Assembly (NCBI GenBank): GCA_030039795.1
Contig: JASHUU010000063.1
Coordinates: 1-52,228 of the forward strand
Direction: 5' to 3'
Source of the DNA: Nitrososphaerales archaeon
GTDB taxonomy: Archaea; Thermoproteota; Nitrososphaeria; Nitrososphaerales; Gagatemarchaeaceae
DNA length: 52,228 bases
Shown piece after piece: positions 1 to 52,228 of the stretch (positions are counted from its first letter, which is position 1; the number at the start of each line of letters is the position of its first letter). The notes beneath the pieces were generated by a model that did not search any database, was not told where the DNA came from, and saw only the letters and a program-made list of their open reading frames with translations. A program made the position numbers and the translations under genes.

Positions 1-896
1 GCCATCACGGGGATATACGGCTCAAGGCGATTCCAGATAGCGTCAACGCCATACCAGTAGTCGTCAACCTTCCTGAGAATCCCTTGCCTTCCGAGTTCGT
101 CGAAGATTAGGGGCAACCGAAGGTCTGAGTAGGTTCTGCTATACCACTTGTGATAGAGCGCTATCAGCGATTCTTCCCTGCGGTAGAGCATCCTTCCGGC
201 TTGGACTGACGGGGCATAGTAGCAAGTGGCCGCGTGTAGGTATGTCTCGAAGCGCCATACCTTGAACACTTGGCGGATGGTGGTGTAGTAGTTCTTCATG
301 ATGTAGGCCACCGTATGGTTGATGAACGCGTCAGGCCCGGTCGGAAGGGCTTCCTGCTCAAGCGAAGTGAACAGCGTGGAGTATGTGAACCCGGATTCCG
401 TGGGCTTGAACAGTTTGATGTCAACCAAGAACTGAGCCCACCTTTCCGCGATGTTGGCACGCTTGAGTTCTTCCCGTGTGACTTCATGCTTCCCCTTGCG
501 AGCAAGGGTTCTAAGCAAGAGAGTAATCGGCGAAATTGCTTCCTTGAGAACTTGGAGGCTCGCCAATTCCTCAGCCGAGGACTCAAGGACGATTTCTTGT
601 GCTCTCTCTTGCCACTGCCGAAGCCGGGACTCCAGATGTTGGATTAGTTCGGCTCTCGGCGTTGCCTTAAGCTGGTTGTCATCGGTCAAGATGATTTCGC
701 CGAGTTCTCTTAGCTCAAGGAACTTGATGAACGACTCGTGGTTAGAGTCGTCGTGAATCCTGCGGGGATAGTCAGACCAAAGCTCCGCTGTCCACACACG
801 GTTTGCTATGTCGTGGATTGGCTCGGTGACGGTGATTGCGTCCCCGTAGTTCCGATTAGCATACCGTCTAATCGCTCTCACGGGTTCGCTCATCAT
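1..896 (-). CDS. Unknown protein, C-terminus cut by window edge
   Basis: Translating the minus strand from the ATG at 896 gives an uninterrupted frame to base 1 (298 complete codons, no stop), so this is a real partial gene. I do not recognise the family. The N-terminal 100 residues are charged. Residues about 60-115 look helical and are followed by a stretch resembling a small helix-turn-helix (around VTREELKRANIAERWAQF). The visible C-terminal part is rich in Tyr and Trp. The start overlaps the stop of the upstream peptidase gene (ATGATGA, 893-896), so the two are very probably translationally coupled and functionally linked. Codon choice (CTT, TCT, AGA, GAA) is less GC-biased than in the replication genes to the right, which suggests transfer or an accessory island. 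The function is unknown and I infer none beyond the pairing. Confidence 0.8.
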   Translation of the reverse strand, partial: MMSEPVRAIRRYANRNYGDAITVTEPIHDIANRVWTAELWSDYPRRIHDDSNHESFIKFLELRELGEIILTDDNQLKATPRAELIQHLESRLRQWQERAQEIVLESSAEELASLQVLKEAISPITLLLRTLARKGKHEVTREELKRANIAERWAQFLVDIKLFKPTESGFTYSTLFTSLEQEALPTGPDAFINHTVAYIMKNYYTTIRQVFKVWRFETYLHAATCYYAPSVQAGRMLYRREESLIALYHKWYSRTYSDLRLPLIFDELGRQGILRKVDDYWYGVDAIWNRLEPYIPVM

Positions 897-1483
897 GAGT
901 CCTCAAGCCTCCTTTGTGATGCTCTTAACCTAACGTGGGCCCGAATAAGGATTCTGTCGCCCGTCCTCCACGCATTCATGAAATCCTCCACGGTCTGTTC
1001 TCCGGGTTCGTCAGGGTCGGGGTCATTGACATAAACCCGCAAGTCAACGGTAGTCGCACCTTTCACTACTATTACGTGATGCAGAGGGGACGCGCGGTTC
1101 TGCTTGATCCAGACGATTACAGGGTTCGTATTGGTGAGTTCGGCCTCTATGTCGGAGAACTCTGCGTAGTCTTCCCATTCAAAGACCAATTCGTGCTGTT
1201 CTCCTCTCAGGTATTGGTTGATGCCGATGACTCCCTCCAAGGGCGTTCCTTCCTTCTCATAGCCTATCGCCCTCTTGATTATCTCGACATCAGGGTTAGG
1301 CAAGTCCGGATACTTCCTGTGGTAGAACTCGACTATCATCTTGATGCACGCCCAGACGCATCCTGTGTCGTCATCGCCTTGGCTGACGTATGGAACGTCG
1401 ATCCCCGGCAATCCGCACGACGCGCCAACCCGGTTGTTATATCCGTTGAGCTTCGTCTCATGCTGTCGTGCCCCGAGTTGCAC
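893..1483 (-). CDS. C39-like (papain-fold) cysteine peptidase domain protein
   Basis: 196 residues. The segment VPYVSQ...DTGCVWACIKMIVEFYH aligns with the C39 peptidase active-site region (Q, then C followed by a helix). The later LHHVIVVKG and VYVNDPDPDEP match the His and Asp parts of the fold, so Cys, His and Asp are all present. Such domains cleave leader peptides or act as stand-alone proteases. Here there is no ABC transporter, no double-Gly substrate and no signal peptide, so the substrate is unknown. The ATG at 1483 is the first start. The gene ends in a 4-nt overlap with the unknown gene at 896. Base composition is lower in GC than the neighbours to the right. It could also be an inactive or transglutaminase-like relative, but the intact triad favours an enzyme. 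Confidence 0.75.
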   Translation of the reverse strand: MQLGARQHETKLNGYNNRVGASCGLPGIDVPYVSQGDDDTGCVWACIKMIVEFYHRKYPDLPNPDVEIIKRAIGYEKEGTPLEGVIGINQYLRGEQHELVFEWEDYAEFSDIEAELTNTNPVIVWIKQNRASPLHHVIVVKGATTVDLRVYVNDPDPDEPGEQTVEDFMNAWRTGDRILIRAHVRLRASQRRLEDS

Positions 1484-1557
1484 CGGGAGAACTCAATGCC
1501 CCGACTCCGCACCAGCACTGGGGCGGGCGCGAGAGGGCGGCCCAGATCGCTCGAAAC

Positions 1558-1566
1558 CTTATTATC
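1558..1566 (+). promoter_or_regulatory. TATA-like box of the gins23-mcm-hel308 operon
   Basis: CTTATTATC centred about 28 nt before the in-frame TTG at 1591, the spacing expected for a leaderless archaeal transcript. It is the only AT-rich element in the intergenic stretch. Confidence 0.5.
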
Positions 1567-1590
1567 GTCTTTCCCGGTTTGCGGGCCGAT

Positions 1591-2154
1591 TTGTCCCAGC
1601 CGCCCGGCTCGACCGCAGAAATAATCTCCCGCAGGGAGAGGGACTACCTGCTCGCGAAGACGAAGGTGAAGATGAGGACGTCGCTCGAGAACATAGAGCT
1701 CGGCGACTACAGCATAGCCAGTTTCAACGAGGGACAGGTGGTGGAGGTCCCGAGGTGGATAGGCGAAGAGCTTGTCGCGCTGAAGCTCGCCGAGCCGCAG
1801 GAGGAGCAGTTCGAGGGCGAGGTGTACAGGGCGCTGAGCAGGGAGAAGATGATGGGGCCGCTGCAGCTCCCGCCTCTGCCCGGGGAGTTCTACATGAGGA
1901 TGAGGCGGAGGCTCTCCGTCCTCGAGTCTGAGGTGTCGGGAGGGGCGGTGAAGAGGGAGGACCTCGACAGGCTCAGGTCCAGCTGCTACGACCTTGTAGG
2001 CATGAGGCTGAGCAAGCTCCTCTCGCTCTCCAGCTCTTCTTCGCCGTCGGATGCGCTGTCGGACAAGCTCACCCCGGAGGAGGCCGCCTTCTTCTCGCTC
2101 TCCCAGTCACTCTCTCGCGAGTGGAAGGACGCGCTCCTAGGGGCGGGCAAGTAA
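1591..2154 (+). CDS. gins23: GINS complex subunit Gins23
   Basis: The GINS complex joins MCM and Cdc45/RecJ in the archaeal replicative helicase. The order here is a small beta-rich domain first (residues about 23-60, including GDYSIASFNEGQVVEVPRWI) and then a helical A domain. That is the B-A order of Gins23; Gins51 has the reverse. It ends 1 nt before mcm, the classic gins23-mcm pairing of Crenarchaeota and relatives. I chose the TTG at 1591 because it lies at leaderless distance from the TATA-like box at 1558. The GTG at 1666 and ATG at 1672 are alternatives and would shorten the N-terminus. The frame is also open upstream to 1468, but that would place the promoter inside the gene. A Ser-rich linker (SLSSSSSPSD) lies near the C-terminus. 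Confidence 0.8.
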   Translation: MSQPPGSTAEIISRRERDYLLAKTKVKMRTSLENIELGDYSIASFNEGQVVEVPRWIGEELVALKLAEPQEEQFEGEVYRALSREKMMGPLQLPPLPGEFYMRMRRRLSVLESEVSGGAVKREDLDRLRSSCYDLVGMRLSKLLSLSSSSSPSDALSDKLTPEEAAFFSLSQSLSREWKDALLGAGK

Positions 2155-2155
2155 A

Positions 2156-4201
2156 ATGGCGGCTCTCGCGAGCGGCAAGCTCTCCGACATGCTGGAGGAC
2201 TTCCTGAAGTCCGTGACCGACAGGGCCGGGAACCAGGTGTACCGCGCGAAGATATCCCAGATGATCTCGAGCGAGAGCAAATCCCTCACCGTCGACTTCG
2301 GCGACCTCCTGAAGTACAACAGCGACCTGGCCAGCAAGGTCCTCCTCGAGCCGGACTCTACCCTCGCCTCCTTCAAGGTGGCCGCCTTCGAGACGATGAG
2401 GAGCGAGAACGCGCTCTACGCAGACAGGATCAAGCGAGAGCTCGTCGTGAGGATCAGGGGGATTCCCGACCTGGTGCCCCTGAGGAAGGTGGACACCTCG
2501 TACCTTGACCGGATGCTCGCGGTGTCAGGGATGGTGGTGAGGACCTCGGAGCTGAGGCCGCTCATGACGTCCGCGGCGTGGGTCTGTCCGAGCGGGCACA
2601 CGACGTTCGAGGAGCAGGACGACCTGATGCTGAAGCGCCCGCCCCAGTGCGAAGTCTGCGGGGAGGCGAAGAACTTCGAGCTCGACAGGAAGCACAGCAG
2701 GTTCATCGACTTCCAGATCCTCAGGGTCCAGGAGCTCCCCGAGGAGCTGCCTCCGGGGCAGCTGCCGCAGTTCTTCGACGTCAACTCCGAAGGGGACCTC
2801 GTGAACACGGCGAGGCCGGGGGACAGGGTCGTCCTCAGCGGGATAGTCAGGGCGGTCCCGGACTACACCCTGGGCCAGGTGAGGACCAGGCTATTCAGGT
2901 CGCAGATCGACTGCAACCAAGTCGAGGTGAAGGGGAAGGAGCAGGAGCAGGTCCAGGTGACCAAGGAGGATGAGGCGATGATCAGGAGCATCGCCAAGGG
3001 CCCTGACGCCTACGAGAAGCTCGTCCAGTCGATAGCGCCTGTCATTCTCGGGCACCAGGCCGAAAAGGAGGCGATACTCCTGCTGCTCGCGGGAGGCGGC
3101 GCGACGCTCCTGCCCGACGGGACCAAGCTGAGAGGCGATCTGAATATTTTGTTCGTGGGTGACCCTGGGACCGGGAAATCTGAGATGCTGAAGTTCGCGT
3201 CTCAGGTGGCCACGAGGGGCTTGTACGCCTCCGGCCGGGGGACGACCGCGGCCGGGCTGTCCGCCGCCGTGATCAGGGAGAAGAACGTGCTCATGCTGGA
3301 GGCAGGAGTCGTGGTTTTGGCCGATCTCGGGATCGCCTGTATCGACGAGTTCGAGAAGATGAAGCCGGAGGACAGGACGGCGCTGCATGAGATGATGGAA
3401 CAACAGACAGTGACGATAGCCAAGGGAGGCATCTACGCGACCCTCAACGCAAGGACCGCGATCCTCGCGGCGTGCAACCCCGTACTCGGCAGGTACAACC
3501 CCTTCCAGAACCTGACGGAGAACATAGAGAACCTCCCCATCCCGCTGCTGACGAGGTTCGACCTCATCTTCGTCATCAAGGACCAGCCGACGCCGGCCGA
3601 CGACGAGAAGCTCGCGTCCCACATACTGTCAGTGCACGCGAAGAGGTCGTACATCTCCCCTCCGCCGATCGAGTTCTCCCTCCTGAAGAAGTACATCGCG
3701 TATGCGAAGAGGCTGACGCCCAACCTGACGCCTGAGGCGATGGAGAGGATCAAGGACTACTACATGCAGCTGAGGAGGAGCAGCGCGGAGGGGCAGATCC
3801 CGCCCACGCCCAGGACCCTCGAGGCGCTGATCCGAATCGCAACGGCAAGGGCGAGGGTGGTGCTCAGGGACGAGGTCAAAGAGGAGGACGCGCTGGAGGC
3901 TATAGCCCTGATGAACAAGATGGTCGAGGACGTACTCACGGACGTGGCGACCAAGAAGGCGGACTTCGGGATCCCCCTGGGGAAGCCTGCGGGCGAGACG
4001 AAGAACCTGAGGACGGCGATGGAGGTGTTCAGGGCCCTCGAGGGGCCGGACAAGAAGCCGGTCGAGCGGAGGATCCTGAAGGAGGAGCTGGTGAAGACGA
4101 AGTTCTCTGAAGAAGAAGCGGACAAGATGATCAGGACGATGTTCAGGGAGGGCCTGGTCTACGAGTCGAAGCCCGGGTTCATCCGAAGGCTCGGGAGCTA
4201 G
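2156..4201 (+). CDS. mcm: Replicative DNA helicase MCM
   Basis: 681 residues, the usual length for archaeal MCM, the hexameric helicase that unwinds DNA at the fork. In order: N-terminal A domain, a zinc-binding motif (C144, H148, C165, C168), the OB fold and the AAA+ core. The core shows Walker A GDPGTGKS at about 335-342, Walker B CIDEF at about 395-399 and the arginine finger LLTRFD at about 464-469. A winged-helix tail ends the protein. The Walker B run reads CIDEFEKM where most homologues have CIDEFDKM, a conservative change. It starts at ATG 2156, directly after the gins23 stop and without room for a promoter, so it is co-transcribed. hel308 follows after 15 nt. Confidence 0.97.
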   Translation: MAALASGKLSDMLEDFLKSVTDRAGNQVYRAKISQMISSESKSLTVDFGDLLKYNSDLASKVLLEPDSTLASFKVAAFETMRSENALYADRIKRELVVRIRGIPDLVPLRKVDTSYLDRMLAVSGMVVRTSELRPLMTSAAWVCPSGHTTFEEQDDLMLKRPPQCEVCGEAKNFELDRKHSRFIDFQILRVQELPEELPPGQLPQFFDVNSEGDLVNTARPGDRVVLSGIVRAVPDYTLGQVRTRLFRSQIDCNQVEVKGKEQEQVQVTKEDEAMIRSIAKGPDAYEKLVQSIAPVILGHQAEKEAILLLLAGGGATLLPDGTKLRGDLNILFVGDPGTGKSEMLKFASQVATRGLYASGRGTTAAGLSAAVIREKNVLMLEAGVVVLADLGIACIDEFEKMKPEDRTALHEMMEQQTVTIAKGGIYATLNARTAILAACNPVLGRYNPFQNLTENIENLPIPLLTRFDLIFVIKDQPTPADDEKLASHILSVHAKRSYISPPPIEFSLLKKYIAYAKRLTPNLTPEAMERIKDYYMQLRRSSAEGQIPPTPRTLEALIRIATARARVVLRDEVKEEDALEAIALMNKMVEDVLTDVATKKADFGIPLGKPAGETKNLRTAMEVFRALEGPDKKPVERRILKEELVKTKFSEEEADKMIRTMFREGLVYESKPGFIRRLGS

Positions 4202-4216
4202 CTTCGGGGCCGGCAG

Positions 4217-6358
4217 TTGAAGATCGAGGAAGCCGGCCTGGCGCAGGAGCTCTGCGACTTCATCAGGGAGAAGGGCATAGTCGAGCTCTACCCTCCTCAG
4301 GAGGCCGCGGTGAAGGCCGGGCTGCTGGAGGGGAAGAGCCTGGTGGTCTCGAGCCCCACCGCGTCCGGGAAGACGTTGATCGCCATGGTCGCGGCGTACG
4401 CGAAGGCGAAGGCGGGGCGGAAGGTGGTGTACCTGGCGCCTCTCAGGGCGCTCGCGTCGGAGAAGTACGGCGAGTTCTCGGAGCTCGCTCGCTTCGGGAT
4501 CAGGACGGCGATCTCGACGGGCGACTACGACTCGAGCGGGGAGTCGCTCGGGAAGGCCGACGTGATCGTGCTCACGAACGAGAGGTTCGACTCCATCATG
4601 AGGCACAGGGTGGCCTGGATCGAGTCTGTGGGGCTCTTCGTCGCGGACGAGGTCCACCTTGCGGGGAACGACTCGAGGGGGCCGACGCTCGAGATGATGC
4701 TCACGAGGGTCATGCACATGGGGCTGGACGCACAGATCCTCTCGCTCTCGGCCACGATAAGCAACGCCCCGGAGGTGGCCGAGTGGCTCGGGTCGGGCCT
4801 GGTCCAGACGGACTGGAGGCCGGTCCCTCTGAAGGAGGGCGTCTACGACTATGGCAGGGTGATGTTCGACGACGGAGAGGAGAGGAGCATACCGAGGACG
4901 GCCTACGGCCCGCCCGTGGAGGTGGCCATGGACACACTCAGGGAGGGAGGGCAGGCGCTCGTCTTCGCGAACACGAGGAGGAGGGCGGTGAGCCTGGCGA
5001 CGAGGGCGGCGGAGCTGTCGCAGAGGTTCCTGAGCCTGGAGGAGAGGAAGGCCGCCTCGGAGGCCTCGAGGAGGATACTCGCGTCGGGCGAGGAGACGTC
5101 GCTGAGCAGGCTCCTTGCGGAGATAGTCGGCAAAGGCGCGGCGTTCCACCACGCGGGACTGGAGCCGGAGCACAGGAAGATCGTCGAAGACTACTACAGG
5201 GCCCGGGCGATCAAGGTGCTGGCGGCCACGCCCACGCTCGCGCAGGGGGTGAACATACCGGCGAGGAGGGTGGTCATAGCTGACGTCACCAGGTACGACG
5301 CGGAGCAGGGAGGGAACGCCGGGATATCGGTCTTGGAGTACAGGCAGATGGCCGGGAGGGCGGGCAGGCCGCAGTACGACGCGAAGGGCGAGACTGTCAT
5401 CATCCCCCCTCCTTCGCAGCCGGCGTCGGAGCTGCTCGAGCACTACGCGAACCAGCCTCCCGAGCCCATCGAGTCTAGGCTGTCGGGGGAGGGCGCCATG
5501 AGGTTCCACACGCTCGCGACAGTCGCGACTTCGTCCGGCATCTCGAAGGGCGGGATAGACTCGCTCTTCGGGAGGACGCTGCTGGCCAGGAGGACAGGTG
5601 AGGGCGAGATGAGGAAGCTGACAGAAGGGGCGCTGGGATACCTCCTCGGCGAGAGGCTGGTGGAGTCACATGGGGACCTGTTCTACCCGACGGACTTTGG
5701 GAGGCGCGTGTCCATCCTCTACGTGGACCCCGCCACAGGCGTGGCGTTCAGGGAGGCGGTCAGGAAGGCGGAGGAGGGAAGGGACTACACCACGGGGCTG
5801 CTGAGGGTGGTCGCCGAGACGCCGGACTTCGAGCCGAAGTTCCCCCTCAGGTCGAAGGACTACGAGCAGGCGATGGCGTACCTCGAGGAGCACGCGTCCG
5901 AGATGATAAGGCGCCCGACCACGAGGGAGTTCTCCGAGTACGACAGGGTGCTCCAAGGCATGAGGACGGTGATGGCGCTCGGCGGGTGGATCGACGAGTG
6001 GACAGAGGACCAGCTCCTGTCCAGGCTGGGGGTCGAGCCCGGGGACCTCCACAGGGCGGTCGACAACGCGGACTGGCTCCTCCATGCCCTGACGGAGGTG
6101 GCGAGGCTCTTCGCGCGGCAGGACATCGCGGGGCAGGCGGACCTGCTGCGGAGGAGGGTGGAGAGCGGGGTGGGCCGGGAGCTCGTCGAGCTGACCTCGT
6201 TGCAGGGAGTGGGGAGGGTGAGGGCCAGGGCGCTGTACGCGGCAGGGTTCAGGACGCTGGAGGACCTCAAGGAGGCTCCGGCGGACAGGCTCGCGGCCGT
6301 AGGGAAGGTGGGGGCCGCGGTCGCGAGGAGGATCAAGGAGCAGGTCTCTAGGCGTTGA
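4217..6358 (+). CDS. hel308: Ski2-like DNA helicase Hel308
   Basis: 713 residues, typical for Hel308, a 3'-5' superfamily 2 helicase that acts on stalled forks. It shows a Q-like motif (YPPQ, about 25-28), Walker A SSPTASGKT (45-53), the DEVH box (144-147), motif VI around QMAGRAGRP, a winged helix and ratchet region, and a C-terminal helix-hairpin-helix (LQGVGRVRARALYAAG, then GKVGAAVARRI). The start is TTG at 4217, 15 nt after mcm. It ends in a TGATG overlap with the next gene. The arrangement gins23-mcm-hel308 suggests one replication and fork-repair operon. Confidence 0.95.
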   Translation: MKIEEAGLAQELCDFIREKGIVELYPPQEAAVKAGLLEGKSLVVSSPTASGKTLIAMVAAYAKAKAGRKVVYLAPLRALASEKYGEFSELARFGIRTAISTGDYDSSGESLGKADVIVLTNERFDSIMRHRVAWIESVGLFVADEVHLAGNDSRGPTLEMMLTRVMHMGLDAQILSLSATISNAPEVAEWLGSGLVQTDWRPVPLKEGVYDYGRVMFDDGEERSIPRTAYGPPVEVAMDTLREGGQALVFANTRRRAVSLATRAAELSQRFLSLEERKAASEASRRILASGEETSLSRLLAEIVGKGAAFHHAGLEPEHRKIVEDYYRARAIKVLAATPTLAQGVNIPARRVVIADVTRYDAEQGGNAGISVLEYRQMAGRAGRPQYDAKGETVIIPPPSQPASELLEHYANQPPEPIESRLSGEGAMRFHTLATVATSSGISKGGIDSLFGRTLLARRTGEGEMRKLTEGALGYLLGERLVESHGDLFYPTDFGRRVSILYVDPATGVAFREAVRKAEEGRDYTTGLLRVVAETPDFEPKFPLRSKDYEQAMAYLEEHASEMIRRPTTREFSEYDRVLQGMRTVMALGGWIDEWTEDQLLSRLGVEPGDLHRAVDNADWLLHALTEVARLFARQDIAGQADLLRRRVESGVGRELVELTSLQGVGRVRARALYAAGFRTLEDLKEAPADRLAAVGKVGAAVARRIKEQVSRR

Positions 6359-7110
6359 TGAGGTACGGGAAGTCCTTCGAGGCCGCCGCCGGGGAGCTGG
6401 CCAGGGCGATAGAAGGCTCGGTCGTCGAGGCGACGAGGGACCGGCGCAGGGTGGCCGTGTCCTTTTCTGGAGGGGTGGACAGCTCGATCCTGGCCACGTG
6501 CGCGAAGAGGTCCACCCAGGTAGTGGCGTGCGGCGCCTGGTCCTCCGAGTCCGCGGACGAGCGCACGGTAGCGGAGGCAGCCCGCGAGATAGGGGTCGAG
6601 CTCGTGGGGACGAGGCTGGAGGGGGCCTCCGTGAGGAGGGCGCTCGGGCGCATGAGCCTCCCGTTCGAGGCCTCGCCCATGGACAGGGCCCTGTGGTGCC
6701 TCTATTACATCGTGTCGGAGAGCGCGGCGGCCTCGGGCGCGGAGGAGATACTCCTTGGGCAGCTCGCCGACGAGCTCTTCGGAGGATACGCGAAGTACCA
6801 GAGGGCTTTCGAGGCAGACCGAGAGAAGGCGGACGAGATGATGAGGCGCGACGTGGCCGGCTTCAGGGAGAGGGGGAGGCTGAGGGACGTGGCCGCCTGC
6901 GGGGTGTGGCTGCCTCCGAGGTTCCCTTTCGAGGCTCCTGGCGTCGTCGAGCTCGGGCTGGCGCTGCCGGCGGCATACAAGTTCAGGGGCGGCGCGAGGA
7001 AGGCGGTGCTGAGGAGGGCGGCTGTCCTGCTCGGGGTCCCCGAGAGGCTCGCGATGGCGCCGAAGAAGGCCGCCCAGTACAGCTCGGGGATACAGAAGCT
7101 GCTCCGATAG
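6358..7110 (+). CDS. Stand-alone asparagine-synthase-like ATP pyrophosphatase domain
   Basis: 250 residues, matching only the C-terminal synthetase half of AsnB. It has the PP-loop SFSGGVDSS near residue 37, then LLGQLADELFGGYAKY and KKAAQYSSG near the end. There is no N-terminal glutaminase domain with Cys1, so it cannot use glutamine by itself. It could use free ammonia or another nucleophile, or modify a small molecule or a tRNA. The ATG at 6358 overlaps the hel308 stop by one base; a TTG at 6355 would add one Met. It is last in the replication operon, but this position does not by itself reveal a replication role. Confidence 0.8.
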   Translation: MRYGKSFEAAAGELARAIEGSVVEATRDRRRVAVSFSGGVDSSILATCAKRSTQVVACGAWSSESADERTVAEAAREIGVELVGTRLEGASVRRALGRMSLPFEASPMDRALWCLYYIVSESAAASGAEEILLGQLADELFGGYAKYQRAFEADREKADEMMRRDVAGFRERGRLRDVAACGVWLPPRFPFEAPGVVELGLALPAAYKFRGGARKAVLRRAAVLLGVPERLAMAPKKAAQYSSGIQKLLR

Positions 7111-7118
7111 GAACCACG

Positions 7119-7128
7119 CTTTATAATC
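7119..7128 (+). promoter_or_regulatory. TATA box for the 7150 gene
   Basis: CTTTATAATC, centred 26 nt before the ATG at 7150 in otherwise GC-rich DNA. This is a good example of the leaderless promoter layout seen across the window. Confidence 0.7.
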
Positions 7129-7149
7129 GGGCGTCCGGGAGCCGGGGCG

Positions 7150-7413
7150 ATGATGCCGACGCCGCAACCCAAGGGGAAGCTCGTAGGGTTCAAGCCTCTG
7201 CAGGAGAGGTTCAGCTACTACGCGCTGGACGACGGGACGGTCCTGGGGATCAAGCCCGCGGTGGTCAAGATCTACAGGCTGCAGAACCCCGACAACAGCC
7301 CTGCCTTCTCTCCGGACGGCACGCCGGCCTACTTCTACCAGACGCAGAACATCACGCAGGTGCTGACGCCCGAGGAGTATAGGTCGCTGAAAGGCGACGA
7401 CATCTCTCAATGA
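7150..7413 (+). CDS. Small conserved-looking protein of unknown function
   Basis: 87 residues, not recognised as a named family. It is soluble, with no Cys, no membrane segment and no signal peptide. The middle reads like a compact beta-rich domain (FSYYALDDGTVLGIKP, AVVKIYRL), followed by a Gln/Asn/Pro-rich loop (QNPDNSPAFSPDGTPAYFYQ) and an acidic tail. Its own TATA box at 7119 and the ATGA overlap with the methyltransferase gene make it a genuine expressed gene and the lead gene of a two-gene unit. A second ATG at 7153 is possible. A role with the methyltransferase is inferred only from the overlap. Confidence 0.75.
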   Translation: MMPTPQPKGKLVGFKPLQERFSYYALDDGTVLGIKPAVVKIYRLQNPDNSPAFSPDGTPAYFYQTQNITQVLTPEEYRSLKGDDISQ

Positions 7414-7982
7414 GAGAGAAGCCAAAGGCTTACACCTCAGCCGAAGACTCTGCTCTCCTCAGGAGGTCGCTGGAAGGTTTCAAGGGAGCGGCTTTCCTCG
7501 AGGTCGGCGCGGGCAACGCGGGAACGCTCGTAGGGCTGAGCGGCAGGTTCGGGACGACCGTGGGGACGGACATCGTGAGGCCGGAGATGGACGACTGGAA
7601 GGCGAAGGCTAGCTATGTCCTCTGCGACCGCGCTTCGTGCTTCCGCGGGTCAAGCTTCGACCTCGTGGCATTCAACCCGCCGTACCTTCGTGGCGGGGCG
7701 TCCGACGCCGCGGTCGAAGGGGGGAGGGAGCTCGAGGTGCCCCTGCGCTTCCTCAGGGAGGCCCTGAGGGTGGTGAAGCCGGTCGGCAGGGTCGTCTTTC
7801 TGCTGAACGACGAGTCCGAGCTGCCTGTCTTCTCCAAAGAGTGCGCGAAGGCCGGGTTCGCGCTGCGCAAGCTCGTCTCGGAGCGAGTCTTTTTCGAAGA
7901 AATCGCCGTCTACGAGGCCGTTCCTCTGAAAGAGGGAGAGGAAGACCGGGACGGCACCGGAGCCCAGATGCACTCATCATGA
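7410..7982 (+). CDS. HemK/Mtq2-type S-adenosylmethionine methyltransferase
   Basis: 190 residues with a Rossmann methyltransferase core: motif I LEVGAGNAG (about 31-39), an acidic residue after beta-2 (GTDIVRPE) and the diagnostic NPPY tetrapeptide (FNPPYLRGG, about 89-97). NPPY enzymes of this size in archaea are relatives of HemK2/Mtq2, which methylate the glutamine of the GGQ loop in release factor aRF1 and sometimes other substrates. No RNA-binding domain is attached. The ATG at 7410 overlaps the upstream stop. The last 20 residues are polar and probably disordered. Confidence 0.85.
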   Translation: MREKPKAYTSAEDSALLRRSLEGFKGAAFLEVGAGNAGTLVGLSGRFGTTVGTDIVRPEMDDWKAKASYVLCDRASCFRGSSFDLVAFNPPYLRGGASDAAVEGGRELEVPLRFLREALRVVKPVGRVVFLLNDESELPVFSKECAKAGFALRKLVSERVFFEEIAVYEAVPLKEGEEDRDGTGAQMHSS

Positions 7983-8055
7983 GGGCCCTTGGCCCAGCGT
8001 CGGACGAAAGACAGCCGATGCTGGCCCTGACGGGCTCTCGCGGGCGAGGATCGCG

Positions 8056-8163
8056 CTATGCTGGCGCGCACTCTTTGTGGTACGACTTCTTGCTGAAGAA
8101 GCCGCCCTTCTTTACTTCCTGCCCGGCTGGTATCTCCTTTCCGCACTTCGCACACATTGCCAT
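8056..8163 (-). CDS. 35-residue zinc-finger-like mini protein
   Basis: The minus strand from the ATG at 8163 encodes MAMCAKCGKEIPAG, then a Lys/Gly/Phe-rich middle, then KKSYHKECAPA and a stop. The pattern C-x2-C ... H-x3-C is a complete set of ligands for one zinc ion, as in half a LIM or treble-clef finger. A stop lies in frame upstream (near 8208) and no other start is available. A TATA-like box sits at 8201-8208 on the same strand, leaving a short leader. The gene stands alone and diverges from the zinc-ribbon gene at 8303. Function is unknown; nucleic-acid or protein binding would be the usual guess. Confidence 0.7.
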   Translation of the reverse strand: MAMCAKCGKEIPAGQEVKKGGFFSKKSYHKECAPA

Positions 8164-8200
8164 GCTATCGAATTCCTCGGCACCATCCTCGGAATGGCTG

Positions 8201-8208
8201 TATTAAGC
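8201..8208 (-). promoter_or_regulatory. TATA-like box for the 35-residue zinc protein
   Basis: On the minus strand it reads GCTTAATA, about 40 nt before the ATG at 8163. This implies a short leader of roughly 13 nt, not a leaderless message. Confidence 0.4.
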
Positions 8209-8232
8209 GTAACCATACAAAGGAGGGAAGGA

Positions 8233-8252
8233 GCCTCTCTCCTTCGAGAGGC
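8233..8252. promoter_or_regulatory. Perfect 7-bp inverted repeat between divergent genes
   Basis: GCCTCTC and GAGAGGC are separated by 6 nt. The repeat lies between the TATA-like boxes of the divergent genes at 8163 and 8303, where no transcript needs to end. It therefore looks more like a protein-binding operator than a terminator. No regulator has been tied to it. Confidence 0.45.
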
Positions 8253-8270
8253 CCCGCTCCGGAAGTATAC

Positions 8271-8279
8271 CTTTTTACG
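8271..8279 (+). promoter_or_regulatory. TATA-like box for the zinc-ribbon gene
   Basis: CTTTTTACG, about 28 nt before the GTG at 8303, again fitting leaderless initiation. Confidence 0.5.
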
Positions 8280-8302
8280 GGGGCGCAAAGCGTCGCTCAA
8301 GT

Positions 8303-9394
8303 GTGAACTGCCCCAACTGTGGCGCGCAGCTTCCTGACGACGCGGCGTTCTGTTACAAGTGCGGGAACAAGACGAACCAGTCGGGCGGGGGTCAGCAGGG
8401 CCAGCCCAAGGGCGCGGGAGGTGCGGCACAGAAGCAGGAGCAGGTGATCGCCCCGTCGGGGGTGACTTCGATGAAGTGCCCGAGCTGCGGCGCGCCGATC
8501 TCGCCGAAGTTCGGAGAGATGGTCATCACGTGCGAGTATTGTGGGAGCGGGGTCACCCTTGGCACGCAGGGGTGGACAGGCATCCAGAAGCAGACGATGC
8601 TCCCTATCAAGGTGGCCACCATAGACCAGGTGAACGCCATCATCAAGCCTCTGATGGACAAGGGAATGCTTCACAGGCACCTGCAGGAGAGCTCCAAGCA
8701 AGAGGAGATGAGCCTCTCCTACGTGCCTTACTGGATCGTCAGCGTGTCGGCCCGGACGAGCGTCGTAGCGGCGAACCAGGCTGCCCAGATAGGGCAGGCG
8801 GCGACCACAGCGGCGCTGATGGGCGTGATACTCGGAGGGATGGGCGGCGGCTTTGGAGGCGGAGGGAGAGGAGGAGGCAGGAGGCGGGCGTTAGGACTCA
8901 GGGGGGCCGGCGGCGTCGGCCTGGCGTCGGGGTTCGCGCTCGGGAACTTCATGATGTTCGGCATGGGAGGGATGGGATATGGCGGGGGCGGCATGAAGAA
9001 GGCGGAACAGATGGATGCGAACTACAACTTCCCGGTCGTGGCGCTGAAGGCGCTCACGGAGTACCAGCCGAAGGACTACCAGTTCGACCTGGAAGGCAGG
9101 CAGCTCTTCGACATCACGAAGATCTCCAAGAGCGTGAAGGTGCTCAACGGGGACATCAGTGAGGAGGTCGCGAAGGCGCAGGCGAAGACGCTGGTGGACC
9201 AGCTGCAGTCGGAGAAGGCCCACGAGAAGTACCACATGATACAGCAGCTCACGACGCAGTCTGACGTAGGAGACGTGGAGCTGCTCCACTCTCCGATATG
9301 GTTCGCCAGGTACGACCACAAGGGGAAGAAGATTGTGCTCGTCATCGACGCCAACTCCGGACGAGTGATCAACAGCATGGGACTGAAGGATTGA
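8303..9394 (+). CDS. Double zinc-ribbon protein with glycine-rich middle
   Basis: 363 residues. Residues 3-21 form a zinc ribbon (CPNCGAQLPDDAAFCYKCG) and residues about 58-79 a second one (CPSCGAPIS ... CEYCG), joined by a Gly/Gln-rich linker. The middle (about 165-235) is an extremely Gly-rich, partly hydrophobic region (GGMGGGFGGGGRGGG, then FMMFGMGGMGYGGGG). It could be a flexible membrane-associating or low-complexity segment. The C-terminal 110 residues form an ordinary alpha/beta domain of unknown family. The GTG start at 8303 is set by the TATA-like box at 8271. No neighbour suggests a pathway. Confidence 0.8.
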   Translation: MNCPNCGAQLPDDAAFCYKCGNKTNQSGGGQQGQPKGAGGAAQKQEQVIAPSGVTSMKCPSCGAPISPKFGEMVITCEYCGSGVTLGTQGWTGIQKQTMLPIKVATIDQVNAIIKPLMDKGMLHRHLQESSKQEEMSLSYVPYWIVSVSARTSVVAANQAAQIGQAATTAALMGVILGGMGGGFGGGGRGGGRRRALGLRGAGGVGLASGFALGNFMMFGMGGMGYGGGGMKKAEQMDANYNFPVVALKALTEYQPKDYQFDLEGRQLFDITKISKSVKVLNGDISEEVAKAQAKTLVDQLQSEKAHEKYHMIQQLTTQSDVGDVELLHSPIWFARYDHKGKKIVLVIDANSGRVINSMGLKD

Positions 9395-9454
9395 AGAGAC
9401 AAAAGTACAATACCCGGTCTCCGCGGTGCCTGCCGTAAGAAGGGGGAAGCGAGA

Positions 9455-10528
9455 GTGAAGGCGTCCAAAATCATCATCGTGATAATCGTGGTCGTGGTCA
9501 TAGTCATAGCCGCGCTCGCGGCGCTGTCTCTGCTGGTGCCCTCCGGGCCTAGCAGCAAGGCGTGGAACACGGCGTACGGGTACCCCGTAGAGGTGGACGA
9601 CGCCTTCGGGGTGGGAGGCCAGCAGTGCGGGAGCTCGGGCACCTATGTGTACTGCGTAGGAGGGGCGGACGCGGACGGCGGGCCGCGCAACACGGTGTAC
9701 GCAGACACCCTTTCAAGCTCGGGCAACATCACCAACTGGATCGCGACGGCGGGCACCTACCCGGACAACATATACGCCCAGTCGTGCGTCACTTCTTCGG
9801 AGTATGTCTATTGCGTCGGGGGCAGCTACGACCCCGCGGGAGACGACGTGGCTTCGAGCTTCTACGCCCCGCTGCCGAGCGGAGGTCCGGTAGGGAACTG
9901 GACAGCCACGACGTCGTACCCGGTGCCGATCGACAGCGAGTCGTGCGTGGCGTCGTCGTCATACATCTACTGCGTGGCAGGAAACAACGAGACTGACGGC
10001 ACCTACGCGGACTCGACCAACAGCAGCGCCGTCTACTTCGCTTCTCTCTCTTCCAACGGCATAGGCGCGTGGAAGCCTAGCACGCCTTACCCCTCGGACG
10101 TCCTCTACCCCACGTGCTTCTCGTCGGGAGGGTACATCTACTGCGTGGGGGGAGCGGACACCGCCGACAACGCGGTGAGCGCGGCCTACTACGCGCCGCT
10201 CACGTCCTCGGGTGTAGGGGCCTGGACGGCGACGACGTCGTACAAGGTCACCGCCAGCGGGCAATCCTGCGCCGTGTATTCGGGATACGTCTACTGCGTC
10301 GGCGGGGAGGGCGAGTCATCCTTCATCAGCGGCGTGTACTACGCGCCTCTGACGTCGGCCGGCATAGGGAGCTGGACCCAGGCGTCGAGCTATCCGCTGA
10401 GCGTGGAGACGACCTGCGTGGTCGCCTCGGGCAACCTGTACTGCGTCGGCGGGTTCAACAACGGCGGCGAGTACAACAACGTCTACTATGCCTCTTTGTC
10501 CGCGCTGACCACCGCCGCGACAACCTGA
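9455..10528 (+). CDS. Membrane-anchored six-bladed kelch-like propeller with paired cysteines
   Basis: 357 residues. The first 28 are a signal anchor (KASK followed by about 22 Ile/Val/Leu/Ala residues), so the rest faces outside. The exterior part is six tandem repeats of about 48-58 residues, each built as Tyr-Pro ... C-x8-C-V-(G/A)-G ... YYAPL/YFASL ... W. The C-x8-C spacing is identical in all six, which predicts one disulfide inside each blade. The sixfold repetition fits a complete kelch-like beta-propeller. Asn-X-Ser/Thr sequons (GNITN, GNWTAT, TNSSAV) suit an exported archaeal glycoprotein. It starts at GTG 9455 after a purine-rich stretch. No catalytic residues are evident; adhesion or binding is an inference. 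Confidence 0.85.
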   Translation: MKASKIIIVIIVVVVIVIAALAALSLLVPSGPSSKAWNTAYGYPVEVDDAFGVGGQQCGSSGTYVYCVGGADADGGPRNTVYADTLSSSGNITNWIATAGTYPDNIYAQSCVTSSEYVYCVGGSYDPAGDDVASSFYAPLPSGGPVGNWTATTSYPVPIDSESCVASSSYIYCVAGNNETDGTYADSTNSSAVYFASLSSNGIGAWKPSTPYPSDVLYPTCFSSGGYIYCVGGADTADNAVSAAYYAPLTSSGVGAWTATTSYKVTASGQSCAVYSGYVYCVGGEGESSFISGVYYAPLTSAGIGSWTQASSYPLSVETTCVVASGNLYCVGGFNNGGEYNNVYYASLSALTTAATT

Positions 10529-10615
10529 GCGCCCCGGCGTTTTGCCGAGACAGGATAGTCAGGCGTCAGTTTCACTCGCCCCCCTTCTTCGTCGTGTGGC
10601 TGGCCCGGGCGAAGG

Positions 10616-10624
10616 CCTTATACC
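10616..10624 (+). promoter_or_regulatory. TATA-like box for the alpha/beta hydrolase
   Basis: CCTTATACC, centred 27 nt before the GTG at 10647. It decides that start over the upstream ATG at 10542, which would put the promoter inside the gene. Confidence 0.6.
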
Positions 10625-10646
10625 GACAGACAGGGCTCACGGCTCT

Positions 10647-11348
10647 GTGACGCGGTTCGTGCTTGTCCCTGGCGCGTGGCTGGGGGCGTGGGCGTGGAAG
10701 GATGTGGTTCCGCTCCTGGAGAAGCAGGGGCACTCCGCGTACCCGGTCACGCTGACAGGCATGGGCGAGAGGGCCCACCTCGCCTCGAGGGAGGTAGGGA
10801 TGGAGACCGCCGTCCAGGACGTCGTGAACGTCGTAAAGTACAACGAGGTTGAGGACTTCGTGCTCGCCGGACACAGCTTCGCGGGGAAGGTGGCTGCCGT
10901 AGTGGCGGACCGCCTGCATGAGAGCGTCAAGAAGGTGATATACGTCGACGCGTTCCGGCCGGAGAAGGTCAGGACGCCCCAGGGCGCGTTCAACCCTGCC
11001 GCCGAGTTCGGGCCGCCGCCTCAAGGCGGGTACGCGATCCCGCTCACAGAGCAGACTGTCGACAGGATCGGCAGGGATGTCGCGGGGTCGAGCCGAAGGC
11101 GGATGATGTCGCTGGCGACGCCGTGGCCGGTCAAGCTCGGCACGGACCCGATAACACTGACCCAGAGCTACGACGACGTGAAGGAGGCATACATCTTCTG
11201 CACCCAGAGCGGCGACCCTGTAGACGAGATCGTCGCCGGGAAGTGGGGGAAGCTGGACGGCCCATACAAGCTCATGGAGACGGGCCACTGGCCGATGATA
11301 ACCAGGCCCGAAGAGCTGGCGAGCGACCTGGTCTCCTTGGCAAAGTGA
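10647..11348 (+). CDS. Alpha/beta hydrolase, EstC/methylesterase-like
   Basis: 233 residues from the leaderless GTG at 10647 (FVLVPGAWLGAWAWKDV at the N-terminus, the oxyanion-hole strand of the fold). The nucleophile elbow is AGHSFAGKV (about 72-80). The acid is probably the Asp of QSGDPVDE and the base the His of METGHWPMI. This arrangement resembles the small plant-type methylesterase/hydroxynitrile lyase/EstC group within the alpha/beta hydrolases, acting on small esters. The substrate cannot be told from sequence. It stands alone, convergent with the tRNA-Arg gene. The protein is cytoplasmic, with no signal peptide. Confidence 0.85.
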   Translation: MTRFVLVPGAWLGAWAWKDVVPLLEKQGHSAYPVTLTGMGERAHLASREVGMETAVQDVVNVVKYNEVEDFVLAGHSFAGKVAAVVADRLHESVKKVIYVDAFRPEKVRTPQGAFNPAAEFGPPPQGGYAIPLTEQTVDRIGRDVAGSSRRRMMSLATPWPVKLGTDPITLTQSYDDVKEAYIFCTQSGDPVDEIVAGKWGKLDGPYKLMETGHWPMITRPEELASDLVSLAK

Positions 11349-11418
11349 GGGCGACCTGAGGCGAGTGCCGTAAGGGCCTGGCCCACCTGGTACCTTGAGG
11401 GAGTCGGAGATTTCTGAG

Positions 11419-11510
11419 CGGGCCCGGTGGGATTCGAACCCATGGTTTCTGAGGCGTTTGCACTTCAGCTCCGAAGGCTGACGCCTTAATCCGTGCTAGG
11501 CTACGGGCCC
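11419..11510 (-). tRNA. tRNA-Arg(TCG) with probable 16-nt intron in the variable region
   Basis: A 92-nt cloverleaf on the minus strand. It has acceptor GGGCCCG/CGGGCCC with discriminator G and no encoded CCA, a GCCT/AGGC D stem, and anticodon stem TCAGC/GCTGA with loop CTTCGGA (anticodon TCG at 11472-11474). The T arm is xTGGG-TTCGAAT-CCCAx with one mismatched closing pair. The body closely resembles crenarchaeal tRNA-Arg. The variable region has 21 nt where 5 are expected. Removing 11447-11462 (16 nt) leaves a normal 76-nt tRNA. CTGA (exon) pairs with TCAG (insert), flanked by 3-nt bulges AGT and AAA in the bulge-helix-bulge layout. That predicts an intron at position 45/46. Confidence 0.85.
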
Positions 11511-11530
11511 GAGGAACGACGACGCGCGTA

Positions 11531-11540
11531 GGTAATTAAG
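11531..11540 (-). promoter_or_regulatory. TATA box of tRNA-Arg, overlapping the mtnA stop codon
   Basis: On the minus strand it reads CTTAATTACC, centred about 26 nt before the tRNA 5' end. The TAA stop of mtnA lies inside it. Confidence 0.6.
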
Positions 11541-12576
11541 CCATAGAGCGGGCGATCGAAGTCTCGAGAGGAGGTTCGATCATGCCTCTGTCTGACACGA
11601 TTGCCGTCACCAGGTCCGGCGGCGTGACGTCGAAGGCAGGGTTCGAGACGGGCACTCCTACCGGGGCCACCCTCCGGCGGCCGACCCGGACTACTTCGTC
11701 CGCGCCCCTCTCTTCGATGGTGACCTGTTCGTGAGTCCGCCTGAGGTCGAACGTCGAAGCAGGCGCCGCGGGGTAGAACGGCACCCGGTGCCTGCTCGCG
11801 AGGACAGCCTCCTGATACGTCCCTATCTTGTTGAAGACGTACCCGTCCTTGGTGACCCTGTCGGCCCCTACCACGACCTTGTCTACAAGTCCGAGGCTCA
11901 TCATGTGGCCCACGGCCGTGTCCGCGATCAGCCTGCAGTCTATCCCGTCTGTGACCAGCTCGAAGGCGGTCAGCCGAGCCCCCTGCAGCGCCGGTCTGGT
12001 CTCGGGGACGAGGACCTTCACCATCTTGCCCTCTTCGACCGCGGCCCTTACGACGCCGAGCGCGGTGCCGTAGCCCACAGTCGCGAGCGACCCTGCGTTG
12101 CACTGCGTGAGCACCGTGTCTCCGTCCTCGATCAGGTGGGCCCCCGCCCTTCCTAGCCTCTTGTTCGCCGCCACGTCCTCCTCTTCCATCGCCTTGGCTT
12201 CGGACGCCGCCCTCTCCTTGGCGTCCCCGACGGACGTCGCCGCGAGCGTGGCACGAAGGACCCTGTCGACTCCCCAGAAAAGGTTGACCGCCGTCGGGCG
12301 CGTCGACTTCAGCAGCGCGGCCTTCGTCTGAAGGCCCTTCGCCAGTTCGGCCATCGTCGTGGCCTTCGAGTTGACCGCTGCGAGCGCCAGCCCCATCCCT
12401 GCGGCGACCCCTATGGCGGGCGCTCCCCTTACCACCATCGTCTTGATCGCAGAGGCCACCTCCTCCGGCGTGGAGAGGGCGACGTAGACGAGCTTAGCCG
12501 GGAGCGCGGTCTGGTCGATCATCCTCACCCTCCTCCCTTCCCATGTGACCGTCCTCGTGGTGAAGAAGTCTGTCAA
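11536..12576 (-). CDS. mtnA: S-methyl-5-thioribose-1-phosphate isomerase
   Basis: 346 residues, the length of the MtnA/eIF2B-like isomerase family. It converts methylthioribose-1-phosphate to the ribulose form in methionine salvage. Seen are the N-terminal VRGAPAIGVAAG motif (about 49-60), the catalytic-Cys segment LTQCNAGSLATVGYGTA (about 156-172) and the catalytic-Asp segment VVVGADRVTKDGYVFNKIGT (about 236-255). These separate it from the regulatory eIF2B subunits. In archaea a close paralogue is ribose-1,5-bisphosphate isomerase of the AMP pathway, but the intact QCNAG motif and length favour MtnA. It starts at ATG 12576 at leaderless distance from a TATA-like box at 12601. tRNA-Arg lies directly downstream. 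Confidence 0.88.
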   Translation of the reverse strand: MTDFFTTRTVTWEGRRVRMIDQTALPAKLVYVALSTPEEVASAIKTMVVRGAPAIGVAAGMGLALAAVNSKATTMAELAKGLQTKAALLKSTRPTAVNLFWGVDRVLRATLAATSVGDAKERAASEAKAMEEEDVAANKRLGRAGAHLIEDGDTVLTQCNAGSLATVGYGTALGVVRAAVEEGKMVKVLVPETRPALQGARLTAFELVTDGIDCRLIADTAVGHMMSLGLVDKVVVGADRVTKDGYVFNKIGTYQEAVLASRHRVPFYPAAPASTFDLRRTHEQVTIEERGADEVVRVGRRRVAPVGVPVSNPAFDVTPPDLVTAIVSDRGMIEPPLETSIARSMA

Positions 12577-12600
12577 TCACGCCAAGAAAGGCGGCTCGGG

Positions 12601-12610
12601 CTCTAAAGCG
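12601..12610 (-). promoter_or_regulatory. TATA-like box of mtnA
   Basis: On the minus strand it reads CGCTTTAGAG, about 28 nt before the ATG at 12576. Confidence 0.5.
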
Positions 12611-12631
12611 TTTCTTGCTGCACGTCGAACC

Positions 12632-12639
12632 TTCAAATA
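12632..12639 (+). promoter_or_regulatory. TATA-like box for the splicing-endonuclease-like gene
   Basis: TTCAAATA, about 24 nt before the GTG at 12659. With the box at 12601 it forms a compact divergent promoter. Confidence 0.45.
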
Positions 12640-12658
12640 GACTCCTGGAGCGGAACCC

Positions 12659-13213
12659 GTGGGTTTCATGGAGACCACCCCGGACGCGGAGCAGGCCAGG
12701 CCGTTCTCGGCGGTCATCTCCGGGGGCGCGGTGTCCGTCGTAGACCGAGACAGGTTCGGCGAGCTGGAAGGGGCAGGGTATGGGACGAAGGACGAGGACG
12801 GCCTCACGCTGAGAGACTACGAGACGCTCTACCTGCTCTACTCCAAGAAGCTTGAGCTGCGGGACGGGGAAGGCAAGGCGGTCGGGTTCTCGGCTCTCGC
12901 GGAGGCTGCGCAGAAGCGCGCGGGGGACTCCTGGACGAAGTTCGTCATATACCGCGACCTCAGGAGCAGAGGGTACGTGGTGCGTGAGGGGTTCGGCTTC
13001 GGGACCGACCTGAGGGTGTACGAGAGGGGCGACTACCCCAAGAAGGCTGCGAAGTACGTGGTCTTCGCCTTGGACGAAGGGATAGAGAAGAGCGTGGCCG
13101 AGCTCCAAAAGTCAGTCAGGGAGATGGCGAAGATGGGAAAGGAGGCGATCATAGCGGTGATAGAGAGGAGAGGCGAGGTGATCTACTACAAGGTAAGCAG
13201 GGCAAGGTTCTGA
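12659..13213 (+). CDS. tRNA-splicing endonuclease-like subunit lacking the catalytic His
   Basis: 184 residues with the EndA fold: an N-terminal alpha/beta domain, then the nuclease domain with FVIYRDLRSRGYVVREG, FGFGTDLRVYERG and a C-terminal strand pair (EVIYYKVSR). Active EndA uses a Tyr-His-Lys triad. Tyr is present (VYERG) and a Lys is in place (GKEAIIAV), but the residue expected as His, before the KYVV strand, is Ala (PKKAAKYVV). This fits a structural subunit of a heteromeric (alpha-beta)2 enzyme, with the catalytic subunit encoded elsewhere. The enzyme removes introns from BHB motifs; two tRNA genes in this window carry such introns. The GTG at 12659 suits a leaderless start; ATG 12668 is possible. 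Confidence 0.85.
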   Translation: MGFMETTPDAEQARPFSAVISGGAVSVVDRDRFGELEGAGYGTKDEDGLTLRDYETLYLLYSKKLELRDGEGKAVGFSALAEAAQKRAGDSWTKFVIYRDLRSRGYVVREGFGFGTDLRVYERGDYPKKAAKYVVFALDEGIEKSVAELQKSVREMAKMGKEAIIAVIERRGEVIYYKVSRARF

Positions 13214-13218
13214 GCCGG

Positions 13219-14070
13219 TTGAACGCGAGAGCGTACTTCGCGCTGGTCAGGCCCGTCAACTGCGCGATGATCGGGTTCGCGGTGGTCATCGGCTTCTTCG
13301 TGTCGAGGCCCTCGGTGGCGTCTCTCTCCTGGCTCCAGGTCGGGCTCGGGTTTCTGACGGGCTTCTTCGTGTGCGCGTACTCGATGGTCGTGAACGACGC
13401 CTACGACGTCGAGGTCGACAAGGTGAACAGGCCGGAGAGGCCCATCCCCAGCGGAGAGGTTTCGCTGGGCTCCGCGTACCGGTTCGCGATGGCGCTCCTG
13501 CTCGCCGGGCTCGCGTGCTCGGCGCTCAGCCTGAACCTCGGCGCCCTCGTCATAGCGGCCGTCTACGCGCTCCTCTCGTGGATCTACAACGCTGCCGCCA
13601 AGAAGACGGGCCTTCCCGGGAACCTGATCGTCGCCTCGTCCCTGGCGATACCCTTCATCTATGGCGGGGTGGTCTCCGACGGGAGCTTCGCGGGGTCGCT
13701 GCTTCTGATGATGGCGCTCACCGCGTTCTTCTCGGGCGTGGGCAGGGAGGTGGTCAAGGCGATGGCGGACGTCGAGGGGGACGCGAAGAGAGGCGTCCGC
13801 TCGGTCGCCAGGAGCAGGGGACAGCGCGCGGCCGCGGCCGTGGGCGCTTCGTTCTTCCTGCTCGCCGTGCTGGCGAGCTGGGCGCCGCTCTTCGCCGGCA
13901 TAGCGAACGGGCTCTACAGGTTCGGGGTGGCGGTCCCCGACGCGGTGTTCGTGTCGCTCGCCGCCGCGATCCTCGCGAAGCCGGACGCCGTCAGGGCCCA
14001 CACCGTCAAGGGCTACGCCCTCCTCGGCATGACCTTGGGCCTCGTGGTGTTCATCGGAGGGGCTCTCTAG
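13219..14070 (+). CDS. UbiA-family prenyltransferase, probable geranylgeranylglyceryl phosphate geranylgeranyltransferase
   Basis: 283 residues with about eight to nine hydrophobic helices, an integral membrane enzyme. The first Asp-rich motif is VVNDAYDVEVDKVNRPERPI (about 59-78), the N-D-x2-D-x3-D signature that binds the prenyl diphosphate through Mg. The second is KAMADVEGDAKRG (about 179-191). In archaea this subgroup (DGGGP synthase) adds the second geranylgeranyl chain to glycerol-1-phosphate lipids. Other UbiA members make quinones or heme O, so the substrate is inferred from family and domain. It starts at TTG 13219, 5 nt after the endonuclease-like gene, and abuts rfcL, so the three form one transcript. 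Confidence 0.85.
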   Translation: MNARAYFALVRPVNCAMIGFAVVIGFFVSRPSVASLSWLQVGLGFLTGFFVCAYSMVVNDAYDVEVDKVNRPERPIPSGEVSLGSAYRFAMALLLAGLACSALSLNLGALVIAAVYALLSWIYNAAAKKTGLPGNLIVASSLAIPFIYGGVVSDGSFAGSLLLMMALTAFFSGVGREVVKAMADVEGDAKRGVRSVARSRGQRAAAAVGASFFLLAVLASWAPLFAGIANGLYRFGVAVPDAVFVSLAAAILAKPDAVRAHTVKGYALLGMTLGLVVFIGGAL

Positions 14071-15252
14071 GTGTGGTCGGAGAAGTACAGGCCCGCGTCT
14101 CTGGGCGCGATGGCGGGGAGCTCCGAGGAAAGGGAGAGGCTCAGTCTCTGGCTCAAGAGATGGAAGCGCGGGACGAAGTCCGCGCTCCTGGTGGGCCCTC
14201 CCGGGACAGGCAAGACGACGACGGTGCACCTCGCAGCCAAGGAGCTCGGCCTGCAGCTGGTGGAGCTGAACGCGAGCGACGCAAGGACGAAAGATAAGCT
14301 GTCCAAGGCCATCGGAGAGCTGATGGCGAGCGCGTCGCTGTCAGGGTCGAGGTCGCTCATCTTCCTTGACGAGGTCGACGGGCTGTCGGGGCGCTCGGAC
14401 TACGGCGCCATCGAGTACATCAAGGAGGCGGTGAAGAAGAGCGAGAGCCCGATCGTGATGGCTGCGAACGACCCCGAGTCCGACGAGGTCAGGAAGCTCG
14501 CGGGCGTGACGACGAGGTTCGACTTCAGGAAGCTTGACAGGGAGGCGGTCGAGGGACGGCTGGCCGAGATAGCGGAGAGCGAGGGAGCCCAACTGGGGGA
14601 GGGCGAGCTTGCGAGGATCTCGCAGGCCGCCGACGGCGACGTCAGGGTGGCGATCAACCTCCTGCAGTCAGGCGGGAGCGCGACGAAGGACGTTGAAGTC
14701 ACCTCGCAGGAGTCGATCGACGCCTTCTTCGACGCGGCCGACGTAAGGGCGGCGCAGAAGGCGCTCAGGGCCTACCCCGGCCCTCCCAGAGACAAGATGC
14801 GGGACCTGTTCCACTCCGTGGTGAAGGCGAAGGTGCACGAGTCGAGGAAGGGCGACGCCCTGGAAGCCCTGTCGAGGGCAGACGTCATGATGGGCAGGAT
14901 GGTCAGAGGGAGGGACTGGAGGCTGCTAAGGTACCTCGACTCCTTCCTGGCCGCGGAGCTGTGGACCGCTCTGGGGGACGGGGGAGCGAGGTTCGCCAGG
15001 GACCCGGTGCCGTGGATGATGCAGCTGAGGATATGGAACGACTCGAGGAAGATAAGGGATGTCGGCGCCCTGGTCGGCGGGCGGCTGGGGACGAGCCAGA
15101 GAGGCGCCGTCGTGGAGGACATGCCGTACATCCTGGCCATGTGCGCAGGGAGGGAGTTCAGGGACGCCTTCGTGGAGAGCCTCGGCCTGGAGGAGAACTA
15201 CGCCGACTTCCTCGAGAAGGAGGCATTCAGGTCTGGCCGGGGCGCGCGCTAG
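14071..15252 (+). CDS. rfcL: Replication factor C large subunit
   Basis: 393 residues. RFC loads the PCNA clamp. The N-terminus WSEKYRPASLGAM is typical of clamp loaders, followed by Walker A GPPGTGKTT (about 48-56), LNASDARTKDKL (about 69-80), Walker B FLDEVDGL (about 94-101) and sensor 1 AANDPES. The large subunit is recognised by its own N-terminal spacing and long C-terminal half. The usual basic C-terminal tail with a PIP box is very short here (ends RSGRGAR). The GTG at 14071 directly follows the UbiA stop. The gene ends with a 4-nt convergent overlap with the winged-helix gene. Confidence 0.93.
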   Translation: MWSEKYRPASLGAMAGSSEERERLSLWLKRWKRGTKSALLVGPPGTGKTTTVHLAAKELGLQLVELNASDARTKDKLSKAIGELMASASLSGSRSLIFLDEVDGLSGRSDYGAIEYIKEAVKKSESPIVMAANDPESDEVRKLAGVTTRFDFRKLDREAVEGRLAEIAESEGAQLGEGELARISQAADGDVRVAINLLQSGGSATKDVEVTSQESIDAFFDAADVRAAQKALRAYPGPPRDKMRDLFHSVVKAKVHESRKGDALEALSRADVMMGRMVRGRDWRLLRYLDSFLAAELWTALGDGGARFARDPVPWMMQLRIWNDSRKIRDVGALVGGRLGTSQRGAVVEDMPYILAMCAGREFRDAFVESLGLEENYADFLEKEAFRSGRGAR

Positions 15253-15518
15253 GCCTGCGCGAACGCGGGCTCGCCTGCGGTCTTCCAGTCCTGCAGGAAC
15301 CTTTCGAGGGCCGCGACGATCGGGCTGGCGCGCTCTACCCGGAAGATCCTGATCCTGTTGAACCTCTTCTCCGTGAGGAGTCCCGACCTCACGAGGTACT
15401 CGAGATGCCGGGCGGTGGAGGAGTGCGAGAGGCCTGCCCTCCTGGTGACCTCCGATATGTTGAGCTCGCCCGCGTCCATCATCACGGTCAGGACCTTGGT
15501 CCTGCCGTAGGACGACAT
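15249..15518 (-). CDS. Winged-helix transcription regulator
   Basis: 89 residues. It is an ArsR/MarR-like winged helix: helix-turn-helix NISEVTRRAGLSHSSTARHLEYLVRSG (about 19-45) and wing LLTEKRFNRIRIFRVERASP. A short C-terminal helix may serve dimerisation. There are no Cys residues for metal sensing. The gene starts 7 nt after the cdc6 stop on the same strand, so both are probably on one transcript. This could make it a regulator of, or co-regulated with, the replication initiator. The target is unknown. Confidence 0.8.
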   Translation of the reverse strand: MSSYGRTKVLTVMMDAGELNISEVTRRAGLSHSSTARHLEYLVRSGLLTEKRFNRIRIFRVERASPIVAALERFLQDWKTAGEPAFAQA

Positions 15519-15525
15519 CAGCCGT

Positions 15526-16698
15526 TCAAGCTCTAACGTCCGCCACCGTCCCCTTCTCGAGCTCTTCTATCAGCTCCTTCGCGGAGACCAGCGACAGCCC
15601 TATCAGCGTCGTCCTTCCTCGCATCCCCTTCCCAGAGAGCTGCGCCTCTATGATGCCCTTCCTGGCGAGCTCGTTGACGTCGCTCCACACCTGGGTGTGG
15701 TGGTTGGGATTGACGCCCATGCCCTCGCAGAGGGCGGAGTAGCTCTTCTCCACCTCTCCTATCGTGACGTAGCTCGCCTCGCCTTTCTTCAGGAGGGCAG
15801 AGACGGACAGCAGTATCAGCTTCTGGTGCCTGGACAGGTAGCTGAGCTCTTCCTTGCTGAACTGCGGAGGGAGCGACGCCTTGGCTGACCTGACGTGCTC
15901 CGGCAGGACTCTGGGAGACTCTGACGCGTCTGCGAGCTTGCCGGCCCTGTAGACCAGGTCCAAGGCGTAGCGCGCGTCGCCGAACTGGCCGGCTATGTCC
16001 GCGGCCAGCTGCGCGGTGCTTTCGTCGAGGCAGCCGTCGTTGAAGGCCTCTGTCCTCGAGGTTATGATGTCCATGAGCTGCTCGGATGCGTACGGCTCTA
16101 GCTTGATCTCGTTCCACTGCAGGGAGCTGAGAGTGCTGAGGTCGACGGCCTTCAGGTAGTCGGTGGTCTTCGAGATGAGTATCGAGGAGAAGACCTGGCG
16201 CCCCTGCGCTATCTCCCTCAGGCGCGTTATCGTGTAGAGCGCCGAGGGGTCGGCTGTTATCAGCGAGTCGACCTCGTCGAAGGCGATGACCAGATGGATC
16301 CGGTTGTTCTTCAGCTCCTCGACAAGCGCGGAGAGCAGCTCCTCGAAGGAGTACCCGCGGGACGGGTAGCTCTGTCCGAGGGACTTCAGCGCCTTGACCA
16401 TGACCGCCTGCAGAGTCCTTTCGATCCTGCAGTTCACCTGAAGCATCTTGACGAGGTTGCCGTAGAGCGCCCCTTTCTTCTGCAGCGACTCGCCGAGCTT
16501 CTTAGCCAGCATGCTCTTCCCTGAGCCTATCGGGCCGGAGACGATCACGTTCTGGCTCGCCCTGGACGCGTTCTGGACCACGCCCTGGAAGTAGAGCTCG
16601 AGCATCTTGAACTGGGCGTCCCGGTGAGGGATCTGGTGGGGAAGATACTCCGGCAGGAGCATGCTTTCGTCCCTGAAGACAGAGCGCACATGGGCCAT
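15526..16698 (-). CDS. cdc6: Orc1/Cdc6 replication initiator
   Basis: 390 residues, the normal length. Initiator AAA+ ATPase that binds origins and helps load MCM. Walker A VSGPIGSGKSMLAKK (about 49-63), Walker B LVIAFDEVDSL (about 136-146) and sensor 1 SSILISKTTDY are visible. The C-terminal 90 residues form a winged helix (LSRHQKLILLSVSALL onward), the origin-binding domain. The ATG at 16698 follows a TATA-like box at 16726. Archaeal origins often lie beside this gene. The 166-bp upstream gap is short and shows no clear origin-recognition-box repeats or AT-rich unwinding element, so an origin here is unproven. Confidence 0.93.
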   Translation of the reverse strand: MAHVRSVFRDESMLLPEYLPHQIPHRDAQFKMLELYFQGVVQNASRASQNVIVSGPIGSGKSMLAKKLGESLQKKGALYGNLVKMLQVNCRIERTLQAVMVKALKSLGQSYPSRGYSFEELLSALVEELKNNRIHLVIAFDEVDSLITADPSALYTITRLREIAQGRQVFSSILISKTTDYLKAVDLSTLSSLQWNEIKLEPYASEQLMDIITSRTEAFNDGCLDESTAQLAADIAGQFGDARYALDLVYRAGKLADASESPRVLPEHVRSAKASLPPQFSKEELSYLSRHQKLILLSVSALLKKGEASYVTIGEVEKSYSALCEGMGVNPNHHTQVWSDVNELARKGIIEAQLSGKGMRGRTTLIGLSLVSAKELIEELEKGTVADVRA

Positions 16699-16725
16699 GA
16701 GAGGACGCTTTTTTGGGCCCTTCGT

Positions 16726-16733
16726 CTTATAAC
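16726..16733 (-). promoter_or_regulatory. TATA box of cdc6
   Basis: On the minus strand it reads GTTATAAG, about 31 nt before the ATG at 16698. It is the clearest AT-rich element in the cdc6 upstream region. Poly-T at 16709-16714 is the only other feature there. Confidence 0.6.
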
Positions 16734-16864
16734 TTTGATTCTACGGGCCGTCGTATTTTCGCGAGAGGGTAGAGTGAAAGTGTTCCTCGACAGAAGCTGC
16801 TGCCGGCACGCGATACGCGAGCACGTGTAACGGATAAAGCAGGCGGGGCGAGCGCGGCCAGCCC

Positions 16865-17893
16865 ATGAAGGCGGTCAGGTTCCACGGGCACGGGGGACCG
16901 GAGGTGCTCCGGTACGAGGAGGCGCCGGACCCGCGGCCCAACTCGGACGAGGCGCTGGTCAGGGTCAGGGCGTGCGCGCTCAACCACCTGGACATATGGG
17001 GGAGAGAAGGACTGCCGAACGTGGAGATACCCCTTCCCCACATATCAGGGAGCGACGTCTCCGGGACGGTCGAGTGGGTCCCTCCCGAGGAGAAGGACTT
17101 CAAGGCCGGCGACGAGGTGATAGTCAACCCTGGGATAGGGTGCGGGAAGTGCGAGAAGTGCCTCCTTGGAAGGGACGACCAGTGCAGGTTCTACACGATA
17201 CTCGGGTACGGGGTCGACGGAGGATATGCGGAGCTGGTCAAGGTCCCCAGGACGGGCCTGGTGAAGAAGCCCGCCGGAATGTCATTCGAGGAGGCCGCCT
17301 CCTTCCCTCTGGTCTTCCTGACTGCGTATCACATGCTGGCGACGAAGGCTCGGGCGGGTCCGGGGGACGTCGTCCTGGTCGTGGCGGCGAGCTCAGGCGT
17401 GGGCTCGGCCGCTGTCCAGCTGGCCAAGCTCCTCGGGGCGGAGGTCATAGCCACGGCCGGGAGCGGGGAGAAGGCGGAGAAGGCGAGGAGCCTGGGCGCC
17501 GACTACGTCATAGACCACTACCGGCAGGACGTCCTGGAGGAGGTCAGGAGGATCACGGCGAAGCGTGGGGTGGACGTGGTCGTGGAGCACGTCGGGAAAG
17601 CTACGTGGGAGGGAAGCGTGAAGGCCCTGGCCAAGGGCGGGAGGCTGGTCATCTGCGGCGCGACCACCGGGGCCGAGGTGGGGACCGACCTCAGGTACGT
17701 GTACAACCGCGAGCTCACGATCTACGGCAGCTTCATGGCGAGCAAGGGCGAGCTCCTGAAGGTGACGGGCCTCTTCTCGCAGGGGAGGCTGGAGACCGTG
17801 GTGGACTCCGTCCTGCCTCTCGAGAAGGCGGCCGAGGCGCAGGAGAGGATGGAGAAGAGCCTGCACTTCGGGAAGATAGTGTTGAAGGTCTAG
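16865..17893 (+). CDS. Zinc-type MDR alcohol dehydrogenase/quinone reductase family oxidoreductase
   Basis: 342 residues of the medium-chain dehydrogenase/reductase superfamily. The N-terminal GroES-like domain carries NHLDIWGREG (about 40-49) and the structural-zinc loop CGKCEKCLLGRDDQC (about 94-108). The Rossmann domain carries VVAASSGVGSAAVQLAK (about 173-189). The usual catalytic-zinc Cys is replaced (NHLD where ADHs have C-H/R), which points to a quinone-reductase/enoyl-type reductase that may not need catalytic zinc. The cofactor is probably NADPH. The ATG at 16865 is preceded by a weak GGATAAAG box. It is a single gene, convergent with OsmC by 4 nt. The substrate is unknown. Confidence 0.85.
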   Translation: MKAVRFHGHGGPEVLRYEEAPDPRPNSDEALVRVRACALNHLDIWGREGLPNVEIPLPHISGSDVSGTVEWVPPEEKDFKAGDEVIVNPGIGCGKCEKCLLGRDDQCRFYTILGYGVDGGYAELVKVPRTGLVKKPAGMSFEEAASFPLVFLTAYHMLATKARAGPGDVVLVVAASSGVGSAAVQLAKLLGAEVIATAGSGEKAEKARSLGADYVIDHYRQDVLEEVRRITAKRGVDVVVEHVGKATWEGSVKALAKGGRLVICGATTGAEVGTDLRYVYNRELTIYGSFMASKGELLKVTGLFSQGRLETVVDSVLPLEKAAEAQERMEKSLHFGKIVLKV

Positions 17894-18285
17894 GGCAGTA
17901 TCTCGTAGGAGTGCGTTATCTTTGCGGTCGGGGAGAGCGTCGCGCCGACGCTGCAGAACTTCTCCGTGCTGTCCTCGATGGCTTCTTCGACGTACTTCCT
18001 TTCGAGGTCCACGCCCTTCACGATGTACCTGATGTGGATGGAGGTCCAAGGCTTCGGGAGCCCGTGCTCGGGCCGCTCCCCAGTCAGCTCTATCCTTAGA
18101 GAAGTCAGACGCTGCTTCCTCTTCCCGAGTATGGCGACTATGTCCATGCCGGTGCAAGCCCCGAGCGATGTCAGAAGGGCGCGCATGGGGCTGATACCTC
18201 TCTGGAGCTGGTCGTTCGAGTCGTAGACCACAGTGTGGCCCGAGGTGTCGGTGCCCAGGAAGACGTTCCCCTCCGCCCACGTCAC
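17890..18285 (-). CDS. OsmC/Ohr-family protein
   Basis: 131 residues. Family hallmarks are the region GISPMRALLTSLGACTGMDIVAIL (about 31-54) with the reactive Cys of LGAC, and a second Cys, KFCSVGATLSP (about 109-119), on the partner helix. Members reduce organic or fatty-acid peroxides with thiols. The intact Cys pair supports an active peroxidase. It starts at GTG 18285. Homologues often begin a few residues earlier, and the frame is open upstream (LAEVTWAEG), but no canonical start is found there before the previous stop. It is third in a minus-strand series after the ACT-V4R and unknown genes. Confidence 0.85.
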   Translation of the reverse strand: MTWAEGNVFLGTDTSGHTVVYDSNDQLQRGISPMRALLTSLGACTGMDIVAILGKRKQRLTSLRIELTGERPEHGLPKPWTSIHIRYIVKGVDLERKYVEEAIEDSTEKFCSVGATLSPTAKITHSYEILP

Positions 18286-18304
18286 TTCCGCCAGCCAGGG
18301 AGCG

Positions 18305-18868
18305 TCAGCCGACTTCTATCACCACCGGCTTCGAGCTCTTCGAGACGGAGCCCTTCTCTATGAAGCTCCTTCGCCCCCACTTCGCCTTCGCCTGGCCCAC
18401 GAGCGAGTGGCGCCCCTTCCCGAGGGCCTCGGCGGGGATTTCGAAGGTCTTCTCCACGTCGAGCATCTTCGACTTCGCGTCCTCCACGTTGTGGGGAATT
18501 ATCGGCGGCCCGCCGTCCTCGGGCACTATCATGGCCCAGACTCTGTAAGGCAGGTCAGGGTCGCGGCTCCAGTAGAAGCTGGCCCTCCGCACGTGCTTCT
18601 TGGCCTCCGCGACCTTCCGCGTGACCACGCCCCTCTTGACGCCTATGGACGCCGCCATGGTGAGGCGCATTATCTTGTCGAAGTCCTCCCACGCCACCGT
18701 CCAGACGTCGGGGTGGAACGCCTCCCTGAGGCCGCCCCTCACCTTGAAGGCCAGGCTTACCACGACGGTCTCGCCGATCGAGTAGGTCCTCTTGTTGGTC
18801 GCCACCTCCGCGTCCTCGATGGTGGTCGAGGGCCAGGAATACTCGTTCCTCCTGTTCTTCAGCGGCAA
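18305..18868 (-). CDS. Unknown protein with beta-sandwich-like features
   Basis: 187 residues, family not recognised. The sequence alternates beta-strand-like segments (KRTYSIGETVVVSLAFKVRGG, ASFYWSRD, YRVWAMIVPEDGG, KTFEIPAEALGKGRHSLVG). Such a pattern occurs in immunoglobulin-like or C2-like domains; this is inference. It has no Cys, signal peptide or membrane helix. A leaderless TTG at 18868 lies about 27 nt after its own TATA box at 18892, which overlaps the stop of the upstream ACT-V4R gene. OsmC follows after 19 nt, so the two may share a message. Confidence 0.7.
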   Translation of the reverse strand: MPLKNRRNEYSWPSTTIEDAEVATNKRTYSIGETVVVSLAFKVRGGLREAFHPDVWTVAWEDFDKIMRLTMAASIGVKRGVVTRKVAEAKKHVRRASFYWSRDPDLPYRVWAMIVPEDGGPPIIPHNVEDAKSKMLDVEKTFEIPAEALGKGRHSLVGQAKAKWGRRSFIEKGSVSKSSKPVVIEVG

Positions 18869-18891
18869 CGAGGGGGCGCGACCCTCGTCGG

Positions 18892-18899
18892 GTTAAAAG
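18892..18899 (-). promoter_or_regulatory. TATA box overlapping the ACT-V4R stop codon
   Basis: On the minus strand it reads CTTTTAAC, about 27 nt before the TTG at 18868. The TAA stop of the upstream gene lies inside the box. Confidence 0.6.
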
Positions 18900-19750
18900 G
18901 TTGAGCGGGGCGTGCTGCCCGCGTTCCTGCTCGACGAACGCGGCCGAGCGGGCGGCATCGCGCTCTCGGACATGACGAGTCTGAAGGAGCAGACATCGTC
19001 GCCCTCGGCTACGCACTGGGCCTCCGACACGTCGAACTCGGCGTCGAAGATGCCGGAGATCAGGCCTCGCAGGTGCGCGCGGAAGAAGACGCTCCTCTGC
19101 CTGACCCTCCTCGCCGCGTTGGCTTCGCACTCGAAGAGGTGCTCGGCATGGACCACGACCGGGAACTCGCGTGGCTTCCTCCTCTCGATCGAGACCTCCG
19201 CATACCCAAGAGCCGCATACGCGCTCAGGAGCTCGTCGATGTGGTCCACGGCGAACGCCCTGCCGAAGTCGTCCACCATCTCTTTGGCGGAGTGTCGCCC
19301 CATCGCCTCGGCCATCTGGTCGATTATGGTGGCCGCGCCTGACCCGAAGACGCTCCGGAGCCTGGAGAGCATCTCGCTGAGCGCGTCGGCCCTGAGGATG
19401 ATCGCCTTCCTCCCGGCCCACTGGACCGGGAAGTGCTTGTTGTCCACCATGAACCCGTCTTCGGCGGCTGCGACGTCCACCGACTCGATCACTGACAGCG
19501 CTTCGAGCCTGCGCTTCAGCTCAGCCAGGCCGTCCCTGGAGTCCGTCACGTCGGCGAAGAAGCTCATGGTGGCGATGGGCGAGGAGCTGGGGGCGGTCAC
19601 GAACCCCGTCAGGATGTTGACGTCCATTCCCGATATGACTTCGGTGCACTTCGCGAGTGCGCCCCTCTGGTTTCTTATCCTGATCACGACCTCTGCCAGC
19701 CTCCGGCCGGGCGCGTACTCCCAGATTTCGACATTCTTTGGATATCGCAT
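18893..19750 (-). CDS. ACT domain plus V4R domain regulator
   Basis: 285 residues. The N-terminal 100 residues are ACT-like (LAEVVIRIRNQRGALAKCTEVISGMDVNIL), a fold that binds small ligands such as amino acids. The C-terminal 140 residues match the V4R (vinyl-4-reductase) ligand-binding domain, including LRGLISGIFDAEF, then the Cys pair AQCVAEGDDVCSFRL near residues 246-260. The combination suggests a signal-binding regulator lacking an obvious DNA-binding domain, so it may act through a partner. It diverges from the Lrp-like gene at 19926, a possible partner. The last 25 residues are Pro/Ser/Arg-rich. Confidence 0.8.
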   Translation of the reverse strand: MRYPKNVEIWEYAPGRRLAEVVIRIRNQRGALAKCTEVISGMDVNILTGFVTAPSSSPIATMSFFADVTDSRDGLAELKRRLEALSVIESVDVAAAEDGFMVDNKHFPVQWAGRKAIILRADALSEMLSRLRSVFGSGAATIIDQMAEAMGRHSAKEMVDDFGRAFAVDHIDELLSAYAALGYAEVSIERRKPREFPVVVHAEHLFECEANAARRVRQRSVFFRAHLRGLISGIFDAEFDVSEAQCVAEGDDVCSFRLVMSESAMPPARPRSSSRNAGSTPRSTF

Positions 19751-19770
19751 TGGTATCTAGGCATACCCCT

Positions 19771-19780
19771 TATGCATATT
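19771..19780 (-). promoter_or_regulatory. TATA-like box of the ACT-V4R gene
   Basis: On the minus strand it reads ATGCATAAGG, about 26 nt before the ATG at 19750. The 175-bp gap 19751-19925 is the AT-richest divergent promoter region in this part of the window. Confidence 0.45.
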
Positions 19781-19872
19781 CTTAATAAAGGCTTGTTTTA
19801 TGGGAGTGACTATGCCACCGCCGGAGGCTCTCGGAGACCCCTCTGATGAGAAAGTGAATCAGGAATCAACAT

Positions 19873-19881
19873 ACCTTAAAT
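19873..19881 (+). promoter_or_regulatory. TATA-like box of the Lrp-like gene
   Basis: CCTTAAATC. A start about 27 nt downstream gives a leader of about 20 nt with a GGAG purine run before ATG 19926. It decides that start over ATG 19800, which would place the box inside the gene. Confidence 0.5.
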
Positions 19882-19925
19882 CTAATCCGGCTATTCGTCG
19901 TAGCGGGGATGCAGGAGAGAGCGCC

Positions 19926-21071
19926 ATGGCAGTCGTAGAGACCGAGGCCGGAGACGTCAACTCGAGGACCGTGCAGCTGGTGAAGTTGCTCACCGAGGTG
20001 GGCCCGGACATACCCGAGATCTCTAGGAGGCTGGGCCAGTTCAAAGAGTCTGTCAGGTACAGGTACAAGGAGAAGGTCGTCAACAAGGGGTTCGCGGTCC
20101 AGGCCGCAGTGAACCACGAGAGGCTGGGGCTGAAGAGGATGATCCTGGTACTCGAGCTCTCCGAGCCCTACAAGGACTACGCGCAGGCGATATTCGCGGC
20201 GATGAGCGAGCTCTGCTACGTCGTCAGCTTCGCCCGAGCCCTGGTGGGAGGCGAGTACGTGGTGCACGTGAGCGCCCCCGAGGCGCAGACCGAGAGCATC
20301 AGGGAGTTCTTCTTCGCGCTGAAGGACAAAGGGCTCTTCGCCGAACTGGACGTGCTGGACTTTGAGTCGTTCAGGAACGTGCCGATGAAGGCGGAGTACT
20401 TCGACTTCGACAGCGGAAGGTGGGACTTCGACTGGCAGACGCCGGGCCCTGGGGACTTCAGGGAGGCCCGCACCCTTCCATCAGGGAGATGCAAGTTCGA
20501 CAACGTCGACCTGTTGATAATCAAGGAGCTCCAGATGGACGCGAACAAGTCGCTCAAGGAGATCGCAAAGGCGCTGGGAATCAACTACAAGAAGCTGGCG
20601 TGGCACCATGCGACGCACGTGTGCGCCAGAGGCATGCTGAGAGGGTTCAGGGTCAACTGGATGGGCACGGCGTACGACTACGCGATGGACAGGGCCATGC
20701 ACAAGAAGCACAGCTACTTCGCGGTCAACCTTTTCGTAAAGACGACTAGCGAGTACGAGACGATGAGCCTGAGAGAGAGGATGAACAGGATTCCGTTCCT
20801 CTGGGGGGAGGCGGCAGGGCCCAACTACTTCGCCGACGTCTTCCTGCCGACCGACATGGTCGTGGAGGGGCTGGAGTATCTGGGGAACTCGACGGAGACG
20901 GTGCGGGACAGGATGAAGATGGTAGTCATGGACGCGACGGACGCGGTGGCGTTCACCATCCCCTACGCCCTGTACGACTCGCAGAGGAAGGACTGGACGT
21001 TCGCGAAGGAAGAGACGCTGAGCAGGTTCGACAAGCTGATAGTGCAAGTAAAAACAGGGGAGGGGCGCTAG
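19926..21071 (+). CDS. Lrp/AsnC-like double helix-turn-helix regulator
   Basis: 381 residues from ATG 19926. There are two DNA-binding units. One is near the N-terminus (VQLVKLLTEVGPDIPEISRRLGQFKESVRYR, about 15-45). The other is in the middle (FDNVDLLIIKELQMDANKSLKEIAKALGINYKKLAWH, about 190-226), the latter with typical Lrp-type spacing. Between and after them lie sensor-like alpha/beta regions. The fusion of two AsnC-like helix-turn-helix units in one chain is a pattern I associate with archaeal regulators. The ligand is unknown. It is divergent from the ACT-V4R gene, which may bind the same signal. Confidence 0.8.
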   Translation: MAVVETEAGDVNSRTVQLVKLLTEVGPDIPEISRRLGQFKESVRYRYKEKVVNKGFAVQAAVNHERLGLKRMILVLELSEPYKDYAQAIFAAMSELCYVVSFARALVGGEYVVHVSAPEAQTESIREFFFALKDKGLFAELDVLDFESFRNVPMKAEYFDFDSGRWDFDWQTPGPGDFREARTLPSGRCKFDNVDLLIIKELQMDANKSLKEIAKALGINYKKLAWHHATHVCARGMLRGFRVNWMGTAYDYAMDRAMHKKHSYFAVNLFVKTTSEYETMSLRERMNRIPFLWGEAAGPNYFADVFLPTDMVVEGLEYLGNSTETVRDRMKMVVMDATDAVAFTIPYALYDSQRKDWTFAKEETLSRFDKLIVQVKTGEGR

Positions 21072-21083
21072 GAAAAAAAGTTC

Positions 21084-21206
21084 CTAGCCAGACGCCAGGC
21101 CAGCGATGGCCTCGAGGGGCCCCGCGTGAAGCCCTAGCGACGCGAAAACAAGACTCGCGCCAGTCAGAGCCAGCATTCCGAGACGGATCTTCTCTTCTTG
21201 GGTCAT
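21084..21206 (-). CDS. 40-residue single-helix membrane peptide
   Basis: Minus strand from ATG 21206. A charged start (MTQEEKIRLG) is followed by a hydrophobic helix of about 20 residues (MLALTGASLVFASLGLHAGP) and the end LEAIAGLASG. A TATA-like box at 21231-21238 lies 27 nt upstream, giving a leaderless start. An ATG at 21233 would add nine residues but overlaps the box. The sequence looks like the small single-helix proteins that accompany larger membrane complexes in Thaumarchaeota; this comparison is from memory. It is convergent with the Lrp-like gene and stands alone. Confidence 0.65.
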   Translation of the reverse strand: MTQEEKIRLGMLALTGASLVFASLGLHAGPLEAIAGLASG

Positions 21207-21230
21207 GGGGGGCAGCCTCTTGAGGAAGAG

Positions 21231-21238
21231 CATTTAAC
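21231..21238 (-). promoter_or_regulatory. TATA-like box for the 40-residue membrane peptide
   Basis: On the minus strand it reads GCGTTAAA, about 27-28 nt before the ATG at 21206. Confidence 0.5.
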
Positions 21239-21349
21239 GCTATGCCTTTACACGAATGGCCAGCTTTGAGCTTAGGCGAATTCTGAAAACGCGAAAACCA
21301 CTCTTCTTGTCCTCCCCTTCGGTCTTCTTGCCCGTTCGGCCGCCAATTC

Positions 21350-21358
21350 CTAAATAAG
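21350..21358 (+). promoter_or_regulatory. TATA-like box of the VIT1-type gene
   Basis: CTAAATAAG, about 32 nt before the TTG at 21386. The rest of 21239-21349 is T/C-rich with no recognisable feature. Confidence 0.5.
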
Positions 21359-21385
21359 AACCACTGGGCCTGCCAAAGGCCGGAA

Positions 21386-22090
21386 TTGGCCGAGAGCCGA
21401 GCCGAAAAGCACCCCCACATTCCCATAAGGCACGTAATGGACAGAATCGTGCTCGGAGGGAGCGATGGCGTGATAGAGATGATAGCGATGACCGCGGCCC
21501 TGAATGGCGCGGGCGTAGGCGTGCGGACGATACTCCTGGCGGGGTTCGCCTTCGCGGTGGCAGGCGCCCTCTCGATGTTCTTCAGCACGTACCTCTCGAG
21601 GAGGTCGGAGCTCGACGCGCTTAGGATCGATGTGGCCAGGGAGAGGATGGAGATAGAGACCGAGCCCGAGGAGGAGAGGGCCGAGCTCGAGGAGCTCCTC
21701 AAGAAGGAAGGATATGCGCAGAGGGAGATAGACGTCATAATGTCGAGGCTAGTCAAGGACAAGAAGATGTGGCTCAGAGAGCAGCTGAGCCACGAGCTCG
21801 GCGTGCGCATGGAGGACCTCCAGTCCGACCCGCTGACCAGGCCGACGTCGGCCGGCCTCTCCTTCCTCGCGCTCTCCTTGCTTGTTCTTTCGCCCTATGC
21901 GCTGGGGTTGGGTCTCGGGGTGGCGCTGGTTCTCTCCGTGGGGTTGTCGCTGGCAGCGCTCTTCGCGCTCGGCTCGAGGGCCCTCGTCCCCCGGCACTTC
22001 AGCCTCGCAGGGGGGCTGGAGTCGGCAGGCATCGGGGCGCTGGCTGCTGGGCTCCTGTACGGCGTCGGCCTCCTGGTCTCCGCCCTGTAG
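21386..22090 (+). CDS. VIT1/CCC1-family iron or manganese transporter
   Basis: 234 residues. It starts with the family signature RIVLGGSDGVIEMIAMTAAL in the first helix (residues about 20-39), followed by a second helix. A cytoplasmic charged segment rich in Glu (ERMEIETEPEEERAELEELL, about 84-103) matches the metal-binding helices of VIT1, and three more helices end the protein. This gives five membrane helices, as in plant VIT1 and yeast Ccc1, which carry Fe2+/Mn2+ out of the cytoplasm by proton exchange. It starts at TTG 21386. It is convergent with topoisomerase IB with a gap of 3 nt. Confidence 0.88.
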   Translation: MAESRAEKHPHIPIRHVMDRIVLGGSDGVIEMIAMTAALNGAGVGVRTILLAGFAFAVAGALSMFFSTYLSRRSELDALRIDVARERMEIETEPEEERAELEELLKKEGYAQREIDVIMSRLVKDKKMWLREQLSHELGVRMEDLQSDPLTRPTSAGLSFLALSLLVLSPYALGLGLGVALVLSVGLSLAALFALGSRALVPRHFSLAGGLESAGIGALAAGLLYGVGLLVSAL

Positions 22091-22093
22091 CGC

Positions 22094-23680
22094 TCACTCT
22101 GGGGCGCGCTGGCGCTCGATGCCAGGGGCGGCGGCCTGCCTAGGCGCGGCCTCGCCCGCGTCCCACTTCCGGCTCGACTCCAAGACCCACGAGAACTTCC
22201 TCTGGAGCGACTTCGAGTAGACCTTGGCCCAGTCGAGCCCGACGTGGTCGCACCAGGCCTTGAAGACCCTGGGGTCGATGTAGTTCTTCATCGAGGTGTT
22301 CAGGTTGTAGTTCTTCGTCCTGACGTAGAAGTCCACCTCCATCCTGAACCGCTTCAGCCTCTTCTCGTCCTGCTTCTCCTTCGCTTTTGCCTCTTCGAGC
22401 TTCTGCTGCTTCTTCTTCAGCGACTCATCCCAGGTCTTCGGCGGCGTCCTCTGATGGTTGCAGAAGACAGCGGCTGCCAGGTTCGCTTCCTTGGCGTGGT
22501 AAAGCTTGTCTACGTCGTCCGCCCCGCTGACGTCCCGCGACCTCAGGGACGCCTCGGCCCGGGCTGTGGCGTGGTAGGTCCTGAAGACCTTGGCGGTCAC
22601 GCCGCCGACGGTCGAGGAGAGGAACTGGTTGACCATCCCCGAGTTGACGTCGTGGAACATCTCCGCGCTTGGGGGCTTTCCTGAGGAGAACTCCCTGATG
22701 TTCCGCAGGACCGAGGGCGGGGGCGTGTCGGTCTTGTGCCAGGGGACGCTGTCCTTCCCCAGGAAGTCGAACTCGACGCTGCTTCCGGAGACCTTCACAT
22801 GCTCCACCCGGAGCGTGCTCGCCCCCACGGTGTCGGCCTCGTCCTCGTCTTTCTCGTCTCCCACCCTCATCCCGAGGGTGTCGATGAGATAGCAGACGGT
22901 GGCTACCTGGCGGGCTCGGGGCTCGGGGGAGTCGAGGTCTCTCAGGATCTTCGCCCGTATCCTCTGGAGGTTGGCCCCTACCTTGCGGGCGTTGTCGTAC
23001 TTCGCCCTGTTCCTGGCCTGCTGAATGTGTGAGCTCTCGTGCAGCCAGACGTACTTCTCCTTCTCGGTCAGCTTGTCGATCCACTTCGCCATCCACATCG
23101 AGTCGTGGTCGCTCACGACGCCCTTCCATCCTCCTGGGGGCCTCTGCGCGCCCTCGCCCAGGTTGAGGACCACGTCGGAGGGAGAGACCCTGGGCTTCCA
23201 CCTCCCTCGCATAGGGTGCGAGCCCCTGCCCATGAAGAGGCCTGGCGGCTCGACCATCCAGTTGGCGAAGTCGACCTTCTTGCCGTCAAGCGTGGCGGTG
23301 CCGTACGTCTCCTTCAGCTTCTCTCTCCTCTCCTTCCTGGCTGCGGCCCCTGCCTTCTTCTCCTCCTTCGTCAGCCTCTCCTTGGCGGCCTTCTCCCTGT
23401 CCACTTTGGCGTAGACCGCGGAGAAGTCTACGTCTGCGAACCTAGCTCCGCGGCACCACTCGGGGAGGGTCTGGAGGAAGTCCTGCATGAAATTTGAAGT
23501 GAAGACATCGTCCTTGACGTACGGGGTGTCCTTCTTCTTGGCCAGGTGGTACGCCATCTCCTCGGCCATGGGCGAGAGGCTCACGGGCCTCCCTCTCACT
23601 CCTAACGAGAGCCCTTCGGGCTGGTATGGCTCGGGAAAACAGACGCCGTTGTGGGAAAGCGTCTTCCAGTATGCGGTCAT
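22094..23680 (-). CDS. Eukaryote-type DNA topoisomerase IB
   Basis: 528 residues. The catalytic Tyr is about residue 467 in NTSMKNYIDPRV, the canonical NTSKxNYIDPR context. The active-site Arg/Lys/His residues fall in ATVCYLIDTLGMRVGDEKDEDEAD (about 262-285) and FRTYHATARAE. A Lys/Glu-rich linker (about 405-440) separates core and C-terminus as in the human enzyme. It relaxes positive and negative supercoils through a 3'-phosphotyrosine intermediate. In archaea this enzyme is typical of Thaumarchaeota, so the gene is the best taxonomic marker here. It starts at ATG 23680 with a TATA box at 23711. Confidence 0.96.
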   Translation of the reverse strand: MTAYWKTLSHNGVCFPEPYQPEGLSLGVRGRPVSLSPMAEEMAYHLAKKKDTPYVKDDVFTSNFMQDFLQTLPEWCRGARFADVDFSAVYAKVDREKAAKERLTKEEKKAGAAARKERREKLKETYGTATLDGKKVDFANWMVEPPGLFMGRGSHPMRGRWKPRVSPSDVVLNLGEGAQRPPGGWKGVVSDHDSMWMAKWIDKLTEKEKYVWLHESSHIQQARNRAKYDNARKVGANLQRIRAKILRDLDSPEPRARQVATVCYLIDTLGMRVGDEKDEDEADTVGASTLRVEHVKVSGSSVEFDFLGKDSVPWHKTDTPPPSVLRNIREFSSGKPPSAEMFHDVNSGMVNQFLSSTVGGVTAKVFRTYHATARAEASLRSRDVSGADDVDKLYHAKEANLAAAVFCNHQRTPPKTWDESLKKKQQKLEEAKAKEKQDEKRLKRFRMEVDFYVRTKNYNLNTSMKNYIDPRVFKAWCDHVGLDWAKVYSKSLQRKFSWVLESSRKWDAGEAAPRQAAAPGIERQRAPE

Positions 23681-23710
23681 GAAACGTATGAGGAGGATTT
23701 CGCCTTGGAG

Positions 23711-23719
23711 TTATTTAAG
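23711..23719 (-). promoter_or_regulatory. TATA box of topoisomerase IB
   Basis: On the minus strand it reads CTTAAATAA, about 35 nt before the ATG at 23680, which leaves a leader of only a few nucleotides. Confidence 0.55.
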
Positions 23720-23743
23720 ATGAGCCTGATTTGGAAGGACGGA

Positions 23744-23753
23744 GCTTAATACC
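23744..23753 (+). promoter_or_regulatory. TATA-like box of the PAC2 gene
   Basis: GCTTAATACC, about 35 nt before the ATG at 23784. With the box at 23711 it forms a tight divergent promoter pair. Confidence 0.5.
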
Positions 23754-23783
23754 TCCCGCGGCGTCCGGCCGGCGACCCCTCTG

Positions 23784-24509
23784 ATGTGGCTCGACTTCGA
23801 GAGGACCAAGCGGCCCAAATTCAAGGACCCAGTGATGATAGTCGCGGTCTCCACTTCGATGCCGCAGTACAGGGCCCTCTACTCCCAGGCCAGGGAGCTG
23901 GCCGAGTACCTGCTCAGGAAGATGGAGTTCGAAAGGATAGCGACGGTCCGGTCCTCGTCTTTCCCTCCCGAGGTGCTCGTGAGGGGCGACGGACTGGCGA
24001 CGCTGCCGGCGTGCCACTTCTACTCAGGGGGTACGACGCCGGGCCCGATCCTCTTCGCCGGGGACGCGAGCCCGATGGACGAGCAGCACGAGTTCGCGGA
24101 GTTCCTGCTCGGGTACTGCGAAGAAATCGGGGCCAAGGAGCTCTACTCCGTGGGAGCCCGGTGGGCGGACAACCCCGTCTCGCCGGAGGCCGAGCCGCAG
24201 CCGAACGGCTTCGCGACGGACGGGGTGGGCGTGGAGAATCTCAGAAGACATGGCGTGAACATTCTGTCCGAGGAGCCGGCGCCCTTTTTCTCGTCGATGG
24301 TCGTCGCCATGGCGAAGGAGAGAGGGATAAGGGGATACAAGCTGTCCGTGGACCACGGCGAGCCGAGCCCTCACGCCAGGTCGGTTGCCAAGCTGCTCGA
24401 GGTCCTGTCGGGCATGGCCGGATTCGACGTGGACCTGGAGGAGCTGAGGGCCCAGGCGAAGAAAGGGACCAAGCCGCCCAAGACGGGAGATGGCGGCGCA
24501 TACCACTGA
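23784..24509 (+). CDS. PAC2-family protein (proteasome assembly chaperone-like)
   Basis: 241 residues. Diagnostic segments are PGPILFAGDASPMDEQHEFAE (split here as ILFAGDASPM and EQHEFAE, about 92-108), GAKELYSVGARWADN (about 115-129) and the C-terminal GYKLSVDHGEPSPHARSVAKLLE. Archaeal PAC2 proteins (PbaA/PbaB-like and others) form assemblies that bind the proteasome or related chaperone complexes. The C-terminus here (KPPKTGDGGAYH) does not end in the classical HbYX motif, though it ends -AYH. Whether it docks on the proteasome is therefore open. It starts at ATG 23784. Confidence 0.85.
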   Translation: MWLDFERTKRPKFKDPVMIVAVSTSMPQYRALYSQARELAEYLLRKMEFERIATVRSSSFPPEVLVRGDGLATLPACHFYSGGTTPGPILFAGDASPMDEQHEFAEFLLGYCEEIGAKELYSVGARWADNPVSPEAEPQPNGFATDGVGVENLRRHGVNILSEEPAPFFSSMVVAMAKERGIRGYKLSVDHGEPSPHARSVAKLLEVLSGMAGFDVDLEELRAQAKKGTKPPKTGDGGAYH

Positions 24510-24556
24510 CCGTCCGTCGGCAGTGAGTCGGCGGTGGCCAGGCCCGCCACCGAGAT

Positions 24557-24564
24557 GTTTATCC
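24557..24564 (+). promoter_or_regulatory. TATA box for the HExxH protein
   Basis: GTTTATCC, about 27 nt before the ATG at 24587, consistent with a leaderless start. Confidence 0.6.
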
Positions 24565-24586
24565 GTCCGCGGCGCTCCGTCTGGGT

Positions 24587-25345
24587 ATGCCCGTACACGC
24601 GACGCGGACTGACAAGTCCCTCCAGAGCACGCTCGACTGGGCGATCGAGCGGATGAAGAGGAACGGATACGTCGTGAACTCCAGAGTGACTCTCGACGTC
24701 GAGCCCAACCTGGCGATAATGGGATACGCCAGGAAGGACGGACAGGTCCACCGGATAATGATATCCGAGTGGGCCCTGGACTCGGAGATGCTGGGCGGCC
24801 TCGTGCTGCACGAGCTGGCGCACATCTACTTCGCGGAGCGGGGCGCGTGCTCGCACGACGGGGAAGTCCTCGAAGAGGTGCTGGACGGGCTGCGCGAGAC
24901 TGACGGTCTCAGGACCAAGGAGACGGAGTACCTGGTGGACTCGTTCAACCACCTGCAGAACATCTTGGTGGACGACGTCGTGTTCAAGGTCATGGGAGAG
25001 AAGGAGAGGGAGATGGCGAAGAGGTTCTTCGCCGAGTGGGTCTCAGACAGGCCCTCGGGCGACCCCGCCGCCGACGCGGCCCTTCTTTCCAGGAACGCCT
25101 TCGCAGTCGCCTCCCTGAAGAGGAGGGGCCTGTTCGACGCGCAGAGCGAGATGTCATACAGGAACAAGGCATACGTTGCGGCCATGGGGCGCGACTCCGA
25201 GCAGGAGTTCGAGTGGCTGGAGGCGTTCCTCGAGAGGTCCGACCCGGACAGCGGGAGGAAGCGGTTCCGCGAGGACCTGGAGATGTACTTCGACAGGCTG
25301 CTGTCGCTCATGCGGTCTTCAACGAGGCTTGACGACCTTAGGTAG
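24587..25345 (+). CDS. Putative zinc metallopeptidase (HExxH)
   Basis: 252 residues. LVLHELAHIYFAERGACSHDGE (about 73-94 in total) contains HELAH, the zinc-binding and catalytic HExxH motif. A third ligand could be the downstream Glu or His in ACSHDGEVLEEV. A helical C-terminal domain follows. There is no signal peptide, so it is intracellular. I associate this type with an uncharacterised archaeal family (DUF5781-like); the name is from memory and unverified. The ATG at 24587 is leaderless after the TATA box at 24557. It overlaps the next gene's proposed start by 17 nt, suggesting coupled translation. Confidence 0.75.
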   Translation: MPVHATRTDKSLQSTLDWAIERMKRNGYVVNSRVTLDVEPNLAIMGYARKDGQVHRIMISEWALDSEMLGGLVLHELAHIYFAERGACSHDGEVLEEVLDGLRETDGLRTKETEYLVDSFNHLQNILVDDVVFKVMGEKEREMAKRFFAEWVSDRPSGDPAADAALLSRNAFAVASLKRRGLFDAQSEMSYRNKAYVAAMGRDSEQEFEWLEAFLERSDPDSGRKRFREDLEMYFDRLLSLMRSSTRLDDLR

Positions 25346-25847
25346 CGTACCCGCCCGGAAAGGGCCCAACTGGTCTAGCATCATAGTGATCGCCTCGATA
25401 AGCGGGGCGGTCATGTTCGGCGGGTACTATGGGTACCTGGCCTGGGCCAACGACTCGTTCCCCGCCCAGGTCAAGCCCTTCGCCGACTACGCGAACGTGA
25501 CGTCCTGGTACTTCAACGGGACGGAGTTCGCCTACCATGTGGAGTGGCTCAACTCGGGCTACCTCCCTGAGTTCGCGCAGCTCACCTCGCCCGACACGGA
25601 CGCCGCCAACTCGCCCGTGTGCAACGTGGGCGTTACGTCTGTGCAGGACGGCCAGGTCCTCTTCATGCCTTTCGCCCTGGGGCAGCCTTCGGGCGCGGTC
25701 CAGGACGCGTCGCTGTCGATAGCCGTGAAGAACCTAACCAGCGGAGCTGAGTTCACCATCGTGTACAACATAGCCAACGCCACGGCCGAGAACGGGGACA
25801 TACAGCCCGTCTCCCAGGCGTGCTATGAGCCCGCAGGCGTCGAGTAG
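25329..25847 (+). CDS. Signal-anchored extracytoplasmic protein of unknown function
   Basis: 172 residues from TTG 25329, inside the end of the preceding gene. A basic N-terminus (PARKGPNW) is followed by a membrane anchor (SSIIVIASISGAVMFGGYYG, about 14-33) and an exterior domain of about 135 residues. The domain carries several N-glycosylation sequons (NVT, NGT, NLT, NAT) and two Cys (SPVCNVG, SQACYEP) able to form one disulfide. The composition is Ser/Thr/Ala-rich and resembles a small beta-sandwich. No family was recognised. The start is uncertain because no ATG is available. The gene is convergent with the radical SAM gene. Confidence 0.65.
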   Translation: MTTLGSVPARKGPNWSSIIVIASISGAVMFGGYYGYLAWANDSFPAQVKPFADYANVTSWYFNGTEFAYHVEWLNSGYLPEFAQLTSPDTDAANSPVCNVGVTSVQDGQVLFMPFALGQPSGAVQDASLSIAVKNLTSGAEFTIVYNIANATAENGDIQPVSQACYEPAGVE

Positions 25848-25947
25848 AAGGCGCCGAAAAGCTCCTGATGAAGGATGAGGGCGTCCTGCCGCGGCGCCGG
25901 CGTATGGGAGCCTCCTGGCTTCGTTTAGGGCGCTGACACTTGAGAGA

Positions 25948-25962
25948 CGCTTCGCTGAAGCG
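25948..25962. terminator. Short GC hairpin between convergent genes
   Basis: CGCTTC and GAAGCG are separated by 3 nt, in the 133-bp gap between the converging genes ending at 25847 and 25981. The placement suits a bidirectional terminator or 3'-end structure. No T-run follows, so its strength is uncertain. Confidence 0.35.
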
Positions 25963-25980
25963 GTAGAGCGCCTGTGCTGC

Positions 25981-27654
25981 TTAGGTTCCCGTTATTGGCT
26001 GGATAGGCAGAGGCTCGCCGTGCTCGCCTGCAGCGCACCCGCAGCCTTGGACGTGGCCGCCGCGCCTGAGTGTCCCTCTGTATAGCCCGGCCTCCAGCTT
26101 CCTCCCGGTCTTTGCTTCCCACTGCTCGATGGGCATGCCGTACTTCTGCTGGATCCTGTCTCTGTACCATTCGGGGATGACGTTGAAGGAGCAGAACGGT
26201 ATGATCCTCAGGTCAGGCGTCAGGTAGTGGATGTCGCACCTCTGGAGCCTCTCCTCGTCCTGATTGTACTTGTCCTGGAAGTGCATCATTCCTAGGAACA
26301 TGCTCTTCAGGTGGAACTGGCCTACCGAGGCGTAGTCGTGCTTGACCAGGGCGTCTGTCAGCAACTTCGCGAAGCTCAGGCTCTTCGGCTGCTTCTCCTT
26401 GTCGACGAACGAGGAGATCCTCGTGAGGACCTTCGCCGCGACTATGTACCTGTTGGTGCCGTTGTAGATTTCCTCGCTCTTCTCGTCCAGGTACTCGATG
26501 AGGCCTGGTATGTCCACGAACTGCGGCAGCGGGACGAGCTTCCTCCTGTCGGGGTCGTTGAAGACGTAGGTCCCCGCCCCGCATGCGAAGTGTATCGACA
26601 GCTCGTACTGCTCCTTCTTTGTGAAGGCCTCGATGAACCCTGTGACCGGCGAGCAGGAAGGCACCGGGAACCAGCCGTCCTTGGGTATCTCGCCGTTGGT
26701 CTGCTCTTCTATCCTCTCTATGCAGTCTGGAATCGTGATCCTGTACTTCGCGCGCTCGGTCTTGGTGAGCCTGCCCGTCAGCGAGACTGGCTGGAAGTTG
26801 ACCGCATGGACTGTGTCTATGTTGTTCTGGCCGAAGCGTATGATGCCGCCCAGCTCGTGATCGTTTATCGACTTTATCACCGTCGGGACGAGGACGACGC
26901 CTAGGCCCACTCTGCGGCAGGCTTCGATAGCGTAGGGCGCCTCCCAGTGGTTCTTCGGGTTGGTCTTCGGCGTGACGCCGTCGAAGCTCATGTAGAGGTT
27001 GGAGACGCCGGCCTGCTTCAGCCGGCCAGCCAGGGGGGCGTCCAGAGCGAGGTTGATGCCGTTGGTGTTGAGCTGGATGTGGTCGACGCCTTCTTCCTTC
27101 ATTATCCTGATTATCGTTGGGAGGTCTTCCCTGATGGTGGGCTCGCCGCCGGTTATCTGGACCGAGTTGCCTGCCACGGGCCTCTCTGCCTTCAGGGAGC
27201 GGGCCATCTCTCTTATCTGGTCGAGGGTCGGCTCGTAGACGTACGCCCCTTCCAGACCCTTCTTGACGTAGAAGAAGCAGTACCAGCATGTCAGGTCGCA
27301 TCTGTTCGTGACTATGATGTTGGACAGGCCGGTGTGAGACAGGTGGTTGGAGCACAGGCCGCAGTTGGCAGGGCACGAGCAGACGTCCAGCGGGACGTTA
27401 GCGGCGTGCGTCCCCTTGCCGTCCTTCCAATAGCGCGAGAACTTGCTGTACATCTCGTAGGACCCGAAGTAGAGTTCCTCGGTCTCACCGTGCTCCGGAC
27501 AGGTCTTCGTCATCCAGACCTTGTTCTCCCGCTCAAACACTATGGCGGGGAGGATTTTGTTGCAGTCAGGGCAGATGGACTGGGTCTGCCGTATGAAATT
27601 CCCCTTCGAGCCCTGCTTTCTTAGCTCTAGACTCACGTCTGCGATTTGGGCCAT
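25981..27654 (-). CDS. Radical SAM enzyme, tetraether lipid synthase (Tes)-like
   Basis: 557 residues from ATG 27654. Cys order: a rubredoxin-like site (C28-x2-C31 and C52 in TCPEHG), an auxiliary cluster motif CSCPANCGLC (C92, C94, C98, C101), the radical SAM motif CDLTCWYC (C119-x3-C123-x2-C126), then QITGGEPT and further Cys in PSCSPV, FACGAG, QRCDIHY and PFCSFN. This layout of N-terminal Cys sites ahead of the SAM motif fits Tes, the enzyme that joins two archaeol chains into GDGT membrane lipids. GDGTs are the main lipids of Thaumarchaeota. The frame is open upstream to 27786, but that would include the TATA-like box at 27687. Other Tes paralogues exist, so the exact reaction is inferred. 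Confidence 0.8.
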   Translation of the reverse strand: MAQIADVSLELRKQGSKGNFIRQTQSICPDCNKILPAIVFERENKVWMTKTCPEHGETEELYFGSYEMYSKFSRYWKDGKGTHAANVPLDVCSCPANCGLCSNHLSHTGLSNIIVTNRCDLTCWYCFFYVKKGLEGAYVYEPTLDQIREMARSLKAERPVAGNSVQITGGEPTIREDLPTIIRIMKEEGVDHIQLNTNGINLALDAPLAGRLKQAGVSNLYMSFDGVTPKTNPKNHWEAPYAIEACRRVGLGVVLVPTVIKSINDHELGGIIRFGQNNIDTVHAVNFQPVSLTGRLTKTERAKYRITIPDCIERIEEQTNGEIPKDGWFPVPSCSPVTGFIEAFTKKEQYELSIHFACGAGTYVFNDPDRRKLVPLPQFVDIPGLIEYLDEKSEEIYNGTNRYIVAAKVLTRISSFVDKEKQPKSLSFAKLLTDALVKHDYASVGQFHLKSMFLGMMHFQDKYNQDEERLQRCDIHYLTPDLRIIPFCSFNVIPEWYRDRIQQKYGMPIEQWEAKTGRKLEAGLYRGTLRRGGHVQGCGCAAGEHGEPLPIQPITGT

Positions 27655-27686
27655 TCTAAGCCGCTTGTCGGAAGCCTCCCAGGAAA

Positions 27687-27694
27687 AGAATATA
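27687..27694 (-). promoter_or_regulatory. TATA box of the Tes-like gene
   Basis: On the minus strand it reads TTATATTC, about 36 nt before the ATG at 27654. A GGGAGG purine run lies in between. The same AT-rich patch may serve the divergent TrmB gene. Confidence 0.55.
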
Positions 27695-27755
27695 AGCATT
27701 TTAACTTCCCCGAGGGTGAGAAGTAAATGCACGATGCTTCTGGGAGCGGCGTGGA

Positions 27756-28520
27756 GTGAGCCTGGGCGACAGGGCTGAGGACGCACTCGAAGGGCTGGGG
27801 CTCAACGGCAGCGAGATCAAGGCATATGTGGTCCTCCTCAGAGGAGGCACGATGACCGCGAGCGACGTGAGCAGGGAGGCGCGCATCCCGTACTCGAAGG
27901 TCTACGAGGCTCTGGAAGGCCTCCACAGGCGAGGATGGGTGGAGGTGCAGAAGAGCAGGCCGATTGTGTACACCGCGAAGCCTCCGGACACCGCGCTGGA
28001 GGAGCTGAAGTCGAGGCAGGAGACGGAGAGGAAGGAAAGAGAGCAGCTCGCGCTCGACGAACTGATGAGGATATACGTCAGCAGAGGGGAGCAGGAGAAG
28101 CCGGACATCTGGATCATGAGAGGGACGAACGAAATCCTCTCGAGGGTGAAGAATCTCCTCCTGAACTGCAGGAGCGAGCTGCTGATAGCACTCCCTGAGC
28201 AGCTCCTCCCCTTCACGGAGAGGATGGAGCCCATACTGGGCACCCTGAGGGAGAAGGGGGTGAGGACGCTTGTCCTGACGGGCCCCGAGCTCCCGGCTGG
28301 AAGCTCCGAGCAGCTCTCGAGGTACGCAGAGATAAGGCTGAGGAAGACGATGTATGGTGGAGGCCTGGTCTCGGACTCGAGGGAGGTGGTCCTCCTGCTA
28401 GGAGGGGGAGATCAGAGCGCCCTTCCGCTCGCGATATGGGCGTCTCACCCAGGATTGGCTGGATTTGCCAAAGACTATTTCGAGTTCCTGTGGAGCTCAC
28501 CGGGGACCTACAAGCCATGA
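27756..28520 (+). CDS. TrmB-family transcription regulator
   Basis: 254 residues. The N-terminal winged helix (LGLNGSEIKAYVVLLRGGTMTASDVSREARIPYSKVYEALEGL in consecutive parts, about 12-55) is of TrmB type. It is followed by a coiled-coil-like helix (ETERKEREQLALDELM, about 89-104) and a C-terminal PLD-like sensor domain (IWIMRGTNEILSRVKNLL onward). TrmB proteins usually sense sugars or metabolites. It starts at GTG 27756. It is divergent from the Tes-like gene across about 100 bp, so it may regulate lipid synthesis; that is an inference from position only. Confidence 0.85.
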   Translation: MSLGDRAEDALEGLGLNGSEIKAYVVLLRGGTMTASDVSREARIPYSKVYEALEGLHRRGWVEVQKSRPIVYTAKPPDTALEELKSRQETERKEREQLALDELMRIYVSRGEQEKPDIWIMRGTNEILSRVKNLLLNCRSELLIALPEQLLPFTERMEPILGTLREKGVRTLVLTGPELPAGSSEQLSRYAEIRLRKTMYGGGLVSDSREVVLLLGGGDQSALPLAIWASHPGLAGFAKDYFEFLWSSPGTYKP

Positions 28521-28882
28521 CGAGTGGCGCGGCCGGTAGGGAGGACGACCTAGTAAGGAGGCTGGGGTCAGAAGCTGGGCTCTCGAAGGACGAGGCCCTC
28601 GCCTATCTGGAGCTGCTCCGCAAGGGGTCGGTCCCAAAGAGCGACGGCGCGGGAAGCGCCGGCAGGCTGCTCGGGCTGGGGATGGCGATTGTCTCCGGGG
28701 ACGGAAAGCGGCTGGTCCCAGTCCACCCGAGGCTGGGCGTGGCCAACCAATACAGGACGTGGAGGGAGGCGGCGGTGAGAGAGATCAACGAGAGGAGGAT
28801 GAGGACGGACAGGCTAATACTGGAGCTGATCCCCGTCTACGAGGCCGCAATGGAGAAAAGGGCGAAGAGCGAGGGAGCCTAG
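28517..28882 (+). CDS. Short TrmB-like winged-helix protein
   Basis: 121 residues from ATG 28517, overlapping the stop of the TrmB gene (ATGA). The first part (LVRRLGSEAGLSKDEALAYLELLRKGSVP, about 15-43) repeats the TrmB helix pattern, but the recognition helix and wing are degenerate. The rest is a helical tail with many Arg and Glu. No sensor domain is present. It may be a shortened paralogue that pairs with its neighbour as a heterodimer or antagonist. This is inferred from the overlap and similarity. Confidence 0.65.
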   Translation: MTSGAAGREDDLVRRLGSEAGLSKDEALAYLELLRKGSVPKSDGAGSAGRLLGLGMAIVSGDGKRLVPVHPRLGVANQYRTWREAAVREINERRMRTDRLILELIPVYEAAMEKRAKSEGA

Positions 28883-28886
28883 AGAG

Positions 28887-29315
28887 ATGGCTGAGCCGGC
28901 CCACGAGCACGAGATAGTGTTCTACGGCATGGTCAACGTGAACAGGGACAGCTACCTTCAGGGCGTGGTCGACGTCTGGAGGTGCAGGGGGTGCAAGAAG
29001 CTGTTCTGCGACGACAAGAGGTACGGGGAGCCGCTGAAGGCCAGCGTGGGCTTCGAACAGGTCCCCGAGGACGAGGAGTGGGGGATCCTGACATGCACCA
29101 CCCAGAGGGACGTCTTCATGAACAGCCTTGGCGTGAAGCCGGGCAAGCGCCTGACTCACGCGTGCCGGAGCGGCGAGGTGCACGAGTTCACGGTCACGTC
29201 TGACTACTCACTTGTCCCGGACGTCCAGATGCCCATCCACAGGCTCTTCCTTGTGAAGGACAACATCAACAAGCACATCGAAGCGGGCTACTACAGGCTG
29301 ACCCTGGTAAAATGA
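28887..29315 (+). CDS. Unknown protein with CxxC knuckle
   Basis: 142 residues, family not recognised. One zinc-knuckle-like pair (WRCRGCKKLFCDD, about 31-43) and two later Cys (ILTCTTQR, HACRSGE) could complete a metal site. The remainder is beta-rich (EIVFYGMVNVNRDSYLQG, EFTVTSDYSLVPDVQ). It starts at ATG 28887, 4 nt after the TrmB-like gene, and overlaps the next gene's start, so it belongs to the regulator operon. No membrane segment. Confidence 0.65.
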   Translation: MAEPAHEHEIVFYGMVNVNRDSYLQGVVDVWRCRGCKKLFCDDKRYGEPLKASVGFEQVPEDEEWGILTCTTQRDVFMNSLGVKPGKRLTHACRSGEVHEFTVTSDYSLVPDVQMPIHRLFLVKDNINKHIEAGYYRLTLVK

Positions 29316-29677
29316 ACACTCTGAGGGCGTCCGCCGCGGGCGCGGGCCTGCTCGGCGGCGCACTGGCTTCGTACGTGGGGTACGCGTCTCGCGCTTCATT
29401 CGGAGCGCATGTCCTGTTGGTCGCCCTGGGGGTCGCCCTCGTGGCAGACTCGGCTGTCTGCCTCTTCGGGTGGAGGACCGCTTTCGCCGGATCCGCCGCG
29501 CTGTCGGCCCTGCTCGTGGCTGTTGCGATCGCGGCATGGGGGAGTTCGCTCTCGGCCGCACAGTCGGCGACCGTAGCCGTGGCCTCAGCGAGCGTCTTGC
29601 TCGCCCTCCTCGCCTTCAGGTCCTCCTCGAGCATCCCGGAGCAGGCGAACCCGATGAACCTCCCAGTGTTCGGTTAG
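29312..29677 (+). CDS. Small four-helix membrane protein of unknown function
   Basis: 121 residues with about four hydrophobic helices rich in Ala, Leu, Val and Ser (AGLLGGALASYVGYASR; HVLLVALGVALVADSAVCLFG; AGSAALSALLVAVAIAAWGS; ATVAVASASVLLALLAF) and a short polar tail. No charged residues occur inside the helices, so it is not an obvious transporter. ATG 29312 overlaps the upstream stop. It ends in a 4-nt convergent overlap with DUF309. The composition alone could be mimicked by a GC-rich shadow frame, but the start overlap and helix periodicity argue for a real gene. Confidence 0.6.
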   Translation: MNTLRASAAGAGLLGGALASYVGYASRASFGAHVLLVALGVALVADSAVCLFGWRTAFAGSAALSALLVAVAIAAWGSSLSAAQSATVAVASASVLLALLAFRSSSSIPEQANPMNLPVFG

Positions 29678-30234
29678 ATCTCGAAGGTCGTGAAGAAACC
29701 GGAGCTCAGGATGCCGTCGGCCCTCCCCCTGAGGGCCTGGAGGTCTATCCCGCGGTACTCAGGCTCAGGCACGTCAAGGAGCTTCATGGCCCTCCTCAGG
29801 ACGCCGAGCGCGACCTCGTCCTCGCCCTTCTGGTGGTGGACGAAGGCGGCGCATACAAGTATCACTCCCTGGAGCACGAGCTTCTCTTCGCCTTTCTTCT
29901 GTCTCCAGAGGCCCTCGAGGACTTCGTGGCACTCCCAGTATCTCTCCGAGTTGAAGTACCCGCGAGCCTCGGCGATCACGCCGCGTTCCGGCTTGTGGGC
30001 GGCGGCCACGTTGAGGTCCGTGCTGGACTCGACCGTGTAGAGCGGGCGGAGGACCGAGAGGAACATCTCGAAGTCGGCCGCGGTCGGCACGAACACGTCA
30101 ATCTCGAGAGAGCCTCGCGACGTCCACTTTGGGTTGCGGACGTCGGCGCCGGTCGTCTTCGCCAGGGACCTTACCGAGCCCAGGAAATTGTCCTTCGAAG
30201 GGTCTGAAGACGCGAGCCTTATGAGGTATCGCAC
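29674..30234 (-). CDS. DUF309-domain protein
   Basis: 186 residues. The C-terminal half carries the DUF309 signature: GYFNSERYWECHEVLEGLWR (about 92-111) and LVLQGVILVCAAFVHHQKG (about 119-137), with the conserved E-x2-E-x-L-E and H residues. The N-terminal half is an extra alpha/beta domain (SVRSLAKTTGADVRNPKW, IDVFVPTAADFEMFLSVL), perhaps RNA- or ligand-binding. The function of DUF309 is not established. Leaderless GTG at 30234, 28 nt after the TATA box at 30259. Confidence 0.85.
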   Translation of the reverse strand: MRYLIRLASSDPSKDNFLGSVRSLAKTTGADVRNPKWTSRGSLEIDVFVPTAADFEMFLSVLRPLYTVESSTDLNVAAAHKPERGVIAEARGYFNSERYWECHEVLEGLWRQKKGEEKLVLQGVILVCAAFVHHQKGEDEVALGVLRRAMKLLDVPEPEYRGIDLQALRGRADGILSSGFFTTFEI

Positions 30235-30258
30235 GGGCGGCCGTCACTGTTGCAACCC

Positions 30259-30267
30259 TTTAATTTT
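30259..30267 (-). promoter_or_regulatory. TATA box of the DUF309 gene
   Basis: On the minus strand it reads AAATTAAAG, about 28 nt before the GTG at 30234. Confidence 0.55.
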
Positions 30268-30277
30268 GGGCAGAACC

Positions 30278-30383
30278 CCCGCGGCGTGTGGGCAATGACC
30301 GGAATAGCCCGATTGACTTCGTGAGAAGGATCTTGAGTAGGTGAGCCCACGACTCGCAAAACCCTGTATCGACGCCCCGCGGG
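30278..30383. other. Nested inverted repeats, possible structured RNA or regulatory element
   Basis: CCCGCGG (30278-30284) pairs with CCGCGGG (30377-30383), and CGT/ACG extends it past a 2-nt bulge. GTGGGC (30288-30293) then pairs with GCCCAC (30345-30350). Inside lies CTTC-GTGA-GAAG (30317-30328), a GNRA-capped hairpin. It sits in the 200-bp gap between two outward-facing promoters, so which promoter would transcribe it is unclear. Confidence 0.4.
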
Positions 30384-30389
30384 AATTAG

Positions 30390-30397
30390 TTTATAAC
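30390..30397 (+). promoter_or_regulatory. TATA box for the 30435 gene
   Basis: TTTATAAC, about 41 nt before the ATG at 30435, giving a leader of roughly 15 nt. Confidence 0.6.
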
Positions 30398-30434
30398 GTG
30401 TGAGAGGGGCGCCGCGTTTGGGTGTCGTTTCCCA

Positions 30435-30929
30435 ATGGAGCTGGACATCACGTGCAACCTCGAGCGCTTCCGAAGGTTCCTGATCGGAAGCACCTGCAGG
30501 AGCTTCATTCCCGAGTCATATCTCCGCGACCCTGAGGTCTTTCCCGAGAAACAGGGAGACCAGGGCTCGATCTACGTCGAGGCCGTGGATAAGGTCGACC
30601 TGAAGAAGATCAGAGACATCACGTTCATCAACGCGAGAGACGTGCTGGGGATAATCTACACCTCGAAGAGCGGGAACACCAAGCTGAAGTGGCGTGAACT
30701 GCGGGGAAGGATAGGCAGGCTGACCGGGGAAGCGTCTACGAACTCGATGGTCAACCTCTCGATGGCGAGGGTGATTTCCCCTGACGAACTCGAGTCGCTG
30801 ATGTCGGGGGAGGTGAGCCAGGGGGAGGGAGGAGCGGCCGAGACTGCCGAGGAGGCCAAAGGGGAGGCACCCGAGGCGGAGACGGAGCCCCCGGCAGACG
30901 CGACGAGCGAACCAGACGTTTCCGTCTGA
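30435..30929 (+). CDS. Unknown protein with long acidic tail
   Basis: 164 residues. Residues 1-115 form a compact alpha/beta domain of unknown family (MELDITCNLERFRRFLIGS; SIYVEAVDKVDLKKIRDI; NMVNLSMARVISPDEL-like end). The last 45 residues are Glu/Ala/Pro-rich, strongly acidic and surely disordered. Acidic tails of this kind occur on proteins that dock to nucleic-acid-binding partners. It is single-gene and has its own TATA box. No signal peptide. Function unknown. Confidence 0.7.
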   Translation: MELDITCNLERFRRFLIGSTCRSFIPESYLRDPEVFPEKQGDQGSIYVEAVDKVDLKKIRDITFINARDVLGIIYTSKSGNTKLKWRELRGRIGRLTGEASTNSMVNLSMARVISPDELESLMSGEVSQGEGGAAETAEEAKGEAPEAETEPPADATSEPDVSV

Positions 30930-30955
30930 GTTTTCGTGTGCAAACGGGACTATCG

Positions 30956-30963
30956 CTTTATAG
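30956..30963 (+). promoter_or_regulatory. TATA box for the arcadin-1-like gene
   Basis: CTTTATAG, 26-27 nt before ATG 30986. It selects that start over the upstream in-frame ATG 30938. Confidence 0.65.
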
Positions 30964-30985
30964 CGCCCCGCGTCGCATGGGTCCT

Positions 30986-31321
30986 ATGGCCAGAGTGAAG
31001 GTCAACAGAATCAGCAGCGTGACCGACCCTTCGACCGGGCTACCCGCCAAGCAGATAGAGCTGGTCGAGGTGAGAGACGCGCGCAGACCTGACATGTACT
31101 CCGTAAACGACGAGGCACGCGTCGTCCAGGGGATGGTGTCCCAGCTTCAGGCCATGGGGCTGATGCCCCAGATCAGGGAGTTCGGGTTCTCCAAGGTCGT
31201 GATGACCCTTACAGAGACCGAGTACGACCTCTTCGGCGTCAGACTCGACGTGAACGAGGTCTACGAGCTTGAAATCCGGAACGCGTCAATCACGCTGAGG
31301 AAGGTCACGGAGGGGACGTAG
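30986..31321 (+). CDS. Small protein, possibly arcadin-1-like
   Basis: 111 residues from the leaderless ATG 30986. The start ARVKVNRISSVTDPSTGLPAK, then QIELVEVRD, VVQGMVSQLQAMGLMPQ and YELEIRNASITLRKV, gives a two-layer beta-rich domain. The pattern (KV.KI..VDP.TG ... IELVEVR ... SQLQAMGL) reminds me of arcadin-1, a partner of the archaeal actin crenactin, but I recall that family only roughly. No actin-like gene is in the window. It is followed after 4 nt by the peroxiredoxin, probably co-transcribed. Confidence 0.6.
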   Translation: MARVKVNRISSVTDPSTGLPAKQIELVEVRDARRPDMYSVNDEARVVQGMVSQLQAMGLMPQIREFGFSKVVMTLTETEYDLFGVRLDVNEVYELEIRNASITLRKVTEGT

Positions 31322-31325
31322 GAGG

Positions 31326-31790
31326 TTGGCAGGCAAGGTGAACGTGGGAGACAAGGCGCCCGACTTCACCCTGCCAGCCCAAGACGGGCGTGCGGTCTCC
31401 CTGAAGGACTACCAGGGAACGAAGAACGTCGTGCTCTACTTCTATCCCAAGGACTTCACCATGGGCTGCACCACGGAGGCCAAGGCGTTCGGAGAGAGTT
31501 ATGGCGAAATCGCAAAGCTCGGAGCAGAAGTGTTGGGAGTGAGCTCGGACTCCACCGACAGTCACGCGAAGTTCGCGACGAAGTGCGAGGTGGGATTCGT
31601 GCTCTTGAGCGACTCGGACGGCAAGGTCAGGAAGGCCTATGGAGCGAGCTCTGCCCTAGGGCTGATGCCTGGGCGCGTCACTTTCGTGATCGACAAGCAA
31701 GGAGTCGTGAGGCACGTCTTCTCGTCGCAGATCCAGCCCAGGCAGCATGTGCAGGAAGCCATCGAGGCGCTGGAGAAGCTGCCCGCCTGA
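31326..31790 (+). CDS. bcp: Peroxiredoxin, Bcp/PrxQ type
   Basis: 154 residues. The thioredoxin fold starts with VGDKAPDFTLPAQDG. The peroxidatic Cys is in YPKDFTMGCTTEAKAF (about 40-55). The second, resolving Cys five residues on, usual in many PrxQ, is absent (TTEAK). C83-like Cys in ATKCEVGF may resolve instead, or the enzyme is 1-Cys. The Arg of GLMPGRVTFVID completes the active site. It reduces H2O2 and alkyl peroxides. It starts at TTG 31326, 4 nt after the preceding gene. Confidence 0.92.
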   Translation: MAGKVNVGDKAPDFTLPAQDGRAVSLKDYQGTKNVVLYFYPKDFTMGCTTEAKAFGESYGEIAKLGAEVLGVSSDSTDSHAKFATKCEVGFVLLSDSDGKVRKAYGASSALGLMPGRVTFVIDKQGVVRHVFSSQIQPRQHVQEAIEALEKLPA

Positions 31791-31814
31791 GAGATGCCCT
31801 GAGCAGTAAGACGA

Positions 31815-31904
31815 TGCGGCCGCCGGGATTCGGACCCGGGCAAGAGGCGTCCCCGGCGCTGCGCCTTTGGGAAGCCCCTATCCTAACCACTAGATCACGG
31901 CCGC
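31815..31904 (-). tRNA. tRNA-Gly(CCC) with 18-nt anticodon-loop intron
   Basis: 90 nt on the minus strand. Acceptor GCGGCCG/CGGCCGC with discriminator A, a short ATC/GAT D stem, anticodon stem GGGGC/GCCTC, and T arm CCGGG-TCCGAAT-CCCGG. The anticodon loop starts TTCCCAA (anticodon CCC, 31869-31871). An insertion (31849-31866) must be removed to join it to the 3' stem strand. TCCC pairs with GGGG in the insertion, with 3-nt bulges AAA and ACG, a BHB-like site at or next to the canonical 37/38 position. An inner GGC/GCC hairpin caps the intron. The mature tRNA would be 72 nt. No CCA is encoded. Confidence 0.87.
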
Positions 31905-31931
31905 ACGTCGAGCCGGCAGCCATCGGGGCCC

Positions 31932-31939
31932 GTATAAAT
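31932..31939 (-). promoter_or_regulatory. TATA box of tRNA-Gly
   Basis: On the minus strand it reads ATTTATAC, about 30 nt before the tRNA 5' end at 31904, a strong match. Confidence 0.65.
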
Positions 31940-31963
31940 GGGCCACCATTCCGTCCGCCCAAT

Positions 31964-31972
31964 CCTTAAACG
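31964..31972 (+). promoter_or_regulatory. TATA-like box of the queD-queC unit
   Basis: CCTTAAACG, about 31 nt before the TTG at 31999. The tRNA-Gly box on the other strand lies 25 bp away. Confidence 0.5.
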
Positions 31973-31998
31973 AGGCCGGGGCTGCCATCGGCTCGGCC

Positions 31999-32862
31999 TT
32001 GACAGATGAGCTGCTCTCAAGCCTGGCGCCGAGGCTCAGAGCCCTTGGGGAGGGCGGATACGATCGGGTCTATGTCAGGGGAGGGAGGACGGAGAGGACA
32101 GGGACTCACCAACTCCTGGCAGACATCCTTGATGCCCTGAAGGTTCCATACGAGCGGGACGTCGACACGGGGAGAGCCGGAGCGCCGAGGGTGGACTTCG
32201 TGGTCAACGGGACGCTGGTCTTCGTCGAGAGGGAGGTCAGCCCCTCCGAGCGCAAGGCGCTGTCCGCCACGAAGGCCGACTGCGTCATGGTGCAGAGGGA
32301 CGCAAAGAGGAGCGACAGAGCCGACCACGGGATAAGGGTCCTCGGGCTCGGCGAGGAGGGGGGCCTCCAGACCATCTTCCTTGACGACCCTTCGTTCGCC
32401 TTCGATTACGCTCACATCCTCCCCAAGACCGAGAAGTGCTCCGTCATGCACGGTCACACGTCCAGCGTCCTGGTCGAGCTCATCGGGAGTCCGCTGGACG
32501 GGATGGTGGTGGACTTCGCCGTGGCAAAGGAGATCGTCAGGGAGGCCACGCGGAGCCTCGACCACAAGCTGTTCATCAGCGAGCGGTATGTAACCAAGAG
32601 CGACAGGACCAGCGTCGAGCTCGCCTTCGAGACCGTCCACGGAGACTTCTCCATCAGGGCGCCGAAGGCGACGACGGTACTGCTTGGAGGCGAGGCGACC
32701 GTAGAGAACCTGGCGAAGGAGCTTCTCCGCAGGGTCGCCCCGAAGATGCCCGAGAACGTCGCCGCGGTGGGGGTGTACGTCTACGAGGGCCTCAACAAGG
32801 GCAGTCACATCCTGGCGAGGATCCACCAGAGCGGTGGCACCGAAAGACGAAGAAGGCGATAG
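31999..32862 (+). CDS. queD: QueD/6-pyruvoyl-tetrahydropterin synthase with extra N-terminal domain
   Basis: 287 residues, over twice the usual 120-140. Residues about 131-280 are QueD: zinc ligands H139 (FDYAHI), H151 and H153 (MHGHTS), nearby C147, and D188-H189 (SLDHKLF) and E263 (YEGLNKGS) for catalysis. This makes carboxytetrahydropterin from dihydroneopterin triphosphate on the way to preQ0 and archaeosine. Residues 1-130 are an additional alpha/beta domain. Its HQLLADILDALKVPYERDVD then VDFVVNGTLVFVERE layout resembles a degenerate PD-(D/E)xK nuclease core (D66, E77, E79 in place of ExK); this is inference. TTG 31999 is leaderless. Its 3' end overlaps queC. Confidence 0.85.
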   Translation: MTDELLSSLAPRLRALGEGGYDRVYVRGGRTERTGTHQLLADILDALKVPYERDVDTGRAGAPRVDFVVNGTLVFVEREVSPSERKALSATKADCVMVQRDAKRSDRADHGIRVLGLGEEGGLQTIFLDDPSFAFDYAHILPKTEKCSVMHGHTSSVLVELIGSPLDGMVVDFAVAKEIVREATRSLDHKLFISERYVTKSDRTSVELAFETVHGDFSIRAPKATTVLLGGEATVENLAKELLRRVAPKMPENVAAVGVYVYEGLNKGSHILARIHQSGGTERRRRR

Positions 32863-33488
32863 TCCTCCTCTCCGGAGGCATAGACTCCGCGACGGTCCTT
32901 CAGATGCAGAAGGAGAGGTTCGAGGTCAGCGCCCTGACCTTCGAGTACTTCGGCGTGGCTAGGAAGGAGCTCGAGGCGGCCGCGTCCCTCGCCAGAGCGG
33001 CAGGAGTCGACGAGCACAGGCTGTTCAGGCTCCCCGACCTCAGGGAAGCAGAGGACATCGGAGGCTCGAGGTTCGGCGGGATGCCCGGGACATACATCCC
33101 CGGCCGGAACGGGATATTCTACTCGATAGCGGCATCCTACGCCGAAGAGATAGGGGCGGGCCTCATACTCGGCGGTCACAACAGGGACGACAGAAGGGCG
33201 TTCAAAGACGCCCGGCCCGTCTTCTTCAGGAGCTTGGAGAGAGCTCTGAGGCTCGGGTCGAGGTCGTCGCGAGATCCGGTCAGAATCGGACTTCCGCTTT
33301 CTAAAATGACCAAGGCTTCGGTCGTCGGGCTCGCGGCAGGGACAGGGGTCCCTCTCACGCTTACTTGGAGCTGCCACAGTGACGGCCAGGAGCACTGCTG
33401 GGCGTGCGAGGGATGTGTCTCCAGAGAAGGGGCGTTCAGGAAGGCAGGAGTGAGAGACCCCCTGAGAGAAGCAGGGAAAATTACTTAA
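32847..33488 (+). CDS. queC: 7-cyano-7-deazaguanine synthase QueC without a canonical start codon
   Basis: About 213 residues. The PP-loop is IVLLSGGIDSATVL at the very N-terminus. The C-terminal zinc site is CHSDGQEHCWACEGC with four Cys. GMPGTYIPGRNGIFYSIAASYAE and LGGHNRDD match the family. It makes preQ0 from carboxydeazaguanine with ATP and ammonia. No ATG, GTG or TTG occurs in this frame within at least 60 codons upstream. Homologues begin as M-K-K-A-I-V-L-L, which places the start at the ACG codon 32847, 16 nt before the end of queD. Either ACG (or another near-cognate) is used, or ribosomes shift -1 from queD to give a fusion. Confidence 0.85.
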   Translation, partial: TKKAIVLLSGGIDSATVLQMQKERFEVSALTFEYFGVARKELEAAASLARAAGVDEHRLFRLPDLREAEDIGGSRFGGMPGTYIPGRNGIFYSIAASYAEEIGAGLILGGHNRDDRRAFKDARPVFFRSLERALRLGSRSSRDPVRIGLPLSKMTKASVVGLAAGTGVPLTLTWSCHSDGQEHCWACEGCVSREGAFRKAGVRDPLREAGKIT

Positions 33489-33490
33489 GG
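33481..33490 (+). promoter_or_regulatory. TATA-like box overlapping the queC stop codon
   Basis: TTACTTAAGG, about 29 nt before the TTG at 33515. The TAA stop of queC is inside the box. Confidence 0.5.
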
Positions 33491-33514
33491 GGTAGAGGCC
33501 GGCGAACGTCCTGA

Positions 33515-34264
33515 TTGACCGCGCGGAGCAAGACCTCGGACGGCGCGTTCGGGTTCATAGACGCCACGGCGGACGTGCAGTCTGAGGAGTCAGCCCTTCC
33601 GGTCGACGCAGGCATATCCGGCCTCAGGGTCCTGTACACAGACGGGGAGCTTGCGATGCCCGTCGACCTGTCCATCCAGACCTCCACCGGCCTCCATAGG
33701 GGAGTCCACATGAGCAGGCTGGTCAGGGCCGCCAACGCGCGTGCCGCAAGGAGCGTAGAGCAGTGGGTCCGGTGGATTTCAGCCGACGTCAACAAGACTC
33801 AGCCCGGCTCCAGCGTGGTCTGCAAGTACGAACTCCCTTACGAGGACAAGTTCGCAGGGGTGACGATCCGCGCGAGGGAGAGGGGCGCCATTGCCTACAG
33901 GTACGTCGTCGACGGCCTTACCGCGTGTCCGTGCAGCAAGAAGATGACCGGCATAGGTCACATGCAGCGGGCGCAGCTGGTCCTCGTGCTCAGGAGCGGG
34001 GTCCCGCTGGACTCACTCCGAGTCGTGGAGAGGGTCTCGGAGTGCTTCTCGGCCACCACCAAGGAGGAGATGAAGCGCCTAGAAGAGGCAAAGAAGATCA
34101 TCGAAGCCCAGGCGAACCCAAGGTTCGCCGAAGACCTGGTGAGGGAGTGCGTCAAGAGGTTCCCGAGGGCGCTATACGTAAGCGGGAGGTGCTTCGAGTC
34201 CATACACCTTCACGACGCAGTGGCAACCTGGTCGTCGAAGCCCGGGTGGATGCCGGTCTTCTAG
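33515..34264 (+). CDS. folE2: GTP cyclohydrolase, FolE2/MptA family
   Basis: 249 residues. The family signature lies in ISGLRVLYTDGELAMPVDLSIQ (about 34-55) and GLHRGVHMSRLVR (about 59-71), with GLTACPCSKKM (about 134-144) holding the metal-binding Cys. The enzymes open the GTP ring, giving dihydroneopterin triphosphate (FolE2) or its 2',3'-cyclic phosphate (archaeal MptA, for methanopterin-type cofactors). Placement after queD and queC favours supply of the queD substrate, but MptA-type chemistry cannot be excluded by eye. TTG 33515 is leaderless from a box overlapping queC's stop. Confidence 0.88.
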   Translation: MTARSKTSDGAFGFIDATADVQSEESALPVDAGISGLRVLYTDGELAMPVDLSIQTSTGLHRGVHMSRLVRAANARAARSVEQWVRWISADVNKTQPGSSVVCKYELPYEDKFAGVTIRARERGAIAYRYVVDGLTACPCSKKMTGIGHMQRAQLVLVLRSGVPLDSLRVVERVSECFSATTKEEMKRLEEAKKIIEAQANPRFAEDLVRECVKRFPRALYVSGRCFESIHLHDAVATWSSKPGWMPVF

Positions 34265-34282
34265 GGCCGTCGCTGAAATCAG

Positions 34283-34292
34283 GCTTAAAACG
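34283..34292 (+). promoter_or_regulatory. TATA-like box for the DUF72 gene
   Basis: GCTTAAAACG, about 31 nt before the ATG at 34319. Confidence 0.5.
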
Positions 34293-34318
34293 CGACAGCC
34301 TCATCGAGCGCCCACGAA

Positions 34319-35173
34319 ATGGGCGAGCTTCTCATAGGCACGTCCGGATGGTCGTACAAAGAGTGGACTGGCGTCTTCTACCCTGGCGCGAGCACCAGCA
34401 AGCTCTCCTTCTACTCGAAGGTCTTCCGGACCGCCGAAATCGACTCGACGTTCTACGCCTACCCTTCCAAGGGGCTGGTCCACGGCTGGGCGCGGAACAC
34501 GCCTGACGGGTTCGTCTTCTCGGCCAAGCTCCCCCAGCTGATCACCCACGAGAAGAAGCTCGATCTCTCGAAGGGAGTGGAGGCTGACCTCGTCAGGTTC
34601 CTCGGCGTCATGAAGCCGCTCATAGCGAGCGGGAAGCTCGGGCCTGTGCTCGTCCAGCTCCCGCCGAGCTTCTCGTACGAGCGCGATCGCCAGAACCTGA
34701 AGGCGTTCCTGGCCGAGGCCCCGGAGGACATCAGGTTCGCCGTGGAGTTCAGGCATCCGTCATGGCTGAGGGAGGAGACGTGGTCGATGCTCAGGGAGAG
34801 GAACGTGGCAACGGTGACCGTCGACGAGCCGCTCCTCCCGCCGGACGTCGTGACCACGGCCGACTTCGCGTTCGTCAGGTGGCACGGGCGGGGCTCAAGG
34901 CCATGGTACAACTACAGGTACAGCTCCCGGGAGCTCGAGGGCTGGGTGCCGAAGGTGAAAGACCTCTCGGCGCGCGTGGACAAGACATACGGCTACTTCA
35001 ACAACCACTTCAGGGGGTTCGCGGTGGAGAATTCCCTGAAGATGATGGGTATGCTGGGGGCCGCCGACGCCAGGCAGACGGAGGCGGGGGCGAGGGCCGA
35101 GGACTTCCTCGAGGGGCGGATCGGCGGGGGCGAGCGGAGCATGCTGGAGTTCATGGGCGAGGGCGGAGCATGA
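34319..35173 (+). CDS. DUF72-family protein
   Basis: 284 residues with a TIM-barrel-like DUF72 domain: LLIGTSGWSYKEWTGVFYP (about 4-22), AEIDSTFYAYPS (about 39-50), FVFSAKLPQLITH (about 62-74), GPVLVQLPPSF, FAVEFRHPSW, AFVRWHGRG and TYGYFNNHFRGFAVENSL near the end. The conserved Glu, His and Arg positions are all present, as in an enzyme active site, but no reaction is established for the family. The ATG at 34319 is leaderless, and the gene overlaps NAD kinase (ATGA), so both are co-translated. Confidence 0.9.
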   Translation: MGELLIGTSGWSYKEWTGVFYPGASTSKLSFYSKVFRTAEIDSTFYAYPSKGLVHGWARNTPDGFVFSAKLPQLITHEKKLDLSKGVEADLVRFLGVMKPLIASGKLGPVLVQLPPSFSYERDRQNLKAFLAEAPEDIRFAVEFRHPSWLREETWSMLRERNVATVTVDEPLLPPDVVTTADFAFVRWHGRGSRPWYNYRYSSRELEGWVPKVKDLSARVDKTYGYFNNHFRGFAVENSLKMMGMLGAADARQTEAGARAEDFLEGRIGGGERSMLEFMGEGGA

Positions 35174-35970
35174 GAGCCCGCATCCTGTTGGACGGAGAGA
35201 GGCCCAAGGTCAGGCCCTCCGAGCTCCGAGGGATCGTCGAAGCAGCGGGGATGGAGGTGGGCAGGCGGCGCGCAGACATAGGCGTCGTCGTGGGGGGAGA
35301 CGGGATATTCGGCAGGTTTGGCAGGACCGAGGACGTCCCCCTGCTCTTCGTGGGCGTGAGGTCGAAGCGGCCCACGGACTCGAAGGCCCGCCTGGCGGAA
35401 GCCTACCTCGACGAGCTTCCTGAAGTCCTGCGTATGGTGAGAGCCGGAGACTACGAGGTGGTCGAGCACAAGCGCCTTCAGGTCATCAAGAACGGAAGGA
35501 GCCTCGGCGAGGTATTCACCGACGTATACCTCGAGCGCGGGGCCGACAGCAACTGCCTAAGGTACAGGGTCGTGATAGACGGCGAAGGCACGAAGATCGA
35601 CGAGTCAGCCATCGGTGACGGAGTCGTCATATCCACTCCTGCCGGGGCGACCGGCTACTACTCGTATCCGGACAGAGTGCGTGGGGGCACCCTGGACCCT
35701 TCGGCGAGCTCTGCGATACCTGCGGACGAGCTCGGGGTGTGCCACATAGTCCCCACCTTCACAGAGAGGGCGGGGTCCGTGGGGCACCCGCTCAGATACA
35801 CTGTCCCGTGGGGATGCGTCGTCAAGCTGTCGCTCTCCAGGAGGGCCGACGCCAGAGTCTTCGGGACGGCAGAAGGAAGGAGCGGGATCAGAGTGGGCCT
35901 GAAAGACGTGGTGGTCGTCGGCCCCGCCGAGGGGGTCACCAGGACGATCTCAGTGAAGCCCCACGCCTGA
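35170..35970 (+). CDS. nadK: NAD kinase
   Basis: 266 residues. The GGDG motif (VVVGGDGIFGRFG, about 39-51) binds the phosphate donor and carries the catalytic Asp. The second motif is VVISTPAGATGYYSYPD (about 155-171), the NAD-binding loop with TPxGATGY. The overall family length and the two motifs support phosphorylation of NAD to NADP with ATP or polyphosphate. The middle lacks the usual LNE(V/I) segment; the residues at that place read FTDVYLERGAD. That variation is worth noting but conserved motifs outweigh it. ATG 35170 overlaps the DUF72 stop. Confidence 0.85.
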   Translation: MRARILLDGERPKVRPSELRGIVEAAGMEVGRRRADIGVVVGGDGIFGRFGRTEDVPLLFVGVRSKRPTDSKARLAEAYLDELPEVLRMVRAGDYEVVEHKRLQVIKNGRSLGEVFTDVYLERGADSNCLRYRVVIDGEGTKIDESAIGDGVVISTPAGATGYYSYPDRVRGGTLDPSASSAIPADELGVCHIVPTFTERAGSVGHPLRYTVPWGCVVKLSLSRRADARVFGTAEGRSGIRVGLKDVVVVGPAEGVTRTISVKPHA

Positions 35971-35977
35971 AGGCGCC

Positions 35978-36604
35978 CTAGCCTACAGGATCGACGCCGG
36001 TGACTATGTAGTCCACTGACTCGCCTATGTAGGTGGCGTGGTCCGCGATGCGTTCCAGGTACCTCAGTATCAGCGTCGCGGACAGCGAGCACTTCAGGTT
36101 GCCTCTTTCGTGCAGCATCCTGCTCAGGTTCGCCCTGTAGCTCTCGTCGACCACGTCGTCCATCGCCGAGATCCTCCGCGCCATGATCACGTCCCTCCTG
36201 GCGAACGCGTCGCTGCTCATCCTGATCATCTCCTGGGTCTTCCTCGCGGTCTCAACGACGTAGGAGTGGTCGCACTTCCCCAGGTCCCCGAACATCTCAA
36301 GGACCTCGACTATGTCAAGCGCGTAGCGGCCGTATCTGAAGAAGCCATAGGACACCTCGAAGCACGACTTCAGGAAGCGCAGGTCGGACGCCACCGGCTG
36401 ATACCGGGCGATGACCTCCATCGACAGGTCGGACACCTGCCGGTGCAGGACGCGGAGGCGCTCGCCCATCTCCCTCACCTCGTCGCCCTTGCCGCCCTTG
36501 CTGTACGCGTCGATCGAGGCCGCTACCGCCCTCTCTGAGATCGAGGACATCTCCATCAGGAGGCTGTTGAGCCTGTCGAGGCCCATGTCCATCAGTCTCG
36601 GCAC
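35978..36604 (-). CDS. phoU: Phosphate transport regulator PhoU
   Basis: 208 residues, two three-helix PhoU repeats. The E/D-x3-D-style metal-binding motifs appear as EVIARYQPVASDLRFLKSCFEVS (about 63-85, in parts) and DDVVDESYRANLSR, with ILRYLERIADHATYIGESVDYIVTG (about 178-202, in parts) at the end. The protein restrains Pst uptake and signals phosphate status. It is last in the pstC-pstA-pstB-phoU series, starting 4 nt after pstB, and convergent with NAD kinase by 7 nt. Confidence 0.92.
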   Translation of the reverse strand: MPRLMDMGLDRLNSLLMEMSSISERAVAASIDAYSKGGKGDEVREMGERLRVLHRQVSDLSMEVIARYQPVASDLRFLKSCFEVSYGFFRYGRYALDIVEVLEMFGDLGKCDHSYVVETARKTQEMIRMSSDAFARRDVIMARRISAMDDVVDESYRANLSRMLHERGNLKCSLSATLILRYLERIADHATYIGESVDYIVTGVDPVG

Positions 36605-36608
36605 TCTC

Positions 36609-37436
36609 TCACCCGAACTTCCCGGTGACGTAGCGTTCTGTCAGCTGCTCCTTGGGATTCCCGAAGATCGTCACGGTCTCGTCGAACTCGATCAGCTTGC
36701 CCAGGTACATGAAGGCAGTCCTGTCTGCGACCCTCGCGGCCTGCTGCATGTTGTGGGTGACGATGACTATCGTGTAGTTCAGCTCGTTCTTCAGCGAGAT
36801 GATGAGCTCCTCTATCTTTGCAGTGGCGATTGGGTCGAGGGCCGAGCAGGGCTCGTCCATGAGCAGGACCTCTGGCTGGACCGCGAGCGCCCTAGCTATG
36901 CAAAGCCTCTGCTGCTGCCCGCCTGAGAGGCTTGCGCCAGACTTCTTCAGCTCGTCCTTGACCTCGTCCCAGAGATGCACCTGTTCCAGGCATGTCTTGG
37001 CCACTTCGTCGAGCCTCTTCTTGTCCCTCACGCCTCCGAGCCTGAGCCCCGCGACCACGTTGTCGCGGACCGACATGTTGGGGAACGGATTGGGCTTCTG
37101 GAAGACCATGCCTATCCTTCTCCTTATGTCCGCAGGGTTCAGGTCGCGGCCGTAGATGTCTGTCCCGTCGAGCATGACCTTGCCCTCCACCGTCGCATCG
37201 GTCACGAGCTCGTGCATCCTGTTGAGGCACCTGATGAGAGTGGACTTTCCACAGCCTGAGGGGCCGATTATGGCCGTGACCTCGCCAGACCTTATGGGAA
37301 ACGAGACGCCGGAGAGCGCCTGCTTCTTCCCGTACCACGCGCTGAGGTCCACCACGTCGAGCTTGACGTCCTGCTCCACGCCTCTCGCTGGCGTCCGCTC
37401 CGTATCTATACTCTGCGAGGCGCGTGACTCAAGCAT
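36609..37436 (-). CDS. pstB: Phosphate ABC transporter ATPase PstB
   Basis: 275 residues. Walker [15 protein letters not shown] (about 57-70), Q-loop VFQKPNPFP (about 112-120), ABC signature LSGGQQQRL (about 170-178), Walker [14 protein letters not shown] and the switch His in [10 protein letters not shown]. These, and the phrase KPNPFP, are the PstB subfamily hallmarks. It powers phosphate import through PstC and PstA. The first 27 residues are an unstructured extension. ATG 37436 overlaps pstA by 8 nt. Confidence 0.95.
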
Positions 37437-38280
37437 AGCTCTTCTGTCCCCTCGTCACGAGTCTCACAGCTATATTGATAGCCATCACTATCAATACCAG
37501 GAGGGCGGCCGCCCCCCATGCGAGGGCGCGCCAGTTCGGATACGCCGAAGTGCCGTAGAAGTAGATGTAGTACGTCAGCGAGGCCACCGGGTGGCCGAGT
37601 CCCGTGAACCAGACGAAGCTCACCCCCGCGCTCAGCAGGAGGGGAGCAGTTTCACCCGTGATTCTGGCGATGGCTAGGATCGCGGCAGTGGCTATGCTTC
37701 TCTTCGCGTGAGAGGTGACGAGGAGGGTCGTCCTCCACTTCTTGACTCCCAGCCCGTGGGCCGCCTCTCTGATGGAGCTCGGCACGGCCTTCAACGCCTC
37801 GGCGGAGGTGTTCGAGACTATGGGGATCATTATGGATCCCAGAGCCACGCTACCGGCCGCAACAGAGTAGCCGTGCAGCGGCACCACTATCAGCGTGTAT
37901 GCCAGAATCCCCGTCACGATGGATGGGACTCCGGCTAGCACATCTCCTAGGAACCTGACGACGGACCCATACTGGTTGTTCCTGCCGTACTCGGATATGT
38001 AGATCCCCGAGACAACCCCGATCGGAATCCCAATCGCGCTTGACAGCGCGACCAAAATCAGGGTTCCCTGAATCGCGTTGCCCACCCCCCCGGTCGGGCA
38101 CGCGGCTATGTTGAAGCAGGCTCCCGGCGGGAGCTCTGTCAGGAACCGGAGGTTGATTGAGGAGATCCCCTTGAAGACGACATATCCGATGATGATCGCG
38201 AGGGGTACGATGGCGACGCCCAAGGCGACGACCGTGAGGGATATCCAGATCTTGTCGTAGATGACTCTTCTCAGCCTCAT
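37429..38280 (-). CDS. pstA: Phosphate ABC transporter permease PstA
   Basis: 283 residues with about six membrane helices. The first is [25 protein letters not shown]. The EAA loop [24 protein letters not shown] (in parts, about 194-217) docks on Pst[16 protein letters not shown] and [15 protein letters not shown] are typical of PstA. It forms the inner-membrane pore with PstC. It overlaps pstC by 4 nt (ATGA) and pstB by 8 nt, so the three are translated as one unit. Confidence 0.92.
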
Positions 38281-39221
38281 AGCAGCGACGCTGACTCCTT
38301 GGTCTTGATGAACCGCCTGATCAGCAGCCTGCCGACGAAGCTTGCGGTGAATGACACGAGCAGCAGGACGAGGCCCGCCTCGACGAGCGCCGAGACCTCG
38401 GTCCCAGAGCTCGCCGTGCTGAACTCGGTCGCGATGAGGCTGGCGAGGGTGTATCCTGGCTTGAACAGAGTGGTGGAGACGATGCCCTCGTTTCCGATTA
38501 CGAATGTGACAGCCATCGTCTCGCCGAATGCCCTTGCGAAACCGAGGAACACGGCCGCGATTATTCCCTGTCTGGCGTAGCTGATGACCGACATCCTGAT
38601 CACCTCTGACTTCGTCGCGCCCAAGGCGTAGGCCGCTTCACGCTGCGAGGCGGGGACTGCCAACAGCGCATCCCTCGAGATGGCCGCGACTATCGGGATG
38701 ATCATCAGGGCGAGAATCAGCCCGGCCGTCATGACGCTCAGGCCGTAATAGAAGCATGGGGCAAAAGTGGTCGGGCAGGAGAATATCGGTATGAATCCGA
38801 TGTAACGTCCCACTACCGGGTATATCTTGGTGGACAGAGCGGGAGCAAGCACTATGAGCCCCCAGAGCCCGTAGACCACGCTAGGGACAGCTGCAAGCAT
38901 CTCTACGAAGAAGGAGAGCGTCGACCTGAGCCGGAGGGGAGAGACTTCGGAAAGGAATACCGCCACGCCTACGCTCACCGGGACCCCGATGGCCAGGGCG
39001 ATGGCAGACGTCACCATGCTCCCCCAGATCTCTGGATAGACTCCGTAGAGGTTGTTTATGTTGAAGGTGGAGCCATACAGGAAGTACCATCCCTCGGGGA
39101 TCGTCGGAGCCGAGCCCTCGACGAGTTCTACGAGATAGATAGCGAAGAGGACGACCGCGGAAGAGGCTACCGCGAGGACTACGTATCTGAAAAGCTCGTC
39201 CGACCATGAAGTCTTCGCCAA
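38277..39221 (-). CDS. pstC: Phosphate ABC transporter permease PstC
   Basis: 314 residues from TTG 39221. There are six membrane helices, starting ELFRYVVLAVASSAVVLFAIYL. Family motifs are VPVSVGVAVFLSEVSP (about 101-116), PSVVYGLWGLIVLAP (about 134-148) and the EAA loop EAAYALGATKSEVIRMSVIS. The frame stays open upstream to ATG 39341, but the added 40 residues are Arg/Pro-rich and unlike PstC, so I prefer the TTG. No PstS phosphate-binding protein gene precedes it or lies anywhere in the window. Confidence 0.9.
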   Translation of the reverse strand: MAKTSWSDELFRYVVLAVASSAVVLFAIYLVELVEGSAPTIPEGWYFLYGSTFNINNLYGVYPEIWGSMVTSAIALAIGVPVSVGVAVFLSEVSPLRLRSTLSFFVEMLAAVPSVVYGLWGLIVLAPALSTKIYPVVGRYIGFIPIFSCPTTFAPCFYYGLSVMTAGLILALMIIPIVAAISRDALLAVPASQREAAYALGATKSEVIRMSVISYARQGIIAAVFLGFARAFGETMAVTFVIGNEGIVSTTLFKPGYTLASLIATEFSTASSGTEVSALVEAGLVLLLVSFTASFVGRLLIRRFIKTKESASLL

Positions 39222-39393
39222 TCTCTCAGCCCTAGCTGGAGGACGCGGCGTTAGCCCGTCCGCCGGAAGGTGGCCGGCTCCGCGGCGGCCAGTCACCTGT
39301 GCCAGTCGGGCGCGTTGGACTGAGCGATACGGGCCCGGCACGTCTCGGCTTGGTTGGGACGCTCACGGCCTTCGGGAACACGCGCTGGAGGCG

Positions 39394-39402
39394 ATTTAAC
39401 GC
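39394..39402 (-). promoter_or_regulatory. TATA-like box, pst operon (proximal)
   Basis: On the minus strand it reads GTTAAATCG. Transcription would start near 39371, leaving a pstC leader of about 150 nt. Confidence 0.4.
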
Positions 39403-39428
39403 TGACCCATAGAGTACACTACCACCAT

Positions 39429-39441
39429 CATATAATATAGA
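39429..39441 (-). promoter_or_regulatory. Strong TATA-like element, pst operon (distal)
   Basis: CATATAATATAG-like AT-rich run, CTATATTATATGA on the minus strand. It is the AT-richest element of the region and is immediately flanked by ATAGAGT motifs. Confidence 0.45.
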
Positions 39442-39567
39442 GTCATGGAGGGGCGGCCGACGCGCGGACACTGAAGTCCAAGGGCAGGCCGCAAAGACCA
39501 GGCGCACCGCCCGTGCGCCTGCGAGCTTCCGGCGCGCAAAGATACGTATACACAGGTTACTATGTCA

Positions 39568-39576
39568 CTTATATAG
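39568..39576 (+). promoter_or_regulatory. TATA box of the AbrB-PhoU gene
   Basis: CTTATATAG, about 31 nt before ATG 39603. It selects that start over ATG 39513. Confidence 0.65.
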
Positions 39577-39602
39577 TAGCAATAGAGAAGAGCTCGAAGA
39601 AG

Positions 39603-40625
39603 ATGGTCGAGTTCAGGAAGGTGCAGGTCACCGGCGGGAACAGCTTCGTCGTGTCCCTGCCCAAGAGCTGGGTGACGGACGTAGGGCTGAAGCCTAAGGA
39701 CGCCGTCGCGGTCGTCGTACAGCCTGACGCATCTCTGCTGATAGTCCCGAGGAAGGACATCAGGGAGACTAGCAAGTCGGAGGCAACCCTTGAAGTGACG
39801 TCGGGCCTCGACAAGGACACTCTCCTTCGCCACTTCATCTCCTACTACCTCGCGGGCTACGACACGATCAGGATAGGCATGGGAAAGGCCGACCCCGCGC
39901 TAAGGGGATTCATCAGAGAGGGGATAAGGCGGAAACTCGTCGGAGTCGAGATTATCGAAGAGACGTCCTCGGCCATCCTGACCCAGTGCCTCTCGGGATA
40001 CATCGACCTTCCCCTCAAGAAGGCGCTGGAGAGGATGTCCATCATAGCTGCAGGGATGCTGACCGACTCGGTCGCGGTCCTTGGGAGGGGAGGGCGAGGA
40101 CTCGCTGCGGAGGTCATCGAGCGCGACGACGAGGTGGACAGGTTCTATCACTTCCTCTTGAGGCAGCTGAACATCGCGGTAAGAGACCGTTCGGTAATCC
40201 AGGAGATCGGGCTCTCCTCTACCCGCGACTGCCTCGGGTACAGGCTCGTGCTAAAGAGCACCGAGAGGGTCGCCGACCATGCCGCCGGGATAGCAGCCGA
40301 GGCTGAGAACCTCCAGGGGATGGGCGAGTCTGCGGTGCAGAAGGTCAGGGAGATGACTGCGATGTCGCGAAGGATCTTCGACAGCTCGATATCGGCGCTC
40401 CTGAGGCTGGACGCGAAGATGGCCGAGGAAGCGATCGTAAGGACGACTGAGGTGATTCAGATGGAGGGAAGAGTCAGCGGCGAGATCCTCGCCCCTCGGA
40501 TGAGCGGTGCGCAGGTGGCGTCGATAAAGCTCATGCTCGAAGGGATAAGACGCGCGGCGGAGTATGGGTCCGACATAGCGGAGATAGCGATAGACCTCAC
40601 CGTGGCGGAACCGCAGGCCGTCTGA
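39603..40625 (+). CDS. AbrB-PhoU phosphate uptake regulator
   Basis: 340 residues. The N-terminal 50 residues form an AbrB/SpoVT swapped-hairpin DNA-binding domain (FRKVQVTGGNSFVVSLPKSW, then VGLKPKDAVAVVVQPDASLLIVP). PhoU-type helical repeats follow, with VIERDDEVDRFYHFLLRQLNIAV (in parts, about 178-200) and STERVADHAAGIAAEAENL (about 224-242). The fusion links phosphate status to DNA binding and is common in archaea beside pst genes. It diverges from pstC across 381 bp, so it likely controls the Pst operon and perhaps itself. The leaderless ATG 39603 follows the TATA box at 39568. Confidence 0.9.
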   Translation: MVEFRKVQVTGGNSFVVSLPKSWVTDVGLKPKDAVAVVVQPDASLLIVPRKDIRETSKSEATLEVTSGLDKDTLLRHFISYYLAGYDTIRIGMGKADPALRGFIREGIRRKLVGVEIIEETSSAILTQCLSGYIDLPLKKALERMSIIAAGMLTDSVAVLGRGGRGLAAEVIERDDEVDRFYHFLLRQLNIAVRDRSVIQEIGLSSTRDCLGYRLVLKSTERVADHAAGIAAEAENLQGMGESAVQKVREMTAMSRRIFDSSISALLRLDAKMAEEAIVRTTEVIQMEGRVSGEILAPRMSGAQVASIKLMLEGIRRAAEYGSDIAEIAIDLTVAEPQAV

Positions 40626-40634
40626 GCAGCGAGC

Positions 40635-40946
40635 TCAGCGGAACTCCGGCAACTCGCACGTCCTCTCCAGAAGTGCGAGAAGCACCGCCTCGCCGCGCTC
40701 GGTCAGCGCCAGCCTCTCCTTCACCCTTTCACCGTCAAGGGTGCAGACGAGGTCGACCAGATACTCCCGCTGCAGCCAGGCCATGAGCGACTCGAAGCCT
40801 CTCTGGCTAAGCCTTGTCCTCCTTCGCAGCCCGTCGACGTCCAGTTGGCGCGACCCCGCCAGGGCGAGCAAAGCTGCGAGACCCTGCGCGGACATCCCTT
40901 CATGCGGCCCCGTCCTATGGCCCACCGTTTGCGTGTCCTGCATCAT
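40635..40946 (-). CDS. Small winged-helix protein
   Basis: 103 residues from ATG 40946 (MMQDTQTVG). Residues about 18-85 fit a winged helix: QGLAALLALAGSRQLDVDGLRRRTRLSQRGFESLMAWLQREYLV and the wing VCTLDGERVKERLALTERGEAVL. An EL-rich helix ends the chain. There is no sensor domain or Cys. It is convergent with the AbrB-PhoU gene (9-nt gap). Its promoter carries a near-perfect 10-bp inverted repeat at 40991, the likely site of its own or another regulator. The upstream open frame to 41084 would swallow that promoter, so I reject it. Confidence 0.75.
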   Translation of the reverse strand: MMQDTQTVGHRTGPHEGMSAQGLAALLALAGSRQLDVDGLRRRTRLSQRGFESLMAWLQREYLVDLVCTLDGERVKERLALTERGEAVLLALLERTCELPEFR

Positions 40947-40969
40947 GTCAGAATGGAGTACTCGTCGGA

Positions 40970-40978
40970 GAATAAAAT
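40970..40978 (-). promoter_or_regulatory. TATA box of the small winged-helix gene
   Basis: On the minus strand it reads ATTTTATTC, about 27 nt before ATG 40946. Confidence 0.6.
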
Positions 40979-40990
40979 GGGTTGCCGAAG

Positions 40991-41018
40991 TATGCTCTAC
41001 AAGCGACCGTAGAGTATA
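40991..41018. promoter_or_regulatory. 10-bp inverted repeat, probable operator
   Basis: TATGCTCTAC (40991-41000) and GTAGAGTATA (41009-41018) are 8 bp apart and match at 9 of 10 positions. The centre-to-centre distance of 18 bp suits a dimeric regulator. It lies just upstream of the TATA box at 40970. Similar half-sites (ATAGAGT) occur in the pst promoter region. Confidence 0.6.
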
Positions 41019-41088
41019 GAGGACGGGCACGCTCCTCCTCTTGAAGCGGCGAGGCGACGGAGGCTCCGTCTCATGTCGGGGCACAAAT

Positions 41089-41099
41089 CCTTTTATCGG
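41089..41099 (+). promoter_or_regulatory. TATA box of the uL1-uL10 operon
   Basis: CCTTTTATCGG. A start about 27 nt on leaves a leader of roughly 17 nt before ATG 41138, one of the few leadered genes here. Confidence 0.55.
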
Positions 41100-41137
41100 T
41101 TGTCCGGCGGCTCGGAAAAAAGGAACGTGGACAGTGG

Positions 41138-41788
41138 ATGCTCTCGAACCAGCAGCTCGCCGAGCTCGCCAAGAAAGGCAAGGATCAGTCCGCTCAGACG
41201 AAGTTCGCGCAGTCGGTAGAAGCCGTCGTCACGCTTAGAGACGTGGACCCGAAGAAGACAGACCTCAACATCAACGAGATAGTATACCTCCCGCATCCGA
41301 CGGCCAAGCAGGCGAAGGTGTGCTTCATAGGATCCGGCGACCTGGCCGTGAGGGCCAAGAACGCGAAGGCGAGCATGGTGATGGACCCCTCCCAGCTGGA
41401 GAACTACGGTGGGAGCAAGCGGGAGTCCAAGAAGCTCGCGAGGTCCTACGACTTCTTCCTCGCGGATACCGCGCTCATGCCCAGGATAGGGAAGGTCCTA
41501 GGACAGGCGCTTGGGCCGAAGGGGAAGATACCGACTCCTGTCCCACCCAACGCACCAGTCGAGGCAATGATAGCCAGGATGCGGACTGCGGTGAGGGTGA
41601 GGAGCAGGGCTTCGCTCGGGGTCATGGCGAAGGTGGGCGACAGCTCGCTCACGGAGGCGCAGCTGGCCGAGAACATAGCAGCCGTCGTGAACGCTGTCTC
41701 GAAGAAGCTGCCGAACGGCGACAGGAACATCAGGACGATCATGGTCAAGACAACGATGGGCAAGCCGGCCAAGCAGGCGGTCGAGTAG
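41138..41788 (+). CDS. rpl1: Ribosomal protein uL1
   Basis: 216 residues, the archaeal length. It starts with SNQQLAELAKKGKD and has DLNINEIVYLPHP, ARSYDFFLADTALMPRIGKVLGQALGPKGKIP (in parts, about 103-135), the RNA-binding domain signature, and IMVKTTMGKPAKQAVE at the end. It binds the L1 stalk of 23S rRNA near the ribosomal E site. In archaea it can repress its own operon by binding its mRNA. The uL10 gene follows after 1 nt. uL11, often upstream in other archaea, is not present here. Confidence 0.95.
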   Translation: MLSNQQLAELAKKGKDQSAQTKFAQSVEAVVTLRDVDPKKTDLNINEIVYLPHPTAKQAKVCFIGSGDLAVRAKNAKASMVMDPSQLENYGGSKRESKKLARSYDFFLADTALMPRIGKVLGQALGPKGKIPTPVPPNAPVEAMIARMRTAVRVRSRASLGVMAKVGDSSLTEAQLAENIAAVVNAVSKKLPNGDRNIRTIMVKTTMGKPAKQAVE

Positions 41789-41789
41789 C

Positions 41790-42668
41790 GTGAGCCAGAC
41801 CGTCCAGGTCCATCAACGGAAGCCCAACCCCAAGAAGGCAGAGGTCATCGAGAAGGTCGCGGGCCTGGCCAAGGAGTATCCCGTCCTGGCGGTGACGAGC
41901 CTTTCGAAGGTCAGGGCCACCCAGCTGATGGCGGTCAGGAAGGCGCTCAGAGGCCACGCGGAAGTCTTGGTAGTGAAGAACAAGCTCGCTGTCCGCGGTC
42001 TGAAGAAGGCAGGGATAGAGAACGCCGACCAGCTCCTCGCCCAGCTCGTCGGCCAGAACGCGTTGATCTTCTCCACCTACGACCCGTTCAAGCTGTTCCT
42101 GACGCTGGACAGGAACAAGGTCTACCTGCCCGCAAGGGCGGGCGACAAGCCGACGGAGGACATAATGGTCCCAGCAGGGAACACGAGCCTTCCCGCGGGC
42201 CCGGTCCTCAGCGAGTTCAGAGAGGCCGGGATCGCCACCAAGATCGAATCTGGGAGCATATGGGTGAACAAGGACTCGGTCGCGGTGAAGCGCGGCGCCG
42301 AAATCTCGCCGAAGCTCGCTAGCCTGCTGTCGAAACTGAACATCAAGCCGATCAGGGCAGGATTGACCATCTCTCTGGCTTATGAGAACGGTCTGGTCTA
42401 CTCGGGGGACATAGTCGCGATCGACCTAGAGCTGTACAGAAAGAGCCTGGTCGAGGCGTACTCATCCTCCAAAGGGCTCGCGATATCCATAGGATATGTA
42501 ACCAAGGAGACCGCCCCAGAGATAATCGCAAAGGCGTACCGGGAGGCTATGAGCCTGGCCGTCGAGGCGGGATTCGTCACGAAGGAGACAGCCTCGATGA
42601 TACTAGGAAGGGCTGAAGCCGAAGCTGCGGCTTTGACTGCACGGGCGAAAGAGAAAGGCTTTCAGTAG
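41790..42668 (+). CDS. rpl10: Ribosomal protein uL10 (P0)
   Basis: 292 residues from GTG 41790. The N-terminal RNA-binding domain (VLAVTSLSKVRATQLMAVRKALRG; VVKNKLAVRGLKKAG) anchors the stalk to 23S rRNA. The archaeal insertion domain (AGPVLSEFREAGIATKIESGSIWV) follows. The helical C-terminus (SLVEAYSSSKGLAISIGYVT onward) docks P1 dimers. The shared acidic C-terminal tail of archaeal stalk proteins is absent: the protein ends ALTARAKEKGFQ. Only P1 at 42685 carries it, as LQGLASLFG. This is unusual and worth checking against relatives. Confidence 0.93.
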   Translation: MSQTVQVHQRKPNPKKAEVIEKVAGLAKEYPVLAVTSLSKVRATQLMAVRKALRGHAEVLVVKNKLAVRGLKKAGIENADQLLAQLVGQNALIFSTYDPFKLFLTLDRNKVYLPARAGDKPTEDIMVPAGNTSLPAGPVLSEFREAGIATKIESGSIWVNKDSVAVKRGAEISPKLASLLSKLNIKPIRAGLTISLAYENGLVYSGDIVAIDLELYRKSLVEAYSSSKGLAISIGYVTKETAPEIIAKAYREAMSLAVEAGFVTKETASMILGRAEAEAAALTARAKEKGFQ

Positions 42669-42684
42669 CTAAAGGGCTGTGGAG

Positions 42685-42987
42685 CTAGCCGAACAGCGAA
42701 GCGAGTCCCTGTAGAGCTTCCTCTTCCTTCTTCTCCTCTTCCTTGGGCTTCTCTTCGGCCTTCGCCGCACCGGCCGCAGGGGCCGCCGCCGCTACGGGCG
42801 CGGCTGCCACCGTGGCCGCATTCTTGAGAGCTTCGTCGATGTTGACTTCGCTCAGGGCCGAGGCGAGAGCCTTGATCTTCACAGCGTCGGGTGCTGCCCC
42901 CGTCGCCTTCACTACGCTGGTGATGTTGTCCTCGTTGACGGGCTTTCCCAGCTTGTGCAAGAGGAGGGCGGCGTAGACGTATTCCAA
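42685..42987 (-). CDS. rpl12: Ribosomal protein P1 (L12), inverted relative to uL10
   Basis: 100 residues from TTG 42987 ([20 protein letters not shown]), the usual N-terminal dimerisation domain. An Ala/Pro hinge ([20 protein letters not shown]) and an acidic Lys/Glu tail ending [13 protein letters not shown] follow, which recruits translation factors. It is on the opposite strand and convergent with uL10 (16-nt gap), whereas these genes normally follow each other in one operon. The open frame upstream to 43068 lacks homology to P1 and includes the TATA box at 43018. Confidence 0.93.
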
Positions 42988-43017
42988 ATCGGTTCGCAGG
43001 CAGGCGGACTCGGTTCC

Positions 43018-43026
43018 GTATTTAAC
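43018..43026 (-). promoter_or_regulatory. TATA-like box of rpl12
   Basis: On the minus strand it reads GTTAAATAC, about 35 nt before TTG 42987. Confidence 0.5.
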
Positions 43027-43068
43027 TGTTTGAGACGCCGCGGTCGAATTCCTTGAAACGTCTTCCAA

Positions 43069-43077
43069 CTTTATCTA
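43069..43077 (+). promoter_or_regulatory. TATA-like box of alaS
   Basis: CTTTATCTA. Transcription would start near 43100, with a short leader before TTG 43118. Confidence 0.5.
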
Positions 43078-43117
43078 CTTCAGGAGAGAGCGCCACAAAG
43101 AGAGCGCACGACCCTGA

Positions 43118-45847
43118 TTGAGCGACAAGAAGGATGTACTGAGGTCGAAGTTTTCAGCCGAGTACAAGAAATACTACATGGTCGACCTCTTCAAGAGAGA
43201 GGGGTTCGCAAGGAGGAAGTGCGCGGGTTGCGGGAGGTTCTTCTGGACACTTGACAAGTCGAGAGTGAGGTGCGACGACCCGCCGTGCTCGCCGTACTCC
43301 TTCATCGGGGATCCTCCGACCAAGAGAAAGATGGGCATGGTGGAGACCTGGAGGGAGGTCGAGGCGTTCTTCGTAAAGGCCGGGCATGCCAGCGTCAACA
43401 GGTACCCTGTAGTCGCCAGATGGCGACCCGACCTCTACTTCACCGTGGCCTCGATAATCGACTTCCAGAGAGTGGAGGCCGGAAGGGTGACCTTCCAGCT
43501 GCCCACCAACCCGCTGATAGTCCCCCAGGTCTGCCTCAGGTTCAACGACATTCCAAGCGTCGGGGTGTCGGGCAAGCACTTCACGGCATTCACGATGATG
43601 GGGCAGACGGCGCTGGACAACAGAGAGGGATACTGGAAGGACAGGTGCATCGACCTCGACTTCGACCTGCTGACCAAGGTACTGGGCATTCCGCCGAAGG
43701 AGGTTACCTTCAACGAAGAGGTCTGGGTGGGGTACGGAGCCTTCGGATACTCGCTGGAGTACTTCGTCAGGGGCCTGGAGATGGGCAACGCGGTCTTCAC
43801 CGCGTTCGAAGGAGACACGGGCAACTACAGGGCCATGTCTGAGGGGGTCGTCGACATGGGCGCCGGACTTCAGCGTTGGACGTGGCTGACACAGGGGACG
43901 CCGACTGCGTATGACGCCAACTTCGCCTCGACCCTGTCGAAGATGAAGGAGAAGTGCAACGTGCAGGTGGACCGCGACCTATTCCTGAAGTTCTCACGCC
44001 TGGCAGGTGCGATGAACATCGACGAGTATGGGTCCCTTGCAGAGCCCAGGAGGGTGATCGCCCGGCAGCTGGGAGTGGAGCCTTCGGTCCTGGAAGGGCA
44101 GCTCGCGCCCACCGAAGCCCTGTACGCCGTGGCCGACCACGCTCAGACCCTGCTCTTCGGGATAGCAGACGGGATGCTTCCGAGCAACTCCGGGGGCGGA
44201 TACAACCTGAGAATACTGTTCAGGCGCGCGAGGGGCTTCATCGACCGGTTCAAGTTCCCGATAGGCCTGGCGGAGGTGGTGGGCTGGCATATCGACTATC
44301 TGAGCCGCATGTACCCGGAGCTCGAAGAGCACAGGCAGGACGTCGCCGAGGTGCTACGGGTCGAAGAGGCGAGGTACGGCTCGACCACCAGCCGTGTATC
44401 CAAGATCGTGTCTTCTCTGGCGGCGCTGGGCAGGCCGGTGTCCACGGAGGACATGATAAGGCTCTATGACTCGGACGGGGTGACGCCGGAACAGCTCTCC
44501 GACGCAGGCGCCAAGGTCGACCTTCCGGAGGACTTCTACGAGAAGGTCCAGGGGAGACACCTGACGAAGAAGACCGAGGAGCCGGAGGCCCCGTTCAGGC
44601 TGGGAGGAGTCGCGCCCACCAGGCTCCTGTATTACGACGAGGACACGGACTTTCAGTTCAACGCGAAGGTGGTCAAGGTCCTCCAGGGCAACCTGGTGGT
44701 CCTCAGCCGGACCATGTTCTACCCGCGGGGCGGCGGTCAGGAGCCTGACCGCGGGTCCATAGGAGACGCGAAGGTCGTGGACGTGGAAAAGTTTGGAGAC
44801 ATCGTGCTCCACAAGGTCGACGGTAAGGCGCCAAGAGCCGGGACGCGCGTGAAGTGCCGCGTCGACACCCGACGGAGGCGGCGAATCACCCAAATCCACA
44901 CTGCGACTCACATCCTCAACGGGTCCTCGCGGAAAGTGCTCGGCCCCTGGGTCTGGCAGCACTCCGCCTTCAAGGAAGAGGACTACGGGAGGATAGACAT
45001 CACCCACTTCGCGCACCTGACGGAACGAGAGGTCCAGCAGATCGAAGACGTCGCGAACGAGATAGTCAGAGAAGACCTCGAGGTAACGAACACTTTCATG
45101 CCCAGGCAGGTCGCGGAGTCGAAGTATGGCTTCAGGCTGTATCAGGGGGGCGTCGTGCCCGGAAGACAGATCAGGGTGGTGAACATCGGCGGATGGGACA
45201 TCGAAGCCTGTGGAGGCACGCATACGAAGACCACGGGAGAGGTCGGGCTGATCAAGATAGTGAAGTCAGAAAGAGTCCAAGACGGGGTCGAGAGGTTGGA
45301 GTTCGTGGCGGGAGAGGCCGCGATAGAATACATGCACAGGGTCGACTCTGAGCTCAGAGAGCTGTCCGACGTCCTGGGGACTCAACGGGAGAACCTGCCC
45401 AAGGTGGGCCGGACGCTGCTGGCAGAGCTCGAAGAGACGCGCTCAAGAGAGCGCCAGCTCGGAGAGGCGCTGGTGCGCCTTTCCGCCGGCGACGTCGCCG
45501 CAGAGGCCAAGAGAGTAGGCCCCGCAAAGCTTTATGTCGCGAAGCGCCCGCCGATGGGCGAGGAACAGATTATTGCTCACGGACAGAAGAGCGTCTCGTC
45601 CGATCCCACGCTGATATACGTAAGCGTCTTTCCTTCAGGCAAGTCGGCCCGTATCGTGTGCTTCGTCGGCTCAGCCGCGGTCAAGGCAGGGTTCTCTGCG
45701 TCTGACATAGTGCGCAGGCTGGCCCCGGCGCTGGGCGGCTCGGGAGGGGGTTCTGCGGCGTTCGCCCAAGGCGGAGGGCCTGAGGTCGGCTCCATCGACG
45801 CGGCCGTGTCGATGGCCGAGAGCCTCGCGCCGCCCGCCGCGAGCTGA
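43118..45847 (+). CDS. alaS: Alanyl-tRNA synthetase, archaeal type
   Basis: 909 residues. The archaeal-specific zinc-containing N-terminus (KCAGCGRFFWTLDKSRVRC, about 28-46) precedes the class II catalytic core. The core has motif 2 near RFNDIPSVG and motif 3 in the GYGAFGYSLEYFVRG/MGAGLQRW region. The editing domain has HTATHILNGSSR (about 593-604) and CGGTH (about 699-703), which bind zinc and clear Ser/Gly from tRNA-Ala. The C-terminal Gly-rich C-Ala domain ends the chain (GGSGGGSAAFAQGGGP). It starts at TTG 43118. leuS follows after 3 nt, so the synthetases are co-transcribed. Confidence 0.96.
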   Translation: MSDKKDVLRSKFSAEYKKYYMVDLFKREGFARRKCAGCGRFFWTLDKSRVRCDDPPCSPYSFIGDPPTKRKMGMVETWREVEAFFVKAGHASVNRYPVVARWRPDLYFTVASIIDFQRVEAGRVTFQLPTNPLIVPQVCLRFNDIPSVGVSGKHFTAFTMMGQTALDNREGYWKDRCIDLDFDLLTKVLGIPPKEVTFNEEVWVGYGAFGYSLEYFVRGLEMGNAVFTAFEGDTGNYRAMSEGVVDMGAGLQRWTWLTQGTPTAYDANFASTLSKMKEKCNVQVDRDLFLKFSRLAGAMNIDEYGSLAEPRRVIARQLGVEPSVLEGQLAPTEALYAVADHAQTLLFGIADGMLPSNSGGGYNLRILFRRARGFIDRFKFPIGLAEVVGWHIDYLSRMYPELEEHRQDVAEVLRVEEARYGSTTSRVSKIVSSLAALGRPVSTEDMIRLYDSDGVTPEQLSDAGAKVDLPEDFYEKVQGRHLTKKTEEPEAPFRLGGVAPTRLLYYDEDTDFQFNAKVVKVLQGNLVVLSRTMFYPRGGGQEPDRGSIGDAKVVDVEKFGDIVLHKVDGKAPRAGTRVKCRVDTRRRRRITQIHTATHILNGSSRKVLGPWVWQHSAFKEEDYGRIDITHFAHLTEREVQQIEDVANEIVREDLEVTNTFMPRQVAESKYGFRLYQGGVVPGRQIRVVNIGGWDIEACGGTHTKTTGEVGLIKIVKSERVQDGVERLEFVAGEAAIEYMHRVDSELRELSDVLGTQRENLPKVGRTLLAELEETRSRERQLGEALVRLSAGDVAAEAKRVGPAKLYVAKRPPMGEEQIIAHGQKSVSSDPTLIYVSVFPSGKSARIVCFVGSAAVKAGFSASDIVRRLAPALGGSGGGSAAFAQGGGPEVGSIDAAVSMAESLAPPAAS

Positions 45848-45850
45848 GCC

Positions 45851-48682
45851 ATGTCTCCCAGAGAGAAGTACTGGCTCGGAGTCTGGAACGAGAAACACGC
45901 CTTCGAGCCTGACCCTATCCCGGGCAAGAAGAAGGTCTTCGTTACGGTCCCGTACCCTTACATGAACGGGCCGGTCCACGTGGGGACGGCGTTCACAGCA
46001 CTCAGGGTGGAGTTCTACGCCCGGTTCAGGCGGATGCAGGGCTACAACGTGCTCTTCCCATGGGCCTGGCACTGGACGGGCAAGACCATAGTCGGCATGA
46101 GCCAGAGGCTGAAGAAGGGAGACCAGTCGGTGAGGCGGGGCTTCGTCGAGGCCGACGGCGTGCCGGAAAGCGAGGTCGAGAAGTTCGTCGACCCCGAGTA
46201 TCTCGCAGCCTACTACACCAAAGTCAGCAGGCAGGTGATGAAGGACACGGGCCTTTCGATAGACTGGAGGCGCGAGTTCAGGACTATCGACCCAGCGTAC
46301 AGGAGGTTCGTGGAGTGGCAGTATCTGAGGCTCCGCGAGCTGGGCTACGTGGTCCAGGGCACCCACCCTGTAGTCTGGTGCCCGGCGGACAAGAGCCCGA
46401 CCGGCGACGCGGACAGGATGGAGGGGGAGGGCGTGTCGCCTCAAGAGTTCAGCCTGATCAAGTTCCACCTCGGGGAGTGGGCGCTAGTAGCGGCGACGCT
46501 CCGGCCTGAGACGATATACGGCGCGACGAACCTATGGGTCAACCCTGAGGGGGAGTACAGCGAAGCCCGAGTCGACGGCGAGCTCTGGATAGTGAGCTCT
46601 TCGGCCCTCTCCAGACTCGCAGAGCAGAAGCACGAGGTCACGCCGGTCAGGTCGTTCAGGGGCTCGGAGCTGCTGGCCAGGTACGCCATGGCGCCGCTCA
46701 CAGGCAGGTCGCTCCCGATACTCCCGGGAAGGTTCGTCGACGCGGCGGTGGGCACCGGAGTGGTCTACAGCGTGCCCGCCCACGCGCCCTACGACCTCAT
46801 GACCCTGCGCGACATCCAAGAAGGCAGGATCGAGGCCGGGCGGCAGGTGAGGGAGATCGCCGGCAAGCTCGAGCCCGTCCCGATAATCACCGTGGCAGGA
46901 TACTCGAAGATCCCTGCGGCGGACGCGCTGAGCAAGCACGGAGCGAAGGACTCGCTCGACGACAGCCTCGAGGCGGCCACCGCGGAAGTCTACGCGGACG
47001 AGTTCCACAGAGGCGTGATGACCGCGGCATCGGGGCCTCTGGGGGGGCTCGCCGTGGCCGACGCGAAGGCGAAGGCCGCCGAGCTGCTGGCCAAGACCGG
47101 CCGCCTCACCACGATGCTCGAGCTGCCTGAGAGGGTGGTGTGCAGGTGCGGGACTCGGTGCCACGTCAAGGTGCTGGAGAACCAGTGGTTCCTCAACTAC
47201 TCAGACCCCAAGTGGAAGGAGAAGGCCAGGAAGGTCGTCGAGCGCGCGGCCGTCCATCCTGAAGAGGCGCGCGCGTGGTTCAACTCGACAATCGACTGGC
47301 TCAACGACTGGCCGTGCGCGAGGAAGTCCGGCATGGGGACGAAGCTCCCATGGGACCAGGAGTGGATAGTGGAGACGCTGAGCGACTCGACCATCTACAT
47401 GGCGTTCTACACGCTGAGCAAGTTCGTCAACCAGGAGAAGGTCGCGCCGGAGAGCCTCAGCCCCTCCTTCCTGGACTATGTGCTCCTTGGCAAGGGGAAC
47501 CCAGCGAGCCTGGCGAAGGCGGCCAAGACCACGGAGAAGCGGCTCCGCGAGCTTCGCATGGAGTTCACCTACTGGTACCCTGTGGACCTGCGGAACTCGG
47601 CCAAGGAACTGATCCCAAACCACCTGACCTTCTTCGCCTTCCACCATGCGGCGCTCTTCCCAGAGAAAGAGTGGCCGAAGGGCTTCGGAATCAACGGGAT
47701 GATCCAGGTCGAAGGCAAGAAGATGAGCAAGAGCAAGGGCAACTTCGTCACGTGGAGGTCCGCGCTGGAGAGGCACGGGGCAGACGGGTTCAGGCTGGCA
47801 CTCGCCCTGACGGCGGACGGGATGGACGACGCCGACTGGAGGGAGAGGGCGGCAGAGGACGCCAGGTCCAAGGTGGAAGCGGTCGTGCCCTTCGTGTCCA
47901 AGGCCCTGAGGTCGGCAGGCAAGCGCGAGCCCGACAGCCTCGACGCCTGGCTCTATTCGACCGTGCACAGAAGAATCGCGGCCGTCACGGAAGCGATGGA
48001 GCAGATGAAGGTGAGAAGGGCGGCAGCGGCCGCTTTCCTCGACATGTGGAACGACGTCAGGTACTATGCCAGGAGGAGCGAGCACCCGAGGCTGCAGACC
48101 CTGCAAGACGTCTTCGGGGCCTGGGCGAGGCTGATGGCTCCCTTTGCGCCGTTCATGGGCGAAGACCTCAACAAGGAACTGGGGGGCAAGGGGCTGCTCT
48201 GCCAGGCGGACTGGCCGTCGTTGAAGGACTTCCCAATCGACGAAGAGGCCGAGTTGGCGGAGGTTGTGGTCGCCAAAGTGCTCGAAGACGCGAGGAGCCT
48301 TCTGAGGGTGGTGAAGGGACCGAGAGCGAAGCTGAACGTCTACGTCTGCTCGGAGGCGGTCAGGACATACTTCTTCGAACTCGCTTCCGCCAAGCAGAAG
48401 GGGGAAGGCGTCGGGCAGGTCGTCAAGAGGTTCGCAGGGATCAAAGCGCCCCCCGACCGGGTCTTCAAGCTGATCTTCGAGTTGGGCGACGAGACGATGC
48501 TCAAGCTGGTATCCAACAAGCAGTTCGACGAGTACGCGGCCCTCTCCGGGGCGTCCAGGTACATCTCGTCTGAGCTGGGGGTCAAGGTCGAGGTCCACAG
48601 GGCTGGGGCGAGCGGCCTGTACGACCCTGGGAACAGGGCGAAGGACGCCCTTCCTGCGAAGCCTGCCTTCTTCCTGGAGTAG
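45851..48682 (+). CDS. leuS: Leucyl-tRNA synthetase, archaeal/eukaryotic type
   Basis: 943 residues. The class I HIGH motif appears as PYMNGPVHVGTAFT (about 37-50), and the KMSKS loop is GKKMSKSKGNF (about 621-631). CP1 editing has a discriminating T-rich segment (ATLRPETIYGATNLWV, about 216-231). A zinc-like Cys pair occurs (VVWCPADKS; VVCRCGTRCHVK). It lacks the bacterial LeuRS leucine-specific domain arrangement, as expected for archaea. Some relatives with HVGT in place of HLGH do exist. It ends without a downstream gene on the same message; the next gene has its own TATA box. Confidence 0.95.
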   Translation: MSPREKYWLGVWNEKHAFEPDPIPGKKKVFVTVPYPYMNGPVHVGTAFTALRVEFYARFRRMQGYNVLFPWAWHWTGKTIVGMSQRLKKGDQSVRRGFVEADGVPESEVEKFVDPEYLAAYYTKVSRQVMKDTGLSIDWRREFRTIDPAYRRFVEWQYLRLRELGYVVQGTHPVVWCPADKSPTGDADRMEGEGVSPQEFSLIKFHLGEWALVAATLRPETIYGATNLWVNPEGEYSEARVDGELWIVSSSALSRLAEQKHEVTPVRSFRGSELLARYAMAPLTGRSLPILPGRFVDAAVGTGVVYSVPAHAPYDLMTLRDIQEGRIEAGRQVREIAGKLEPVPIITVAGYSKIPAADALSKHGAKDSLDDSLEAATAEVYADEFHRGVMTAASGPLGGLAVADAKAKAAELLAKTGRLTTMLELPERVVCRCGTRCHVKVLENQWFLNYSDPKWKEKARKVVERAAVHPEEARAWFNSTIDWLNDWPCARKSGMGTKLPWDQEWIVETLSDSTIYMAFYTLSKFVNQEKVAPESLSPSFLDYVLLGKGNPASLAKAAKTTEKRLRELRMEFTYWYPVDLRNSAKELIPNHLTFFAFHHAALFPEKEWPKGFGINGMIQVEGKKMSKSKGNFVTWRSALERHGADGFRLALALTADGMDDADWRERAAEDARSKVEAVVPFVSKALRSAGKREPDSLDAWLYSTVHRRIAAVTEAMEQMKVRRAAAAAFLDMWNDVRYYARRSEHPRLQTLQDVFGAWARLMAPFAPFMGEDLNKELGGKGLLCQADWPSLKDFPIDEEAELAEVVVAKVLEDARSLLRVVKGPRAKLNVYVCSEAVRTYFFELASAKQKGEGVGQVVKRFAGIKAPPDRVFKLIFELGDETMLKLVSNKQFDEYAALSGASRYISSELGVKVEVHRAGASGLYDPGNRAKDALPAKPAFFLE

Positions 48683-48724
48683 GGCCCAGGAGAGCCGCGA
48701 GCGGCGGCTGAGAAGGGGCCCATG

Positions 48725-48734
48725 GTTCATATAC
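48725..48734 (+). promoter_or_regulatory. TATA box for the ferritin-like/VIT1 gene
   Basis: GTTCATATAC, about 32 nt before the ATG at 48762. Confidence 0.55.
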
Positions 48735-48761
48735 GGCTGTAAGGGCGAAGGCCGACGCTTC

Positions 48762-49655
48762 ATGCCACGGAAGGAGCTGGGTCTCAGCGAGGTCGCGCGG
48801 GCCAGGATGTCAGACGAGTACTCCGACTACACCCTATATGACAGGCTATCAAGGACGGTGAAAGAAGGCAGCCAGTTCGCAGAGGCCCTCAAGGAGCTCT
48901 CGGCGACGGAGCACAGGCACTTCGAGTTCTGGAGGAGGTACGTGCCGGGCGAGGAGCCGAGGGTCTCGAGGGCCAAGATCCTGTGGATCCTGCTGCTGAG
49001 GAGGGTTCTGGGTCTGACGTTCGCCTCAAGATACCTCGACAGGCACGAGTCCAAGGTCGTCGACGAGTATGGCGCGCTGGCCCACCTCATCCCGGAGCAG
49101 GACAGGAAGTCGTTCGAGGAGATGGTCGCGGACGAACGCGGCCATGAGAAGGAGTTCGAGGGCAGGATAGAGACCTCCGCGGTCCAGTACATCTCCTTCG
49201 TCGTCCTGGGGCTCGCCGACGCCCTCGTCGAAATCACGGGGATACACGCGGGCTCGCTGGGGCTCTACCACAGGACGGTGATAGCCGGCCTCGCGGGCGT
49301 GCTGGCCGGCGCCGCCGCGTCGCTTGCAATGGCCTCGGCGTCGTTCGCGCAAGCCAAGCAGGGATTCAAGGGGTCGGCTCGGCTGAGCGCGACCTACACA
49401 GGTGTGTCGTACTTCGTCACAGCCGTAATCCTCGCGACGCCCTACTTCTTGACGTCTGACATGGTGTACGCGCTCTCGGTCTCCCTGACTCTTGCCGTCC
49501 TCATACTGGCGGTCACCACCTACTACAGCAGCATAATCACAGAGAAGCCCTTCACCAAGGACTTCCTGGAGATTCTTGCCATAATGTTCGCCGTCACCCT
49601 GGTGCTCTACCTCTTCGGGTATGCCGTGCGTCCCCTGGTCCCAGGGGGGATCTGA
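48762..49655 (+). CDS. Ferritin-like domain fused to VIT1/CCC1 transporter
   Basis: 297 residues. Residues about 17-135 are a rubrerythrin/ferritin-like four-helix part with the E-x-x-H metal motifs (ELSATEHRHFEFW, about 44-56; MVADERGHEKEFE, about 122-134). Residues about 140-297 are VIT1-like, beginning SFVVLGLADALVEITGIHAG with five helices. Such fusions couple ferrous-iron binding to Fe2+/Mn2+ export (MbfA-like). The MbfA order, ferritin part first, fits exactly. The leaderless ATG 48762 follows the TATA box at 48725. A separate, unfused VIT1-type gene is at 21386. Confidence 0.88.
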   Translation: MPRKELGLSEVARARMSDEYSDYTLYDRLSRTVKEGSQFAEALKELSATEHRHFEFWRRYVPGEEPRVSRAKILWILLLRRVLGLTFASRYLDRHESKVVDEYGALAHLIPEQDRKSFEEMVADERGHEKEFEGRIETSAVQYISFVVLGLADALVEITGIHAGSLGLYHRTVIAGLAGVLAGAAASLAMASASFAQAKQGFKGSARLSATYTGVSYFVTAVILATPYFLTSDMVYALSVSLTLAVLILAVTTYYSSIITEKPFTKDFLEILAIMFAVTLVLYLFGYAVRPLVPGGI

Positions 49656-49662
49656 GCGGGCG

Positions 49663-50430
49663 CTACTCGAAGGAGACGTTGGATCTCATGTAGGCTCGCG
49701 TCGCCAGGAACAGGGCGACCACCATCTCGACGCACAGGACGGCCTCGCCCACGAGGTCGGCCGTCGTCAGAGCGCCAGCGAACCCCCCTCTGACTGCGTT
49801 GGCCACATAGGTCAGCGGGTTGATTTCAAAGAGGGCCCTTATCGGGAGAGGAAGCGAGTCGCTGTAAGGGTAGAAGACAGTGCTAGCAAAGTTCACGACG
49901 AAGATGAGGAGTATCTGGATGCTGTTGTAGGCGTTGTTCGACTTGACCAGCGCGGATAGGAGCAACATGAGCGAACCGAAGAAGATCGAGCCGAGGACGA
50001 TGGTTCCGTACATGATGGCCAGGCCGGTCGCGGTCAAGCTCAGGGAGCCGAGGAGGGCGTACGCCCCGATCATCATCACAAAGGCACCCGTCAGGCCGAA
50101 GACGACAGAAGTGAACATTATCCCCAGGAGGTACTGCAGCCTTGTGAAGGGCCCGACGAGCAGTTGGGCGAGCATCCCGTACCTCCTGTCGGCCCAGAGG
50201 AGGCTCCCCCCGACGGTCCCTGCCATGACCGACTGGAAGGCCATGATCCCGGGCGTCAGGTACCTGAGATAGGAGGACCCGGACGACGCGGGCACGAGGG
50301 ACTGGAACCCGTACCCGAAGAAGACGAGGTACATGGCTGGCAGCCCTATCAGGATCACAAGGGTCCCAGGGTCGATGTTGACCACGATGTTCCTGTACAT
50401 GAGCCTCAAAATGCGGGGAGCGGCCATCAC
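49663..50430 (-). CDS. ABC-2 type permease
   Basis: 255 residues with six membrane helices in the ABC-2 pattern. It starts with a cytoplasmic helix (ILRLMYRNIVVNIDPGTL) and has YLRYLTPGIMAFQSVMAGTVGGSLLWADRRYGMLAQLLVGPF (in parts, about 74-115), the signature loop, and LPIRALFEINPLTYVANAVRGGFAG near the end. It is an exporter partner of the ATPase at 50427, which it overlaps by 4 nt (ATGA). Such pairs export drugs, polysaccharides or Na+, and the substrate cannot be told. It is convergent with the ferritin-like/VIT1 gene. Confidence 0.9.
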   Translation of the reverse strand: MMAAPRILRLMYRNIVVNIDPGTLVILIGLPAMYLVFFGYGFQSLVPASSGSSYLRYLTPGIMAFQSVMAGTVGGSLLWADRRYGMLAQLLVGPFTRLQYLLGIMFTSVVFGLTGAFVMMIGAYALLGSLSLTATGLAIMYGTIVLGSIFFGSLMLLLSALVKSNNAYNSIQILLIFVVNFASTVFYPYSDSLPLPIRALFEINPLTYVANAVRGGFAGALTTADLVGEAVLCVEMVVALFLATRAYMRSNVSFE

Positions 50431-51386
50431 TCGGTCGACCTCGAGACGGAGTCTATGAATACGTCCTCGAGAGTGTTCTTCCGGACGTTGAGCCAGTCAA
50501 GCTGCGCCCCTGTCTCGTGAGCCAGCTCGAGGAGGAGCTGCAGGGTTCTCTTTGGGTCGGAGGTCAGGACTACTCCTGAGCTCCCTTCGGCCTTCAGCGA
50601 GTCCTCGGTTCCGAGCCTGCCCTTCAGCGCCTCGAAGAATGCGTCCGCCGAGCCCGCGACCGTGACCTCGATGGTCTTCTTCCCGCCGTAGAGGCTCTTG
50701 AGGTTGTCCACAGTGTCAAGAACCAAGACCTTCCCGTGGTCTATCACGGCGACCCTGTCGCAGATGTAGTCCGCCTCCTCCAGGTTGTGCGTAGTGAAGA
50801 CGACGGTTAGCCCCTGCCTCACCTCCTTCTTTATCGAGTCGAGGAGCTCTCGCCTCATTATCACGTCAAGGCCCACGGTTGGCTCGTCGAGGAAGAGGAC
50901 GTCCATGTCGTGCATCATCTCTCTCGCGACCTGCACCCTTCTCTTCTGGCCCCCGGAGAGGTCGAAGGACCTCTGCTTCCGGATGGGCTCGAGCTCGAAC
51001 CGCCTGATCAGGTCCTCTCTCCTCCTGACCCTCTCCTGCTTTGGGATTCCCCACAGGACACCGTAGATGTCCAAGTTCCCCTGGACTGTGGTGAAGTCGA
51101 ACGACTCGCCCTGCTGCACGACACCTATCCTCTCCCTGATCCTCTGGCCATCGCGCGCGGGGTCCAGGCCGAGGATGGTGAGCCCCCCTGACGTCGGGCG
51201 GATCAGGGTCGTCATCGCCTTGATCAGCGTCGACTTTCCGGCGCCGTTCTTGCCCAGGATCCCGAAGACCTCGCCCTTCCTTATGTCGAAGCTGACGCCG
51301 TCCAAGGCGTAGGCCTTGCCGTCGTACGTGTGGCGGAGACTCTCCGCCCTGACGACCGGCTCTGACGACGCGGAACCTGCTTGCAA
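50427..51386 (-). CDS. ABC transporter ATPase (DrrA/CcmA-like)
   Basis: 319 residues. Walker A GILGKNGAGKSTLIK (about 42-56), Q-loop VVQQGESF, signature FDLSGGQKRRVQVAR (about 141-155), Walker B VLFLDEPTVGLD (about 163-174) and the switch TTHNLEEAD. The C-terminal 95 residues (ALKGRLGTEDSLKAEGS) are the extra domain of drug- or Na-export type ATPases. TTG 51386 is about 34 nt after a TATA-like box at 51416. It forms an exporter with the overlapping permease gene. Confidence 0.92.
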   Translation of the reverse strand: MQAGSASSEPVVRAESLRHTYDGKAYALDGVSFDIRKGEVFGILGKNGAGKSTLIKAMTTLIRPTSGGLTILGLDPARDGQRIRERIGVVQQGESFDFTTVQGNLDIYGVLWGIPKQERVRRREDLIRRFELEPIRKQRSFDLSGGQKRRVQVAREMMHDMDVLFLDEPTVGLDVIMRRELLDSIKKEVRQGLTVVFTTHNLEEADYICDRVAVIDHGKVLVLDTVDNLKSLYGGKKTIEVTVAGSADAFFEALKGRLGTEDSLKAEGSSGVVLTSDPKRTLQLLLELAHETGAQLDWLNVRKNTLEDVFIDSVSRSTE

Positions 51387-51415
51387 CTGGCTGACTCGCG
51401 CGGGTCAGACTAGGG

Positions 51416-51425
51416 CGCTTAAGGA
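51416..51425 (-). promoter_or_regulatory. TATA-like box of the ABC exporter operon
   Basis: On the minus strand it reads AATCCTTAAG, about 34 nt before TTG 51386. It overlaps the stop region of the small membrane protein at 51419, again a stop codon inside a promoter. Confidence 0.45.
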
Positions 51426-51712
51426 TTGGCCGGCGGAGGCGGGACGTCATCGCTCAGGAACCTCTTGATTCCGGTCCCGAACATGAGCATCGTCAGGAAG
51501 AACCCCGCGAGGAAGGCGACCAGCGCATAGCTGCTGTAGAGGTCGAGGTCGACGAGCCCCGCCGCTATGATGGTCCCGACGGCGAAGTTCGTGAGGCCCC
51601 AGGCAACGTTCAATCGGGGCGGCGACCGCTGGCCGAAGGGGCTTCTGAACACCTTGCCGGCGGAGCCGAACACGAAGTGAGGCACGCCGTTGCCGAGGAG
51701 GAAGCCGAGCAC
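51419..51712 (-). CDS. Small membrane protein, start codon uncertain
   Basis: 97 residues from GTG 51712: a hydrophobic start, a conserved-looking loop (NGVPHFVFGSAGKVFRSPFGQ, in parts, about 8-28), then two hydrophobic helices (VAWGLTNFAVGTIIAAGLVD; YALVAFLAGFFLTMLMFG) and a Pro-rich tail. The frame is open upstream for about 17 more codons (LQLFLVWYFVLGFLLGN), and those residues complete the first helix. No ATG, GTG or TTG occurs there before a TGA. Either GTG 51712 is used or the true start is non-canonical. The promoter at 51782 sits at the distance that would suit the longer form. Confidence 0.65.
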   Translation of the reverse strand: MLGFLLGNGVPHFVFGSAGKVFRSPFGQRSPPRLNVAWGLTNFAVGTIIAAGLVDLDLYSSYALVAFLAGFFLTMLMFGTGIKRFLSDDVPPPPANP

Positions 51713-51781
51713 GAAGTACCAGACGAGAAAGAGTTGAAGGCCCGAGTCGCTCTCCTCCCGGCAAGCATCTCAGACGCGGCC

Positions 51782-51789
51782 GTATATGT
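51782..51789 (-). promoter_or_regulatory. TATA-like box of the small membrane protein
   Basis: On the minus strand it reads ACATATAC. Transcription would start near 51758, upstream of GTG 51712, with a GGGAGGAG purine run right at the start. Confidence 0.5.
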
Positions 51790-51828
51790 TCCGCGGGAAC
51801 AGATCCGCAGGACGGGGAGTCCGGGAAC

Positions 51829-51837
51829 GATATATCC
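51829..51837 (+). promoter_or_regulatory. TATA box for the Lon-like gene
   Basis: GATATATCC, forming a divergent pair with the box at 51782. Transcription would start near 51860. Confidence 0.5.
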
Positions 51838-51935
51838 CGCGCCGTGGGGCCTTCGGAGAGCGAAGAGAGTGACAAGCGAAAGGCTTGAGCCCGAAGGACG
51901 CGTAGACGCATACCGCAACCCGCAGGTGACCTGAC

Positions 51936-52228
51936 CTGTCGCCCGACGGCCACGATGACCACACGGGCCGCGCCCCACCCGACGGCGAGCCTGGTGGACC
52001 CCGCGGCGGGGAATCGTACGAAGTCCCGGCGCTGCTCGCAGAGGGGGCGATACTCTTCCCAGAGACAGAGGTCACTATAACGATTCAGGACCCCAGGAAC
52101 GTGACGGCAGCTGTCCGCGCCATGAAGGAGCACAGCCTCGTCGTGGTGATTCCCGCCCGCGCCGAGGAAGAGGTCGCAGGGTCAGTCGGGACCCTGGTCC
52201 TGCTGAGGAGCGTCCAGCCGTCGGACGG
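51936..52228 (+). CDS. Lon-type N-terminal (LAN) domain protein, 3' end cut by window edge
   Basis: About 97 codons visible. After a Gly/Pro/Asp-rich leader the chain reads YEVPALLAEGAILFPETEV, then PRNVTAAVRAMKEHSLVVVIP and AGSVGTLVLLRSVQPSDG. That is the order of the Lon substrate-binding domain (strand, LFP, then a helix, then GT..L...PDG). It may be full Lon protease or a LAN-only protein. The frame opens after a TGA at 51929-51931, and the first codon with start potential is CTG 51936. No ATG, GTG or TTG lies between there and the conserved domain, so the start is unusual. A short frame from GTG 51869 ends at 51934 just before it. Confidence 0.7.
   Translation, partial: MSPDGHDDHTGRAPPDGEPGGPRGGESYEVPALLAEGAILFPETEVTITIQDPRNVTAAVRAMKEHSLVVVIPARAEEEVAGSVGTLVLLRSVQPSD

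Follow-up and report, generated by a model that had tools for sequence, protein, structure and literature searches.

The archaeal DNA analysed here, a stretch of 52,228 nt (the window), opens contig C92 of a genome (G000) that is 79% complete, and its lower-GC beginning is, by our reading of the sequence, one end of a transposon-like element. This end carries overlapping genes for a C39-like cysteine peptidase and for a partner protein, which together probably constitute an undescribed defence or genetic-conflict module. Three things appear to be new: that the island belongs to a transposon-like element carrying defence cargo, that the pair is conserved across Thermoproteota, and the partner family itself.

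The peptidase gene (893-1411, minus strand) encodes a papain-fold protein of 172 aa from a TTG start codon; its frame ends at 893 and the partner begins with the ATG at 896, giving a 4-nt overlap (ATGA). The first-pass annotation had begun the peptidase at GTG 1483, a position that falls in the terminal repeat described below. TTG 1411 is the more likely start, because a TATA-like box lies ~30 nt upstream of it both in the window (GGATATAAC, 1436-1444, minus strand) and in the closest relative (L064), where the box is identical and equally far from the start codon, and because the extra 24 residues of the listed open reading frame are unconserved: they fall outside the part that is conserved, some of them within the terminal repeat. 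The peptidase of L064 begins LPDIDVP at its TTG.

In Pfam searches the peptidase matches Peptidase_C39_2 (E 3e-10, 41.3 bits against a curated cut-off of 24; E 2e-10 for the TTG-start form) as well as Peptidase_C39 and Peptidase_C70 (AvrRpt2), and 10 of the 16 peptidase members match the Peptidase_C39_2 profile. Profile comparison identified a solved relative, the putative C39-like peptidase 3erv (E 4.9e-7), with the peptidase domains of PCAT and ComA also among the matches. The catalytic residues are Cys18, His112 and Asp130, numbered from the TTG start. That these three are intact had been claimed from the window alone, and the homologues agree: the Cys and His are present in 16/16 and the Asp in 15/16 (Asn in L061), one Trp is likewise invariant across the aligned peptidases, and the catalytic residues are kept down to ~16% identity. 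The enzyme is predicted from these sequences to be active. The missing ABC transporter and peptide substrate, also remarked on earlier, are equally a feature of the relatives, as neither a transporter nor a recurring small substrate gene occurs in the pair operons examined; with no transporter and no peptide, a bacteriocin-type C39 system was rejected. We likewise rejected the idea that the peptidase is a fragment of a larger known enzyme, since its relatives are free-standing proteins of consistently 170-240 aa.

The partner gene (3-896, minus strand) encodes at least 298 aa and is cut by the contig start; if contig C96 of the same genome abuts, about 12 residues are missing. The family has 18 members, typically of ~310 aa with an extra N-terminal domain. 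The first-pass annotation could not place the partner, and searches of Pfam, NCBIfam, PADLOC and PHROGs returned no significant match; we take it, on sequence grounds, to be a new family. Sequence searches of phage, plasmid and IMG/VR collections found no relatives of the partner, and the PADLOC 2023 models match neither gene of the pair up to E 10. Over one stretch, the profile built from the 18 members has a match to the Sso10a winged helix at E 0.004. AlphaFold2 was run twice on the partner with four sequences each, yielding mean pLDDT values of 60 and 69, the latter for the Bathyarchaeota partner, whose residues 131-200 score ~79-89. This Bathyarchaeota model displays winged-helix-type helix-hairpin patterns at ~141-188 and ~245-304 and an N-terminal helix with strands. 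Foldseek searches with the partner models returned mostly winged-helix proteins, none below E 0.001. Because the Sso10a match, the predicted patterns and the Foldseek results all point to winged helices, two such domains in the partner are probable, though not established.

The pair is sporadically distributed. Profile searches detected the partner in 5/200 and 10/400 sampled genomes of the window's class, in 12/257 genomes of the class with Bathyarchaeota members, in 1/40 of the class of a Methanomethylicus and in 9/398 across a sample of the phylum, a few fragments being included in these counts. Named members come from a Bathyarchaeota MAG, Ca. Methanomethylicus oleisabuli and archaeon YF1.bin89, and it is from such names that we read the phylum as Thermoproteota. 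A pattern scan of genome contigs of all species returned only three loci, all archaeal; such patterns reach close relatives only, and alignment A5 is too divergent for pattern scans. Two partner fragments (G652/L063 and G031/L068) were judged to be chance matches.

The profile searches left 18 non-redundant loci in Thermoproteota with a full-length partner. An open C39-like gene lies directly upstream on the same strand in 16 of them, with gaps of -14 to +21 nt, and in the other two the partner frame is open while the peptidase is interrupted by one stop (L021) or absent (L019). The coupled pair proposed by the first-pass annotation thus holds up beyond the two minus-strand frames and 4-nt overlap seen in the window, and its partner is not found mainly away from the peptidase. 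When 22 genomes were searched in reverse, with the peptidase profile as query, all strong hits lay beside partners; two weak hits lay elsewhere. Distances between peptidases are closely correlated with those between partners (Mantel r 0.90, p 5e-5). For L059 and L060, the sole pair of loci with unsaturated distances, both genes display purifying selection, with dN 0.10 and dS 0.49 for the partner (ratio about 0.21) and dN 0.14 and dS 0.54 for the peptidase (ratio about 0.27). From the adjacency, the conserved residues, the correlated distances and the purifying selection, we infer that peptidase and partner are inherited as a unit and maintained. Most of the loci are AT-richer than their surroundings, the GC of the pair being below that of its flanks in 17/18 loci (Wilcoxon p 1.5e-5). 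A 74-aa partner remnant in G004 (L067 9002-9226) lies near transaldolase-like neighbours that flank an intact pair in L020/G020, which suggests decay or loss at a shared site.

In the window, GC is 0.53 over positions 1-1411 and 0.63 beyond position 5000, and the lower-GC island noted earlier can now be given a boundary and a partner end. It stops at 1519 with the right terminal inverted repeat (1466-1519), which is identical at 44 of 54 positions to the inverse of C96 9253-9306 (E 7e-11), and is followed at 1520-1527 by an 8-bp target-site duplication (GGGGCGGG) that is the same as C96 9245-9252, outside the left terminal repeat. Beyond this lies the flank, with a TATA-like element of the GINS51-MCM operon (CTTATTATCG, 1557-1566, plus strand), variants of which are found in relatives lacking the pair, and the GINS51 and MCM genes themselves (1630-4201, plus strand), homologous in most genomes of the same genus from 1587-1630 onwards. 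The MCM gene of the window (2156-4201) is uninterrupted; in several relatives of the same genus it is split by insertions of 1.1-1.6 kb, probably inteins, at three different sites (after about window positions 3168, 3343 and 3405).

Relatives without the pair from the same genus (L082, L087 and L089) have HisS and RfcS on the minus strand facing GINS51-MCM on the plus strand. Searching with the flank of a relative retrieved C96 from the window's genome, on which HisS-RfcS is followed by a drop in GC from ~0.65 to ~0.56 and then by two more minus-strand genes. When the outer flanks on C96 and in the window are joined, they align continuously to L085, an empty site (RfcS|GINS), and this places the insertion point in the promoter region of the GINS51-MCM operon. 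The ends of C96 and C92 seem to abut, a join we propose because of reading frame and spacing: with 0 or 3 nt shared, the start of the methyltransferase gene on C96 overlaps the stop of the partner by 8 nt, and a gap whose length is divisible by three would also be compatible. If they abut, the element would span ~3.47 kb and encode peptidase, partner, methyltransferase and endonuclease, in that order. Neither sequenced part of the element contains a transposase gene, and because none was found between its ends, the element is probably mobilised in trans; it would act as a small mobile defence cassette.

Including that of the window, six pair loci are bounded by inverted repeats, and all six have target duplications. 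The repeats of L021/G199 (76/76 identical), L066/G788 (69/69) and L060/G545 (59/61) come with 8-bp duplications (ATACGGCT, TGATGGAC and TGCCGCGA, respectively), and those of L065/G721 (25/25) and L024/G283 (21/23) with duplications of 6-8 and 7-8 bp, depending on the cut. As a control, 136 positions were searched for inverted repeats: the best had an E of 7e-4, compared with 4e-27, 5e-24 and 7e-19 for the three strongest pair elements. The two short repeats (G721 and G283) are supported mainly by their duplications and GG tips, and an AT-rich inverted repeat at L018 (74%) was not counted as an element end. A 15-bp core of the window's terminal repeat also makes up both ends of the G199 element. 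With at most 1 mismatch, a 16-bp repeat-core pattern occurs on both strands in only G000 and G199 among 46 family genomes, and both times it surrounds the pair, the two partners being only ~16% identical. Single copies of the terminal-repeat sequence were seen in G760 (L103 4736-4811) and G748 (L104 211-259) beside small genes, which encode a 206-aa membrane-like protein and a 155-aa protein; this suggests further kinds of cargo in the element family. Several pair loci yielded neither inverted repeats nor defence genes.

IS240/IS6-type DDE transposase genes are present at six pair loci and at 0/14 control loci; they include L060 8629-9744 and 13840-14961, L064 6759-7856 and L066 7229-8401. Between the element ends, a transposase gene is found in G545, G788 and G721 and a fragment in G283, and none in G000 or in G199, whose element contains only a 72-aa open reading frame besides the pair. 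The L060 and L066 transposases match an N-terminal SWIM zinc finger, L066 below the curated cut-off. A 107-aa open reading frame in the G545 element (L060 8039-8362) resembles by eye a GIY-YIG nuclease.

Known defence-type genes lie within three of the six bounded elements, a number too small to claim enrichment for defence on statistical grounds. In the G000 element, the methyltransferase on C96 matches Pfam N6_N4_Mtase (3.2e-16) and PADLOC MTase_II (1e-19), and the gene next to it matches PADLOC REase_II (2.5e-7); the two stand in tandem, the arrangement expected of a type II restriction-modification (R-M) system, with putative activity. The G788 element encodes an NsnB-like AAA ATPase (1.1e-39), and the G283 element contains a remnant of a type I specificity subunit (4.6e-17). 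Membership in Menshen (NsnABC) was rejected, as the NsnB-like ATPase of G788 is the only component seen. At many pair loci, the neighbours are ordinary genes and no defence gene was detected in the vicinity.

The endonuclease-like gene on C96 (L093 9314-10138) belongs to a family without Pfam match, with 35-48% identity to "hypothetical proteins" of bacterial plasmids and to mycobacteriophage proteins. The plasmid homologues lie beside DNA methyltransferases in 3/3 cases looked at, and a homologue in G133 is split in two pieces; together with the methyltransferase, the family is probably an unannotated type II R-M system. The same tandem occurs without the pair on bacterial plasmids, and R-M genes are also present in phages. 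Because of the plasmid copies, the tandem is best read as a separate module that joined the G000 element, and since R-M genes occur alone in bacteria, we rejected them as an obligate part of the pair module. In the two most divergent pair loci, a third gene of ~200 aa follows the partner (L061 8850-9458 and L066 8600-9178). The two products have only weak N-terminal similarity (E 0.003), that of L061 has a strong hydrophobic helix, and the third gene is a possible effector.

Recurrence of the two families side by side in variable islands, especially close to defence genes, had been named beforehand as the observation that would speak for a new system, and it is what the loci display, with 16 of 18 adjacent, six elements bounded and three of these containing defence-type genes. 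A role in defence or as a toxin-antitoxin system is, all the same, something we infer from gene content and context. We favour defence or abortive infection because of the mobility, the patchiness and the defence company of the pair, and give about an even chance to a protease effector that is controlled by a sensor or regulator partner and used in defence. The partner would bind the peptidase, keeping it inactive or aiming it, and would sense an invader or invader DNA; the released peptidase would then cleave a protein of the host or of the invader. In the window's genome, translation of the pair would precede that of the DNA methyltransferase and restriction endonuclease and apparently be coupled to it. 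The fuller version, quite possible if somewhat short of an even proposition, is an immune or conflict module in which new tandem winged-helix sensors hold and trigger a papain-fold protease effector, spread in Thermoproteota by IS6-like transposons that also gather R-M and other defence genes. L019 and L021 weaken the explanation: a partner whose sole role was to restrain the peptidase would not be expected to outlast it. The R-M genes, moreover, may be chance cargo, since they are found independently of the pair on bacterial plasmids and in phages.

Those same two loci are what an addiction pair might leave behind, with a peptidase toxin lost first and its inhibitor retained, and two tightly coupled genes on mobile DNA would suit a toxin-antitoxin system that maintains the element. 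We nevertheless consider this unlikely, as the partner is multi-domain and larger than the peptidase, the toxin gene would come first, and a second antitoxin-like feature was not seen. Rather unlikely, but a more serious contender, is a control module in which the partner binds DNA and represses the cargo operon or transposase, and is cleaved by the peptidase on a signal. Protease-repressor control pairs of this kind are known, ImmA acting on ImmR and IrrE on DdrO, the proteases being M78 metallopeptidases. The probable winged helix, the association with mobile ends and the position of the pair at the operon start, with its TATA-like box adjoining the terminal repeat, would all fit such control; yet a partner of ~310 aa with an extra N-terminal domain exceeds a typical repressor, the G199 element offers only its 72-aa open reading frame to control, and many pairs have no transposase or other cargo. 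Trimming of leader peptides, as by bacteriocin-type C39 enzymes, is recommended by the fold family and by the PCAT and ComA matches, but seems highly improbable for short free-standing peptidases with a conserved partner of another kind, in operons with neither ABC transporter nor recurring small substrate gene. That the pair are ordinary accessory genes in coincidental company with mobility and defence would agree with the several loci that lack inverted repeats or defence genes; it is very unlikely given that six elements, independent of one another, have both inverted repeats and target duplications, that the two genes show linked evolution and that their GC is the lower one in 17 of 18 loci.

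The preferred reading, a protease effector under a sensing partner, bears on archaeal immunity. Known defence systems besides R-M, CRISPR-Cas and argonautes have been reported at low prevalence in Thermoproteota (PMC12988326), so immunity in this phylum may be partly undescribed, and a protease-based module that recurs, is mobile and keeps company with defence genes would be a direct candidate for it. The pair and the element ends could also be used as a marker for finding more archaeal defence cargo.

Among known systems, the peptidase resembles the papain-fold clan of Peptidase_C39_2, C39 and C70 (AvrRpt2) in scoring above the curated cut-off and keeping Cys, His and Asp, and differs from it in being free-standing and coupled to a dedicated partner, with no transporter or leader-peptide substrate. 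As in ImmA-ImmR and IrrE-DdrO, a protease gene lies beside that of a probable DNA-binding partner on mobile DNA; unlike there, the protease is not an M78 metallopeptidase and the partner is larger and of another family. A search of the open-access literature found no described C39-like defence pair. C39-family peptidases in archaeal islands are also described among the archaeal "dark matter" families (arCOG10864 and others); these are associated with pseudomurein-binding domains or double-glycine peptides, and the present pair was not seen in the passages on them (PMC4158269, PMC6393860).

The IS6 family (IS26/IS240) is described as having 8-bp duplications, GG tips and a cTGTt motif (PMC7986276). 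The pair loci share with it the DDE_Tnp_IS240 transposases, ends resembling GG...cTGTt and 8-bp target duplications in most elements (clear in G000, G199, G545 and G788). They differ in ends of up to 76 bp, compared with 15-20 bp in IS6 (PMC7986276), in the SWIM finger of some transposases, and in the absence of a transposase gene from the window and G199 elements. With no IS6-type transposase between its ends, the window element is accordingly termed IS6-like and non-autonomous and is not counted as a full member of IS6. The review of the family by Varani et al. (2021) lists a single tIS, ISDsp3, with one passenger gene (PMC7986276), whereas the pair elements hold two to several, and would thus represent IS6-like elements with multi-gene passenger sets. 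At L064, two transposase genes in direct orientation, one truncated, enclose the pair, an arrangement like that of IS6 pseudo-compound transposons.

Follow-up and report, generated by a model that had tools for sequence, protein, structure and literature searches.

Position 45/46 is listed among the non-canonical tRNA intron sites of the Crenarchaeota/Thermoproteales (PMC4090602). A survey with tRNAscan-SE 2.0, which has a dedicated bulge-helix-bulge (BHB) model built from such introns, found 107 non-canonical introns across all thaumarchaeal genomes analysed (PMC8450103). The endonuclease type reported for Thaumarchaeota is alpha2-beta2 (PMC4090602), a type linked to broad specificity and to the acceptance of non-canonical introns (PMC6379350, PMC12397907). 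At the tRNA-Thr(GGU) locus of Caldiarchaeum subterraneum, intron gain by an integrated element has been proposed (PMC3293823).

The tRNA-Arg(TCG) gene described here resembles the published non-canonical BHB introns (PMC4090602) in intron position, short length, a 4-bp central helix, predicted cuts within the flanking bulges and an alpha2-beta2 endonuclease. It differs from them in its host, a Nitrososphaerota genus known from metagenome-assembled genomes (MAGs) of groundwater and similar samples, and in its relaxed motif with almost no outer helix. Since both the 45/46 position and thaumarchaeal introns were already published, the intron belongs to a known sort. It shares its phylum with the thaumarchaeal introns of the earlier survey; in contrast to that survey's 107 introns from all thaumarchaeal genomes, introns interrupt about 70% of the tRNA loci that were found in a complete congener. 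More notable than the single intron are this proportion in the congener (G005) and a possible element-borne intron gain in one relative (G013).

The tRNA-Arg(TCG) gene and its insert

The window, that is, the whole stretch of 52,228 nucleotides analysed, comes from a 1.29-Mb MAG of 97 contigs (79% complete), and 30 congeneric genomes were available for comparison. On its minus strand, positions 11510 to 11419 form the complete cloverleaf of a tRNA-Arg with anticodon TCG, 92 nt long. Directly upstream lies an mtnA-like gene of the IF-2B family (11536 to 12576, minus strand; PF01008, 8.6e-88). Rfam model RF00005 matched the same tRNA span with 52.6 bits and placed surplus bases after the anticodon stem, while ARAGORN called a single uninterrupted 93-nt tRNA-Arg(tcg) at 11418 to 11510 on the minus strand without an intron, as might be feared of a simple scanner according to the original prediction. 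The surplus was located to a 16-nt insert, TGCAAACGCCTCAGAA, at minus-strand positions 11462 to 11447, between tRNA positions 45 and 46. The 5' exon (mature positions 1 to 45; 11463 to 11510) was delimited by RF00005 and ARAGORN, and the 3' exon (positions 46 to 73; 11419 to 11446) by RF00005 and comparison with an intron-less orthologue, to which the 5' exon is identical. Removal of the insert leaves 76 nt with a 5-nt variable loop (A44 G45 / A46 C47 C48), and a mismatch, A49-C65, was evident from the Rfam alignment. The mature form scored 61.6 bits against 52.6 for the unspliced form; a higher score for the mature form is the criterion used by tRNAscan-SE 2.0 (PMC8450103), and the gene accordingly falls on the intron side of it.

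Among named genomes scanned with the mtnA-like protein, the best matches, with 66 to 74% identity, were from Thaumarchaeota/Nitrososphaerota MAGs such as NC_groundwater_1049, JOPF036 (Nitrososphaerales) and FK2_bin.173, and the tRNA-Arg(TCG) gene adjoins mtnA both in the window and in the majority of congeners covering the region (L028-L036, L138-L157). In G002 (L138) and in JOPF036 (L035), which has an identical mtnA protein, the tRNA gene occupies the same syntenic site and has no insert. The G002 gene equals the predicted spliced product of the window gene at 76 of 76 bases. At approximately 20 other loci the exons were near-invariant, and an insert of 13 to 18 nt with widely divergent sequence was present at the same point. 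The original prediction had proposed a 16-nt intron at 45/46 whose excision leaves 76 nt and a 5-nt variable loop, had expected relatives to show a gap at 11447 to 11462, and had named as contrary evidence a long variable arm conserved among relatives. Its coordinates were correct, the gap was found in G002 and JOPF036, and no such conserved arm was seen, the relatives' inserts varying in both length and sequence while keeping the splicing core. Because the intron-less gene of a close relative is identical to the predicted product, the insert is almost certainly a BHB-type archaeal tRNA intron at 45/46, predicted to be protein-spliced through a relaxed bulge-helix-bulge.

The same comparison bears on two other readings of the locus. 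The surplus bases could be a true long variable arm, giving a class II-like tRNA-Arg that retains them when mature, and the intron-free ARAGORN call and the short internal hairpins formed by a number of the relatives' introns are consistent with this. Such an arm is difficult to reconcile with an orthologue that has identical exons and no insert, with an insert whose length and sequence are free apart from the splicing core, with the several relatives' introns that have zero or one internal pair, or with the normal 5-nt loops that the genus has in Arg(GCG) and in part of its Arg(CCG) genes. In archaea, tRNA-Arg is not known to belong to class II, and this reading was considered very improbable. 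Still less credence was given to the view that the gene is a decayed pseudogene or an artefact of assembly and that another tRNA-Arg(TCG) does the work. Independent assemblies show identical exons at many loci, with the A49-C65 mismatch preserved, and no second Arg(TCG) gene was seen in the genome itself or in the complete genome G005; these observations outweigh the mismatch as such and the fragmented, incomplete state of the source MAG, which would favour decay or misassembly.

With the insert taken as an intron, its distribution was followed through the genus, where introns at 45/46 are the rule. The statement in the original prediction that the position is known was borne out, and its description as rare outside the Thermoproteales needs softening, because non-canonical introns are documented in Thaumarchaeota (PMC8450103). 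When 300 genomes from the order were searched by exact pattern, an approach limited by exon divergence, tRNA-like matches were confined to this genus; the few pattern matches outside it did not, judging by their letters, look like tRNAs. The converse distribution is seen in Arg(CCG), which carries an intron in most genomes sampled, including G002, and none in G003 or G005. In the mtnA protein tree, the window groups with the intron-less G002 as its sister (support 91/83) in the midst of intron carriers, and the intron-less outgroups (L037, L040) fall outside the carriers. The simplest reading, with moderate support from one gene tree rather than a species tree, is that the 45/46 intron was gained before the genus radiated and was precisely lost in G002.

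Pairing in the splicing core

On the minus strand, exon bases CTGA (11468 to 11465), which also form the anticodon stem's 3' strand (positions 40 to 43), pair with TCAG in the insert (11452 to 11449) to give the central helix H. The helix is flanked by the bulges AGT (11462 to 11464) and AAA (11446 to 11448), exactly as originally proposed. In each bulge, the predicted splice site follows the second base (AG^T and AA^A), the 5' site being set by the exon boundary of the intron-less orthologue and the 3' site by that orthologue together with conservation of the register. The pairing was evaluated in 29 distinct introns at 45/46, comprising 18 from Arg-TCG, 9 from Arg-CCG and 2 from Arg-TCT. All four pairs with exon positions 40 to 43 were present in 27 of them and three pairs in the other two, always at one fixed register in which the pairing intron bases are a block of four separated from the 3' splice site by two bases. 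With shuffled introns, a complete helix was expected in 0.44 of the 29, and the observed pair total was reached in 0 of 20,000 shuffles; neighbouring registers gave means of 1.0 to 1.7 pairs. In the Arg(TCT) paralogue, exon CTGC is found with intron GCAG and exon CTGT with intron GCAG, and the former combination, compared with CTGA/TCAG, represents a compensatory change.

The remaining helices were less regular. The inner, intron-internal helix amounted to 55 bp observed versus 18 expected (0 of 5,000 shuffles), with 2 to 3 bp in many relatives and no pairing or a single pair in several; the window copy has 2 bp only and one unpaired C. The outer helix comprises at most one pair, G39-C47. The strict, canonical hBHBh' form with both outer (h) and inner (h') helices was thus not found in the window intron, and the motif is a relaxed BHB; relaxed motifs fall within the archaeal BHB tRNA intron family (PMC6379350). 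Folding of the precursor with ViennaRNA gave -29.8 kcal/mol for the cloverleaf, -26.2 kcal/mol for the BHB with the central helix only and -37.7 kcal/mol for the unconstrained minimum. The BHB is thus not the fold preferred by energy alone, and its selection would require help from modification, protein binding or folding during transcription.

Splicing enzymes and the proposed route

A gene for a tRNA-splicing endonuclease of the structural beta type lies in the same window, 1.1 kb from the tRNA (12659 to 13213, plus strand; PF01974, 9.5e-24; PF02778, 3.1e-08). Alignment to Methanocaldococcus jannaschii EndA indicated that its catalytic His is not conserved. Most relatives have two PF01974 genes, and the second paralogue (alpha) of the congeners keeps the Tyr/His/Lys catalytic triad. 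Alpha, the catalytic subunit, and beta, the structural one, thus both exist in the genus, and the alpha gene was not found in the 79%-complete assembly that contains the window. A single-subunit alpha4 enzyme, considered for the one PF01974 gene of this genome, was dropped because relatives have two paralogues and the window copy is without the catalytic His. The alpha subunit contains an insertion, YGKPLGIPKPKDFEFDAPL, that is missing from M. jannaschii EndA and from beta; in sequence alignment it matches the extra-loop region of the Aeropyrum pernix enzyme without gaps, which makes it a candidate Crenarchaea-specific loop, and contains lysines, one of which may correspond to the functional, conserved lysine. 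The likeness to the A. pernix (alpha-beta)2 endonuclease (PDB 3p1z/3ajv) extends over the full length of the relatives' alpha (1.2e-44), including the catalytic residues and the Crenarchaea-specific-loop region, and a beta paralogue is present in the genus. Unlike the A. pernix endonuclease, the enzyme of this genus is known from sequence alone, and the window has only beta. The RtcB ligase is also present in the genome. Its match (L249/L250, G000:C96:207-3020) is interrupted by approximately 1.5 kb within a single 1007-aa open frame, which suggests an intein in the tRNA ligase.

In the proposed route, the TCAG close to the intron's 3' end would pair with exon CTGA in the precursor, producing the two 3-nt bulges and a small inner helix. 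The (alpha-beta)2 endonuclease would cut at AG^T and AA^A to release the 16 nt, and RtcB would join the exons to yield a class I tRNA-Arg(UCG) of 76 nt with a normal 5-nt variable loop. The expected junction is GCTGAAG joined to ACCATGGG. CTGA is needed for the splicing helix and equally for the anticodon stem, in which it is the 3' strand. Helix and stem are therefore mutually exclusive, and the anticodon arm should finally close only after the intron has been excised. Cleavage, ligation and refolding of tRNA-Arg(UCG) are what we infer from the sequence, the pairing, its conservation, the intron-less orthologue and the enzyme genes, with alpha present in relatives only.

Intron load and proposed gain and loss in the genus

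The tRNA survey was based on searches and short stretches of sequence. In the complete congener G005, 26 of the 37 tRNA loci found (L140, L167-L203) were interrupted by introns of all positions, or approximately 70%; this is an uncurated count, made by eye from gene spans and sequences, and the search may miss tRNAs that are heavily interrupted. Several of these tRNAs carry at least two introns, located in the D-loop, anticodon, variable region and T-arm. The degree of interruption is comparable with that of the Thermoproteales, which have a mean of 0.84 introns per gene against an archaeal mean of 0.21 (PMC8450103).

In the genome of the window, variable-region inserts were also observed in tRNA-Arg(CCG), Arg(TCT), Ala(CGC) and Lys(TTT), with a second insert in the D-loop of the Arg(TCT) and Lys tRNAs (L004, L022, L006, L024). 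At 31815 to 31904 on the minus strand of the window, ARAGORN called a tRNA-Trp(CCA); the arms fit a tRNA-Gly(CCC) whose 18-nt intron directly follows the anticodon loop, probably at 38/39, with the helix H formed by UCCC/GGGG and bulges AAA and ACG. A similar gene is present in G005 (L182).

A different arrangement was found in G013 (L225, G013:C1:165600-183000). A 23-nt 5' fragment of tRNA-Arg(TCG) at position 275 of L225 is followed by an integrase-like gene (PF00589 at 2.1e-05, slightly below the Pfam cut-off) and, at the opposite end (17173), by a complete tRNA-Arg(TCG) with two introns, the whole putative element measuring approximately 16.9 kb. The complete copy bears an extra D-loop intron, and the 5' fragment is without it. 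The order of 5' tRNA fragment, integrase gene and two-intron tRNA is that of the Caldiarchaeum tRNA-Thr(GGU) locus; the G013 site differs in the size of the element and in its tRNA, Arg(TCG), and the window has no element. By this analogy, element-borne intron gain is possible in G013. The putative element also encodes a TIR-domain protein (PF13676, 2.6e-19) and a DUF5131 protein (L225 10760-11449 and 16210-16983), possibly defence or mobile-element cargo.

The D-loop intron, approximately 50 nt long, was found in near-identical form in both tRNA-Arg(TCG) and tRNA-Arg(GCG) (L227-L231; G013, G045, G046 and G008). It is present in G045 and G046 with no element at the site, and near copies occur in tRNA-Arg(GCG) of G008 and G045, so movement between tRNA genes is likely. 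The similarity of the copies points to transposition or gene conversion between isoacceptors. Neither the D-loop intron nor the 3' part of the window tRNA had a match among viral contigs. In the proposed scheme, the element would target the 5' part of tRNA-Arg(TCG), with the intron inside the attachment site, and integration would replace the host 5' exon and thereby install the D-loop intron, as in G013; elsewhere in the genus, as in G002, introns would be lost precisely. It is only tentatively suggested that tRNA introns in the genus were gained and lost in a burst matching that of the Thermoproteales in strength, borne in part by integrative elements (G013) and accompanied by precise losses elsewhere (G002).

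Taken alone, the window gene adds one well-supported non-canonical intron, and standard scanners miscall many tRNAs in this genus. Together, the loci provide a natural series, in which one orthologous tRNA site, beside a splicing-endonuclease gene, can be followed through approximately 20 related loci where the intron is present, has changed in sequence or is missing. With this series and the high intron load, the ways in which introns are gained and lost, and the proposed part of integrating elements in them, can be put to the test in a group other than the Thermoproteales.
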